Below, one piece after another: positions 1 to 49,811 of a stretch of 49,811 nucleotides of DNA. Under the pieces are notes generated by a model. It did no database searches. It had not been told where the DNA came from and saw only the letters and a program-made list of their open reading frames with translations. This DNA comes from an uncultured Clostridia bacterium. Lineage in GTDB: Bacteria; Bacillota; Clostridia; Christensenellales; CAG-314. The position numbers and the translations under genes are program-made. The stretch spans positions 1 through 49,811 of the forward strand of contig CANQGO010000013.1 in the NCBI GenBank assembly GCA_947623225.1, in the 5' to 3' direction. How positions within the stretch are numbered: position 1 is the first letter of the stretch; every line of letters starts with the position of its first letter.

Positions 1-200
1 GTAGCCAATCTCTTACTGAAACCAGATGCTTTATCAAAGTCCGACCGCTCTTCAAGTAGACCACGCGGACCGTGCACTACCTCATATAGAGATTGGATGC
101 TTTCAACTCAGTCCGACAGCTTTTCAGTGGGGCGCGAGGACCTCACGAAGAAAAACAATAGCCGGTTCCGAAGTGACTTGTCACGAGTGGTTTGGCTCCG
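1..200. repeat. Unassigned repeat-containing non-coding segment
   Basis: No gene was recognised here. Two structures can be seen. A perfect 9-bp inverted repeat, CCAATCTCT at 5-13 and AGAGATTGG at 88-96, brackets about 75 bases. A degenerate direct repeat with a 71-bp offset starts with GATGCTTT at 25 and again at 96, and both copies run on into AGTCCGAC and a TTCA-containing tail. The reading frames through it show no family I recognise. It may be a structured RNA or a decayed dispersed repeat. The window edge cuts it, so its full extent is unknown. Confidence 0.4.
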
Positions 201-417
201 TTTTTCTCGTGAGAGTCCAAGCGGCCTTGCGGTTCCACGGGGTTCATCCCCGTGGGTTTGACATAGGTTTTGGGGCATATGTCCGCGTCGCACTCTTTTT
301 CTCGTGAGAGTCCAAGCGGCCTTGCGGTTCCTAGGGGCTTGCTCCCCGTGGGTTTGACATAGGTTTTGGGGCATATGTCCGCGTCGCACTCTTTTTCTCG
401 TGAGAGTCCAAGCGGCC
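201..417. repeat. 95/96-bp tandem repeat, about 2.3 copies
   Basis: A 26-base block beginning TTTTTCTCGTGAGAGTCC occurs at 201-226, 296-321 and 392-417. Between blocks the first two units are almost identical, giving periods of 95 and 96 bp. Each full unit carries a GC-rich hairpin: ACGGGG-TTCAT-CCCCGT in the first, and GGGG-CTTGCT-CCCC in the second with a changed outer pair. The third copy is cut off just before the promoter of the yjbR-like gene. The reading frames across the array are open only because the repeat lacks stops, so I treat it as non-coding. Confidence 0.75.
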
Positions 418-428
418 TCGCCGCTTAC

Positions 429-457
429 TTGAATTTTTATTCGCACTTTGGTATAAT
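429..457 (+). promoter_or_regulatory. Sigma-A promoter of the yjbR-like gene
   Basis: TTGAAT (429-434), a 17-bp spacer and TATAAT (452-457). Transcription would start near 464 and give a leader of about 26 bases that contains a GAGGA ribosome-binding site. It begins directly after the last partial copy of the tandem repeat. Confidence 0.7.
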
Positions 458-489
458 AGGAAAAACAAGCGAAGCGAGGAAGCGAGAGC

Positions 490-888
490 ATGAAAAAGGG
501 AACGGGAGCGACAAGAGCGGACGTTTTGGAATACGCGGCAAATCAATACGGCACTCAGCCGGAATACCTCTGGGCGGACGTGCCCAACTACGCGGTACTG
601 CGTAGGACGGACACTCGCAAGTGGTACGGCATTATCATGGACGTGCCCCGCTTCCGTCTGGGACTACCGGGTGACGGCGTGACGGACATATTGGATATCA
701 AGTGCGACGCCTTCGCTCGAGAAGTGCTGCTGGATCAGCCAGGTTTCGTACCATGCTACCACCTGAATAAGGTCCACTGGATAGGCGTCCTGCTGGACGG
801 AACGGCGGACAAAGACCTCGTATACCAACTCATCGACGACAGTTATGCCTCCGTCGCACCCAAGTCTCGCCGCAAACGCACCGACTGA
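490..888 (+). CDS. MmcQ/YjbR family protein
   Basis: A 132-aa protein of the MmcQ/YjbR family, small soluble proteins with a CyaY-like fold often described as DNA-binding; the cellular role is not established. Family hallmarks are visible: a KWYGIIMDV segment (residues 44-52), the DIKCD turn (69-73), and near the C-terminus a YHLNKVHWI block (90-98) followed by the conserved IDDSY (115-119). The length is normal. ATG at 490 is preceded by GAGGA about nine bases upstream. The gene is monocistronic with its own promoter, lies between two repeat-rich non-coding stretches and reads away from the main housekeeping operons. The last residues are very basic (KSRRKR). The family call is confident; I would not assign a specific function. 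Confidence 0.85.
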   Translation: MKKGTGATRADVLEYAANQYGTQPEYLWADVPNYAVLRRTDTRKWYGIIMDVPRFRLGLPGDGVTDILDIKCDAFAREVLLDQPGFVPCYHLNKVHWIGVLLDGTADKDLVYQLIDDSYASVAPKSRRKRTD

Positions 889-971
889 CAGCCTCGCCGC
901 TCTGCTCGCAAAATTTTCGCAAATATCGCCATTTTGCTCGATTTTTGGCAAAATATCCCCTTGTTTTGAAT

Positions 972-990
972 ATATATGTCTGACATAGTA
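972..990. promoter_or_regulatory. 19-bp near-palindrome, copy 1
   Basis: ATATATGTCTGACATAGTA, the right half of TACTATGTC-N-GACATAGTA with a diverged left half. Related sites are at 21320-21338, 37942-37960 and 49507-49525. It lies about 85 bases beyond the stop of the yjbR-like gene, in the gene-free stretch. Confidence 0.4.
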
Positions 991-1019
991 CTATACTAAA
1001 AAGCCAATTTCCTCATACT

Positions 1020-1526
1020 CACATAGTTTCACACGCCGTCGCAGACCCGCAACTCGGCACAAATCGGCGTTTCCACCACTCCGCGCCTCGTTGCCACTGT
1101 CCTACTCTCGCCATATCGCCCAGCCGTCAACTCGCCAATATATTATTCCCCTCCACATGCCTGTAGTCTCGGTACTGCCATCGCACATTTTTTTCACCGC
1201 GCTACACCCGCTCCGCCACCGTCCCGACACAGCACCGCTCGACGGGACGATCTTCCCCACATAGACATTATTGTCTTGCACGCTCGTCGTCTCGATATTG
1301 AGTCATCTCCCTACAGTACCACTACTCTATATACCTTGTCTCGGCACCTTTCACATTTTTTCACGTTGTGACTACATTTCCGCCGTCCCACACCCGTTCC
1401 TACACGGTCCCTGCAAGCCACCTGCGGCAGCATGACCTTCCGCACTATCTATCTCCGCCGCGCCTGCACTTCCGCTACCGTCTAGACACTCCATTTTGAT
1501 TACGTACCCGCCACCGCATTTTTCAC
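1020..1526. repeat. Gene-free C-rich stretch with ~165-bp periodic motif
   Basis: No gene is supported between 889 and about 1570. On the plus strand the DNA is markedly rich in C and poor in G. A short motif recurs: CACATAGTTTCAC (1020-1032), CACATTTTTTTCAC (1184-1197), CACATTTTTTCAC (1352-1364) and CGCATTTTTCAC (1515-1526). The motif ends are 165, 167 and 162 bases apart. Between the second and third motifs and after the third, similar CCGTCCC-ACAC blocks appear about 20 bases in. I read this as a heavily decayed tandem array or the scaffold of a repetitive RNA. Confidence 0.45.
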
Positions 1527-1573
1527 CCCGCGCTCGTTACCTATTCCTTATAATAAAAGATTTCGTAGCAAGC

Positions 1574-1606
1574 AAAAAGCCCGTTTACATTTCGTAAACG
1601 GACTTT
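1574..1606 (-). terminator. Rho-independent terminator after fakA
   Basis: Perfect 8-bp stem CCGTTTAC / GTAAACGG around an ATTTC loop (81-101 of this line of sequence, i.e. 1581-1601). On the minus strand it is followed by GCTTTTTGC, and the plus strand also has a short T run, so it may work in both directions. It lies just beyond the stop codon of fakA. Confidence 0.85.
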
Positions 1607-1622
1607 TGTATCGGTTTTGATA

Positions 1623-3305
1623 TTACTCCACGCTGAGCACGTAGTAGTACAGCGGCTGACCGCCGTAGTGAAGGATGAACTCGACTTCCGGGTGCTTGGC
1701 TTGGAGTTTTTCGGCGAAGGCTTCCGCCTTCTCTTCCGCGACGTCCTGACCGTAGTAGAGCGTCACCACTTCCTTGTCCTCGTTCAGCATGCCTTCGATG
1801 AGTTTGGTGGTGACAGCCTCGAGATCCTTACCGCTGGTGACTATGCTGCCCTTGTCCAGACCTATGATATCGCCCTTCTTGATGGTGAACTTGTCTATGA
1901 CGGTGTCGCGCACGGCGTAGGTGACCTGACCTGCGTCTATGCCCACGAAGGCGGTAGTCATATTCTCAAGGTTTTCGGAAAGGCTGGCGTCGGGACTGAA
2001 ATTGAGCACGGCGGCAAGTCCTTGCGGAATGTCCTTGGTCTGGAGCACGAAGATATTGCGGTTTTGCACCAGCGTCCTCGACTGCTCGGCGGAGAGGATT
2101 ATATTTTTGTTGTTGGGAAGGATGATGATATTTTCCGCGTTGATCTTGCGTGCAGCGGAGGCTATATCCTCGGCGGACGGGTTCATGGTCTGACCGCCCT
2201 CGATGACCTGATCGACGAGCAGGTCCTTGAATATGGCGGCAAATCCGTCGCCGGAGCAGACTGCGAGCAGACCTATGGGCTTGCGCTCCGCCTCATAGCG
2301 TGCTCTCAGTTGCCTGTTTTGCTCCATCATATTTTCTATCTTGACCTTGTCCAACTCGCCCAGAGTCAGTGCCTTGGTGAGGGCCTTGCCGGGGTTGTTG
2401 GTATGTACGTGCACCTTGACCAGGCTCAGATCGCCTATGCAGATGACGGAGTTGCCTATCTCGTTGAGATACTCTCTCAACTTGTCTATATCCGTGACTG
2501 TGGTACGCTTTTTTATATTGGTGATGAAGAACTCCGTGCAGTAGCCAAAGTCCAACTCGCCCAGCGACTCATAGTCCACGACCAACTCGCTGTCGTCGGG
2601 GAAGGCGGAGTCTATGCTGACGGGCTTGTTGTTGCTCTCGGGCGCGGCATACTCCTCCGCACCGGTGATCTCCTGGTCGAGGTAGCCCATGATGAGCCCC
2701 TTGAAGAGGGTGATCAGTCCGAATCCGCCGCTGTCCACCACGCCGGCGCGCTTGAGCACGTCCAGCATGTCGGGAGTCTTGGCGAGCGTCTCTTCGCCCT
2801 TTTCCAATACGGCGTTCATCAGCTTTTGAATGTCGCTGTTGCGCTTGGCTGTATCTATGGCTTCCTCCGCCATAGCGCGCACCACGGTGAGGATGGTGCC
2901 TTCTTTGGGCTTGGATACGGCTCTGTACGCCAACTCCGCGCCCTCACGCAGACCCTTGGCGAAGGTACGGGCGTCGCACTCGTCGTTCTGCGCGATTATA
3001 TTGCTGAATCCCTTGAGTATCTGGGACAGAATGACGCCGGAGTTGCCACGCGCGCCGCGCAGCGCGCCCTTGCTCAGCTTCTCGGCAAGTTCCGCCATGG
3101 AGGTGCTGTTGATAGCGTTGATCTCCTTGACGGCGGACATCATGGTGAGGGACATATTCGTTCCCGTGTCTCCGTCGGGGACGGGGAATACGTTGAGTGC
3201 GTCTACTTGTGCTTTGTTTACTTCCAGCATCTTGCCGCCCGCGATGAACATACGCTTCATCACGGATGCGGTGATATGAGTTTTTATGGTATGAGCAGCA
3301 GCCAT
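1623..3305 (-). CDS. fakA: Fatty acid kinase subunit FakA (DAK/YloV family)
   Basis: A 560-aa protein matching YloV/FakA, the ATP-binding kinase subunit that phosphorylates fatty acids held by a DegV-type FakB partner so that they can enter phospholipid synthesis. The N-terminal DhaL-like domain (about residues 1-200) carries the diagnostic LNVFPVPDGDTGTNM segment (37-51), whose aspartates bind Mg-ATP, and the later RGARGNSGVILSQ segment. The C-terminal half (about 320-560) is the DegV-like FakA domain. Length and domain order are typical. ATG at 3305 has a GGAG site and follows the Asp23-family gene by 34 bases, the usual yloU-yloV pairing in Firmicutes. No fakB is seen in the window. A strong terminator follows. 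Confidence 0.9.
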   Translation of the reverse strand: MAAAHTIKTHITASVMKRMFIAGGKMLEVNKAQVDALNVFPVPDGDTGTNMSLTMMSAVKEINAINSTSMAELAEKLSKGALRGARGNSGVILSQILKGFSNIIAQNDECDARTFAKGLREGAELAYRAVSKPKEGTILTVVRAMAEEAIDTAKRNSDIQKLMNAVLEKGEETLAKTPDMLDVLKRAGVVDSGGFGLITLFKGLIMGYLDQEITGAEEYAAPESNNKPVSIDSAFPDDSELVVDYESLGELDFGYCTEFFITNIKKRTTVTDIDKLREYLNEIGNSVICIGDLSLVKVHVHTNNPGKALTKALTLGELDKVKIENMMEQNRQLRARYEAERKPIGLLAVCSGDGFAAIFKDLLVDQVIEGGQTMNPSAEDIASAARKINAENIIILPNNKNIILSAEQSRTLVQNRNIFVLQTKDIPQGLAAVLNFSPDASLSENLENMTTAFVGIDAGQVTYAVRDTVIDKFTIKKGDIIGLDKGSIVTSGKDLEAVTTKLIEGMLNEDKEVVTLYYGQDVAEEKAEAFAEKLQAKHPEVEFILHYGGQPLYYYVLSVE

Positions 3306-3339
3306 GTGTTCTCCTCTCGAATTCGTAAAATGATATTGA

Positions 3340-3690
3340 TCACAGCTTGACGCCTACGACATGCACGTCGATGGAGTCGACTATCATGCCGGTGAAGCGT
3401 TCCAGACCGTACTTGACCGTGTTCTTGAGGCTGGACGATACAGCCGATACCGGCAGACCGTACTTGATCTTCACATACAGATCGACGAAGATGCGGTCGC
3501 CCTTGGTGGACACTCGCACTCCGCGGCTCTTGCCGTTACGCTTGAACAGGTCGGTAAAGGAATCGGAGAATCCAAAAGGCACGATCTCCACCACACCGTA
3601 GCACTCTGTAGCCAGGTGCCCGGCGAGTGACGCTATGACGTCGTCGGATACGGTTATAAGCCCGTACGAATTTCTTGTGCGCAATGCCAT
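3340..3690 (-). CDS. Asp23/Gls24 family protein (YloU-like)
   Basis: A 116-aa Asp23/Gls24 (DUF322) family protein, the small alkaline-shock or envelope-stress type found beside yloV in Firmicutes. The N-terminus reads NSYGLITVSDDVIASLAG, the usual family opening, and the middle contains GVRVSTKGDRIFVDLYVKI with the alternating beta pattern of the family. I start it at the ATG at 3690 because GGAGGA lies seven bases upstream; an in-frame TTG five codons earlier would overlap that site. It is the first gene of a two-gene operon with fakA. The molecular function of the family is unclear; a link to membrane or envelope homeostasis is inferred from the partner gene. Confidence 0.88.
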   Translation of the reverse strand: MALRTRNSYGLITVSDDVIASLAGHLATECYGVVEIVPFGFSDSFTDLFKRNGKSRGVRVSTKGDRIFVDLYVKIKYGLPVSAVSSSLKNTVKYGLERFTGMIVDSIDVHVVGVKL

Positions 3691-3720
3691 CGGACATTCC
3701 TCCAATATATAAGTAATATT

Positions 3721-3749
3721 ATTTTACTACATTATTCGATATTTCACAA
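3721..3749 (-). promoter_or_regulatory. Promoter of the yloU-fakA operon
   Basis: On the minus strand, TTGTGA (3744-3749), a 17-bp spacer and TAAAAT (3721-3726). Transcription would start near 3714, giving a leader of about 24 bases with the GGAGGA ribosome-binding site. Confidence 0.6.
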
Positions 3750-3840
3750 GTGTTTCACGACTAATTTTGTCGCAAAGAGTCATTTTGACGGGGTCGGCAA
3801 GGGCGAATATACGGAAATTTGAAAAAAGTGCTCAATATGC

Positions 3841-3869
3841 TTGCCAAATATAAATAAATTTGATATTAT
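3841..3869 (+). promoter_or_regulatory. Promoter of rpmB
   Basis: TTGCCA (3841-3846), a 17-bp AT-rich spacer and TATTAT (3864-3869). It diverges from the yloU promoter within the same 230-bp gap. The predicted leader is about 44 bases; I saw no obvious autoregulatory structure in it. Confidence 0.65.
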
Positions 3870-3919
3870 ATTTAAGCGTGAAATAACCACATGTAATCTG
3901 ACCTACGGAGGTGTCATAT

Positions 3920-4108
3920 ATGTCTAAGGTATGCGCTATATGCGGAAAAGGCAAAATGTCCGGCAATAAGGTTTCCCACTCCAACAGAAGGACGCCCAAA
4001 ACGTACAGTGCCAATTTGCAAAAGGTAAAGGTGGAGATAGACGGTAAGGAGTCCACCGAGTACGTTTGCACCCGCTGCATCAGAACAGCCAACAAGGAAC
4101 AACACTAA
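3920..4108 (+). CDS. rpmB: 50S ribosomal protein L28
   Basis: Ribosomal protein L28, 62 aa, a small basic component of the large subunit. The sequence is of the zinc-ribbon (C+) type: cysteines 5, 8, 50 and 53 form CxxC pairs at the two ends, and the SNRRTPKTYSANLQKV segment is typical of the family. Start ATG at 3920 is set by GGAGG at 3907-3911 with eight bases between; an in-frame GTG at 3911 overlaps that site and is rejected. It has its own promoter and a terminator just after the stop. Its place beside spoVM, yloU and fakA matches the Bacillus/Clostridium order. Confidence 0.97.
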   Translation: MSKVCAICGKGKMSGNKVSHSNRRTPKTYSANLQKVKVEIDGKESTEYVCTRCIRTANKEQH

Positions 4109-4120
4109 CTCACTCATTCG

Positions 4121-4147
4121 GCCTCACTCAGTGAGGCTATTATTTTA
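4121..4147 (+). terminator. Terminator after rpmB
   Basis: GCCTCAC-TCA-GTGAGGC (4121-4137) followed by TATTATTTT. The PAP2 gene starts only 16 bases later and I see no promoter in between, so it probably depends on read-through. Confidence 0.8.
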
Positions 4148-4162
4148 CATAGAGGCAATTGT

Positions 4163-5179
4163 ATGCTGCAACTGTTGTGCGCCGCGATAGGCAAGGTATG
4201 GGCACTACCCGGCGAGAACGAATTCATAATTTGGTTCCAGAGCCTGTCCGGCGAGGGCACCTTTCTGTACTACCTGATGAACTTCATATCCATGCTGGGC
4301 GAGGAGACGGTGCTCGTGGGCATCGTCGGCTTGGTATACTGGGGTCTGGACAAGCGGCGCGGCGAGCAGATCGGCTTCGGCATGATCTCGGCGACCGTAC
4401 TGTGTCCGCTTATAAAAAACGTCGTCTGCCGTACCCGTCCCTTCGACTCGGTACCCGAGATACACAACTTCCGCGACGTGGACGGCTACTCGTTCCCCTC
4501 GGGACACTCCGCAAACGCCGCCGCTACCTACTTCGGCTCCGCACTGGTGTACCGCGACAAGCACCGCAAGTGGCTCATAGCCACCGCGGTCATCCTGCCC
4601 ATATTGGTCGCCCTGTCCCGTACATACCTCGGCGCGCACTACCCGACGGACGTCATATGCGGTCTGGGCGTGGGCTGCCTGACGGTGATAGTCACTTGTC
4701 TGCTGTTCGAGCGGGTCCGTTGCATATATTGGGTGTACGGCGGCATGCTGGCGATAGGCTTTGCCGGCTTCTTCTACTGCACTACCTCCGACTTCTTCAC
4801 GGCGTACGGACTGCTGGCAGGCTTCGTTGCCGGTACCCTCTTTGAGAAAAAGGTCACCCGCTTTGCCAATACCCGGGTATGGTGGCGTATAGTCCTGCGC
4901 GTGGCTGTAGGCGGCGGCTTGTTCGTGGGTCTGAACGAAGTTATCAAACTGATCGTCGGCGCGATATATCCCGACTACGGACAAAACGTATGGTTCGAGC
5001 GCGTATTCCGCACCCTTCGCTACGCCGTAGTGACCTTCACGGCTATAGGCGCGTACCCCCTGCTCTTTGCCCAAACGGACAAACTTTGGCGCAAATGGGG
5101 GTGGATAAAAGCACCCGCGGATGAAAAGGACGAGAACGAGCAAACAGAGCCGAGCGAGACTCAGGAGGCAGACGCATGA
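4163..5179 (+). CDS. PAP2-family integral membrane phosphatase
   Basis: A 338-aa polytopic membrane protein of the PAP2 (type 2 phosphatidic acid phosphatase) superfamily, which removes phosphate from lipid phosphates such as undecaprenyl pyrophosphate or phosphatidate at the outer membrane face. All three catalytic motifs are present: KxxxxxxRP (K85 to R92-P93), PSGH (112-115) and SRxxxxxHxxxD (S152 to H159 and D163). Hydrophobic segments surround them, and about 130 further residues with extra membrane segments follow, ending in an acidic Glu/Asp-rich tail. ATG at 4163 has AGAGG seven bases upstream. It overlaps the next gene by four bases. The substrate cannot be read from sequence. Confidence 0.88.
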   Translation: MLQLLCAAIGKVWALPGENEFIIWFQSLSGEGTFLYYLMNFISMLGEETVLVGIVGLVYWGLDKRRGEQIGFGMISATVLCPLIKNVVCRTRPFDSVPEIHNFRDVDGYSFPSGHSANAAATYFGSALVYRDKHRKWLIATAVILPILVALSRTYLGAHYPTDVICGLGVGCLTVIVTCLLFERVRCIYWVYGGMLAIGFAGFFYCTTSDFFTAYGLLAGFVAGTLFEKKVTRFANTRVWWRIVLRVAVGGGLFVGLNEVIKLIVGAIYPDYGQNVWFERVFRTLRYAVVTFTAIGAYPLLFAQTDKLWRKWGWIKAPADEKDENEQTEPSETQEADA

Positions 5180-5637
5180 TGAAAGAAACCAAAACGGTAC
5201 CCGCACTGCTGGCGGACGACGTACCGAACGCCAAGAAAAAAGTAATTATTTTGATAGCCGCAGAGGCAGTCGTAGCCATAGCCGTATTGATCTTTTGCTT
5301 CTTCGCCGCACGGCTGGACTGGAATATTTTCGTCCGGCTCGGCGCGGTGCTCGTATGGGTGGTCAATGACATTCTCGCCTGGCAGCTGTGGAAATGCTGG
5401 GCTTTCCGCCTGACGGTGACGGAGAAGGAAGTGACCCTGCGACTGTTTTGCAAAAAGCGGACGCTGCCCCTTAGTGAGATCGTCTCCTACGAGACCGCTT
5501 CTTCGCAAGGCAACTATACCGCCTTCGTACTGCACTCCGCCAACGGCACGACCCTGCGCGTCGAGACGCAATATCCCGACCGCCTGACCGCCCTCCTCCC
5601 CTCCCAACACCCCGAGCAGTCGGAACAGGCGGAGTAG
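5176..5637 (+). CDS. Small two-TM membrane protein, PH-like tail
   Basis: A 153-aa protein with no confident family. A short basic N-terminus is followed by two hydrophobic stretches (about residues 24-45 and 50-72), then a soluble beta-rich region of about 65 residues (FRLTVTEKEVTLRLF onward) that resembles a bacterial PH-like domain, and an acidic Gln/Glu-rich end. The start overlaps the PAP2 stop by four bases (ATGA), so the two are translationally coupled and probably act together at the membrane. ATG at 5179 is an equally possible start. It is followed by a terminator. The PH-like reading is from residue pattern alone. Confidence 0.6.
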   Translation: MMKETKTVPALLADDVPNAKKKVIILIAAEAVVAIAVLIFCFFAARLDWNIFVRLGAVLVWVVNDILAWQLWKCWAFRLTVTEKEVTLRLFCKKRTLPLSEIVSYETASSQGNYTAFVLHSANGTTLRVETQYPDRLTALLPSQHPEQSEQAE

Positions 5638-5695
5638 GCAGAGTAAAAAAAGCAATATACAAAAAGTCGGCAATGCGGGTGCATCGTCGACGGGA

Positions 5696-5725
5696 CAAGT
5701 CCTTGGAGCAAGGGCTTGTTTTTTT
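5696..5725 (+). terminator. Terminator after the PAP2 operon
   Basis: CAAGTCCTTG-GAG-CAAGGGCTTG (5696-5718, one G-U pair) followed by seven T. It is oriented for the PAP2 and membrane protein genes and also separates them from the convergent spoVM. Confidence 0.85.
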
Positions 5726-5751
5726 GTATACGTATGTGATTTTTCGGGACG

Positions 5752-5844
5752 TCACTTCCTGCCCGACACCGCCTTGCCCAGACACAAGCGCAGTATTTTG
5801 CCCAGAAATGCGGGCAATTTGAAACAGAATATCTTTGCCTTCAT
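5752..5844 (-). CDS. spoVM: Stage V sporulation protein M (SpoVM-like)
   Basis: A 30-aa peptide whose FKLPAFLGKILRLCLG core aligns with IKLPKFLGGIVRAMLG of Bacillus subtilis SpoVM, including the Pro kink and the amphipathic helix that senses membrane curvature. SpoVM marks the forespore surface and recruits the coat ATPase SpoIVA. ATG at 5844 is preceded by AAGAGG with eight bases between; the stop is at 5752-5754. The position between the rpe-rsgA block and rpmB-yloU-yloV matches the Bacillus order, which strongly supports the call. It is slightly longer than the 26-aa Bacillus peptide, with a basic tail. A sigma-E-like promoter is visible upstream, so it is probably transcribed apart from rpe. 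Confidence 0.82.
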   Translation of the reverse strand: MKAKIFCFKLPAFLGKILRLCLGKAVSGRK

Positions 5845-5865
5845 ACCATATACCTCTTTGTGTAC

Positions 5866-5894
5866 AGTATATGCGCGAGTATCGGCAAATGTTA
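5866..5894 (-). promoter_or_regulatory. Candidate mother-cell (sigma-E-like) promoter of spoVM
   Basis: On the minus strand, TAACATT (5888-5894), 14 bases, then CATATACT (5866-5873), which resembles the sigma-E -10 consensus CATACAAT at six of eight positions. No sigma-A pair fits as well in this gap. It is an inference from consensus similarity only. Confidence 0.35.
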
Positions 5895-5903
5895 CAATAT
5901 ATT

Positions 5904-6542
5904 CTATTTGCCGCTGCGCAGTCGGGCGATGATGGCTGCGCGATCGGACTCCTTCATGATGGCAGTGCCTGCCACGATGACGTCCGCGCCTGCAGCGATG
6001 AGGCTCGGGGCGTTGTCCGCGTTGATACCGCCGTCCACCTCGATGAGGGTATCGGGGAAGAGTTGTCTCGCGCGGCGTACTCTGTCCACGCTCTCGGGAA
6101 GGAATTGCTGACCGCCGAAGCCCGGCTCCACGGACATGATGAGCACCATGTCAAAGAGTCCCCTGTACGGTGTGAGCGAGCCTACGGGTGTGGAAGGACG
6201 GATAGATATGCCCGCCTTTTTGCCGCAGGCGTGTATGGCTCGCAACGTCTCGGACACCTTCTGCGTGGCTTCCAGGTGTATGGTGATGATATCCGCGCCC
6301 GCCTCGGCGAACTGTTGTACGTACCGCTCGGGTCGGTCTATCATCAGGTGCACGTCCAGCGGCAGGTGGGTTACATTGCGGATACTCTCCACCACCGGCA
6401 TACCGAAGGAGATATTGGGCACGAATACACCGTCCATCACGTCGCAATGTATCCAGTCGGCACCGCCTCTCTCCAGAGTCAGGCACTCCGCGCCCAGTCT
6501 GGCAAAGTCGGCAGACAGCACGGAAGGGCTTATATAGGTCAT
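5904..6542 (-). CDS. rpe: Ribulose-phosphate 3-epimerase
   Basis: A 212-aa TIM-barrel enzyme that interconverts ribulose 5-phosphate and xylulose 5-phosphate in the pentose phosphate pathway. It opens with ISPSVLSADFARLG, followed by the metal-binding HCDVMDGVFVPN block (H32, D34) and VHLMI (H65), and the late EVDGGI motif with the second catalytic aspartate, then the GADVIVAGTAI phosphate-binding end. The length is standard. It is the last housekeeping gene of the leftward operon, 15 bases after rsgA, the same partner as in Bacillus. No clear terminator follows before spoVM. Confidence 0.96.
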   Translation of the reverse strand: MTYISPSVLSADFARLGAECLTLERGGADWIHCDVMDGVFVPNISFGMPVVESIRNVTHLPLDVHLMIDRPERYVQQFAEAGADIITIHLEATQKVSETLRAIHACGKKAGISIRPSTPVGSLTPYRGLFDMVLIMSVEPGFGGQQFLPESVDRVRRARQLFPDTLIEVDGGINADNAPSLIAAGADVIVAGTAIMKESDRAAIIARLRSGK

Positions 6543-6557
6543 ATTTCACCTCGCTAT

Positions 6558-7427
6558 TCAGTATTGATTTTTTTCCAGTTCTACCAGTTCGCGGAATTCT
6601 TCCACGTACCGCTCGTATCTTCCCTTGTCCAGTTCGCCCCGCTGCACAGCCGCCTTCACGGCACATTCCGGCTCCGCCGTATGCGTGCAGGAAGAGAATC
6701 GACAGCCCGCGCCCACCGTCACAAAATCGTCCAGATACAGGCGCAGTTCGTCGGAGCGAATGTTCTGCAACTCGCACAACGAGAAGCCGCAGGTGTCCAC
6801 GACAAAGCCGTCGCCTACTCGGTGCATGGAGCTGTGCCTCGTGGTATGCGTACCTCTGCCCGATTTGGCGGAGATACCGCCCGTCTTGTCCTGCAAGTCG
6901 GGGAGCAACGCATTGAGCAGCGACGTCTTGCCCACTGCCGACTGCCCGGCAAAGCACGCCGTCCTGCCGCCCTCGAGGTAGCGAGTGAGTTTCTGCGCGC
7001 TGTCGTCCAACGCCGAAACGCACACTATATCCGCCACCTTGGCGTAGTTCGCCTGCGCCTCCGTCACAGTCGCAGAGGACAGGTCGGTCTTGTTGACCAC
7101 CACCACCGGTTCTATATGCTCGCGGAAGCAATTGATGAGCACTTTATCGCATAGATATAAGTCGGGTTGCGGCTCGCAAGCCAATACGACGAAGCACACG
7201 TCCACATTGGCTATCTCCGGACGCGCGAGTTTGTTGCGACGGGGAAGCACGTTTTCGATGACTCCCTTGCCGTGGCTGAGCGGACTGTACGTCACCCTGT
7301 CCCCTACCGTCACGTCCATATCGTGAAAGCGTATCTTCTTGGGCGCGAAGCACACCGTCTTGTTCTCTCCCGTCAGCACGGTGAATACGCCGCCGACGGA
7401 TCTGACTACGACGCCTTCTCTAATCAT
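6558..7427 (-). CDS. rsgA: Ribosome small-subunit maturation GTPase RsgA
   Basis: A 289-aa circularly permuted GTPase that checks late 30S subunit assembly. The N-terminal OB fold is followed by GTPase motifs in permuted order: NKTD (G4, 112-115), GQSAVGKTS (G1, 161-169), the G2 region with GRGTHTTR (190-197) and DTCG (G3, 211-214). The C-terminal zinc knuckle is intact with C242, C247, H249 and C255 in a GCRFSSCTHTAEPEC setting. It overlaps rlmN by eight bases at its start and is followed by rpe. Confidence 0.96.
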   Translation of the reverse strand: MIREGVVVRSVGGVFTVLTGENKTVCFAPKKIRFHDMDVTVGDRVTYSPLSHGKGVIENVLPRRNKLARPEIANVDVCFVVLACEPQPDLYLCDKVLINCFREHIEPVVVVNKTDLSSATVTEAQANYAKVADIVCVSALDDSAQKLTRYLEGGRTACFAGQSAVGKTSLLNALLPDLQDKTGGISAKSGRGTHTTRHSSMHRVGDGFVVDTCGFSLCELQNIRSDELRLYLDDFVTVGAGCRFSSCTHTAEPECAVKAAVQRGELDKGRYERYVEEFRELVELEKNQY

Positions 7428-8460
7428 GGTGCTCCTCGAGGTATCTGCGGCGCAGCTGACCGCACGCGCCCTCTATATCCCGACCCATGGTACGTCTGCG
7501 CGTGGCGGATACGCCCAACTTGGTCAGATAGCCCAGAAAACGTTTCAGATTGCTCTCGCTCGTGCCCTTCAGCCCCGTCTCGCGCACGGGATTGAGGGAG
7601 ATGACATTCACATGCACGGGCATACCGTGCAGCAGCAGAGCCAACTTCATGGCGTGGGCGTAGCTGTCGTTTTGTCCGTCTATGAGGGTATATTCTATAT
7701 ATATACGTCTGCCCGTCTTGTCGAAAAAGTACTTGCACGCGGACACCGCCTCCTCTACCGGGTAGGCATTGGTCACGGGCATGATGAGTGCGCGCTCGTC
7801 GTTGAACGGATCGTGCAGGCTGAGCGTGAGATTGACGGGCAAGCCCATATCCGCCAGTCGTATCATATTGGGCACTATGCCGCAGGTGGACAGGGATATA
7901 TTGCGCAAGGATATGCCTATGCCCTGCGGATCGGATACCAATTGCAAGAACTTCACCACTTGGTCGAAGTTGTCCAGCGGCTCCCCGCTGCCCATCAGCA
8001 CCACGTTGGTAACGTAGCGCGGCTCCGTCTCCAGCGCGTTGACGGCGAGCACCTCCGACAGTATCTCCCCTGCCGACAGGTTGCGCACCAGACCGCCCAG
8101 CGTACTTGCGCAGAATTTGCAGCCCATGCGGCAGCCCACCTGCGTGGATATGCACAGCGTATTGCCGTACTTGTAACGCATCAGCACGCCCTCTACCACA
8201 TTGCCGTCGGTGAGGCGAAAGAGAAACTTGCGCGTACCGTCCACAGCCGACTCGAGCGTCTCGACGATCTGCACCGCCGCGGCTATGCACTTGTCCGCCA
8301 ACGCGGCGCGCAGCGCAAGGGATATATTGCTCATATCGTCGAAGCCGACATTTTTCTGCAGCCAACTATAGACCTGCCCGGCGACAAATGGTCTGACGCC
8401 AAACTCGGTCGTGAGGTATTCGGACAATTCCGTCATAGACATATCTTGGAGAATTATCAT
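7420..8460 (-). CDS. rlmN: 23S rRNA / tRNA adenine-C2 methyltransferase RlmN
   Basis: A 346-aa radical SAM enzyme that methylates C2 of A2503 in 23S rRNA and A37 in some tRNAs, using a methyl-cysteine intermediate. The iron-sulfur motif CxxxCxxC is at C110, C114 and C117 (QVGCRMGCKFCAST), the GSGEPLDN region follows, and the C-terminal resolving cysteine is C333 in GACGQL. The length is normal. It overlaps rsmB by four bases (ATGA) and rsgA by eight, so translation across the three genes is coupled. Confidence 0.96.
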   Translation of the reverse strand: MIILQDMSMTELSEYLTTEFGVRPFVAGQVYSWLQKNVGFDDMSNISLALRAALADKCIAAAVQIVETLESAVDGTRKFLFRLTDGNVVEGVLMRYKYGNTLCISTQVGCRMGCKFCASTLGGLVRNLSAGEILSEVLAVNALETEPRYVTNVVLMGSGEPLDNFDQVVKFLQLVSDPQGIGISLRNISLSTCGIVPNMIRLADMGLPVNLTLSLHDPFNDERALIMPVTNAYPVEEAVSACKYFFDKTGRRIYIEYTLIDGQNDSYAHAMKLALLLHGMPVHVNVISLNPVRETGLKGTSESNLKRFLGYLTKLGVSATRRRTMGRDIEGACGQLRRRYLEEHHD

Positions 8461-9728
8461 CGGATGCGTCTCAATACAGCCACAAAAAAGCCTTGCATGC
8501 CGTCCTTGTACGGCAAGAATTGGTAGCAGCCCTTTCCGTCTGCCTGCGGCACTTCCCGGAGCGGAAGTTCGCCGTAGGTGTACTCGGGGTGTTGTTTCAA
8601 AAATTTGCGGACGTTCTGCCCGTTCTCGTTGTCAAATACGGTACAGGTGGAATACACCAACGCGCCGCCCGGCTTGACGAAGCGAGCGCAGTTGTCCAGT
8701 ATGGCATATTGCTTCTTCATCAACTCGGATATGTCCTTGTTCTCGCGGAACAGTTTGATATCCGGTCTGCTGTCCACCACGCCGTAGCCACTGCAGGGCA
8801 CGTCGCACAGCACCGTATCGAACTTCTCCTGCCACTGCTCGCACGGCTCGGTCATATCCCGACATAGCGTCCGTACGTCTACGTGCATGCGCTCGGCATA
8901 ACTGTCGATGAGCGCAACGCGGTGAGGATGGATATCGCAAGCAGTAACGGACGTGTCGGGAAGGAGTTGCTTGACGTACACCGACTTGCCGCCCGGAGCG
9001 GCACAGCAGTCCAGAAAACTGCCTCTCTCACCCGTCAGTCGGGCGCACACCCGCGCTATCGCCATGGATGAGAGGCTCTGCACGGTGCAACTGTCGTCCT
9101 GCGGCAGCGCACCCTTGATATAGAAGGCTCCGTCCAGCGGCGCAGCCTCCGCCTCGACTCCGTAGCGCGCGGATATATCCTGTGCCGTACACTTCTCCAC
9201 GAAGCGTGCCGTCGTGCGCGTATCCGAGCGGAAGGACACTATCTGTTCCGCCACGTCCATGCCGTAGTCCTTGACCAACTTGCGCACAGCCCACTCGGGA
9301 TAGGAATACACAACGGACAGCCGCGCTATCGGTTCCGTAGGATAATTGTCGAAGTCCGCTATATGTCGGGATATATTCTTCAACGTGGCATTGACAAAGC
9401 CCACCGTGCGTATATCCCCCGACAATTTGGACAGTTCCGCAATGTCGTTGACCACGGTATATACCGGCAGGGACAGCGAGTCCAGACAGTATATACCCAT
9501 TTTGAGAAAGAGCAACACGTCATCCTTGGGCATCTTGTGCACATATGCGGACAGGATATGCTCCAGTCGTATATCGTTGTCCGGCACTCCGTACACTATC
9601 TTGGTGATGAGCGCGCGATCCGACTTCTTACAGTCGGACAGTTCCCTGTTCAGCGCGATGGCGGAAAAGGCCCTGTTGGCGTATATGTCATGCAGTACGC
9701 GGTAACTTTTGAGAAAAGCGTTGTTCAT
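8457..9728 (-). CDS. rsmB: 16S rRNA m5C967 methyltransferase RsmB
   Basis: A protein of about 423 aa joining an N-terminal NusB-like RNA-binding domain (about residues 1-135) to a C-terminal SAM-dependent cytosine-C5 methyltransferase domain. The SAM site is seen in LDCCAAPGGKS; the two catalytic cysteines are in CDVPCSG and in the YSTCTVFDNENG block. I start at ATG 9728, which overlaps the fmt stop by one base; a GTG immediately upstream at 9731 is equally possible. It sits between fmt and rlmN, a common Firmicutes order. Confidence 0.95.
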   Translation of the reverse strand: MNNAFLKSYRVLHDIYANRAFSAIALNRELSDCKKSDRALITKIVYGVPDNDIRLEHILSAYVHKMPKDDVLLFLKMGIYCLDSLSLPVYTVVNDIAELSKLSGDIRTVGFVNATLKNISRHIADFDNYPTEPIARLSVVYSYPEWAVRKLVKDYGMDVAEQIVSFRSDTRTTARFVEKCTAQDISARYGVEAEAAPLDGAFYIKGALPQDDSCTVQSLSSMAIARVCARLTGERGSFLDCCAAPGGKSVYVKQLLPDTSVTACDIHPHRVALIDSYAERMHVDVRTLCRDMTEPCEQWQEKFDTVLCDVPCSGYGVVDSRPDIKLFRENKDISELMKKQYAILDNCARFVKPGGALVYSTCTVFDNENGQNVRKFLKQHPEYTYGELPLREVPQADGKGCYQFLPYKDGMQGFFVAVLRRIR

Positions 9729-10654
9729 CACTCACCGAATACTTCGCCCACGCTGCAGCGGTGCCCGTTGAGATAGCTGGCTATGTCCATACGCCTGGAG
9801 TTCTCCGCCTGCAGCTCCGTCACGTCCACCGCGCCGTCTGCGCACATTACGGACAACGTCTTGCGCGTGCACGCCACCACTTGACCGCATTTGCCCTCGT
9901 ATGTCCCCTCGGAGGGACGAAGCGCATATATCTTCAGGCGTTTGCCGCCGTATGTCGTCCAGGCTACGGGGCTGGGGTTGAGCGCGCGCACCAGATCGAT
10001 GACCGCTTTGCGCGGCTGAGTCCAGTCTATCCGCTCCTGCTCGGCGGTTATCTTGCTGCAAAATGTCGCCTTGTCCTCATCCTGAGGCGTGTATACCGCG
10101 CGACCCTGCTCTATGAGCGACAACGCTTCCGTGACGGCTTCCGCGCCCAGCACAGCCATGCGATCGAACAATTCGCCGCAGGTCTCATACGGCAGTATGT
10201 CCAGCGGCTTTTGCAAAATGATCTCCCCTGCGTCCACCTTGCGCACGGTATTAAGTATGGTGATACCCGTCCGCTTCAGTCCGGACAGCACCGCATATTG
10301 TATGGGTGCCGCCCCGCGCAACTCGGGCAGCAGCGAGCCGTGTATATTGATAATGCCGTGCGGGGCGATATCTATGATCTCCTGCGACAGTATCTGACCG
10401 TACGCCGCCGTCACCATTATGTCCGGTTCGAGCGCGCGCAGCACTTCCGCACCGTCACGGGATATCTTCTCGAATTGGTACAGCGGCAGATCGTGCTCCA
10501 AGGCATACTTTTTGACAGCGCAATACTCTACCCTGCCGCGCGAGCCTACCTTGTCCGGCTGACACACGCAGCCCACCACTTGGTGCGAGCGGGATATGCT
10601 CTCCAATGCCGGCACACCGAAGTCCGGCGTACCCAAAAATACCACTCTCATCAT
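9728..10654 (-). CDS. fmt: Methionyl-tRNA formyltransferase
   Basis: A 308-aa enzyme that formylates initiator Met-tRNA using 10-formyltetrahydrofolate. The N-terminus reads RVVFLGTPDFGVPALE; the catalytic loop is in HGSLLPELRGAAPIQYA, with the conserved Asn and His of the NIHGS stretch. The C-terminal tRNA-binding domain follows from about residue 205. Two ATG codons in a row open the gene. It lies 15 bases after def, the enzyme that removes the same formyl group, so the pair handles the start and end of the formylation cycle. Confidence 0.96.
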   Translation of the reverse strand: MMRVVFLGTPDFGVPALESISRSHQVVGCVCQPDKVGSRGRVEYCAVKKYALEHDLPLYQFEKISRDGAEVLRALEPDIMVTAAYGQILSQEIIDIAPHGIINIHGSLLPELRGAAPIQYAVLSGLKRTGITILNTVRKVDAGEIILQKPLDILPYETCGELFDRMAVLGAEAVTEALSLIEQGRAVYTPQDEDKATFCSKITAEQERIDWTQPRKAVIDLVRALNPSPVAWTTYGGKRLKIYALRPSEGTYEGKCGQVVACTRKTLSVMCADGAVDVTELQAENSRRMDIASYLNGHRCSVGEVFGE

Positions 10655-10669
10655 GCTCTGCCCTCGCTA

Positions 10670-11128
10670 TCAGTCTCTGTCTATTATCTTCTTGATCATC
10701 TTGTCCGCAAAGAGTATCCCGTCCAGGTGGTCCATCTCGTGCAGAAATACTCTGGCGAAGTAGCCCTCGGCATGCTGCTCGTGGGGCACGCCATTTCTGT
10801 CGTAGTAGCGTATGTCTATCTCCTGCGGCCGCTCTACCAGCCCGCGAAATCCGGGCACGGACAGACAGCCTTCGTTGTCCACGCACTTGCCGGATGAGCG
10901 TAGCAGTACGGGGTTGACCAATTCATATAGTTTGTCGTCGTACTCCACGATACATACCCGCTTGAGTATGCCCACCTGCGGCGCAGCCAGACCCAGTCCG
11001 CCCACGGCGTGCAGCGTCTCCGTCATATCGTCTATCAATTGGTACAGTTTCCCGTCGAATACCTCGACCGGCTTGCTTGTCTTTCTGAGAATGGGATCTC
11101 CCATCTTGATAATGTTTCTCTTTGCCAT
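10670..11128 (-). CDS. def: Peptide deformylase
   Basis: A 152-aa metallo-enzyme that removes the N-formyl group from new proteins. The three motifs are complete: GLGLAAPQVG (44-53), EGCLSVPG with metal ligand C88, and HEMDHLDG with ligands H130 and H134 and catalytic E131. The spacing fits the short type I form. It lies between priA and fmt with 11- and 15-base gaps, so it is part of the same transcript. Confidence 0.97.
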   Translation of the reverse strand: MAKRNIIKMGDPILRKTSKPVEVFDGKLYQLIDDMTETLHAVGGLGLAAPQVGILKRVCIVEYDDKLYELVNPVLLRSSGKCVDNEGCLSVPGFRGLVERPQEIDIRYYDRNGVPHEQHAEGYFARVFLHEMDHLDGILFADKMIKKIIDRD

Positions 11129-11139
11129 ATTTCACCTGC

Positions 11140-13338
11140 TCAGGATAAGTTCTGCGGATCGCGCTCGACGAATATCTGTACGCCGCTACGCCTTTTGCTG
11201 TCGCATACGGCGTATATGTCCGGAAGTATCTCCGACAGCCTTTCCACAGCCAATTTCATAAGTATCTGAAAGCGGAACTTCTTCTCCGCCCGCTTGAGCG
11301 GACAGCGCATCTTGTCCAGATAGTAAAACGCGTCCGGGTGCTTCAGTTTCAACTCCGCCAACTCCGCGTACTGCTCCGTCAGCTGATCTATGCACTCCGA
11401 CTCCTTTTCCCCCGAGTACAGTATCCGTACTATCTCGGAAAAGGGCGGGAAGTGCGACGGCTTGCGTATATTGATCTCCGAACGATAAAAGCCCTTGTAG
11501 TCCTGCCGCGCCGCCAACTGCAGACAGTCGTGCGTTGGCGTGTAGGTCTGCAATACCACCGTGCCGACGTCCTTGTCCCTGCCGCTGCGCCCTGCCACCT
11601 GCGTGATGAGCTGGAAGGTGCGCTCCGTGGCCAGGTAGTCCTGCCTGTACAGGCTCTGGTCGCCGTCCAGTATGCCCACAAGCGTCACTTTGGGAAAGTC
11701 GTGACCCTTGGCTATCATCTGCGTGCCTACCAGTATCTGCGCCTCGCCGCGACGAAATGCTTCCAGTATCTTGCCGTGGCTCTCCTTGGTCTGCGTGGTG
11801 TCTGCGTCCATACGCAGCACCTTGACGCCGGGGTACATATGCTCCAGCATCTCCACCACCTGCTGCGTGCCCGTCTTGCCCTGTCGGAATGCCGCCGAAC
11901 CGCACTGCGGACACTTGTCCAATACGTAGTATTGCTTTCCGCAATAGTGACACTTGAGCCTGTTGTCCTCGCGGTGCACGGTCAGCGTGATATCGCAGTC
12001 CTCGCACTTGGCAACGTAGCCGCACTTGGTGCACATCATAAAAGAGGAGTACCCTCTGCGGTTGAGAAACAGCATGGCTTGATTGCCCGCTTCCAACGTC
12101 TCGGTGAGCCGCTGTCTCAGCACGGAGCTGAATATCCCTCTGTTGCCCCGACGCGTCTCCATAGCCATGTCCACTATCTCCACCTTGGGCAGAGGGTGCT
12201 TGTTGATACGCTCGGGCATTTCTATAAGGCGCAACGCGCCCGTTTTGGCTTTGTAATAACTCTGCACGCTGGGCGTGGCACTGCCAAGTAGTAGCAACGC
12301 GCCGTTTTGCTCGGCGCGATATGTCGCCACGTCTATGGTGCTGTAACGCGGGTTGAAGTCGGATATGTAACTGCCGTCATGCTCCTCGTCGATGATGATG
12401 GCTCCGATATTTTTCAACGGGGCGAATACCGCGCTTCGCGCGCCTACGGCTATCTGCGCCTCGCCGTTTTTGAGTCGCATCCACTCGTCGAAGCGTTCGC
12501 CGCTCGACAGTCCGCTGTGCAGCAATGCCACCGTGTCGCCGAAACGCTCCCTCAGCTGGCGCAGCATGTTGGGCGTGAGGGATATCTCCGGTACCAACAT
12601 GATACAGGTACGCCCCTCCGCCACTATCTTTTCTATCACCGTCAGGTACACTTCCGTCTTGCCGCTGCCCGTGACGCCGTGCAGAAGGTATCTGCCCGTT
12701 CTGTCCGACAGTACGGTATCTACCGCGTTTTGCTGGGCAGGCAGCAGCGTCCGCTTCTCGCTCTTGCCTACGCTGAGATCCTTGTAGGGCGTGCGGCGAA
12801 TGACTATATCCTCCGTGCGCACCAAGCCCTTGTCCTTGAGCGCGCGCAGGGCAGAGTTGCCGAACTCGGCATTGATCTTCTCGGCGAGCGTGGCTCCGTT
12901 CAGATACAGATAGGCGACAAGATCCCTCTGCATGGTGGCATTGGGCTTGAGCCGCTCCAGTATCTTGTCCAGGCTGTCGTCCGTGGCGAGGGATACCTGC
13001 TGCTTGGATAGCAAATGGACTCTGTTGCCCCGCATCTCGGCAGGGATGAACAGTCTCAATACGTCCGCCCAACGCAGATGATACTCCCTGCGCATATACG
13101 CGCCCAACTCCAGCAGGTCGGCGGATATGGCGGGAAAGTCCTCGCATGCGCAGACTATCTCCTTCAGTTTGCTTTCGTCGCAGTCGGAAGTTTCCTTCTC
13201 TCCTATTATATACCCCTCCGTACGCCGTTTGCCGAAGTTGACCAAAACGCGAGTGCCAACAGTGTAGCCCTCGCCTTTATAATCGAATATTCGGTCCACT
13301 TCGCTCGCGGACAGATCCACTATCACGGAGTATATCAT
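11140..13338 (-). CDS. priA: Primosomal replication restart helicase PriA
   Basis: A 732-aa superfamily 2 helicase that reloads the replisome at collapsed forks. From the N-terminus: a DNA-binding domain, Walker A GVTGSGKTEVY, a DEEH box, and a zinc-binding insertion with four CxxC pairs (CTKCGYVAKCEDC, later CHYC and CPQC), then helicase motifs V and VI (VAGRSGRD). The reading frame is open 74 codons further upstream, but that part is antisense-like noise inside coaBC; ATG 13338 gives the normal MIYSVIVDL start and a four-base ATGA overlap with coaBC. Confidence 0.95.
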   Translation of the reverse strand: MIYSVIVDLSASEVDRIFDYKGEGYTVGTRVLVNFGKRRTEGYIIGEKETSDCDESKLKEIVCACEDFPAISADLLELGAYMRREYHLRWADVLRLFIPAEMRGNRVHLLSKQQVSLATDDSLDKILERLKPNATMQRDLVAYLYLNGATLAEKINAEFGNSALRALKDKGLVRTEDIVIRRTPYKDLSVGKSEKRTLLPAQQNAVDTVLSDRTGRYLLHGVTGSGKTEVYLTVIEKIVAEGRTCIMLVPEISLTPNMLRQLRERFGDTVALLHSGLSSGERFDEWMRLKNGEAQIAVGARSAVFAPLKNIGAIIIDEEHDGSYISDFNPRYSTIDVATYRAEQNGALLLLGSATPSVQSYYKAKTGALRLIEMPERINKHPLPKVEIVDMAMETRRGNRGIFSSVLRQRLTETLEAGNQAMLFLNRRGYSSFMMCTKCGYVAKCEDCDITLTVHREDNRLKCHYCGKQYYVLDKCPQCGSAAFRQGKTGTQQVVEMLEHMYPGVKVLRMDADTTQTKESHGKILEAFRRGEAQILVGTQMIAKGHDFPKVTLVGILDGDQSLYRQDYLATERTFQLITQVAGRSGRDKDVGTVVLQTYTPTHDCLQLAARQDYKGFYRSEINIRKPSHFPPFSEIVRILYSGEKESECIDQLTEQYAELAELKLKHPDAFYYLDKMRCPLKRAEKKFRFQILMKLAVERLSEILPDIYAVCDSKRRSGVQIFVERDPQNLS

Positions 13339-14510
13339 CTGCCTATAGCCTTGTCCAGAATAAGGTCCGCCACGTCCCTCTTGCTCATCTCGGGATACTC
13401 CCTCTCGGACTCGGCGGTCAGGAGCGTCACGGTATCGGTATCGCTGCCGAATACGTCGTGATGCTTCACGTCGTTCATCACTGCAAGATCGGCGTGCTTG
13501 CGCACCAACTTCTCGCGCGCGTGCGCCACGCCATCCTCCGTCTCTGCCGCGAATATGCACAGATAGCCCTTCTTGATCTCGCCTACGCGTCGGGCTATGT
13601 CGGGATTTTTGACAAAGTGCACGGTGAGCGTGTCCGACTTGATCTTGCTGTCGGATACCTGCTCGGGGCGGTAGTCGCAGGGCGCGCCTGCCAGGATATA
13701 TATGTCGTGCTCCGCCACCCGAGACACCGTTTCCTCGTACATTTGCGCCGTCGTGTCCACGTCTATAACGGTGGCGCGGCTGTCTATGGGCGCGGTATGC
13801 CTACCGGCTATGACCGTCACCTGCGCTCCGCGTGCCAAGGCGGCGTCGACTATCGCGCTGCCCATCTTGCCGCTGGAGAAGTTGGTTATATACCGCACGT
13901 CGTCCAGCCGCTCACACGTCGCTCCGCAGGTCACCAATACGCGCTTTCCCTCGAGGTCGCGCCCGGCGCACAATAGCCTTTGGCAATAGTCCGCTATGGT
14001 CTCCGGCTCCGCCATGCGTCCTTCGCCCACGTCGCCGCAGGCAAGGTCTCCGCTCTCCGCGCGCACCACGTGTACGCCGCGTTCTATGAGGGTGCGGAGA
14101 TTGGCGGTGAAGGCAGGGCTGTGGTACATATTGACATTCATCGCAGGACATACCACCACAGGCGCGGTGGTAGCCATCAGCGTCGTGGACAGCATGTCGT
14201 CGGCTATACCGTTGGCATACTTGCCTATGATATTGGCTGTAGCGGGAGCGACGAGAAACAGGTCCGCCTTCTTGGCAAGGGATATATGCTCCACTTCCCA
14301 ATGTCCGCCGCGTGCGAACATATCCGTCACCACGGGACGGTTGGACAGCGTCTCGAATGTCAGCGGCGATACGAACTCGGTAGCGTGCTCCGTCATGATG
14401 ACGTCCACTTCCGCGCCGAGTTTCTTGAGCAGTCTCACCACTTTGCATACCTTGTATACGGCTATGCCTCCGCTTATGCCTATGACTATATGTTTACCTT
14501 GCAGTGCCAT
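13335..14510 (-). CDS. coaBC: Bifunctional phosphopantothenoylcysteine decarboxylase/synthetase
   Basis: A 391-aa fusion that makes 4'-phosphopantetheine for coenzyme A: the C-terminal CoaB half joins cysteine to phosphopantothenate and the N-terminal CoaC half is the FMN decarboxylase. CoaC motifs are the N-terminal GISGGIAVYK, the catalytic His of WEVEHISLAKKADL, PAMNVNMY and the cysteine of GDLACGDVGEGRM. CoaB begins about residue 185 with RVLVTCGAT and has the YITNFSSGKMG dimer and nucleotide-binding region. Start ATG 14510 overlaps the rpoZ stop by one base. Confidence 0.96.
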   Translation of the reverse strand: MALQGKHIVIGISGGIAVYKVCKVVRLLKKLGAEVDVIMTEHATEFVSPLTFETLSNRPVVTDMFARGGHWEVEHISLAKKADLFLVAPATANIIGKYANGIADDMLSTTLMATTAPVVVCPAMNVNMYHSPAFTANLRTLIERGVHVVRAESGDLACGDVGEGRMAEPETIADYCQRLLCAGRDLEGKRVLVTCGATCERLDDVRYITNFSSGKMGSAIVDAALARGAQVTVIAGRHTAPIDSRATVIDVDTTAQMYEETVSRVAEHDIYILAGAPCDYRPEQVSDSKIKSDTLTVHFVKNPDIARRVGEIKKGYLCIFAAETEDGVAHAREKLVRKHADLAVMNDVKHHDVFGSDTDTVTLLTAESEREYPEMSKRDVADLILDKAIGR

Positions 14511-14695
14511 TACTTCTTGGCTATCTCCGTGATACCGTCGTCGAACTCGCCCGCAGCGTATGTGATGGGCTTGAAGTTCGCAGGCAATTCCTCACTGTCG
14601 TTCAGTTCCTTGGCGCGCTTGGCAACTACACAGCACAGCGTGTACTTGTCGCCCGCCTTTTCTACCAATTCGTCGATAGGGGGTTTCGTGATCAT
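14510..14695 (-). CDS. rpoZ: RNA polymerase omega subunit
   Basis: A 61-aa omega subunit that helps the beta-prime subunit fold and join core RNA polymerase. It is recognised from PIDELVEKAGDKYTL and the AKRAKEL helix, followed by a short variable tail with an ITYAAGEFDDG segment. It sits between gmk and coaBC exactly as in most Firmicutes, overlapping gmk by four bases and coaBC by one. It is slightly shorter than the Bacillus protein. Confidence 0.93.
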   Translation of the reverse strand: MITKPPIDELVEKAGDKYTLCCVVAKRAKELNDSEELPANFKPITYAAGEFDDGITEIAKK

Positions 14696-15267
14696 TTCTG
14701 GTTTCTCCTTGACTTCAAAATGTCTATGATCTCGGCTACCGCTCTGTCTATGTCGTCGTTCATGATGCAGTAGTCGTACTTGTAGCGTTGAGCCAGTTCT
14801 AATTTGCTCCTCGCCATACGTATCTGTATCTTTTCCTCACTCTCCGAGCCGCGCTTCTTCAGCCGCTCGTACAGCACCTCGTCGCTGGGAGCCTCGATGA
14901 AGAACAGAATACTGTCCGGGTAGTTCTGCTTGACCTGCAACGCGCCCTTGACGTCTATCTCGAGAATGACGTCCTTGCCGAAGTTCAGCATGTCCACGAC
15001 GAACTTCTTGGGCGTGCCGTAGTAGTTCTCGAAGTGCTGATCGTACTCCAACAGCTCGTTCTTGCGTACCATATCGAGGAATGTGTCCTCGGATACGAAG
15101 AAGTAACTGCGGTCTCTGCGCTCGTTGGCACGCGGTGCGCGCGTCGTGACAGAACAGGACAGCACCAGGTCGGGCATGAGCTTCATCAGTTCCGCACAGA
15201 TCGTTCCCTTTCCGGCTCCGCTCGGTCCGGAAATGATGATGAGGTTACCTTGTCTTTTTTCTTCCAT
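14692..15267 (-). CDS. gmk: Guanylate kinase
   Basis: A 191-aa enzyme that converts GMP to GDP with ATP. Walker A is GPSGAGKGT (14-22); the GMP-binding region has SVTTRAPRANE and the DRSYFFVSEDTF segment; the ILEIDVKGALQVK strand and the lid with RLKKRGSESEEKI follow. The length is normal. It lies 20 bases after yicC and overlaps rpoZ by four bases. Confidence 0.97.
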   Translation of the reverse strand: MEEKRQGNLIIISGPSGAGKGTICAELMKLMPDLVLSCSVTTRAPRANERRDRSYFFVSEDTFLDMVRKNELLEYDQHFENYYGTPKKFVVDMLNFGKDVILEIDVKGALQVKQNYPDSILFFIEAPSDEVLYERLKKRGSESEEKIQIRMARSKLELAQRYKYDYCIMNDDIDRAVAEIIDILKSRRNQK

Positions 15268-15287
15268 ACTTTTATCTCCAATGGATT

Positions 15288-16166
15288 TTATTCCAAATTT
15301 TGTACCTGTTCGCGTATCTTCTCTATCTCGTTTTTCATCTCCAGTGCCACGTTGGTCAACTCGAGATAGGAGGACTTACTGCATATGGTGTTGGCCTCAC
15401 GGTTGAATTCCTGCACGAGAAAGTCCAACTTGCGTCCCACCGGCTCCTCCGTAGCCAGTATGGCACGCGCATGCGCTATGTGACTGTCCAGTCGGGTGAT
15501 CTCCTCGTCTATGCAGCACTTGTCCGAGAAGAAACATACCTCGTTGAGCAGGCGCGCTTCGTCCGTCTGCACCTCGCCCAGAGCCTCCGTCACACGTGCG
15601 CGCAACTTCTCGCGGTACTGCTCCACGACCTCGGGAGCGTACTCCTTCACCTTGCTCAGCAGGCTCTCCATCCTGTCCATCTTGCCCAGCAGGTCCTCGC
15701 GAAGACTATTGCCCTCGCGCTCACGCATGGCGTTCAGCGCAACTACCGCCTCCGCAGTCGCCTCCGCCACTATGCTCCTGAGGAGCTCTTCGTCCTCCGG
15801 CTGCTGCTGCAGCGTGATGACGTCGCCGGCGTGCATGAGCGCGTTGATATTGAAGTCGTGATGCAACTCGGGAAAGGCACCGTTCAGTTGATGCGCCGCC
15901 TCTACGTAACTGCGCGCAAGTGCCATATCCACCGATACGCGGCGGTCCGTGTCTCCCACCAGCGTGTAGTTCAGAAATACGTCCACGTGCCCGCGCGATA
16001 CGCCCTCGCTCACCGTGGAGCGTATGACCTCTTCGCAGGCGATGAATGCGCGCGGTATCTTGACGGCTATATCCAGAAAACGGTGATTGACGCTCTTCAA
16101 CTCGACGGTGATCTCTCTGCCGTCCCGCATTACCGTTGCTTTGCCGTATCCCGTCATACTTTTCAT
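15288..16166 (-). CDS. YicC-family endoribonuclease
   Basis: A 292-aa YicC/YloC protein. Members have been shown to be endoribonucleases in E. coli and Bacillus. It begins MKSMTGYGKATV, the hallmark N-terminus, continues ELKSVNHRFLDIAVKIPR, and ends in the DUF1732 domain with ARLLNEVCFFSDKCCIDEEITRLDSH-type residues and the FLVQEFNREANTICSKS ending. It is the first gene of the long leftward operon, with GGAGGG upstream of ATG 16166 and its own promoter. Confidence 0.93.
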   Translation of the reverse strand: MKSMTGYGKATVMRDGREITVELKSVNHRFLDIAVKIPRAFIACEEVIRSTVSEGVSRGHVDVFLNYTLVGDTDRRVSVDMALARSYVEAAHQLNGAFPELHHDFNINALMHAGDVITLQQQPEDEELLRSIVAEATAEAVVALNAMREREGNSLREDLLGKMDRMESLLSKVKEYAPEVVEQYREKLRARVTEALGEVQTDEARLLNEVCFFSDKCCIDEEITRLDSHIAHARAILATEEPVGRKLDFLVQEFNREANTICSKSSYLELTNVALEMKNEIEKIREQVQNLE

Positions 16167-16197
16167 AACGTACAGCCCTCCACTATATCAATACAGT

Positions 16198-16226
16198 ATT
16201 TTAGCACAGGTGCGAGATTTTTTCAA
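16198..16226 (-). promoter_or_regulatory. Promoter of the yicC-to-rpe operon
   Basis: On the minus strand, TTGAAA (16221-16226), a 17-bp spacer and TAAAAT (16198-16203). The start would be near 16191. No other promoter is obvious within the next 10 kb, where genes overlap or nearly touch. Confidence 0.65.
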
Positions 16227-16311
16227 CCGTTATAAAATAAAATTATAAATAATAATATCTTTTTTCGCGCTCCCGTCCGCGCCTTTTGCCCTACAGGGTG
16301 TCGGAGAACAT

Positions 16312-16344
16312 AAAAATCTCCGCAGAGGACGTTCCCTGCGGAGA
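16312..16344 (-). terminator. Terminator after ligA
   Basis: TCTCCGCAG (16317-16325) and CTGCGGAGA (16336-16344) form a perfect 9-bp stem with a 10-base loop; on the minus strand a T5 run follows. It closes the rarA-to-ligA cluster 20 bases after the ligA stop. Confidence 0.85.
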
Positions 16345-16365
16345 AAAGTCTCATAGTATCCGGGT

Positions 16366-20542
<4,177 letters not shown>

Positions 20543-20546
<4 letters not shown>

Positions 20547-21211
20547 TTCTTCACTCCGTCCGATATATTCCCCGTCCTGCCTGCGCTCCGCTTGCGCCGC
20601 GTCAGCGAAGATGAGGACATGGCGTCTTTGCCCTTGCCGTAGCGTGCTATGTACTTCTTCTGCGCGGCAAAGCCGAACCTGCCCAGGTGCCTGCCTTGCG
20701 CGTAGTACTCGCCGTGCATGTAGTCCACCAGGCGGCACTTGGCATAGTCTATGGCACCGTCGCCGTCCACTACGCTCTCGTCCACGTCCACAGCCAATAC
20801 GTCGGCGAGGAACATGGTATGCGAGCCGAGCGACAACTTGTCGAATACCCTGCACTCGATATTGATGGGGCTTTCCTCTATGAGCGGTACGCTCACCTTC
20901 TGCGCCTTGCCCTTATTCAGTTTCATCTCGGCGAACTTGTCGTGGTCCCTTCCGCTGCGCACGCCGCACCAGTCGCACGCGGCGAGCAGGCTCTCCGTGG
21001 TGAAGTTGATGACGAACTCGCCCGTTTTGTCCAAGAGGGCGTGACTGTACCTGTCCTCACGCACCGAGATATACACGCGCGGAGGGACGGAGCACACTAT
21101 GCCCGTCCACGCCACCGTGATGATATTGCTCTGCACCATATCGCCCACCGTCACCATCACCACGGGCAACGGCGCGAGCAGATTCGCGCCCTTTAATGTG
21201 ATCTTACTCAT
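20543..21211 (-). CDS. Flavin reductase family protein
   Basis: A 222-aa protein of the flavin reductase-like FMN-binding split-barrel family (about residues 8-165). Visible features are LAPLPVVMVTVGD at the N-terminus, a central PPRVYISVREDRYSHALL strand and GEFVINFTTESLLAACDWCGV. The HGEYYAQGRHLGRFGF region extends past the core. The last 30 residues are rich in Ser, Lys and Arg and look disordered. A bound FMN is likely, but the electron partner and substrate are unknown. It lies 39 bases after the YigZ-type gene and overlaps pcrA. Confidence 0.85.
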
Positions 21212-21250
21212 ATATCTTTCCGATATCTCCGTTGTCGCTCGCTTATGCCT

Positions 21251-21868
21251 TCACTTGGCAAAATGCGCCAACAAGCGTTCTTTTACCTCTATATCCCCCT
21301 TTCCGAGGGTATTTTCAGATACTATGTCTGTGATAGTACTCAATAAAACGGCGGGAAACAGATATACCAAGCATACTTTCTCGCCGTAAGTGACTTCTTC
21401 CTCCACTGCATGCGGCTCCAACGCCTTGCGCAGGGTCTTGAGATAGGTATAGTCTGCCGTCACCGCCATACGTATGCAATCCGTCATACGCACCCGCGGA
21501 GCCTTGCGCAGTACCTCGGCACAACTGCCGCCATAGGCGCGCACGAGACCGCCTGCGCCCAGTTTGATACCGCCGAAGTAGCGCGTGACCACCACGCACA
21601 CGCAGTCCAGACCGTTTTGGCGGATGGTCTCGTATATAGGCATACCGGCGGTACCCTGCGGCTCGCCGTCGTCGGAAAACTTGGCTTTGTCCCCCACAAC
21701 GTAGGCATAGCAATTGTGCGTGGCGTCGTAGAACTTCTTTCTGCGCTCCTCCACAAATGCCTGCGCCGCCTCCGCGCTGTCGACATGCACTGCCGCCGCG
21801 ATGAAGCGAGACCTGTCTATGACCGTCTCGCAGACCGTCGTATCCGATACGGTGACGTACTCTCTCAT
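21251..21868 (-). CDS. YigZ/IMPACT family protein
   Basis: A 205-aa protein of the YigZ/UPF0029 family, related to the N-terminal part of eukaryotic IMPACT. The family signature SDDGEPQGTAGMPIYE is present, then VVVTRYFGGIKLGAGGLVRAYGG, and a smaller C-terminal DUF1949-like domain. The function is not settled; links to translation have been proposed. I place the start at ATG 21868, overlapping the tyrS stop by one base; upstream open sequence lies inside tyrS and is not conserved. One copy of the 19-bp palindrome falls within the C-terminal coding part. Confidence 0.9.
   Translation of the reverse strand: MREYVTVSDTTVCETVIDRSRFIAAAVHVDSAEAAQAFVEERRKKFYDATHNCYAYVVGDKAKFSDDGEPQGTAGMPIYETIRQNGLDCVCVVVTRYFGGIKLGAGGLVRAYGGSCAEVLRKAPRVRMTDCIRMAVTADYTYLKTLRKALEPHAVEEEVTYGEKVCLVYLFPAVLLSTITDIVSENTLGKGDIEVKERLLAHFAK
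21320..21338. promoter_or_regulatory. 19-bp near-palindrome, copy 3
   Basis: TACTATGTCTGTGATAGTA, with TACTAT/ATAGTA arms. It lies inside the 3' end of the YigZ-type gene, about 110 bases upstream of the flavin reductase start. Confidence 0.35.
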
Positions 21869-23067
21869 CAGCGGATGAGCACGCGCAAGTGCACCTTTTT
21901 GCCCTTGTGCAGGACGAATTCGCCCTTGTCCAGAGCCTCTTGGGAAAGGCACTGGCTCGGGGAAGTGACTTTGTCGTCGTTCAAGGACACTCCGCCCCCT
22001 TCCACAAGGCGGCGGGCTTCGCCGTTGGACTTGCACTGACCGCACTTGACGAGGATATCTATGATATTGCCGGGCTGAGAGATCTCGACGGTGGGCATAT
22101 TCTCCACGTCGGAGCCGAAGGAGGCGTGCACCTGTCTGAGCACCTCGTCGGCAGTCCCCTTACCGTGCACTATTGCTGTCACCTCGTAGGCGAGGCGTTC
22201 CTTGGCGGCGTTCATACGCTCGTCTCTGTATTGGGTCAGGCGCGCTATCTCGTCCAGTTCCACGAATGTGAGCAATTTCAGGCATATTTCCACGCGATCG
22301 TCCTCGACGTTGCGCCAATATTGGAAAAAGTCGTACGGTGAGGTCTTGTTCGGATCCAGCCATATCGCGCCCTTTGCCGTCTTGCCCATCTTCTTGCCGT
22401 CGGAGGTGGTCAGGAGGGTATACGTGAGCGCGTATGCCTTTTTGCCCTCTTTGCGGCGGATGAGGTCCGCGCCTGCCAGCATATTGCTCCACTGGTCGTC
22501 GCCGCCTGTCTGCAGTATGCAGTCGTATTTGCGATTGAGCACCAGAAAGTCATAGCCCTGCATGAGCATGTAGTTGAACTCGAGAAAACTCAGTCCGCGC
22601 TCCAGACGCTGCTTGAAGCACTCCGCCGTCAGCATCTGATTGACGGAAAAGCACGTGCCTATATCCCTGAGAAAGTCTATATAGTTCAGGTCCCACAGCC
22701 AGTCGGCATTGTTGACGAAGATAGCCTTGTCCACGTCTATGAAGCGGGACATTTGCTTTCTGAAACATTCCACATTGTGCATGATGGTTTCCTTGCTCAT
22801 CATGCTACGCATGTCCGTGCGCCCCGTCGGGTCTCCCACCATGGCGGTACCGCCGCCTATCAATATGATAGGGGTGTGCCCCGCTCTCTGCATGTGCGCC
22901 ATCGCCATGAGCGTCACGAAGTGTCCCGCGGTCAGACTGTCCGCCGTCGGGTCGTAGCCGGTGTAGAATACTATTTTTTCCTTGCCCAAGCGTTCGTACA
23001 GCTCCTCTTCGAATACCGTCTGCTTGACATATCCGCGCTCTCTGAGTACGTCCAATACGTTTTTCAT
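21868..23067 (-). CDS. tyrS: Tyrosyl-tRNA synthetase
   Basis: A 399-aa class I synthetase that charges tRNA-Tyr. The [19 protein letters not shown] region holds the HIGH-equivalent motif, and [12 protein letters not shown] the tyrosine-binding part; the KMSKS loop is [13 protein letters not shown], the KMGKT-type variant. A C-terminal S4 RNA-binding domain ends the protein ([10 protein letters not shown]). Start ATG 23067 has AGGAGA seven bases upstream. No T-box leader can exist here because the NUDIX gene ends one base before; control must come from the operon promoter or internally. Confidence 0.96.
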
Positions 23068-23068
23068 A

Positions 23069-23569
23069 TCATCTCTCCTGCTTGTGTAGTCTCGGCGAGG
23101 TCGTCACGCTGTGTACGAACCTGCCGGTCATCATCTCCCGTATATCCACGGGATAGACTATGTATTTGCCCAGTTCCGATACGGGCACGAGGTGGAACGT
23201 CACCGCGTTTTTGTCCCGACAGTGCATGCCCTCCACGTCCGGCAAAGCGTCGCCGTCATAGAGATAGTAGAAGCCGTACTCGTGCACGTGCTTGCCCTGC
23301 CAGTTGTAGAAGTTCTCGTCCAGTCCCACGAACTTGCCTTCGCCCAGCATATCCGCTATCTCGCCCAGTTCCTCTTTCAGTTCCCGTTTCAGTGCCGTGT
23401 AGCTGTCCTCTCCCAGCCTGATCCTGCCGCCCACGACGCTGAGCAGCGGATACTTCTCCGTGTATCGTCCGTCTCTCGCCAGCAGCAGGGCGTCGCCCTT
23501 CTTTATGATCGCGCCGACGCGGACGTTCAGCTTGGCATCTTTGCCTATATACAATTTAAGATCCGTCAT
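23069..23569 (-). CDS. NUDIX hydrolase
   Basis: A 166-aa NUDIX-domain protein. The box fits the GxxxxxExxxxxxxREUxEExGU pattern exactly in [20 protein letters not shown] followed by LG. These enzymes hydrolyse nucleoside diphosphates linked to another group; the N-terminal [22 protein letters not shown] strand is typical. The real substrate is unknown. The start touches the ABC permease stop with no gap, and tyrS follows after one base. Confidence 0.88.
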
Positions 23570-25282
23570 CTATACCTCTATTTTTCCAAAGTGATATGCA
23601 GCCTTGCCCTTCATGATCCTGTACGCCACCGCGGCAAAGCCTATGCCCAGTCCTATGCTCACCAGCCACATTATCAACAGCCAATACCAGCCACCGAAGA
23701 GGGCGTACAGCACTATACAGGGCGCGGACACCGCCGCGAGTGCCACGGCGCACACCAACGCCACCAGCATGGCGAGCCAACTGTTTTTGGCGTTTTTCAG
23801 ATTTTGATTGAAGTTGTCCCAGCCCAAGCGCGGACATTTCAGGTCCGCCAGCGTGGTTATACACATGGAGCCGAAGCCCAGCGTCAGCATCTGACACAGC
23901 ATAGCCAAGCCGAAGTACCACTTCAGCCCGAACAGCGCGACTATGAGCACGCAGGTGATCAGGCTGTTGATAGCCATGACCGCAGTTGCCAACAACACCT
24001 TAGCCAGCAATATCTTGCCGAATGGCACAGGCAGGCACTTGAGCATGAATATAGACCTGTTCTCGCGGGAGATGGGATACAGTCCAAGTACATTGGTGCC
24101 GTTGTTGAGCATGGTCATGTATATCAATATGACCGTCGGGGCGATGGCTTGGTACAGCGGAGACACGCGCATAAGCTCGATGAAGGAAGTTCCGCCCTCG
24201 TCCGCCAGTCCCATCATGAAGTACAGCAGTACCACTATCACCGGCATGATTACAAGTCCGGCGAAGGACTGAAAGCCCATCTGCGAGTCGCGAACGGTAC
24301 GCCGCAGGTCTGTGCGCATGAGTTCCGCCACCGTTCCCTTGCTGTGCACGTTGTATCCGCTCATACGTCTGCGTCCGCCGCTGTCCGCGGTCATGCCGAG
24401 CATTGCCCTGTAGAAGGGCAGCGACACGGCGAATACCAGTCCGAGCAGGGCTGCATTCTCCCCGATCGAAGCCAGCAGGTACAGCATACGACGGACAAAG
24501 GTATCTCCCGTCATGGCGCGCACCAGCAGGTAGTTGGGATGGAAATACACCATCACCTTACTCAACTGCTCGGTAAGCTCGCGCAATATATCCTCCGCGT
24601 ACGCCTCGGGATTGTCCAGTATATTGCCGTTTTCCGAACCGGTCAGAAAGCCCAGACGGTATACAATGTACATATACAGAGCCATCAACAGCGCGTATAT
24701 GACTATGCGCAACACCGTCTTGATCACGCTGTTTTTGGCAAAACGCGCTATAAGTGCCGACAGCGGCATAGCCACGAGCGCGCCCAGCAGCATGGGCAGC
24801 ATGGGTATGAGCAGCAACGCAACGGGCAGCAGCAGGTAGTACGCCGCGCCGATATGCGCCCCGATACCGAAGGGCAGCAATATGACCAGCACGGTCACAA
24901 AGGTAGTGATGAGTTCGTTCAGATATGCCACGGTGAGTTTGGCAAGGAATATGACGGGCGCGCGAACGGGCAGATACAGCAACTTGTCCGCGTCCTTGAC
25001 TATGAATACATTGGACATGATGGCGTGCACGCCGAACATAAACACCAATCCCTGACACATCAGCGTCAGAAACATACATATGTACGGGTCGCCGCCGGAC
25101 ACCTTGCCCATGTAGTATATAGCCACGGCTACGGACAGGGCGATGGGCAAAAAGCACAGTGCGAGTATCACATACAGCACTGCCGTGCCCACGCGGCGTT
25201 TGCGTCCGTCGCGCTCGGAAGAGGCACGTGACTTGTACTGTTGCACAAAGAGCAACTTGACCAGAGACAGATACTTTTTCAT
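23570..25282 (-). CDS. ABC exporter permease, many-TM
   Basis: A 570-aa integral membrane protein with about 12 hydrophobic segments, separated by a central soluble stretch (around residues 285-330). The N-terminus is cytoplasmic and basic (KSRASSERDGRKRR). It resembles the large putative ABC exporter permeases of Firmicutes that pair with a short ATPase. I start it at ATG 25282 with a four-base ATGA overlap with the upstream ATPase; the frame is open further upstream inside that gene but is not protein-like. The transported compound cannot be inferred. Confidence 0.82.
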   Translation of the reverse strand: MKKYLSLVKLLFVQQYKSRASSERDGRKRRVGTAVLYVILALCFLPIALSVAVAIYYMGKVSGGDPYICMFLTLMCQGLVFMFGVHAIMSNVFIVKDADKLLYLPVRAPVIFLAKLTVAYLNELITTFVTVLVILLPFGIGAHIGAAYYLLLPVALLLIPMLPMLLGALVAMPLSALIARFAKNSVIKTVLRIVIYALLMALYMYIVYRLGFLTGSENGNILDNPEAYAEDILRELTEQLSKVMVYFHPNYLLVRAMTGDTFVRRMLYLLASIGENAALLGLVFAVSLPFYRAMLGMTADSGGRRRMSGYNVHSKGTVAELMRTDLRRTVRDSQMGFQSFAGLVIMPVIVVLLYFMMGLADEGGTSFIELMRVSPLYQAIAPTVILIYMTMLNNGTNVLGLYPISRENRSIFMLKCLPVPFGKILLAKVLLATAVMAINSLITCVLIVALFGLKWYFGLAMLCQMLTLGFGSMCITTLADLKCPRLGWDNFNQNLKNAKNSWLAMLVALVCAVALAAVSAPCIVLYALFGGWYWLLIMWLVSIGLGIGFAAVAYRIMKGKAAYHFGKIEV

Positions 25283-26004
25283 TCGCCCTCTCCGGTCACG
25301 GTGAGGAACAGGCTCTCCAGCGACACCTTGTCGCTTTGGCGGATATTGTCCAAGGTATCCACAGCCACCAGTTTGCCGTGGTTGATGATACCTATCCTGT
25401 CGCACACCTTCTCCACTACGTCTATGACGTGGGAACTGAAGAATACGGTATTGCCGCTGTCCGCGCGCTCGCGCATGAGCTTTTTCAGCCTGTACGCCGA
25501 CTGGGGATCCAGTCCCGTCAGCGGCTCATCCAGCACCCACACCTGCGGGTCGTGTATGAGCGCGGCTATGATGGACAGTTTCTGCTTCATTCCGTGCGAA
25601 TAGGAGCCTACCATGTCCCCCAGCGCGCCCTTCATCTCGAACAGGTCCGCGTACTTGTCTATATTCTCCCTGAGCACCGCCTCGGGCACACCGTACATGG
25701 TGCCTATGAAGCGCAGATACTCTATGCCCTTCAGCGTCTCGTATATATCGTGAGTATCCGGCACGAAGCCCACGCGCGACTTGGCGGCGATGGGATCGTC
25801 GGCTATATTCACGCCGTCTATCTCTATGCTGCCGCTGTCCGGTATGAGTATGCCGGTGATCATCTTGATGGTCGTGGACTTGCCTGCGCCGTTGGGACCG
25901 AGAAAGCCGAATATCTCTCCCGAGCCTATCTCCAACGTCAGCGAATCCACCGCTTTTTCCTTTGCCTTGCCGTAGGTCTTGGATACGTCGTACAGTTTGA
26001 TCAT
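25279..26004 (-). CDS. ABC transporter ATP-binding protein
   Basis: A 241-aa nucleotide-binding subunit. Walker A is GPNGAGKST (36-44), the Q-loop region has GFVPD, the signature is the YSHGMKQK variant of LSGGQ, and Walker B is VWVLDEPLTGLDP followed by FFSSHVIDVVEKVCDR with the switch His. This signature form is common in ABC-2 and drug or peptide exporters. It lies 24 bases after rarA and overlaps its permease by four bases. Confidence 0.93.
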   Translation of the reverse strand: MIKLYDVSKTYGKAKEKAVDSLTLEIGSGEIFGFLGPNGAGKSTTIKMITGILIPDSGSIEIDGVNIADDPIAAKSRVGFVPDTHDIYETLKGIEYLRFIGTMYGVPEAVLRENIDKYADLFEMKGALGDMVGSYSHGMKQKLSIIAALIHDPQVWVLDEPLTGLDPQSAYRLKKLMRERADSGNTVFFSSHVIDVVEKVCDRIGIINHGKLVAVDTLDNIRQSDKVSLESLFLTVTGEGE

Positions 26005-26028
26005 GTTATATTTCCCTTACTTTGACTT

Positions 26029-27381
26029 CTATTCGTCCTTCTCGAACCACTTATTCGGCACCGGCTGATGCTCGTAGTCCCTGTCCGCCTTGCTCTGACG
26101 GCAGCCCGTATCGGCACCGTTGCCGCTGGGCACGAAGAACACTTCGTCCTTCACCTCGTCCGGAAGATACTGCTGGCGTACCCAGCCGCCGTAGTTGTGC
26201 GGATACTTGTACGCCGGAGCGTCCGGCTCCTCCGTACCGCGGGGATGGTTCTCGTCCATCAGATAGCGCGGTACCCGCGCCGTGGGGTGCTCCTTGGCGC
26301 ATGCCTCGGCGGCGTAGAGAGTATTCACCACGCTGTTGGACTTGGGACAGTTGCAAATGTAGAGTATGGCTTCCGTCAGCGGTATACGCCCCTCCGGCAA
26401 GCCTATATTCTGAAAAGCCGTGAGCGCGCTCACCGCCACCACCAACGCCTGCGGGTCGGCAAGTCCCACGTCCTCCGCCGCATGTATCACTATCCTGCGT
26501 GCCAGCAGCAGCGGATCCGTGCCCGCTTCCAGCAGCCGCTCGAACCAGAACATGGCGGCGTTGGGATCGCTGCCGCGCATACTCTTGATAAAGGCGGATA
26601 TCATATCGTAGTACATGCCCGTGTCCACAGACAGAGCCTTTTTCTGCATGGACTGCGAGGCTATGAGCCGAGTGACATGCGTGGAGCCGTCGGCGTCCAC
26701 GTCGGTGGTCATGACGGCGAGTTCCAACGCGTTGTATGCGCTGCGCAGATCCCCTGCCGCCGTCTCGCATATGTACTCTATGGCGTCGTCGTCCAGCTGT
26801 ATCTTGCGGCGGGACAGTACCTTGTCGCGAGTCAGTGCCTCCGTGAGCCCTCTGCGTATGTCCGCATTGGTCAGCGGCAGGAACTCAAACACTCTGCACC
26901 GCGACACGATGGCTCGGGTCATGGATACGTATGGGTTCTCCGTCGTGGAACCGATGAAGGTTATATATCCCTTCTCTATGGCAGGCAGCATGCAGTCGCT
27001 CTGCGCCTTGCTCCAGCGGTGACACTCGTCCAGCAACAGATACGTCTTCTGCCCGTACGCCAGAAAGCGGCGAGTCGCCTCGTCGATGATCTTCTTGGCG
27101 TCGGCAACGCCGCTGCTGACGGCATTCAACTTCTCGAAGTGACTGCCCGTGGAGTTGGCTATGACGTTGGCAAGGCTGGTCTTGCCCGTGCCCGGTGCGC
27201 CCCAGAATATACAACTGCCCAGCTTGTCCGCCTTGATGGCGCGGCACATGAGCGAGCCTTCGTATATGATATGCGTCTGCCCTATGAACTCGGACAATAC
27301 ACGCGGACGCATCCGCTCCGCCAACGGTATATTGCTCAGTTTTTCTTCTTCGAAAATGGAATTTTGTTCATATTGTGCCAT
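26029..27381 (-). CDS. rarA: Replication-associated recombination protein RarA/MgsA
   Basis: A 450-aa AAA+ clamp-loader-like ATPase that acts at stalled forks. The PLAERMRPRVLSEFIGQ opening is typical, Walker A is GAPGTGKTS (61-69), Walker B is LLLDECHRWSKAQSD, sensor 1 lies in FIGSTTENP, and the C-terminal tetramerisation domain ends with YPHNYGGWVRQQYLP. ATG 27381 gives about 19 residues before PLAERMRP, normal for the family. No ribosome-binding site is present, and a strong -10 box sits seven bases upstream, so the mRNA may be leaderless. It heads the cluster that ends at ligA. Confidence 0.93.
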   Translation of the reverse strand: MAQYEQNSIFEEEKLSNIPLAERMRPRVLSEFIGQTHIIYEGSLMCRAIKADKLGSCIFWGAPGTGKTSLANVIANSTGSHFEKLNAVSSGVADAKKIIDEATRRFLAYGQKTYLLLDECHRWSKAQSDCMLPAIEKGYITFIGSTTENPYVSMTRAIVSRCRVFEFLPLTNADIRRGLTEALTRDKVLSRRKIQLDDDAIEYICETAAGDLRSAYNALELAVMTTDVDADGSTHVTRLIASQSMQKKALSVDTGMYYDMISAFIKSMRGSDPNAAMFWFERLLEAGTDPLLLARRIVIHAAEDVGLADPQALVVAVSALTAFQNIGLPEGRIPLTEAILYICNCPKSNSVVNTLYAAEACAKEHPTARVPRYLMDENHPRGTEEPDAPAYKYPHNYGGWVRQQYLPDEVKDEVFFVPSGNGADTGCRQSKADRDYEHQPVPNKWFEKDE

Positions 27382-27388
27382 GCTAACT

Positions 27389-27417
27389 ATTGTACCAAAT
27401 CCGCACCGATTTCGCAA
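27389..27417 (-). promoter_or_regulatory. rarA promoter, -10 seven bases from the start codon
   Basis: On the minus strand, TTGCGA (27412-27417), a 17-bp spacer and TACAAT (27389-27394). Only AGTTAGC separates the -10 from ATG 27381, so the first transcribed base would be at or next to the A of the start codon. Confidence 0.65.
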
Positions 27418-27469
27418 TAAAATTGTACAATAAATAAAAATATTATTCTATCGTTCAAGAATCGTATAC

Positions 27470-27496
27470 AAAAAAACCGACGACTTCCGTCATCGG
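27470..27496 (-). terminator. Leftward terminator upstream of rarA
   Basis: CCGACGAC (27477-27484) and GTCATCGG (27489-27496) form a complete stem only on the minus strand, where the mismatch becomes a G-U pair, and a T7 run follows. It faces left, although the adjacent genes to its right read rightward. Confidence 0.65.
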
Positions 27497-27505
27497 CAGA
27501 TATCA

Positions 27506-27841
27506 ATGCTCCTCATCGGTATAGACTATCACTTCGAGGCGCAGAAAGCCAAAAAGAGCGTATATCCTCTGCACGGGAATGACCTGGCGGAGATAGTATA
27601 CACCATCAACGAACTGCAGAGAAGTATCCGCGCGCTTGTAAAAGCCAAGCGTCCGGACGAGTTCAACAGCGGCAAAGCCATGCTGGAGGAGTCCATAGAC
27701 TATCTGCAGCAGGAAACGGACAAAGCCGACAAGGGCACCGCACGCAATATAATAGAGACCGTCACGGAAAAGGCGCGGGACGTCGGGCACAAGATATCCT
27801 CCGTAGTGGAAAAAGGTATCGAAACGATAAAAAAAATATAG
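27506..27841 (+). CDS. Possible N-terminal part of a split patatin gene
   Basis: A 111-aa reading frame with no family I recognise. It starts with a short hydrophobic strand (MLLIGIDYHF), then turns helical with many charged residues, ending in an amphipathic stretch (RDVGHKISSVVEKGIETIKK). No ribosome-binding site precedes ATG 27506, though the frame is open a further 24 codons without another usual start. It stops in an A8 run (27829-27836). Moving one base forward there joins it without a stop to the patatin-like frame, restoring that protein's missing first beta strand. I therefore think these are two halves of one gene of about 414 codons. Confidence 0.5.
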   Translation: MLLIGIDYHFEAQKAKKSVYPLHGNDLAEIVYTINELQRSIRALVKAKRPDEFNSGKAMLEESIDYLQQETDKADKGTARNIIETVTEKARDVGHKISSVVEKGIETIKKI

Positions 27842-27863
27842 CCGACGGCAACTCAAAATAGGG

Positions 27864-28751
27864 TTGGTCCTGTCCGGGGCACTCAGCAAGACGGGCTATC
27901 AGATAGGGTTCATCAAGTCGCTGTTGAAATATATCGACAGGGAGGAGATCAAGGTCATCACCGGCAGTTCTATGGGAATGTTGTGCGGGTATGCGTTGGC
28001 TGCGGACAAAATGGAGACATTTGAAGTATTTTTCCGCAATATCGACGTGAAAAACAGGCACAGACTGCTGTACAACGTCCTGTTCAAAAACCTGGTGAGT
28101 CGTGAGATGCGCGAGTTTGTCAACAACAAAGATCACGTCTCTATCCCCCTCGCCTTTCCGGTGTGCTATATACCCATCTGCAATGTGCAATATTATTGGC
28201 TGTCCGGCGAATACGATCCGATATGGTTCAGGTATATGATCGCCGCCATCAACAACCCGATATTGCATATATTCCCCTCCTTTCTCAACAAAAGATTTGC
28301 CATAGACGGAGGAGCGGCGGACAACATACCCCTCTTTCCCTTGCTGGCTCACGGCAGGAGCTATCTGCCGTCGGAGGATAACTTCGACCTGATCGTGGTC
28401 ATGCACTTCGACGCCAGATACGACTACCGTTCGGAGTTTTCCACGGACATACCCATATTGGAATTGGACCTGAGCATCTGCAACGATTTCAATAAAAACC
28501 ACTACGACTTCTCCTCCCGCTTCGTAGACGAGATGATAGTATCCGCCGAGCGGTACGGAGACAGGATATTCGGGCAACTATTTGCCGGAGACTTCAGCAA
28601 AGAGTACTTCCAAAAGACCATCGACGAGATATTTATGGCTGAGCATGCGCTACGGCAAAAGAATATGTCGGCAGACAGGCTGGTCACGCTGCTCAACCAT
28701 ATAGGCAAGTACTTGCGGAAAGATTCCGATTGCAACAAAGAATTATATTGA
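27864..28751 (+). CDS. Patatin-like phospholipase (split or slipped gene)
   Basis: A patatin-family lipid acyl hydrolase. The nucleophile elbow is GSSMG (GxSxG), and the catalytic dyad aspartate is in AIDGGAADNIPL. The oxyanion-hole loop is unusual: LSGALSKTGYQIG where the family has a run of glycines. The first usual start, TTG 27864, falls inside the first core strand (KIGLVLSG), which is encoded intact just upstream; this is why I think the true N-terminus is the preceding frame, joined through the A8 run. The frame is open from 27831. The remainder is of normal length and undamaged, so selection may still keep it. It lies in a small rightward island together with the TM2 gene. Confidence 0.7.
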   Translation: MVLSGALSKTGYQIGFIKSLLKYIDREEIKVITGSSMGMLCGYALAADKMETFEVFFRNIDVKNRHRLLYNVLFKNLVSREMREFVNNKDHVSIPLAFPVCYIPICNVQYYWLSGEYDPIWFRYMIAAINNPILHIFPSFLNKRFAIDGGAADNIPLFPLLAHGRSYLPSEDNFDLIVVMHFDARYDYRSEFSTDIPILELDLSICNDFNKNHYDFSSRFVDEMIVSAERYGDRIFGQLFAGDFSKEYFQKTIDEIFMAEHALRQKNMSADRLVTLLNHIGKYLRKDSDCNKELY

Positions 28752-28804
28752 ACCTCGATCCAGATCGACTTCGGTCGATGGAAATAAAACAAAAGGAGAA
28801 AATT

Positions 28805-28996
28805 ATGGAAAAGAACAAATGGATATCGGTACTGCTTTGCTTCTTTCTCGGAGGACTCGGCGCGCATCGTTTCTACGAAGGCAAAATAGGTACGGGGATA
28901 TTGTGGCTGCTCACGTTCGTTCTGGCGGGGATCGGCTCGCTGGTGGACTTCATCATCTTGCTGACCAAGCCGAATCCGTATATCGTCAACAAATAA
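28805..28996 (+). CDS. TM2-domain membrane protein
   Basis: A 63-aa protein of the TM2 family: two transmembrane helices joined by a short turn. It opens EKNKWISVLLCFFLGGLGAH and keeps the HRFYEGK turn, the second helix with GILWLLTFVLAGIGSLVDF, and ends NPYIVNK. The function of the family is unknown. ATG 28805 has GGAG six bases upstream (28795-28798); the frame is open upstream but without a better start. A strong terminator follows. Confidence 0.9.
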   Translation: MEKNKWISVLLCFFLGGLGAHRFYEGKIGTGILWLLTFVLAGIGSLVDFIILLTKPNPYIVNK

Positions 28997-29013
28997 CGAC
29001 CGACGGGCGGCTG

Positions 29014-29048
29014 AAAAAAGTGGGAACTCGACAGTTCCCACTTTTTTT
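29014..29048. terminator. Bidirectional terminator between TM2 and DUF2974 genes
   Basis: GTGGGAACT-CGAC-AGTTCCCAC (29020-29041) with A6 before and T7 after, so it can stop transcription from both convergent sides. Confidence 0.92.
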
Positions 29049-29105
29049 GCAATAATATTCGATTTGCGTTTTTACCTATACTTACCGCGTTCGAATGCGC
29101 TGAGA

Positions 29106-30206
29106 TCAGTCGCGCCGAGGGGCTTTGCGGCGGACGTAGGCGAAGAGTTCGCCGAACCACAGACTGATGAGATCCTTGCCGCCCCCGGAGATCAACTCTC
29201 TGTCTTCGGGAGCGAGAGCGTCGTATGCCTTGCGCATGAGGCGTATCTTGTGCAGCGGTCTATGCAGGAAGTCGCTCACCTCGGTGGCTCCGCTGCCCTC
29301 CACTATGGCGAATACGGCATACACGAAGCGGCGGCAGGTGCGCTCGTCCATCTGCGAGAGCCACTGCCCCAGTGCCTTGTCGGTAGACTTGGACGCGCGA
29401 GTCGTATCGGGCAGTTTTTTGAAACCGAAATTGTCCGCCACCACCCAGGTGAAGGGGTCGTGCTGACCCACGGACACGCCGGTACTGTCCACCACCTCAT
29501 ACTCCTGCGAGGAGGTGAGCAGCATGCCCACGATGGAGTCGTGCGGCACCGTCTTGTGTATCCTGTCCGCCATCGCGAGGTATCTCGGATCCTCGAAGAT
29601 ACTCTCCTTGAAGCCGGGACCGTCGTGGTTGTACACCGCCTTGATACGCTGCTGCACTTCCGTCGGCGCGTACACCGTGGAGAATACGGAGAGATTTCCG
29701 CCCTTGCTCAGTCCGCCCACCGTGATATCTCCCTGTATGCACGACGCCACCTTCACCAGGTAGTCCAGCGCGATACGCTGGGTGGGAATGACCTTCAGCA
29801 GTGCCATCTTGAGGTTTTCCTTCCATCCGACAAGGGACACGCCGGTGCCGCGGAAGGAGATATGCCAATCATTGTCCGTCAGCATGAATGCCGCCGCGGC
29901 GAAGCGTTCGTCCCGACTGTCGCTGCTGCGACTGCGGAAGTAGCCCACCTTGACGGGGGCAAAGCGCGGGCTTTCATGCAGGGCGCGAACGAGTTTCTCG
30001 TTGTGCTTGCGCAATATGGACAGCGTGCCATCCAGCAGACGCTCGGGGTCCGCCGTCAGCTCGCCCAGCGTATGCTTGGGCTGCCGCGACTCGCTGCGTG
30101 CGAATGTGAAATACGCCACTTCGGCGAATACGAGGCTGTCCACCTCGTTGAGCGGCTGTTCGGCGAAGGTCGCCTTGTTTTTTCTTACGTAACCGATTAT
30201 ATTCAT
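29106..30206 (-). CDS. DUF2974 (Mbeg1-like) alpha/beta hydrolase, paralogue 2
   Basis: A 366-aa protein of the DUF2974/Mbeg1-like family, a lipase-like alpha/beta hydrolase with unknown substrate. It has the ISFRGTGVSLVGWKENL block, the nucleophile in GGLSKGGNL (G-L-S-K-G), then YNHDGPGFKESIF and TVPHDSIVGMLL, where the remaining acid and histidine residues are likely. No signal peptide is seen. It is clearly a duplicate of the gene just upstream, the two sharing long matching blocks throughout (TVPHDSI, GSGA, SLWF). They are 23 bases apart and share one promoter. Confidence 0.82.
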   Translation of the reverse strand: MNIIGYVRKNKATFAEQPLNEVDSLVFAEVAYFTFARSESRQPKHTLGELTADPERLLDGTLSILRKHNEKLVRALHESPRFAPVKVGYFRSRSSDSRDERFAAAAFMLTDNDWHISFRGTGVSLVGWKENLKMALLKVIPTQRIALDYLVKVASCIQGDITVGGLSKGGNLSVFSTVYAPTEVQQRIKAVYNHDGPGFKESIFEDPRYLAMADRIHKTVPHDSIVGMLLTSSQEYEVVDSTGVSVGQHDPFTWVVADNFGFKKLPDTTRASKSTDKALGQWLSQMDERTCRRFVYAVFAIVEGSGATEVSDFLHRPLHKIRLMRKAYDALAPEDRELISGGGKDLISLWFGELFAYVRRKAPRRD

Positions 30207-30229
30207 AATTTTTTATCCTTTAGCCAGAC

Positions 30230-31312
30230 CTACTTGGCGGACAATACATGCCGCATGGACGCGAACCACAGCGACAGTAGTTGCTTGCCGTTGCCGGAGA
30301 GCAACTGCCGACTCTCCTCGTCCAGTGCCTTGTAGGCTTTGGTCATGCCCCTGAGGCGCGTGATGGGACGCTTGAGCAGTTCGGGCACGGTAGCCGCGCC
30401 GCTGCCCTCTATCACGGCGAAGAGTGCCGTCACCAACTTCTTGGTGGTAGGCTCATCCAGCCCGTTGATCCAGGCGGTGAGCGTCTCGTCCATAGCCACC
30501 GACGTGCGTGCGGTAGCGGGCAATGTCCTGAACAGGTGGGTATCCGGATCTATCTCCCAACTGAAGGGGTTGTGCTGCATAACGGAGACGCTGTTGCTCT
30601 CCACCACCTCGTACTTGTCCGTCACGTGGAGCAGCATGCCGATGATGGAGTCGTGCGGCACCGTCTTATGTATACGCTCGGACATGGCGACATATCTCTC
30701 GTCGGAGAATATGCTCTGTCTGAAGCCGGGACCGTCGTGGTCGTATATGGCGGTGATACGGCTCTGCACCTGTTCCTCGGCAAATACGCCGGCATACACT
30801 ACCAGATTGCCGCCCTTGCTGTGTCCGCCCAGTACCAGTTCGCCCTCCGTGCGGGAAGCAACATAGCCAAGATACTCCGACGCCAACTTCTGTGATGGAA
30901 TGACCTTGACTATTGCCATATTGAAGTCCTCTTTCCAGCCCAGCAAGGTGATATCCGTGCCGCGGAATGCCACGTAGTGGACGCCCGTAGGCAGTTCGAA
31001 CGTCATCGCCGCGAAGCGCGTCTCGCGCGCCGTGTCGTTGCGCTGGCGGAAGTAGCCCACCTTCACCTCGCCGTAGCGGCGGCTCTCGGCTATCGCCTTG
31101 AGCAACTTCACGTTGGACTTGGGCAACAGGGTGTCCGTCACGAGCGCGTCTATATTGCCCGCCAACTCCGCAAGCGTATGCGTGGGCTTGCCGCTGACGG
31201 AGCGATCGAATTGCAGATAGGACAACTCGCACAGCACGAGACTGTCCACATCCGTGAGAGGAGCCTCATCGAAAGTGGCTTGGTATTTTTTTACATATTG
31301 CGTTATATTCAT
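30230..31312 (-). CDS. DUF2974 (Mbeg1-like) alpha/beta hydrolase, paralogue 1
   Basis: A 360-aa DUF2974 family protein. It keeps VAFRGTDITLLGWKEDF, the nucleophile in GGHSKGGNLVVY (G-H-S-K-G), YDHDGPGFRQSIF and TVPHDSIIGMLL. ATG 31312 is chosen over an upstream in-frame start because AAGGCGG lies just before it and MNITQYVKKYQ matches the start of the paralogue (MNIIGYVRKNK). It is the first gene of the pair, transcribed from a strong promoter. Retaining a full second copy suggests a split in substrate or partner. Confidence 0.82.
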   Translation of the reverse strand: MNITQYVKKYQATFDEAPLTDVDSLVLCELSYLQFDRSVSGKPTHTLAELAGNIDALVTDTLLPKSNVKLLKAIAESRRYGEVKVGYFRQRNDTARETRFAAMTFELPTGVHYVAFRGTDITLLGWKEDFNMAIVKVIPSQKLASEYLGYVASRTEGELVLGGHSKGGNLVVYAGVFAEEQVQSRITAIYDHDGPGFRQSIFSDERYVAMSERIHKTVPHDSIIGMLLHVTDKYEVVESNSVSVMQHNPFSWEIDPDTHLFRTLPATARTSVAMDETLTAWINGLDEPTTKKLVTALFAVIEGSGAATVPELLKRPITRLRGMTKAYKALDEESRQLLSGNGKQLLSLWFASMRHVLSAK

Positions 31313-31360
31313 AGTTACCGCCTTGGTGAAAGATCGCGCGCAGGGCACGTCAATAAATAT

Positions 31361-31389
31361 ATTATAAAAAACAAAATAGGTATAGTCAA
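31361..31389 (-). promoter_or_regulatory. Promoter of the DUF2974 pair
   Basis: On the minus strand, TTGACT (31384-31389), a 17-bp spacer and TATAAT (31361-31366). This is one of the best sigma-A matches in the window. The start is near 31354, with a leader of about 42 bases. It lies directly after the kdpE stop. Confidence 0.8.
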
Positions 31390-31405
31390 TAGCGAAACGT
31401 ACTTT

Positions 31406-32095
31406 TCAATTCAATTTATTCATACGGTAGCCTATGCCCACATGGGTCTGTATGTAGTCCTGCGAGCCTTGACCGTTTTCCAACTTCTTGCGCAGACCTG
31501 CCATGAACACGCGCAGGGACGCAACGTCGTTGTCCCAGCTGCTGCCCCAGACATTTTGCGTTATATACGTATGCGTGAGCACCTTGCCCACGTTGCGTGC
31601 GAGCAGGCAAAGCAATTTATATTCTATGGGCGTCAGGTGCAGTTCTTCCTCGCCGAGATATGCGCAGCCCGCGGCGAAGTCTATGCTCAGCGGACCGTTG
31701 GTGAATACCGCCTGCTCCGTCACCGCGGCGTTGCGGCGGCGTTGCATGACGCGCACTCGCGCAAGCAACTCGGCTACGGAAAAGGGCTTGGTCATATAGT
31801 CGTCCGCGCCTGCGTCCAGTGCCGCTATCTTGTCGTCGTCCTCGCTGCGCGCGCTGATGACGGCTATAGGTACGTCCGACCAGCCGCGTATACGCTTGAT
31901 GACCTCCACTCCGTCCATGTCCGGCAGTCCCAGATCCAGCAATATTATATCCGGATTGTGCGTGGCTGCGGCGGAAAGCGCGCTGCTGCCGTTGGTCGCC
32001 AGCACGTAGCGGTAGTCGTTGGACTTGAGCGTGACGGAGATGAGATTGCGAACGGACGGATCGTCCTCCACCACCAATATTAGCGTTTTATTCAT
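31406..32095 (-). CDS. kdpE: KdpE-like OmpR-family response regulator
   Basis: A 229-aa two-component regulator. The receiver domain has the acidic pair E10-D11, phospho-acceptor D54 in LLDLGLPDMDG, S81 and K103; the C-terminal winged-helix domain begins about residue 130 with the usual LTPIEYKLLCLLARN and ends LRKKLENG-type then GIGYRMN. It overlaps the kinase gene by eight bases, so the two form a pair. Its closest named relative by context and sequence is KdpE, but here the target is likely the trkH-trkA uptake system rather than kdpFABC, which is absent from the window. Confidence 0.87.
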   Translation of the reverse strand: MNKTLILVVEDDPSVRNLISVTLKSNDYRYVLATNGSSALSAAATHNPDIILLDLGLPDMDGVEVIKRIRGWSDVPIAVISARSEDDDKIAALDAGADDYMTKPFSVAELLARVRVMQRRRNAAVTEQAVFTNGPLSIDFAAGCAYLGEEELHLTPIEYKLLCLLARNVGKVLTHTYITQNVWGSSWDNDVASLRVFMAGLRKKLENGQGSQDYIQTHVGIGYRMNKLN

Positions 32096-34007
32096 TGACT
32101 GTCACCTCGCCTTCCGGCAATACGAAGCGGAAAACGGCACCGTGCGGTTCATTGTCCAACACGTTCAGCCTGCCGCCGTGCGCCTCCACGATGGTACGGC
32201 ACAGTGCAAGACCCAAGCCGAGACTGCGGCGGCTGTCCGCTATACCGTTGTCGCCGGTGTAAAACATTTCGAATACCTTCTCCTTGAGTTCGTCCGGTAT
32301 GCCCGCGCCGTCGTCTGCCACGCAGAACTCCACTCCCTCGTCGGTGCGTTGGACGGACAGCACTATATGGCTGCCGGGCGGAGTATACTTGAGCGCGTTG
32401 TCCACCAGATTGACCAATACCTGCAATATGAGTCGGGTATCCACCTTGACTATGATGGGGCTGTCGGGGACGCGCTTTGTCAGGGTGTAGCCGTCCGAGC
32501 GTCGGTGCAGCCGCTTCATCGCGCCGTCTATAAGCTCCTCTGCGGACTCGCAGGTGAAGTTGAGCTGCACCGCACCGTTCAGCCGTGTGACTGCCAGCAG
32601 GTTTTCCACCAGCGCGTACAGCCACATGGAATCGTCGTATATATCCGAAAGCAGTTGTCTGAGCGTATCCTCGTCCGGCTTGGCGGGAGAATTGAGCAAA
32701 AAATCCGCATTGCCCGCTATAGCCGTCAGCGGCGTGCGCAGGTCATGAGAGATGGCGCGCAGCATATTTGCCCGCATTTGCTCGCGCTGCGCGTCCAGAG
32801 ACGCCTGTTCCTTTTCCTGTCGGCTGTGCACATTGTCCATTGCCAGAGCGCACTCGCCCACTACGGACTGGAATATGCTCTTTTCCAGCGACTCGACGGG
32901 TCTGTTGCCTATGCGCACACCTACCGCGCCGTATACCCTGTCGTCCACAGCCACCGTGCTGTACAGCACGCCTTCCGACTCCATATCTCCGCCGCCCTGC
33001 ATATCCGCCAGCCACTGCATGGCGGCAGCGGTATCGAACGGTTTGCCGTCGCTGTAGTCGGTGAAGAACGGCTCGGCAACTCCGCCTGCTCGGGCGAGCA
33101 CCACTACGTCCCTGTCCAGCAACTGTACCAACTGCCGCGCGGTCGTATCCAGCAACTCGCCGGGATCCGTCTGCTGCCTCAGCAATCTGTCCGTATCGAA
33201 CAGCACCTTGGTGCGGTATGCCGAGCGTGCCGACTTCTCGGCGGTATACTGCAATCGGTGAGCCAATGCGCCCGTTATGAGCGAGGCGATGAGCATGATC
33301 AGAAATGTGACATACGTGCCCACCTCGCTCACGCGCAAACTGAATCGAGGCTCCACGAAGAGCACATTGTACACCAATACGTCGGCTATGGCACTCACCA
33401 CGTCGCATACGTAGTTCTTGGCGCATATGGCGGTGATGAGCACGCTGAGCACGTACATGGCTATTATATTGGCTTCCGTCAGGTGCAGGTAGGCAAAGAG
33501 CATACCCACGCCCGTGGCAGCGGCAAGCACGCCGACGGTGATGAGTATCGCCTTCCAATCGGGCAGCAGCCGTCTTACCAATCCGCTCACGCGGCGGGTA
33601 TACCTGGTATCCGCGGCGACGTCGGGGATTATGTGCACCTCTATATCCGGTGCTATCTCGGTGAGTTTGTCCGTCAGCGGCTTGTTGCCGAAGAGGCGTC
33701 TCTTCACGCTGCTGCGACCCAGTACCACCTTGGTCACGCGGGACAGTCGGGCATACTCCGCTATACGGGAACTCACGTCGTCGCCGTACACCGTCGCCAC
33801 CGTCGCGCCGCATTGCTCGCTGAGGGCTATATTGCTGCGCAGGCGCGCCTTGTCCTCCTCCGTCATGGCGGAGTCGTCCGGCGTACTCACGTACAGCGCG
33901 GTGAACTGGGCGTCAAACGCCCGAGCCATACGTGCCGCGGTCTCTATGATACGTGCGTTGGACGGGGAAGCCGACAAACACACGAGCACATGTTCCTGTC
34001 TATCCAT
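32088..34007 (-). CDS. kdpD: KdpD-like sensor histidine kinase lacking the KdpD N-domain
   Basis: A 639-aa histidine kinase. From the N-terminus: a universal-stress (USP) domain (1-130), four hydrophobic segments matching DUF4118 (about 150-250), a GAF-like region (about 265-395), then the kinase core with H421 in AISHDLRTPLTAI, an N box, DDGAGIP and SLGLGLALCRT. Compared with E. coli KdpD (about 900 aa), the N-terminal KdpD domain with its nucleotide-binding motifs is missing. ATG 34007 opens it without a ribosome-binding site, nine bases after a -10 box. It lies between the potassium-uptake genes and kdpE. Confidence 0.87.
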   Translation of the reverse strand: MDRQEHVLVCLSASPSNARIIETAARMARAFDAQFTALYVSTPDDSAMTEEDKARLRSNIALSEQCGATVATVYGDDVSSRIAEYARLSRVTKVVLGRSSVKRRLFGNKPLTDKLTEIAPDIEVHIIPDVAADTRYTRRVSGLVRRLLPDWKAILITVGVLAAATGVGMLFAYLHLTEANIIAMYVLSVLITAICAKNYVCDVVSAIADVLVYNVLFVEPRFSLRVSEVGTYVTFLIMLIASLITGALAHRLQYTAEKSARSAYRTKVLFDTDRLLRQQTDPGELLDTTARQLVQLLDRDVVVLARAGGVAEPFFTDYSDGKPFDTAAAMQWLADMQGGGDMESEGVLYSTVAVDDRVYGAVGVRIGNRPVESLEKSIFQSVVGECALAMDNVHSRQEKEQASLDAQREQMRANMLRAISHDLRTPLTAIAGNADFLLNSPAKPDEDTLRQLLSDIYDDSMWLYALVENLLAVTRLNGAVQLNFTCESAEELIDGAMKRLHRRSDGYTLTKRVPDSPIIVKVDTRLILQVLVNLVDNALKYTPPGSHIVLSVQRTDEGVEFCVADDGAGIPDELKEKVFEMFYTGDNGIADSRRSLGLGLALCRTIVEAHGGRLNVLDNEPHGAVFRFVLPEGEVTVNE

Positions 34008-34016
34008 AATGAATGT

Positions 34017-34045
34017 ATTATACCACAAACTCTCCGTATATACAA
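34017..34045 (-). promoter_or_regulatory. Internal kdpDE promoter, close to the start codon
   Basis: On the minus strand, TTGTAT (34040-34045), a 17-bp spacer and TATAAT (34017-34022). Nine bases separate it from ATG 34007, so the leader would be only 0-3 bases. It would let kdpDE be made apart from trkHA. Confidence 0.6.
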
Positions 34046-34046
34046 T

Positions 34047-34190
34047 CTATTTGTCACGGCGTTTGCTTTTGGCGGCGTTGCGCTTGTCCTGCTTGGTACG
34101 GTTGACGAACTTGCTGTATCTGCCCACGAGAAAGTAGCCGCCCACGCACAGCAGGCATATAACAGGTATCAAAACAGCGGCTATGATCAT
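34047..34190 (-). CDS. 47-aa single-TM microprotein in the potassium operon
   Basis: A 47-aa protein: one transmembrane helix (MIIAAVLIPVICLLCVGGYF) and a strongly basic tail (RTKQDKRNAAKSKRRDK). It has the best ribosome-binding site of the operon, GGAGG with eight bases before ATG 34190, which makes it very likely real. A GTG overlapping the trkA stop could add six residues. It resembles no family I can name, but in size and setting it recalls KdpF, the small membrane subunit that stabilises Kdp. I infer a regulatory or stabilising role for TrkH or KdpD. Confidence 0.7.
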   Translation of the reverse strand: MIIAAVLIPVICLLCVGGYFLVGRYSKFVNRTKQDKRNAAKSKRRDK

Positions 34191-34204
34191 GGCTATGCCC
34201 TCCG

Positions 34205-34852
34205 TCACAGGTGGAAGCACTTCTGCAACGCCCTGTACTCGCCCAGTACCAACAAGGTGTACTCGGCGCACAGTTGCGTATCGGAAGTGATGCCCACATT
34301 CAGTACGTCGTCCTTCTTGACGCCCAAGATATTCAGGTTGTGCCGACGGCGCACGTCCAACTCGCCTATAGTCTTGCCTACCCACGCCTTGGGCACATTC
34401 ACTTCTATGATGGCGTGGCTCTCGTCCAACTCCATATAGTCGAGGATATTGTCCAGACCGTAGCGTATGGCAGCCCACTTTGCCATCTGCTTTTCCGGAT
34501 ACACCACGTCGTCCGCGCCCGCCAGACGGAGGAACTTCTCCTGAGCGTCATTGGACGCACGCGAGACGATATAGGCGGCGTTCAGTTCCTTGAGTAGAGA
34601 CGTGGTCTCGAGCGAACTCTGGAAGTTGTCGCTGACGGCTACTATGCACAGGTCGAAATTGCGCACGCCGAGGCTCTTGAGAAACTCCGCCTTGGTAGCA
34701 TCGCCTATCTGCGCGCGCGTCAGATACGGAAGGGCGTCGTTGATACGTTCCTCGTTCACGTCCACCGCCATGACCTGACAGCCCAGCGCGTGCAACTCCG
34801 TCGCTACGTGCTTGCCGAATCTGCCCAGACCTATCAATAATACGTTTTTCAT
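34205..34852 (-). CDS. trkA: Trk/Ktr potassium uptake regulatory subunit (RCK)
   Basis: A 215-aa cytoplasmic gating subunit with one RCK_N domain (GLGRFGKHVATELHALG nucleotide fold, MAVDVNEERI) and one RCK_C domain (about 135-215). The single-repeat form is the KtrA/TrkA type seen in Gram-positives, where it binds ATP, ADP or NAD and assembles as an octameric ring below TrkH. It lies 11 bases after trkH, and its stop is followed by the microprotein gene. Confidence 0.92.
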   Translation of the reverse strand: MKNVLLIGLGRFGKHVATELHALGCQVMAVDVNEERINDALPYLTRAQIGDATKAEFLKSLGVRNFDLCIVAVSDNFQSSLETTSLLKELNAAYIVSRASNDAQEKFLRLAGADDVVYPEKQMAKWAAIRYGLDNILDYMELDESHAIIEVNVPKAWVGKTIGELDVRRRHNLNILGVKKDDVLNVGITSDTQLCAEYTLLVLGEYRALQKCFHL

Positions 34853-34863
34853 ACTTTTCTCCT

Positions 34864-36192
34864 TTAGCCTACGGCTATCTTCTCCTGCGGCAACTTGGAC
34901 AAGTTCCTGCTGCCGTCGGACAGGACGGAATAGAGCAATGTCAGTCCGCCCACTCTGCCTATGAACATGAGCAGCATGAGGATAACATGCGAATATATAC
35001 TCAACTCGGGCGTGATGCCCAGCGTAAGCCCCACCGTACCTATGGCGGAAGCCGACTCGAACAGGCTGCTGCCCACGGACACACCGTCTATGAGGCTGAT
35101 CGCCATACCTCCGGTGAGGAACAACGTCACATATATGAGCAGCAACGCGCCCGCCGTCCTTACCGTGCCGTCATCCACGCGCCTGCGCAGCAAGTGAGTG
35201 TCTTTTTTCTTGCGAAATACGGACAACGCCGCGGCAAACAGCAATGCAAATGTGGTCGTTTTCATACCGCCTGCGGTAGAACCGGGCGAGCCGCCTATGA
35301 GCATGAGTACGGTAGTAAGCGTCTTGCCCACACCGCTCAATTCGTTCAGATCTACCGTATTGAAACCCGCCGTGCGCGGAGTGACCGCCATAAACAGCGA
35401 AGCCAGTATCCTCTCGCCTACAGGGCGACCGCCGAACTCCGCCAGAAAGAAGTACACCGCCGGCACCAGCGTGAGCACCGCCGAGGTGATGAGCACTGTC
35501 TTGGTCTGCAGGCTGTACGCGCCGAAGCGGAACTTGTGCTTACCTATGTCGAATATGGTGAAAAAGCCTATTCCGCCTACGAATATGAGCGTCATCAGCG
35601 TCAGATTGAGCAGAATATTGCCCGTATACCCCGTCATGGACGCGAATCGTGCCTCTTCACTGCCCATGATATCGAAGCCGGCGTTGCAGAAGGCGGACAC
35701 GGAGTGAAATACCGCCATCCACACGCCTCTGCCGCCGTAGGCGGGTACGAATACGCCCATGAGAGCACACGCGCCCACAGCCTCTGCCGACAGCGTGGCG
35801 ATGAGAATGAATACGGTAAAGCGCACTATACCGCCCATCTTCTGCGACGAGGTCGCCTCCTGCATGGTGGTCTTCTGAAACAGGCTGATCTTGCCGCCGA
35901 ACAGCAGCGTGATGGCGGCTATTGCCGTGATGACGCCCAGTCCGCCTATCTGAATGAGTATGAGTATGACCGCCTGACCGAATCCCGACCAATGCGCCGC
36001 GGTATCCACCACGACCAGCCCCGTCACGCACACGGCGGATACGGAAGTGAACAGGCACTCGTCAAAGGGCGTGACCGTACGCGTCCGCGCGGATATGGGC
36101 AGCAGCAAAAGCAACGCTCCCAGCACTATCAGCGTGAGAAAGCCGAGTATGATGACTTGAAACGGATTCAGGTGTATTCTTCTGTGTCCCAT
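34864..36192 (-). CDS. trkH: Trk/Ktr potassium channel subunit
   Basis: A 442-aa membrane protein that forms the potassium-conducting pore. The four pore-loop repeats can be seen: SVSAVCVTGL, SVSAFCNAGF, TPRTAGFNTV and ESASAIGTVGL, each with the selectivity glycine. ATG 36192 is chosen over a GTG five codons upstream because the GAGG ribosome-binding site (36199-36202) lies between them. It is the first gene of the potassium operon, and its promoter carries direct repeats suited to KdpE binding. Confidence 0.93.
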   Translation of the reverse strand: MGHRRIHLNPFQVIILGFLTLIVLGALLLLLPISARTRTVTPFDECLFTSVSAVCVTGLVVVDTAAHWSGFGQAVILILIQIGGLGVITAIAAITLLFGGKISLFQKTTMQEATSSQKMGGIVRFTVFILIATLSAEAVGACALMGVFVPAYGGRGVWMAVFHSVSAFCNAGFDIMGSEEARFASMTGYTGNILLNLTLMTLIFVGGIGFFTIFDIGKHKFRFGAYSLQTKTVLITSAVLTLVPAVYFFLAEFGGRPVGERILASLFMAVTPRTAGFNTVDLNELSGVGKTLTTVLMLIGGSPGSTAGGMKTTTFALLFAAALSVFRKKKDTHLLRRRVDDGTVRTAGALLLIYVTLFLTGGMAISLIDGVSVGSSLFESASAIGTVGLTLGITPELSIYSHVILMLLMFIGRVGGLTLLYSVLSDGSRNLSKLPQEKIAVG

Positions 36193-36208
36193 AATTTTCC
36201 TCACCATG

Positions 36209-36273
36209 ATTGTAGCCCCAAATGGTTAAAAAACACATTAAGAAGGGAAGAAAAAACATTAAGAAAACATTAA
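36209..36273 (-). promoter_or_regulatory. trkH promoter with candidate KdpE direct repeats
   Basis: On the minus strand, TTAATG occurs three times, at 36268-36273, 36257-36262 and 36236-36241, spaced 11 and 21 bases, i.e. one and two helical turns. A TACAAT -10 lies at 36209-36214. No good -35 hexamer exists at 17 bp; the third repeat covers that place. This is the layout of promoters activated by OmpR/PhoB-type regulators. Confidence 0.55.
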
Positions 36274-36293
36274 GATTACTCTTATTGTCCACA

Positions 36294-36336
36294 AAAAACA
36301 AATAAAATTCCCCGGAAAGCGGCGGCTCCCCGGGGA
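36294..36336 (-). terminator. Terminator after ppa
   Basis: TCCCCGG (36309-36315) and CCGGGGA (36330-36336) with a 14-base loop; on the minus strand a T-rich stretch follows. It separates the lysR-ppa transcript from the trkH promoter. Confidence 0.7.
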
Positions 36337-36368
36337 TAAAATGAGGCAATATTCGCGAAAAGACAATG

Positions 36369-36905
36369 CTATCTCTGCGACAATATCTTCTCTATGTACT
36401 CGTCGATGGACTTCTGCACTATCTGCTTGGCGACCTCTACGTCATGCACCTCGGATACGGAGGTGGGCTTGTTTTCCAACTCCTTGTACACGCGGAAGAA
36501 GTGCTGCATCTCGTCGAAAATGTGCTGCGGCAGGTCCTTGATGGACTTGTAGCAGTTGTAGTTGGGGTCGGTGAAGGGAATGGCTATCACCTTTTCATCG
36601 CAGGAGCCGTTGTCGTTCATTATGATGACGCCTATCGGGTAGCAACGCACCAGGCTATGCGCGAGCAGCGGCTCGGAGCACAGTACCAGCACGTCCATCG
36701 GGTCGCCGTCCTCCGCCAGCGTGCGGGGAATGAAACCGTAGTTGGCAGGGTAGTGCGTGGAAGTGTAGAGTATCCTGTCCAGTACCAGCAAGCCCGTCTC
36801 CTTGTCCAACTCGTACTTCATCTTGCTGCCCTTGGTGATCTCGATGACGGCGTAGAAGTCGTCACTGCTTATTCTCGAACGTGATATGTCATGCCAGATA
36901 TTCAT
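36369..36905 (-). CDS. ppa: Inorganic pyrophosphatase (family I)
   Basis: A 178-aa soluble pyrophosphatase that hydrolyses pyrophosphate to two phosphates. The family I signature is intact in [11 protein letters not shown], with the metal-binding aspartates; [11 protein letters not shown] and the [15 protein letters not shown] segment also match. The length is normal. It has a GGAG site and lies 15 bases after the LysR-type gene, so the two are likely cotranscribed. Confidence 0.95.
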
Positions 36906-36920
36906 AAATTTTTCTCCTTA

Positions 36921-37796
36921 TTATTCGAAATGATATTGCTGTGCAAAGCGAATGAAATTCTCCGAGTCGGAATACAGGCTGCCGCTGCGCGACCAGATGA
37001 GCACTATATCCTGCATGATGGGTCGGTCAATGGGTATGCACACCAGATCCTTGTCCATCTCCGCCACCTGTCTGTACAGAAACGCGCCGGCATAGCCGTA
37101 GCTCAGAAATTCCTTGATGGTATACAGCTGGGAGGAGTACAGCGAGATCTTCGGCTCCACTCCCGCCTCGGCAAAAGCCCTCTTGATGACGATATTTTGG
37201 TAACTGTCCGCCTTGAAGAGTATGATATGCTCGTCGGCAAGTTCCTTGAAGGATATCTGCTCGCGCCCGGCAAGCGGATGCGTCTTGCTCACGCAGAATA
37301 CCAACTCGGTAGTGACCAGCGGAAGCAGGTTGTAACTGTCCGTGACGAAGCCGTCCAGTATGGTCACGCCCAAGTCGACGGAGTTGGCGTCCACCAACTT
37401 GCGCGTCTGCAGCGAGCCTGTCTCCAGCATCTCCAACTCCACGTCGGGGTACATGCGCGTGAACGCATTGAACATCTGCGGAAACAGAAATGTACTGATC
37501 ATGGCAGGCACGGCTATCTTGACATGGTTGTGGTTCTTGCCCATGTCCTTCATCTGCGTGGTGAGCGTGTCCACCGACTGCAGTATGTAGTCTATCTTGT
37601 CCAGAAAGAACTGCCCCTCCACCGTCAACTGCAAACGGTTGTGCCTGCGGTGAAAGAGTTTGACTCCGAACTCGTCTTCCAACTCCTTCAGACAGAAGGA
37701 TATCGTCGGCTGACTCACGAACAGCTCCTCCGCTGCCTTCGTGATACTGCCGTAGCGACACACCGTTCGGAAATACCTCATTTGCAAAAGTTTCAT
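36921..37796 (-). CDS. LysR-family transcriptional regulator
   Basis: A 291-aa LysR-type regulator. The N-terminal winged helix-turn-helix has ITKAAEELFVSQPTISFCLK, and the effector-binding domain of two Rossmann-like lobes runs from about residue 90. The effector and targets are unknown. It has a sigma-A promoter and a 23-bp inverted repeat between that promoter and the start codon, which suggests autoregulation. Whether it controls ppa, just downstream, is unclear. Confidence 0.9.
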   Translation of the reverse strand: MKLLQMRYFRTVCRYGSITKAAEELFVSQPTISFCLKELEDEFGVKLFHRRHNRLQLTVEGQFFLDKIDYILQSVDTLTTQMKDMGKNHNHVKIAVPAMISTFLFPQMFNAFTRMYPDVELEMLETGSLQTRKLVDANSVDLGVTILDGFVTDSYNLLPLVTTELVFCVSKTHPLAGREQISFKELADEHIILFKADSYQNIVIKRAFAEAGVEPKISLYSSQLYTIKEFLSYGYAGAFLYRQVAEMDKDLVCIPIDRPIMQDIVLIWSRSGSLYSDSENFIRFAQQYHFE

Positions 37797-37819
37797 CTTG
37801 CACCTATCTTAGAAAAATC

Positions 37820-37842
37820 TTGTCCAAATCCAAGTTGGACAA
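37820..37842. promoter_or_regulatory. Inverted repeat in the lysR leader
   Basis: TTGTCCAA-N7-TTGGACAA, perfect 8-bp arms, 24 bases upstream of the LysR-type start codon and downstream of its predicted transcription start. It may be an operator that blocks elongation or an RNA hairpin. Confidence 0.55.
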
Positions 37843-37859
37843 AGTTTTAACTATGATAT

Positions 37860-37888
37860 ATTATAGCAGAGCATACTACAGAAATCAA
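37860..37888 (-). promoter_or_regulatory. Promoter of lysR-ppa
   Basis: On the minus strand, TTGATT (37883-37888), a 17-bp spacer and TATAAT (37860-37865). Transcription would start near 37853, giving a leader of about 57 bases. Confidence 0.7.
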
Positions 37889-37941
37889 GCCAAATATACG
37901 CATAAATTGCACTTTTCGGCACAAAATCGGCGTAAAATATA

Positions 37942-37960
37942 TACTATGTCTGACAAAGTA
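37942..37960. promoter_or_regulatory. 19-bp near-palindrome, copy 2 (best)
   Basis: TACTATGTCTGACAAAGTA; the halves match at eight of nine positions. It lies between the hemW stop and the lysR promoter. Confidence 0.45.
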
Positions 37961-38027
37961 TTCTGCAAAATGCAAATTTTTGCCATTGCACGATTGTAAG
38001 AGAGAATGTCTCGCCACGATAGCGCGG

Positions 38028-39149
38028 TCAGTCTGCCTCGTCGTCCAGCAGATCGGCGAGGATGGAATTGATCACGTAGAACTTGTCCGCAGGCACGCGG
38101 ATATGACCTGCTTCCGAGCACAGGCAGCCGCGCTTTTCCAACTTCTCGGCGTGCGGAAAGAAGGCGTACAGATCCTTACCGTAGCGGCGGGCGAATTCGT
38201 CAAGGTTCACACCGCTCTCCAGCCGCAAGCCCAGCATCACAAACTCCTCCGCCTGCTCGTGCAGGGACACGGGCGTACTTGTGCGCAACTCCCCTATGGG
38301 CAGGGACATATACTGCCCTATATCTTGGGTGTTGACAAAGCGTACGTCATCCACGAAGCCGCTTGCCGACGCTCCGAAGGCGAAGTAGCGGCCCTCCTGC
38401 CAATAGTTCAGGTTGTGCAAGCACTCGTACCCTCTACGCGCGAAGTTGGATATCTCGTATCGGGCAAAGCCATGCTCCCGCAAAGTCGCGAGAGCCTCGT
38501 CGTACATATCTGCCATGCTGTCGTCGTCGAAGGGCGGCTGACCTGCCAGTCTGTCGCACAGGGCGGTATGCTCGTGCAGTTCCAGCGCGTACGCGCTCAC
38601 GTGGGTGACGGGCAACGAGGCTATCCTGTCGAGAGAACGGCGAAAGTCTGCCCTACTCTCCGGCAAGCCGATGATGAGGTCGGCGTTGATATTGTCCATG
38701 CCGCAGTTGCGCGCCAATTCCGTCGCGGCGAGGAAGTCGGCATAGTTATGCAAGCGGCCTATACGCTCGAGCGTGGCGTCGTTGACGCTCTGCAGTCCGA
38801 AACTGACTCTGTTCACGCCGTGGGCGGTGAGGCAGTCCAACAGTTCGCGTGTGGTACTCTCGGGATTGCACTCCACCGTCGTTTCCTTTAACTCCGACAA
38901 GTCGAAGTACTTGTCCAGGTCGCGCAGCAGTCCGTCGATATAGCGGACAGGCACCGACGAAGGGGTACCGCCGCCTATATACAGGGTGTATATGGGCTTG
39001 CTTCTGTCCGAGTACACAGCCATCTCCTGCGACAGCCGTCCGAAGTAGTCGGGAACGAGGGACATATCCGTACACGAGCAAAAAGCGCAGTAGCCGCACC
39101 GCGCTTTGCAGAAAGGGATATGTACATATATGGAATGGTTTTCGCTCAT
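38028..39149 (-). CDS. hemW: HemW-type radical SAM protein (heme chaperone family)
   Basis: A 373-aa radical SAM protein of the HemN/HemW group. The cluster motif is C14-x3-C18-x2-C21 followed by F23 and C24 (IPFCKARCGYCAFC), the HemW pattern. The N-terminus is short, without the extra residues of true HemN, so a heme chaperone role is preferred over coproporphyrinogen oxidase. YIGGGTPS and GLQSVNDATLERIGRLH are typical. It follows lepA in the same transcript, as in Bacillus, with an aldo/keto reductase inserted between. Confidence 0.92.
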   Translation of the reverse strand: MSENHSIYVHIPFCKARCGYCAFCSCTDMSLVPDYFGRLSQEMAVYSDRSKPIYTLYIGGGTPSSVPVRYIDGLLRDLDKYFDLSELKETTVECNPESTTRELLDCLTAHGVNRVSFGLQSVNDATLERIGRLHNYADFLAATELARNCGMDNINADLIIGLPESRADFRRSLDRIASLPVTHVSAYALELHEHTALCDRLAGQPPFDDDSMADMYDEALATLREHGFARYEISNFARRGYECLHNLNYWQEGRYFAFGASASGFVDDVRFVNTQDIGQYMSLPIGELRTSTPVSLHEQAEEFVMLGLRLESGVNLDEFARRYGKDLYAFFPHAEKLEKRGCLCSEAGHIRVPADKFYVINSILADLLDDEAD

Positions 39150-39155
39150 TTTGTT

Positions 39156-39980
39156 TCAGCTGCGCAGTCTGCGATAGGGTCCTATACCGTCCAGCGCGTC
39201 CAGTTTCGCCATATCTTCGTCGGATATGGCAAAGTCAACGGCGATATTTTGCTCTATACGCGCCTTGTTGACCGACTTGGGCAGGGGCAAAGTGCCGTTG
39301 CGCAGGCAGTAGGCGATGCACAATTGCGCTACGCTCACGTTGTAGCGTGCGGCGGTATCGGACAGGATATCGTTGTCCAATATGCTGCCCGTAGCCAGCG
39401 GCGAGTACGCCTCGACGAGTATACCGTTTTCCTGACAGAAAAATGTGGTCTCGCGCTGGGTATTGCCCACGAAGTAGCGGATCTGGTCGACGGCAGGCAT
39501 GACTCCCGTGTCCTCCAGCAGCGGACGGATGTCCGACGGAAGGAAGTTGGACACGCCTGCACAACGGACGAAGCCGCGTATCTGCAGTTCCAATATGGTG
39601 CGCCAGGCGATGATATTGCCCTCGGTGCAGTCCCTGCCTATGTCCGACCAGGGCCAGGGGGCGTGTATGAGGTACAGGTCCACATACTCCATGCCGAGAT
39701 TGCGCAGAGACTCCGTCAGGTGCGCCTCGGTGCCCTGCTCGTCCTTGATATGCGAGGGCAATTTGGTAGTAACGAATATCTCTTCGCGCGGGATACCGCT
39801 GTCGCGTATGGCTCTGCCCACGTCCGCTTCGTTGCCGTAGGCGTGCGCCGTATCTATATGGCGATAGCCGGCGTCCAGTGCCCAGCGAACCGCGCGGTAG
39901 CAGTCCTCCGGCGCGCTCTGCCAGGTGCCCAAGCCTACTGCCGGGATATCTATGCCGTCGTAAGTACGAAAATCTTTCAT
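39156..39980 (-). CDS. Aldo/keto reductase
   Basis: A 274-aa NADPH-dependent reductase of the AKR superfamily, probably AKR5-like. The active-site tetrad is visible: Asp and Tyr in HIDTAHAYGNE, Lys in VTTKLPS and His in LIHAPWP; GLGTWQ at the N-terminus and LPKSVNKARIEQN at the cofactor end also match. The substrate is not predictable. It lies 19 bases after lepA and six before hemW. Confidence 0.9.
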   Translation of the reverse strand: MKDFRTYDGIDIPAVGLGTWQSAPEDCYRAVRWALDAGYRHIDTAHAYGNEADVGRAIRDSGIPREEIFVTTKLPSHIKDEQGTEAHLTESLRNLGMEYVDLYLIHAPWPWSDIGRDCTEGNIIAWRTILELQIRGFVRCAGVSNFLPSDIRPLLEDTGVMPAVDQIRYFVGNTQRETTFFCQENGILVEAYSPLATGSILDNDILSDTAARYNVSVAQLCIAYCLRNGTLPLPKSVNKARIEQNIAVDFAISDEDMAKLDALDGIGPYRRLRS

Positions 39981-39999
39981 AACCTTGCCTCTGTATATA

Positions 40000-41799
40000 T
40001 CAGTCGTCTATTTTCAGAATGGACATAAACGCTTCGCTGGGCACGCTGACGGAGCCTACCTGGCGCATACGTTTCTTGCCCTCTTTCTGCTTCTCCAGCA
40101 GTTTCTTCTTGCGGGTGATATCGCCGCCGTAGCACTTGGCAAGCACGTCCTTGCGCAGGGCCTTGACGGTCTCGCGCGCTATGATCTTGTTGCCAATAGC
40201 CGCCTGTATGGGTATCTCGAACATTTGTCTCGGGATGGCGTCCTTGAGCTTCTCCGCCATCTGCCGACCGCGCGAGTAGGCGCGTTCCTCATTGACTATG
40301 ATGGACAGCGCGTCGCACACTTCGCCGTTGAGCAGCATATCCATACGCACCAGTTTGCCGGGTGTGAAACCCTTCAACTCGTAGTCCAGGCTGGCATAGC
40401 CGCGAGTACGGGACTTGAGGGAGTCGAAGAAGTTGTATATGATCTCGTTGAGCGGTATCTCGTAGGTGATCTTCACCCTGTGCTTGTCCAGATACGTCAT
40501 ATCTATGAAGGTGCCGCGCTTGTCCTGGCACAGTCCCATGACGTCGCCGACGTACTCGGGCGGAGAATACACCTCGGCGCGCACTATCGGCTCCTCGATA
40601 TGTTCTATAAGCGTAGGCGGCGGCAACTTGGTCGGGTTGTCTATCCACAGCACCTCGCCCTGCGTCGTGTACACCTTGTATACCACGCTGGGGGCTGTAG
40701 TCACCAGGTCGAGGTCGAACTCACGTTCCAGTCGCTCCTGTATGATCTCCATATGCAGCAGTCCGAGGAAGCCGCAACGGAATCCGAAGCCCAGAGCCAC
40801 CGAGGTATCCGGCTCGTATGTCAGGGAAGCGTCGTTCAGCTTGAGCTTTTCCAACGCGTCCTTCAGGTCGTTATACTTGCTGCCGTCCGCGGGGAATATG
40901 CCGCAGAACACCATAGGCTTGACCTCTTTGTAGCCGTGCAGCGGCTGCTCGCAGGGACGTGCTGCGTCGGTGACGGTGTCGCCCACCTTGGTGTCGGAGA
41001 CCGTCTTGATACTGGCGCAGATATACCCTACGTCGCCTGCACTCAAGCACTCCGTCGGGCGCATGGCAGGGGCGAATACGCCCACTTCCGTCACGTCGAA
41101 GGTCTTGCCTGCCGTGCGGAACATTTTGATCTGGGTGCCCACGCGCACCTGTCCGTCCACTATCCTGACGAAGATGATCACGCCCTTGTAGTTGTCGTAC
41201 TGGCAGTCGAATACCAATGCCTTCAAGGGGGCGGTCTCGTCGCCGCGGGGCGGCGGTATGAGATCTACTACCGCGTCCAGCACGTCGCGGATATTCAGTC
41301 CTTCCTTGGCAGACACCAGCGGAGCCGCACTTGCGTCCAGACCGATGGCGTCCTCTATCTCCTTCTTGGTCCCCTCTATATCCGCCGAGGGCAGATCTAT
41401 CTTGTTGATGACGGGGATGATCTCCAGATCGTTTTCCAGAGCGAGGTAGCAATTTGCCAACGTCTGCGCTTCCACACCCTGCGACGCGTCCACTACCAGC
41501 AACGCGCCTTCGCATGCGGCGAGCGAGCGGGACACTTCGTAGCTGAAGTCCACGTGTCCCGGGGTGTCTATAAGGTTGAGCGTGTACACCACGCCGTCCT
41601 TTTCGTAATGCATGATGACGGGGGTCAACTTGATGGTGATGCCCCGTTCGCGTTCTATATCCATAGAGTCCAGCAGCTGCGCTTCCATATCCCGCTTGGC
41701 GACCTGTCCCGTGTACTCCATCAGGCGGTCGGCGAGGGTGCTCTTGCCGTGGTCTATGTGGGCTATTATGCAAAAATTGCGTGTGGTTTCCTGTGACAT
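40000..41799 (-). CDS. lepA: Elongation factor 4 (LepA)
   Basis: A 599-aa translational GTPase that can back-translocate ribosomes and aid 30S biogenesis. G1 is [10 protein letters not shown]3 DTPGHVDF and G4 NKID; the EF-G-like domains follow, and the C-terminal domain specific to LepA ends [23 protein letters not shown] 41799 leaves seven residues before [11 protein letters not shown], as expected. No spaced ribosome-binding site exists, and a TATAAT sits six bases upstream, so the mRNA is predicted to be leaderless. It heads the lepA-akr-hemW operon. Confidence 0.95.
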
Positions 41800-41805
41800 A
41801 CCTTC

Positions 41806-41834
41806 ATTATACAGTAATTCTCCGTTTTTGTCTA
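41806..41834 (-). promoter_or_regulatory. lepA promoter, -10 six bases from the start codon
   Basis: On the minus strand, TAGACA (41829-41834), a 17-bp spacer and TATAAT (41806-41811). The predicted first base is the A of the lepA ATG. Confidence 0.7.
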
Positions 41835-41916
41835 TGAGTTGCATTATTTTTGTACTCTGTCGAGTGGCTATACGGGGCGAGGACAATATATGTAGAGGAA
41901 AAGTATATATATTTTA

Positions 41917-41945
41917 TTGCAAAAAAGTCAAAGACATATTATAAT
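41917..41945 (+). promoter_or_regulatory. Promoter of the GDPD / repeat-protein operon
   Basis: TTGCAA (41917-41922), a 17-bp spacer and TATAAT (41940-41945). The start is near 41952. It diverges from the lepA promoter within a 180-bp gap. Confidence 0.78.
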
Positions 41946-41980
41946 GTATAATTGATAATTTATAAGCGAGGCGAACTACA

Positions 41981-42730
41981 TTGGTCAGGCAAGAATACAG
42001 TTGGTTGACGGATACGTACGTGGCGCACCGCGGACTGTTCGACAACGCGGCTCTTCCGGAGAACTCACTGCCCGCATTTGAGAGGGCGGCGAGGGAAGGA
42101 TATGCCATAGAGACGGACGTGCAGATGACCGCCGACGGCGTGCTTGTGGTATTCCACGACGATACTCTCCTGCGCATGACGGGAGCCGAAGGCAAAGTGT
42201 CGGACAGGACGCTGGAGCAGTTGCGGCAGTTGCGGTTGCTGGACACGGACTGCGTGATACCCACCTTCGAAGAGTTTCTGACGGCGGCGGACGGCGTGAA
42301 TATAGTCGTAGAGATCAAGCCGCACGAGCGCGTGGGCGAGGTGGAAGCCAAGACGTACGAGAGGCTGCGCACCTACAAGGGGCACTACTGCGTGGAGTCG
42401 TTTGACCCGCGGGTGATACGCTGGTTCAGAGTGCACGCGCCGGAGGTGATACGCGGACAGCTGTCCTGCTCATTCGAGGGGATGCCGCCGCTGAAGAAGC
42501 GACTGCTCAGAGATCTGAAACTATGCAGGTGGAACGGCAGTCAGTTCATAGCCTATGACGCATCCATAATACGCACAAACAAGGCGGTCAGGCGGTGGGC
42601 GAAGCGCGTACCCATACTGTGCTGGACGATACGTTCGCAGGAGCAGTTGGACGCGCTGGAAGACTGCTTCGACAATATAATATTCGATTCGTTTCTGCCC
42701 GAGCGGCGGGACAAGCAACATACGAGGTAA
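41981..42730 (+). CDS. Glycerophosphodiester phosphodiesterase
   Basis: A 249-aa GDPD TIM-barrel enzyme that cleaves glycerophosphodiesters to glycerol 3-phosphate and an alcohol. The catalytic set is present: H16-R17 in YVAHRGLFDN, ENSLPAFERA, the metal ligands E44 and D46 in AIETDVQMT, and H59 in VVFHDDTL. IVVEIKPHE supplies a further ligand. No signal peptide is seen, so it is probably cytoplasmic. The start is a TTG with GAGG nine bases upstream. It is followed after three bases by the giant repeat protein, sharing its promoter. Confidence 0.92.
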   Translation: MVRQEYSWLTDTYVAHRGLFDNAALPENSLPAFERAAREGYAIETDVQMTADGVLVVFHDDTLLRMTGAEGKVSDRTLEQLRQLRLLDTDCVIPTFEEFLTAADGVNIVVEIKPHERVGEVEAKTYERLRTYKGHYCVESFDPRVIRWFRVHAPEVIRGQLSCSFEGMPPLKKRLLRDLKLCRWNGSQFIAYDASIIRTNKAVRRWAKRVPILCWTIRSQEQLDALEDCFDNIIFDSFLPERRDKQHTR

Positions 42731-42733
42731 ATT

Positions 42734-45700
42734 ATGGGAAGAAGGATCTTGGCATTCTTTTTGGGAATGATATTCGGCATTATATTCCTGGTGGGGTCTC
42801 TTGCCGGAGGGCTTCTCATTATGGCGACGGTCATCAAACCGGCAGATCTGTCCGCCGAGAGCAGCAAGTATCTCGGCGATCTGGCGCAGTTGTCGCTATT
42901 GGATATCTACAAGAGCGTGAGCGAACTCTACCGCAACAAGGTAGGCGTGACTGACGCAGAGGGCAAGTACTACACCTTCGGCGAATTTTGCGAGAACTAT
43001 CACATAAACCCGAACGACCTGTTCGGGGGCAAAGAGGTGCCGCAGGAAGTGCTGGACGTGCCCATATTCGAACTCATCGGCGGAGACAGGGATCAGGCGC
43101 AGAATCAGATACGAGTCAGCGTGATACCTGCCCTGCTGAACATGTTTATGGGCGGCGGCACGGGCGAGGACGGCAGTGCCAATGCCATGTTCCCGGACAG
43201 CGTGTTGGAGAAGCTCTCCGCCTACTCCATCGTGGATCTGAAGGGCGAAGGCGGTATCGCGACGGTATTCTCCGACGTGCGCATAGCGGAAGTGGCTATG
43301 GGCATGCTGCCGCTGGAGCGCACCGACGACAATGCCATGATGTGGGCTGTCGGTCAAGCCAAGTTGGGACCCATACTGGGCGGAATAGACGGCAACGTCT
43401 TGCTGCAATTCCTCGACGGCGGCGCGTTCGACGAGATGGGCAGACTGCCGCTGGTGTCCATGCTGGGCAACAGCAGTCAGATACTCAACGCATTTCTCAA
43501 AAACAAAGCCATCGCGGACATGATAGACGCCGAGGGCAATCTGAACCCCGACACCATCATCAACAGCGTCTATCTCGGCGAGATAGTAGGCTTGCAGCGT
43601 GACGAGTTGTCCGAGGAAGAGACAGAGACATTTTGGGAAACGGGCATATCGAGCGACACGCTCACATTGCTCGAGAATGACGAACAATACGCTCTGCGTA
43701 CCGAGGACGGGACATTCTCCGCCAAGCAGACCTGCAACAGCGAGGAAGAGGACCACGTCCATGACATAAACTGCTTCGGGTTCGTGTGGTACAGCACCAC
43801 CGCCACCGAGGAAGGCGCGGACACCGACCTCGTGCTGGAGGACGGACGCTATCCGCTGGCTACGGGCATATATGCAGCCATAGCCGACGTCACCATCGGC
43901 TCGCTCACGGGCGGCGACAGCAATGCGCTCGTGGACAAACTGATGGACGTACCGCTGAACGAACTGCTGGAGGGACAGGAGATGAGCGGCATATTTGCCA
44001 ACATTTCCGATATGACCATCGGCGAACTCATCAACGGCGGCATAGACAATATGTACCTGGGCGATCTGCTGGGATTCAAGCGCAATGAGATATCCGCTCC
44101 CGAAGGCGACATACTGCCGCTGTACAAGAGCGAACCGCACGAGGACGGAGACAAGCCCGTCAAGTACGTCGTTATGAACGAGGACGGCACGGTAGCGGGA
44201 CTGTCACCCGACGGCAAAGTGTGGTACGAGGGTGAGATCACCTGTGCCAAAGAGGTGCACGAGCACACGGCTGAGTGCGGCGTCGCGGACGAAGAGGGCA
44301 ACTATCCCTGCGGCAAGGAGCAGCACGCGCACGACGTGGCAGGCTGCTACGGCTACGTCTGGTACGAGAAGTGCGAAGAGGCGCACGAACACGAGGGCGA
44401 GTTGGTCATAGATGACGAGCACTACGTACGTGCCGAGGGCATGATGGCGAAGATAAGCGACAAGCAGATATCCGAACTGAGCGATCTGGACGATCTCATC
44501 AAGGAGTTGACTCTCGCCGACGTGCTGGGCAAGGACGTTCCGGACATTCTGAAAGGGCTAAAAGACGTGCCCATCGGCGAACTGAACGACGCCATCAACG
44601 ATCTGTATCTCGGCGAATTGCTCTCCTTCCGCCGCAGACCGCTGAGCGATGACGAGTTGGCTCATTACGACAAAACGGTACAAGACATAGAAGGTAAAGA
44701 TATAGAAGGTATCCTCGCCAAGCAGGACGAGGACGGCAACATTACCGGCAACGCCAAGTTGGACGGCGAGGTATGGTACGAGGCGCAATTCAACTGCATC
44801 GACGACGAGCACAAGCACGACGAGGCTTGCTACGACGGCGAAGGACAGTTGACCTGCACCATCGAGGAGCACGCGCATGACGCTAACTGCTACGGTTACG
44901 TATGGTACGAGAAGTGCGAAGAGGCGCACGAGCACGATGGCGAGTGGCTACCCGTCGAGGACAACGACGAAGGCAACTACTACGTGCCCGCTGGCGGCAT
45001 GATGGGCAAACTCGCCGACGAGCAGGTCAAGAACCTCGGCAAGTTGGACGAGACCGCCAAGAAATTGACGCTTGCCGACGTGCTGGGCGACGACATTCCC
45101 GCCATGCTCAAGTCTCTCAAGGATACGCCCATCGGCAAACTGGACACCGCCATAGACACGCTCTATCTGGGGCAGCTGCTCGAGTATCGCAGAAAGGACA
45201 GTTCCGAGATAGCGGACTTCGAAACCTACACCACCGACGTCGTCACGGACGAAGCGGGCAATGCGCTTGTACGTTCCAACGGCGACGGCAAGTATGTACG
45301 CGCCGACGGCAAAGTATGGTACGAGGCGCAACTGACCTGCACGGACGAGGAGCACACGCACAGCGACGAGTGCTATGACGCGGAAGGCAATATCATCTGC
45401 GGCAAAGAGGAGCACGCGCACGACGAGACCTGCTACGGCTACGTATGGTACAAGAAGTGCGAAGAATCGCACGAGCACGAAGGCGAATGGGTACCCGTCG
45501 AGGACAACCAAGAAGGCGACCGCTATATCGTCGCCGACGGAATGATGGGCAAACTTGCCAACGAGCAGGTGAAGAACCTCGGAAATCTAAACGATACCGT
45601 GCAGACATTCACCCTGCAGGACGTGCTGGGCGACAGCGTTCCGGATATGCTCAAGGGTATCAAGGATACTCAGATCAAGGACCTCAACGACGCTATCAAC

Positions 45701-47854
45701 GGCGTATACCTCGGCGACTTCCTCAGCTACCGCCGCAGACCCGTTGCGGATCCCGAAAGTTATACCGCCCAAGTGTACACCGAGGGCAAAGTGACCGTAC
45801 GCGTGAGCGAGGACGGCTCCGTCGCCATGACGGACGAGGGCAAGGACTGGTACGAAGCGGTACTGACCTGCGACTCCAAGGAAGCCGAACACGAGCACGG
45901 CGTCAGCTGCTACGGCTACGTCTGGTACGAGAAGTGCGAAAACGCCGAAGATGGACACGACCACTCAGGCGAGTGGCAACCCACCGAAGATAACGAAGAA
46001 GGCTTGTACTACGTTCCCACCGAGGGCATGATGGCTAAACTTGCCCGCGAGAAGGTGGGCGACATGGGCAAACTGGACGAGACGGTACAGAAGTTCACAT
46101 TGGAGGACGTGCTGGGCGACAGCGTTCCCGACATGCTCAAGAGTATCAAGGATACGCAGATCAAGGACCTCAACGCCGCCATCAACGGCATGTACCTCGG
46201 AGACTTCTTGCAATATCGCCGCAGACCGCTGGCGGAGTTGACGTGTAACGAACTCGACCACTACTCCACCGACGTTCCCACTACAGGCGACGAGGACGCC
46301 TACGAGGTAAAGACCGACGGCACCGCCGATATCAAGCGGGACGGCGAGCACTGGTACGAGGCGCAACTGACCTGCACGGACACGACGAGCGAGCACGAGC
46401 ACAACACCGCTTGCTACGGTTTCGTATGGTACAAGAAGTGCGAACTTACAGAAGAGCACGACCACTCGGGCGAGTGGCAGCCGACCAAGGACAACAAGGA
46501 CAACGACTACTATGTGATAGCCGACGGCATGATGGGCAAACTTGCCGACGAGAAGGTGGACGACCTCGGCAACCTGAATGACACCATTCAAAAATTCACG
46601 CTGCGCGACGTCATGGGCGAAAATATTCCCAATTCCCTCACTTCTCTCGCCGACGTTCCGCTGAGCGGGCTTGGCTCCGCCATAGACGGCATGTATCTCG
46701 GCGCATTCCTGCAATACGTCAAGAAGCCGGTAAATGTTGCCTACTACACCGATGAGGTAGAGGGCTGCGACGGCAAAGTCAAGACAAACGGCACCGCCTA
46801 CGCCATGCAGGACAGCGACGGCAAGTGGTATGACGCCGCGCTCAACTGCATTGTCGATGATGCTGAGCACACGCATACGCTCGACTGCTACCGCTTCAAT
46901 TGGTATACGCTGGAATGTACGCTCCCCGGCGAACACACCACCGACGACACTCACACGGACGACTGCTATAAGGCGGCGGACAAGTTGATAGGCAGACTGT
47001 CCCGTCTCAAGGTCAACGAACTGACCGGACAGCAGATAATCGACACCGTTAACGACACTCCGCTGGGCGACGTGCTGACGTTGGACAACGCCAACGGCTT
47101 GCTCAAGGAACTTGCCGAGGTCAAGATAGGCGACCTGAGCAGTGAGTTGGACGCCATATACGTCGGTATAGCCATGAACTACAAGCGCAAAGAGATGGCA
47201 GTAAGTAAAGATTCGCTGGGGCTCGTGGTAGCGGACGAGACGGAAAGCCGTGCTCGCAAGGATAAGATATATAAGGACAAGTCCGACCCGAGCAAACTGT
47301 ACTACTACGACACCAAGCACGAGATATTCTACGAAGCGCAACTGTGCTGCCTGCACGAGAGCGAACACGCCGAGGGCGGACACACCTTCAGCTGCTATGG
47401 CTTCGTGTGGTACGAGTGCTCCTACCCTGCTGACACAGAAGGTCACGAACACGGCGTCGACACGGAAGGGGACTCCTACACCTGCAAGATAGTTGTAGGT
47501 CTGAACGGCAAGTTGGCAAACCTGCGCATAGACGAACTCAACGGTACGCACATGTCGGATCTGGCAAAGAGCCTGACTATCAGGGATCTTATGGACAGCG
47601 GTATGTTGGATCTGCAACCAGATAATATTGCATTGCTTTCCATTATGTTCGATAAGGACTGCCCCAAAGGCTGCAGTTTCTCGGACTATCTGATAAACGG
47701 TAAAGGCGATCCTGTAACGTATTGGCAAAACAAGCATGGCAGCGCACCGGACGATGAACATGGTCTGGGATGGGAAAACGAATTGCTTGTCAACTTCATC
47801 AATTCCTTGCTTGGCATGATTAAAAACATTAGTTTCCCCGGGTTCGGCGGCTGA
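42734..47854 (+). CDS. 1706-aa membrane-anchored protein with eight Cys/His modules
   Basis: I do not recognise a named family. The protein has one N-terminal membrane segment (residues 6-34) after a basic start, so about 1,670 residues should lie outside the cell. After a unique region (35-270) come eight modules of 155-186 residues. Each has a helical part ending in a YLG motif (at about 280, 441, 625, 811, 992, 1154, 1321; YVG at 1476), then after a variable linker a cluster of Cys and His: C-x(7-10)-H-x-H-x(2-4)-C, in modules 2-4 doubled by a second CGKEEHAHDETC-like unit, then YGYVWY and KCEE-x-HEHEGE. No LPXTG anchor or second membrane helix is present at the C-terminus. The clusters suggest binding of zinc or another metal. 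GAGG six bases before ATG 42734 sets the start. An external scaffold or metal sponge is inferred, not shown. Confidence 0.75.
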   Translation: MGRRILAFFLGMIFGIIFLVGSLAGGLLIMATVIKPADLSAESSKYLGDLAQLSLLDIYKSVSELYRNKVGVTDAEGKYYTFGEFCENYHINPNDLFGGKEVPQEVLDVPIFELIGGDRDQAQNQIRVSVIPALLNMFMGGGTGEDGSANAMFPDSVLEKLSAYSIVDLKGEGGIATVFSDVRIAEVAMGMLPLERTDDNAMMWAVGQAKLGPILGGIDGNVLLQFLDGGAFDEMGRLPLVSMLGNSSQILNAFLKNKAIADMIDAEGNLNPDTIINSVYLGEIVGLQRDELSEEETETFWETGISSDTLTLLENDEQYALRTEDGTFSAKQTCNSEEEDHVHDINCFGFVWYSTTATEEGADTDLVLEDGRYPLATGIYAAIADVTIGSLTGGDSNALVDKLMDVPLNELLEGQEMSGIFANISDMTIGELINGGIDNMYLGDLLGFKRNEISAPEGDILPLYKSEPHEDGDKPVKYVVMNEDGTVAGLSPDGKVWYEGEITCAKEVHEHTAECGVADEEGNYPCGKEQHAHDVAGCYGYVWYEKCEEAHEHEGELVIDDEHYVRAEGMMAKISDKQISELSDLDDLIKELTLADVLGKDVPDILKGLKDVPIGELNDAINDLYLGELLSFRRRPLSDDELAHYDKTVQDIEGKDIEGILAKQDEDGNITGNAKLDGEVWYEAQFNCIDDEHKHDEACYDGEGQLTCTIEEHAHDANCYGYVWYEKCEEAHEHDGEWLPVEDNDEGNYYVPAGGMMGKLADEQVKNLGKLDETAKKLTLADVLGDDIPAMLKSLKDTPIGKLDTAIDTLYLGQLLEYRRKDSSEIADFETYTTDVVTDEAGNALVRSNGDGKYVRADGKVWYEAQLTCTDEEHTHSDECYDAEGNIICGKEEHAHDETCYGYVWYKKCEESHEHEGEWVPVEDNQEGDRYIVADGMMGKLANEQVKNLGNLNDTVQTFTLQDVLGDSVPDMLKGIKDTQIKDLNDAINGVYLGDFLSYRRRPVADPESYTAQVYTEGKVTVRVSEDGSVAMTDEGKDWYEAVLTCDSKEAEHEHGVSCYGYVWYEKCENAEDGHDHSGEWQPTEDNEEGLYYVPTEGMMAKLAREKVGDMGKLDETVQKFTLEDVLGDSVPDMLKSIKDTQIKDLNAAINGMYLGDFLQYRRRPLAELTCNELDHYSTDVPTTGDEDAYEVKTDGTADIKRDGEHWYEAQLTCTDTTSEHEHNTACYGFVWYKKCELTEEHDHSGEWQPTKDNKDNDYYVIADGMMGKLADEKVDDLGNLNDTIQKFTLRDVMGENIPNSLTSLADVPLSGLGSAIDGMYLGAFLQYVKKPVNVAYYTDEVEGCDGKVKTNGTAYAMQDSDGKWYDAALNCIVDDAEHTHTLDCYRFNWYTLECTLPGEHTTDDTHTDDCYKAADKLIGRLSRLKVNELTGQQIIDTVNDTPLGDVLTLDNANGLLKELAEVKIGDLSSELDAIYVGIAMNYKRKEMAVSKDSLGLVVADETESRARKDKIYKDKSDPSKLYYYDTKHEIFYEAQLCCLHESEHAEGGHTFSCYGFVWYECSYPADTEGHEHGVDTEGDSYTCKIVVGLNGKLANLRIDELNGTHMSDLAKSLTIRDLMDSGMLDLQPDNIALLSIMFDKDCPKGCSFSDYLINGKGDPVTYWQNKHGSAPDDEHGLGWENELLVNFINSLLGMIKNISFPGFGG
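43568..47485 (+). repeat. Eight-module internal repeat of the 1706-aa gene
   Basis: Modules centre on the YLG motif and the Cys/His cluster. Cluster cysteines: 334/347; 504/515/526/538/547; 688/699/708/719/728; 869/880/889/900/909; 1046/1059/1068; 1214/1227/1236; 1372/1385/1395/1411; 1539/1554/1562/1584. The middle copies are the most alike, as expected for expansion by recombination from within. Confidence 0.8.
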
Positions 47855-47886
47855 GCCGTTACAACTTAAAATAACGCAAAAAAAAG

Positions 47887-47915
47887 CGTCTCTCTCACTG
47901 CGAGGGAGACGTTTT
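47887..47915. terminator. Terminator between the giant gene and the FAD gene
   Basis: CGTCTCTCTC-ACTGC-GAGGGAGACG (47887-47911, one G-U pair), with A8 before and T4 after. It can serve both convergent genes. Confidence 0.85.
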
Positions 47916-47933
47916 CGTATATTTATGGGTATA

Positions 47934-49487
47934 TCAGCGAAATCCCGCTATGTGCATGGCGGTTCGCAGACCGTCCACGGCGGAGGATACTATTCCGCCG
48001 GCATAGCCTGCGCCTTCGCCTATCGGGTAGAGGTGCGCGAGGTTGCTGACGAAGTCGTTGCGCAAGACGCGCACGGGGGAGGACGTTCTGCTCTCTACGC
48101 CTGTGAGCACACCGCCGCCGAAGCCTTTGATCTTGCCGTCGAATACGTACAAGGCTTCCTTGAGGGTGCGCGAGACAGGCTCGGGCAGCAGACGGTTGAG
48201 GTCGGTCTGTACCGTTCCGCGCGGATAGGAAGGAGTCACGTCGAGGTGACGGCTCACTCTGCCTGCGAGGAAGTCGGACACGTTCTGTACAGGGGCGCGA
48301 TAGTCGCCGCCTATATAGTATGCGGCATGCTCCAGACTGCGTTGGAAGCGTACGCCTGCGAGCGCGTCGGTGCCGAAGCCGTATGCCGCCACGTCCTCTG
48401 CCGTCACATTGACCACGAGAGCACTGTTGGAGTTGACGGCGTCGCGCGCGTAGTCGCTCATGCCGTTGACCACCACCGTATTCGGTTCGGAATTGGCTGC
48501 GACCACTACGCCGCCGGGGCACATACAGAAGGAATAGCAACTGTGCTCGCCGTTGTACACCAACTTGTAGGTGGCGGCAGGCAGATCCCTGTGGGTGGCG
48601 AAGAGGCTGCCGTACTGCGCGCTGTCGATGAACTCGCGCGTATGCTCAATACGCACGCCCACGGCAAAGGGCTTAAAGGATATGTCCGCGCCCAACTGCT
48701 GCAGGCGGGCGAAGATATCCCTCGCGCTGTGTCCGCATGCCAGCAGGATATGGTCGGCGTTCAACTCTCCGCTGTCCGTCACCACTCCCGTGACTGTGCC
48801 GTCGCGCACTACAAAGTCCGTCACGCACGTATCGAACATAAACGTTCCGCCGCACTCGGCGATACCGTCTCTCAGTCCGGCGACTACGCCCCTCAGCCTG
48901 TCCGTGCCCACGTGCGGCAGCGAGTCGGTGAGAATGTCCCGAGGCGCACCGCAGCGCACCAGTTGGCTGAGTACGGTAAAGGTCAGCGGCGAGGATATGC
49001 CGCTGGTCAGTTTACCGTCGGAGAATGTACCCGCACCGCCCAAGCCGAACTGGACATTGCACTCGGGGTCAAACTCTCCGCCGTCGAAGTACTCGCGTAC
49101 CCGCTCGGTGCGTCTGTCCACGTCCGAACCGCGCTCCACGACTGTAACGGAGAAGCCCGCTCGGACAAGATACAACGCGGCGAACAGTCCCGCAGGTCCC
49201 GCGCCTACCACTATGCAACTGCCGCGCTTTTCACTTGGCACGCTCTCCAGCACGTCGAGGGGCGGAGCGTACGGAGTGGCATTGGTCGGAGTGCGCGTCG
49301 CGTCCACTACATACGAGCAGACAAAGTGCACGTCGGACTTGTCCCGAGCGTCTATGCTCTGCCTGTGTAGCAGTACGCTCTTCAACTCGCGAGGGGTCAG
49401 CCTCAGCAATCGACACAGTCTGTCGCGTACGTCATTCACGTCCCGACCGAGCGGTATATTGATGGGTTTGGTGAGGTAAAATGCCAT
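47934..49487 (-). CDS. FAD-dependent oxidoreductase (COG2509-type)
   Basis: A 517-aa flavoprotein. An N-terminal region of about 85 residues (LRLTPRELKSVLLHRQSIDARDK) precedes the FAD-binding fold VVGAGPAGLFAALYL, then ERG, and the FGLGGAGTFSDGKLTSG block that marks this group. The C-terminus has GEGAGYAGGIVSSAVDGL. Members are annotated as NAD(FAD)-utilising dehydrogenases, with no known substrate. ATG 49487 has no good ribosome-binding site. A copy of the 19-bp palindrome lies 20 bases upstream, overlapping the likely promoter. Confidence 0.9.
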   Translation of the reverse strand: MAFYLTKPINIPLGRDVNDVRDRLCRLLRLTPRELKSVLLHRQSIDARDKSDVHFVCSYVVDATRTPTNATPYAPPLDVLESVPSEKRGSCIVVGAGPAGLFAALYLVRAGFSVTVVERGSDVDRRTERVREYFDGGEFDPECNVQFGLGGAGTFSDGKLTSGISSPLTFTVLSQLVRCGAPRDILTDSLPHVGTDRLRGVVAGLRDGIAECGGTFMFDTCVTDFVVRDGTVTGVVTDSGELNADHILLACGHSARDIFARLQQLGADISFKPFAVGVRIEHTREFIDSAQYGSLFATHRDLPAATYKLVYNGEHSCYSFCMCPGGVVVAANSEPNTVVVNGMSDYARDAVNSNSALVVNVTAEDVAAYGFGTDALAGVRFQRSLEHAAYYIGGDYRAPVQNVSDFLAGRVSRHLDVTPSYPRGTVQTDLNRLLPEPVSRTLKEALYVFDGKIKGFGGGVLTGVESRTSSPVRVLRNDFVSNLAHLYPIGEGAGYAGGIVSSAVDGLRTAMHIAGFR

Positions 49488-49506
49488 TTTTTGTTGGTTT
49501 TCGGTA

Positions 49507-49525
49507 TACTATGTCTGTAATAGTA
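49507..49525. promoter_or_regulatory. 19-bp near-palindrome, copy 4
   Basis: TACTATGTCTGTAATAGTA with perfect TACTAT/ATAGTA arms. It lies between the FAD gene start (49487) and the stop of the next gene (49574), where the FAD gene's promoter should be. Confidence 0.45.
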
Positions 49526-49573
49526 GTATATATTCGGTAAAAAATCAAAGATATCGCGGCGAAAATGCTCTGC

Positions 49574-49811
49574 TCAGCAGGAGTAAGCCTTCTCGCGTTC
49601 CTCGGGGGAGAAGGTGTACAGCGCGCTTGCCGCGGCGAAGTAGAGATTGTAGCCGCCGCATATGCCGTCCACGTCCAGAGCCTCGCCGAGGGCTATGACG
49701 CCGTTGTCCAGTTGCAACCTGTCCGAGAGAGCGTGCTCGGATATGCCGCCTGCCGTCACCTGGCTGAGGGACCAATCGAGCAACTTGTCGAAGGTGAAGG
49801 GAAGATGCTTG
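49574..49811 (-). CDS. YhiN/HI0933-family flavoprotein, C-terminal part
   Basis: The last 78 residues of a gene that continues beyond the window edge. It contains QVTAGGISE followed by GEALDVDGICGGYNLYFA, the end of the YhiN/HI0933 (BaiN-like) NAD(P)/FAD-dependent oxidoreductase family, where this glycine-rich loop contacts FAD. The stop is at 49574-49576. The start is not in the window. Its substrate is unknown. The next gene downstream is also a flavoprotein. Confidence 0.85.
   Translation of the reverse strand, partial: KHLPFTFDKLLDWSLSQVTAGGISEHALSDRLQLDNGVIALGEALDVDGICGGYNLYFAAASALYTFSPEEREKAYSC

Follow-up and report, generated by a model that had tools for sequence, protein, structure and literature searches.

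An anchored acidic helical protein of gut Clostridia with candidate metal clamps at its hairpin tips

What might a gut bacterium do with a giant protein studded with cysteines and histidines? The gene in question, a single open reading frame of 1,706 codons with an ATG start (42734-47854, plus strand, as are all features of the locus given below), lies on contig CANQGO010000013.1 of an uncultured Clostridia bacterium (assembly GCA_947623225.1). The whole stretch analysed, 49,811 nucleotides, is here called the window. The giant gene is the sole match in its own genome (1.48 Mb assembled into 52 contigs, about 92% complete). The stop codon of a glycerophosphodiester phosphodiesterase gene (GDPD; 41981..42730; PF03009, E 2.1e-29) is 3 nt 5' of its ATG, and the two probably share one transcript. 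Behind the giant gene is a terminator-like stem-loop of 14 pairs (47883..47915), a consensus match only, in a region where eight such sites were found versus 4.7 in shuffles. Elsewhere in the window, ten scanned reading frames on the minus strand (1626-23067) match housekeeping families: FakA, RsgA, RlmN, RsmB, a formyltransferase, a DNA/pantothenate flavoprotein, YicC, DNA ligase, UvrD, and Tyr-tRNA ligase.

The original prediction, made from the sequence alone, described an external protein with one N-terminal membrane helix, no sortase signal, and eight Cys/His-rich modules. The helix and the missing sortase signal both hold. All 19-residue hydropathy windows above 1.6 begin at residues 1-19, and the maximum beyond residue 61 is 1.24. 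This anchor (residues 1-37; 42734..42844) contains the GxxxG pattern G11-x3-G15, whose two glycines are invariant in the 17 sequences aligned. The pattern is present in the anchors of all 17 genus proteins that have an N-terminus and, by a stricter definition, of 15 of 18 distant ones. The window protein begins MGRR; with a single N-terminal hydrophobic segment and the positive-inside rule, the remainder of the chain should lie outside. That remainder is very acidic (136 Lys or Arg versus 334 Asp or Glu). A pattern scan of the protein finds no LPxTG, and the roughly 92% complete genome yields zero matches to sortase (PF04203). The same genome has two matches to penicillin-binding transpeptidases (PF00905), so a cell wall is likely.

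Alignment and an AF2 model of residues 28-475 (mean pLDDT 73.6) delimit a helical N-terminal domain behind the anchor (residues 38-282; 42845..43579). There follows a row of helical units, of which an HMM grown from five finds eight: U1 (378-448; 43865..44077), U2 (569-632; 44438..44629), U3 (755-818; 44996..45187), U4 (936-999; 45539..45730), U5 (1098-1161; 46025..46216), U6 (1265-1328; 46526..46717), U7 (1418-1483; 46985..47182), and U8 (1589-1635; 47498..47638). An AF2 module model covers U3 and U4 as well. A C-terminal cap (1636-1706; 47639..47851), in which W1680 and F1688 are invariant among 15 full-length proteins, ends the chain. Pairwise DNA identity is 58-80% between the five best units and as much as 90% between modules over 63 nt at the final WY/HxH portion of the inserts.

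The inserts carry short Cys/His knuckles, located by motif scan and, for individual inserts, by the unit HMM, alignment, AF2, or the linker set described below. There is one knuckle each in I1 (283-377; C334; 43580..43864), I5 (1000-1097; C1046; 45731..46024), I6 (1162-1264; C1214; 46217..46525), and I7 (1329-1417; C1372; 46718..46984). There are two in I2 (449-568; C504 and C526; 44078..44437), in I3 (633-754; C688 and C708; 44630..44995), and in I4 (819-935; 45188..45538), where C869-H874-H876-C880 and C889-H894-H896-C900 are accompanied by C909-H913-H915. I8 (1484-1588; 47183..47497) holds only a degenerate knuckle, CLHESEHAEGGHTFSC. Because a Cys/His insert precedes each of the eight units, the predicted module count is right. 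The modules are less uniform than that count implies: U1 is lower-scoring, U7 is lower-scoring or partial, U8 is partial, and the number of knuckles per insert varies.

The protein contains 37 Cys and 16 HxH motifs. Ten knuckles fit C-x(3-6)-H-x-H-x(3-5)-C, whereas 2,000 shuffled versions of the protein average 0.005 and never give more than 1. Structure prediction for a single module, proposed as a check when the protein was first described, gave very high AF2 confidence (pLDDT 94.5, pTM 0.84) that extends to the Cys/His part: ten-residue blocks over the knuckles score 91-97 in a model that includes no metal. Both modelled knuckles look alike: the first His is a bridge residue, and the closing Cys ends a helical turn three residues long. 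A Foldseek search of solved structures with this model gave no match at E 0.001.

Relatives provide the comparative material. By tblastn, the giant protein is matched in 17 of 24 other genomes of the genus; plain tblastn found none in 16 genomes from other families of the order. Some relatives bear isolate names that point to rabbit ('Lapin') and roe deer cecum. One relative's locus belongs to Candidatus Fimimonas merdipullorum, whose genus the naming paper places, under an older GTDB release, in Christensenellales, family CAG-314 (PMC8035907); this single name suggests that the whole order compared here is Christensenellales. NCBI taxonomy record 2840822 files Candidatus Fimimonas instead under Myxococcota, which we take to be a misplacement. 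In the 14 relatives uncut by contig ends, frames run from 871 to 1,869 residues with 5-10 unit hits, some of them weak. Among the tblastn matches, in-match stop codons occur only in three genomes (G008, G017, and G020), in one match each, at the C-terminal end.

Between units scoring above 20 bits we collected 95 linkers from 17 of 19 proteins, the window protein included; this threshold drops weaker units and with them some terminal linkers, and two proteins (L036 and L038) contribute none. Linkers at one place form a series from 16 to 136 residues. At the short end are 11 Cys-free linkers of 16-26 residues, in 5 of the 17 proteins (for example, EKVGDKWLDTNGQEIT). Next come seven 24-residue linkers with one knuckle, all in L034 (for example, TLEGGVWYDCDTNHAHGAGCTKVD), and then longer linkers of up to 136 residues, many with two knuckles. 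Cys is present in 84 of the 95 linkers, and 77 of these 84 contain HxH; among the 11 Cys-free linkers none has HxH and one has any His. The seven linkers of L034 (genome G009) are successive and very similar, which points to tandem expansion.

An alignment of 58 two-unit stretches from 14 proteins shows which residues are kept. The outer columns, represented by C869, H894, H896, and C900, are empty in 10 rows; 44 of the remaining 48 show the full C-H-H-C and four differ at or lack one residue. Conservation of the outer set is 100, 98, 96, and 100%, versus a mean of 49% over 55 other insert columns, among which only two Trp, one Tyr, and C909 reach 90% (W862 stands at 98% and W905 at 100%). Within double knuckles, the inner H876 and C880 are conserved at 100%, H874 at 81% (Val or Lys in 4 of 21 rows), and C889 at 82% (Thr in 4 of 22). 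All eight residues are invariant in a separate alignment of 15 double knuckles, an outcome that is partly built in because the selection pattern demands most of them.

What would these four residues do? Their C2H2 chemistry suggests that each knuckle most likely binds one metal ion, probably Zn2+. Alternatively, the cysteines, which flank each loop, might pair as disulfides that close the hairpin tips, leaving HxH with a structural role or facing solvent. The predicted position outside the membrane suits such bonds, as does the even Cys number in 55 of the 84 Cys-bearing linkers, a count that also weighs against metal. The histidines fit disulfides less well: those of the outer set are nearly as conserved as the cysteines, and Cys takes the first His position in 4 of 116 motif matches (a loose pattern, in which some matches span two knuckles), an exchange common in many Zn sites. 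Moreover, the other 29 linkers have an odd Cys number. The genome, at about 92% completeness, has zero matches to DsbA or VKOR; this is weak evidence, because control genomes often lack them too (DsbA is present in 8 of 14, VKOR in only 3 of 14). On balance, we regard disulfides as rather unlikely. Against the metal clamp, joint absence of the four residues can also come from loss of the whole loop, and the inner set is less strict, as H874 and C889 illustrate. In addition, the genome has no match to ZnuA (PF01297), versus 11 of 14 control genomes with one.

The giant gene is optional at an otherwise stable site. Its neighbourhood was tested at 15 of 18 genus loci, omitting three on short contigs (L035-L037). 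A gene that we take from its sequence to be lepA lies upstream on the opposite strand in all 15, GDPD lies upstream on the same strand in 14, and an FAD gene lies downstream in 13, the remaining two being cut by contig ends. Pfam identifies the GDPD and FAD proteins beside the giant gene; two further neighbours are, by our reading of their sequences, presumably an aldo-keto reductase (akr) and hemW. GDPD was found in six of the seven genus genomes without the giant gene, all but G005. In G011 GDPD is at a contig edge. The five other regions were read: in G003, G014, and G018 GDPD adjoins the FAD gene and the giant gene is absent from its usual site (in G003 a 136-residue frame overlaps the gap), in G004 the adjacent genes differ, and in G002 a 428-residue reading frame (L119:6437-7720, plus strand) with an ATPase-like start as judged by eye, TGVRRCGKSYLL, occupies the giant gene's site.

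Profiles reach further than tblastn. Within the order, the unit profile finds matches in 28 of the 200 genomes searched, 24 belonging to other genera, and the N-terminal profile in 10 of 151, six belonging to other genera. We read 18 distant loci (L072-L089), drawn from 14 of the 24 unit-profile genomes plus four from the N-terminal profile. Their frames span 467-1,526 residues, two of them (L076 and L079) cut by contig ends. Like the window protein, all 18 carry an N-terminal hydrophobic segment, which starts between frame residues 2 and 113, together with helical units matched by the same profile. In 15 proteins this is the only segment above the threshold; a second clear one is present in L072, and one or two marginal windows in L086 and L087. 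Profile comparison shows that the anchor and N-terminal domain are homologous to those of the eight distant proteins compared (97.8%, E 1e-12, 104 columns, against 0.2% for a control comparison with unrelated anchored proteins). The repeat units are homologous to those of 5 of the 18 (99.7%, E 6.5e-27).

The Cys/His inserts fall in gaps of that repeat alignment. Distant members keep the helical units but have 0-9 Cys and 0-2 HxH, with other hairpin inserts or none. L079, a contig-cut protein encoded at the same GDPD site in a sister genus of the same family, has short hairpins without Cys. From these knuckle-poor relatives we infer that the anchored helical chain came first, the knuckles being mostly later additions. 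The original prediction, which defined the protein by its Cys/His clusters, thus gives way to a different picture: the clusters sit in hairpins of an older, order-wide helical family and are mostly missing in its distant members. The addition is not confined to the window's genus: L072 has one knuckle, CANPTPGHLHSIVGC, and L080 has two HxHxxxC half-motifs without the first Cys. Four members from another family of the order (L073, L076, L078, and L086) bear quite different inserts, such as YYTLYNPAVHKDSTRYIRV in L073, so the site between units seems to accept lineage-specific hairpins.

The GDPD, lepA, and FAD neighbourhood was seen only in the genus and at one sister-genus locus; 17 of the 18 distant loci show no match to the GDPD neighbourhood. 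Neighbours were considered as a guide to function and set aside, as those of 11 of the 18 distant loci share no common theme. Pfam assigns chosen ones to an ABC transporter, CvpA (Colicin_V), poly-A polymerase (two loci), RmuC, and PolA, and finds nothing in two further neighbouring frames.

No convincing member was found outside the order by a profile search of 299 genomes of the phylum. Four of these genomes, all from one genus, gave hits outside the own genome at E about 1e-4, which we judge to be chance; two of the four loci (L124 and L125) hold reading frames of 330-344 residues that are not family-like. Some of the weakest order-level hits may be chance too. Searches of Pfam, NCBIfam, and PDB gave no convincing match of the window protein to a characterised family, and NCBIfam and Pfam at its cut-off found no family in nine distant members. 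The protein thus belongs to a family unnamed in the libraries searched. Nor is the protein or its motif named in any title or opening of an abstract among the papers listed, from a collection with little subscription literature and few preprints.

The knuckle itself has a wider distribution. Its profile has matches in 12 of the 291 class genomes searched; one of these is the own genome, where all seven matches fall within the giant gene. The other 11 genomes contribute 18 loci (L091-L101 and L103-L109), about 15 distinct reading frames with at least two knuckles each. Judged by eye, the knuckles come soon behind an N-terminal hydrophobic segment in 14 of the 15; the exception, L103, starts at a contig edge. 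Pfam, applied to eight of these frames as cut by the locus, finds a BspA-type LRR in L092, Big_8 just over the cut-off in L093, CHAP below the cut-off in L099, and none in five. Comparison of the window's knuckle profile with these clostridial surface proteins confirms a shared module (96.9%, E 1.4e-10): the knuckle is not an invention of the giant protein, and the original statement that CxxEEHxHTDxCY-like repeats occur in some Firmicutes surface proteins was sound. The arrangement differs. The clostridial EHxH proteins share the C-x4-H-x-H-x3-C knuckle, but carry it as a short tandem near the N-terminus, with no helical units in the parts read, whereas the window protein has its first knuckle at residue 334 and the rest between units. 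Phage and plasmid origins were considered and rejected: searches of phage records gave no match to the whole protein or to L072 among the distant members, and no plasmid matches the knuckle. One unannotated phage record from human faeces (MT835974.1:8403-8510) does contain a double-knuckle-like stretch (55.6% identity, E 7e-6).

These observations suggest a model, which we hold with about even confidence: an order-wide, anchored, acidic helical rod whose hairpin tips are clamped by Cys2His2 metal, probably Zn2+, and which serves as a spacer or in contact. One N-terminal helix would hold the protein in the membrane, and the helical domain and the row of 64-residue units would project from it as a stiff and very acidic rod that stands within the wall or passes through it. 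Beta-hairpins would sit at the unit boundaries. In the window's genus many of these would be enlarged, their tips closed by Cys2His2 knuckles, sometimes two per insert. Metal would there replace the disulfide or isopeptide bonds that stiffen exposed loops of other surface proteins, and the decorated hairpins may present contact surfaces to the wall, polymers, or other cells. The model retains part of the predicted string of metal-binding or disulfide-locked beads: units and clusters do alternate, and a metal clamp is probable. The clusters are optional, and the proposed uses in metal storage and adhesion are speculative.

Could the aromatic residues matter more than the metal? The hairpins (WY...WY) might bind the wall or a glycan, like choline- or wall-binding repeats, with the units as mere spacers. 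The strict conservation of W862 and W905 is in keeping with this, and L072 supplies two suggestive matches: hairpin 941-960 to the Pfam PSA endolysin wall-binding domain (22.8 of the 27 bits required) and residues 929-962 to a PHROG endolysin (E 4.4e-6, 27.2 bits). Both are short and the Pfam match is below cut-off; moreover, the seven Pfam families listed for the window protein up to an E of 10 include no wall-binding one. We think this reading unlikely.

A store or buffer, in which the knuckles would hold metal for its own sake, an idea put forward for His-rich surface zinc proteins, is less probable still. Ten possible sites per chain and a genome without a ZnuA match would accord with storage. 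C2H2 knuckles, however, normally hold metal for structure, the immediate neighbours (GDPD, the FAD protein, lepA, the aldo-keto reductase, and HemW) are not metal genes, and the sites are mostly missing in distant homologues. Nor does the protein resemble the pneumococcal polyhistidine triad proteins, outside proteins with repeated His-rich sites of the form HxxHxH: a pattern scan finds no such triad in it, and Cys is part of each of its sites. Finally, neutral drift, with the inserts as repeat expansions without function, could explain the missing gene in three relatives and the variable linker length, but is very improbable given outer residues fixed at 96-100% against a 49% average elsewhere in the insert, and stops confined to one C-terminal match in each of three genomes.

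The clamped rod invites comparison with sortase-anchored repeat adhesins, which are also long surface chains of repeats, with an isopeptide or disulfide cross-link in each. The window protein differs in having no LPxTG, in a genome without a sortase match, and in a cross-link that is probably metal. A broader proposal, more tentative than the model itself, is that a mobile extracytoplasmic Cys2His2 zinc knuckle exists in clostridial anaerobes and replaces disulfide and isopeptide bonds. It would have been planted behind the anchors of unrelated surface proteins and, in the window's genus, repeatedly in the hairpins of the giant rod, whose fold would be one not yet solved, in an organism with no detected sortase, DsbA, or VKOR.

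The helical family, without a name in the libraries searched, occurs in gut Clostridia with small genomes. Strict anaerobes must stiffen their exposed proteins although disulfides do not form easily. Should the knuckles hold zinc, they would represent another way of locking surface loops, one common to unrelated clostridial surface proteins.
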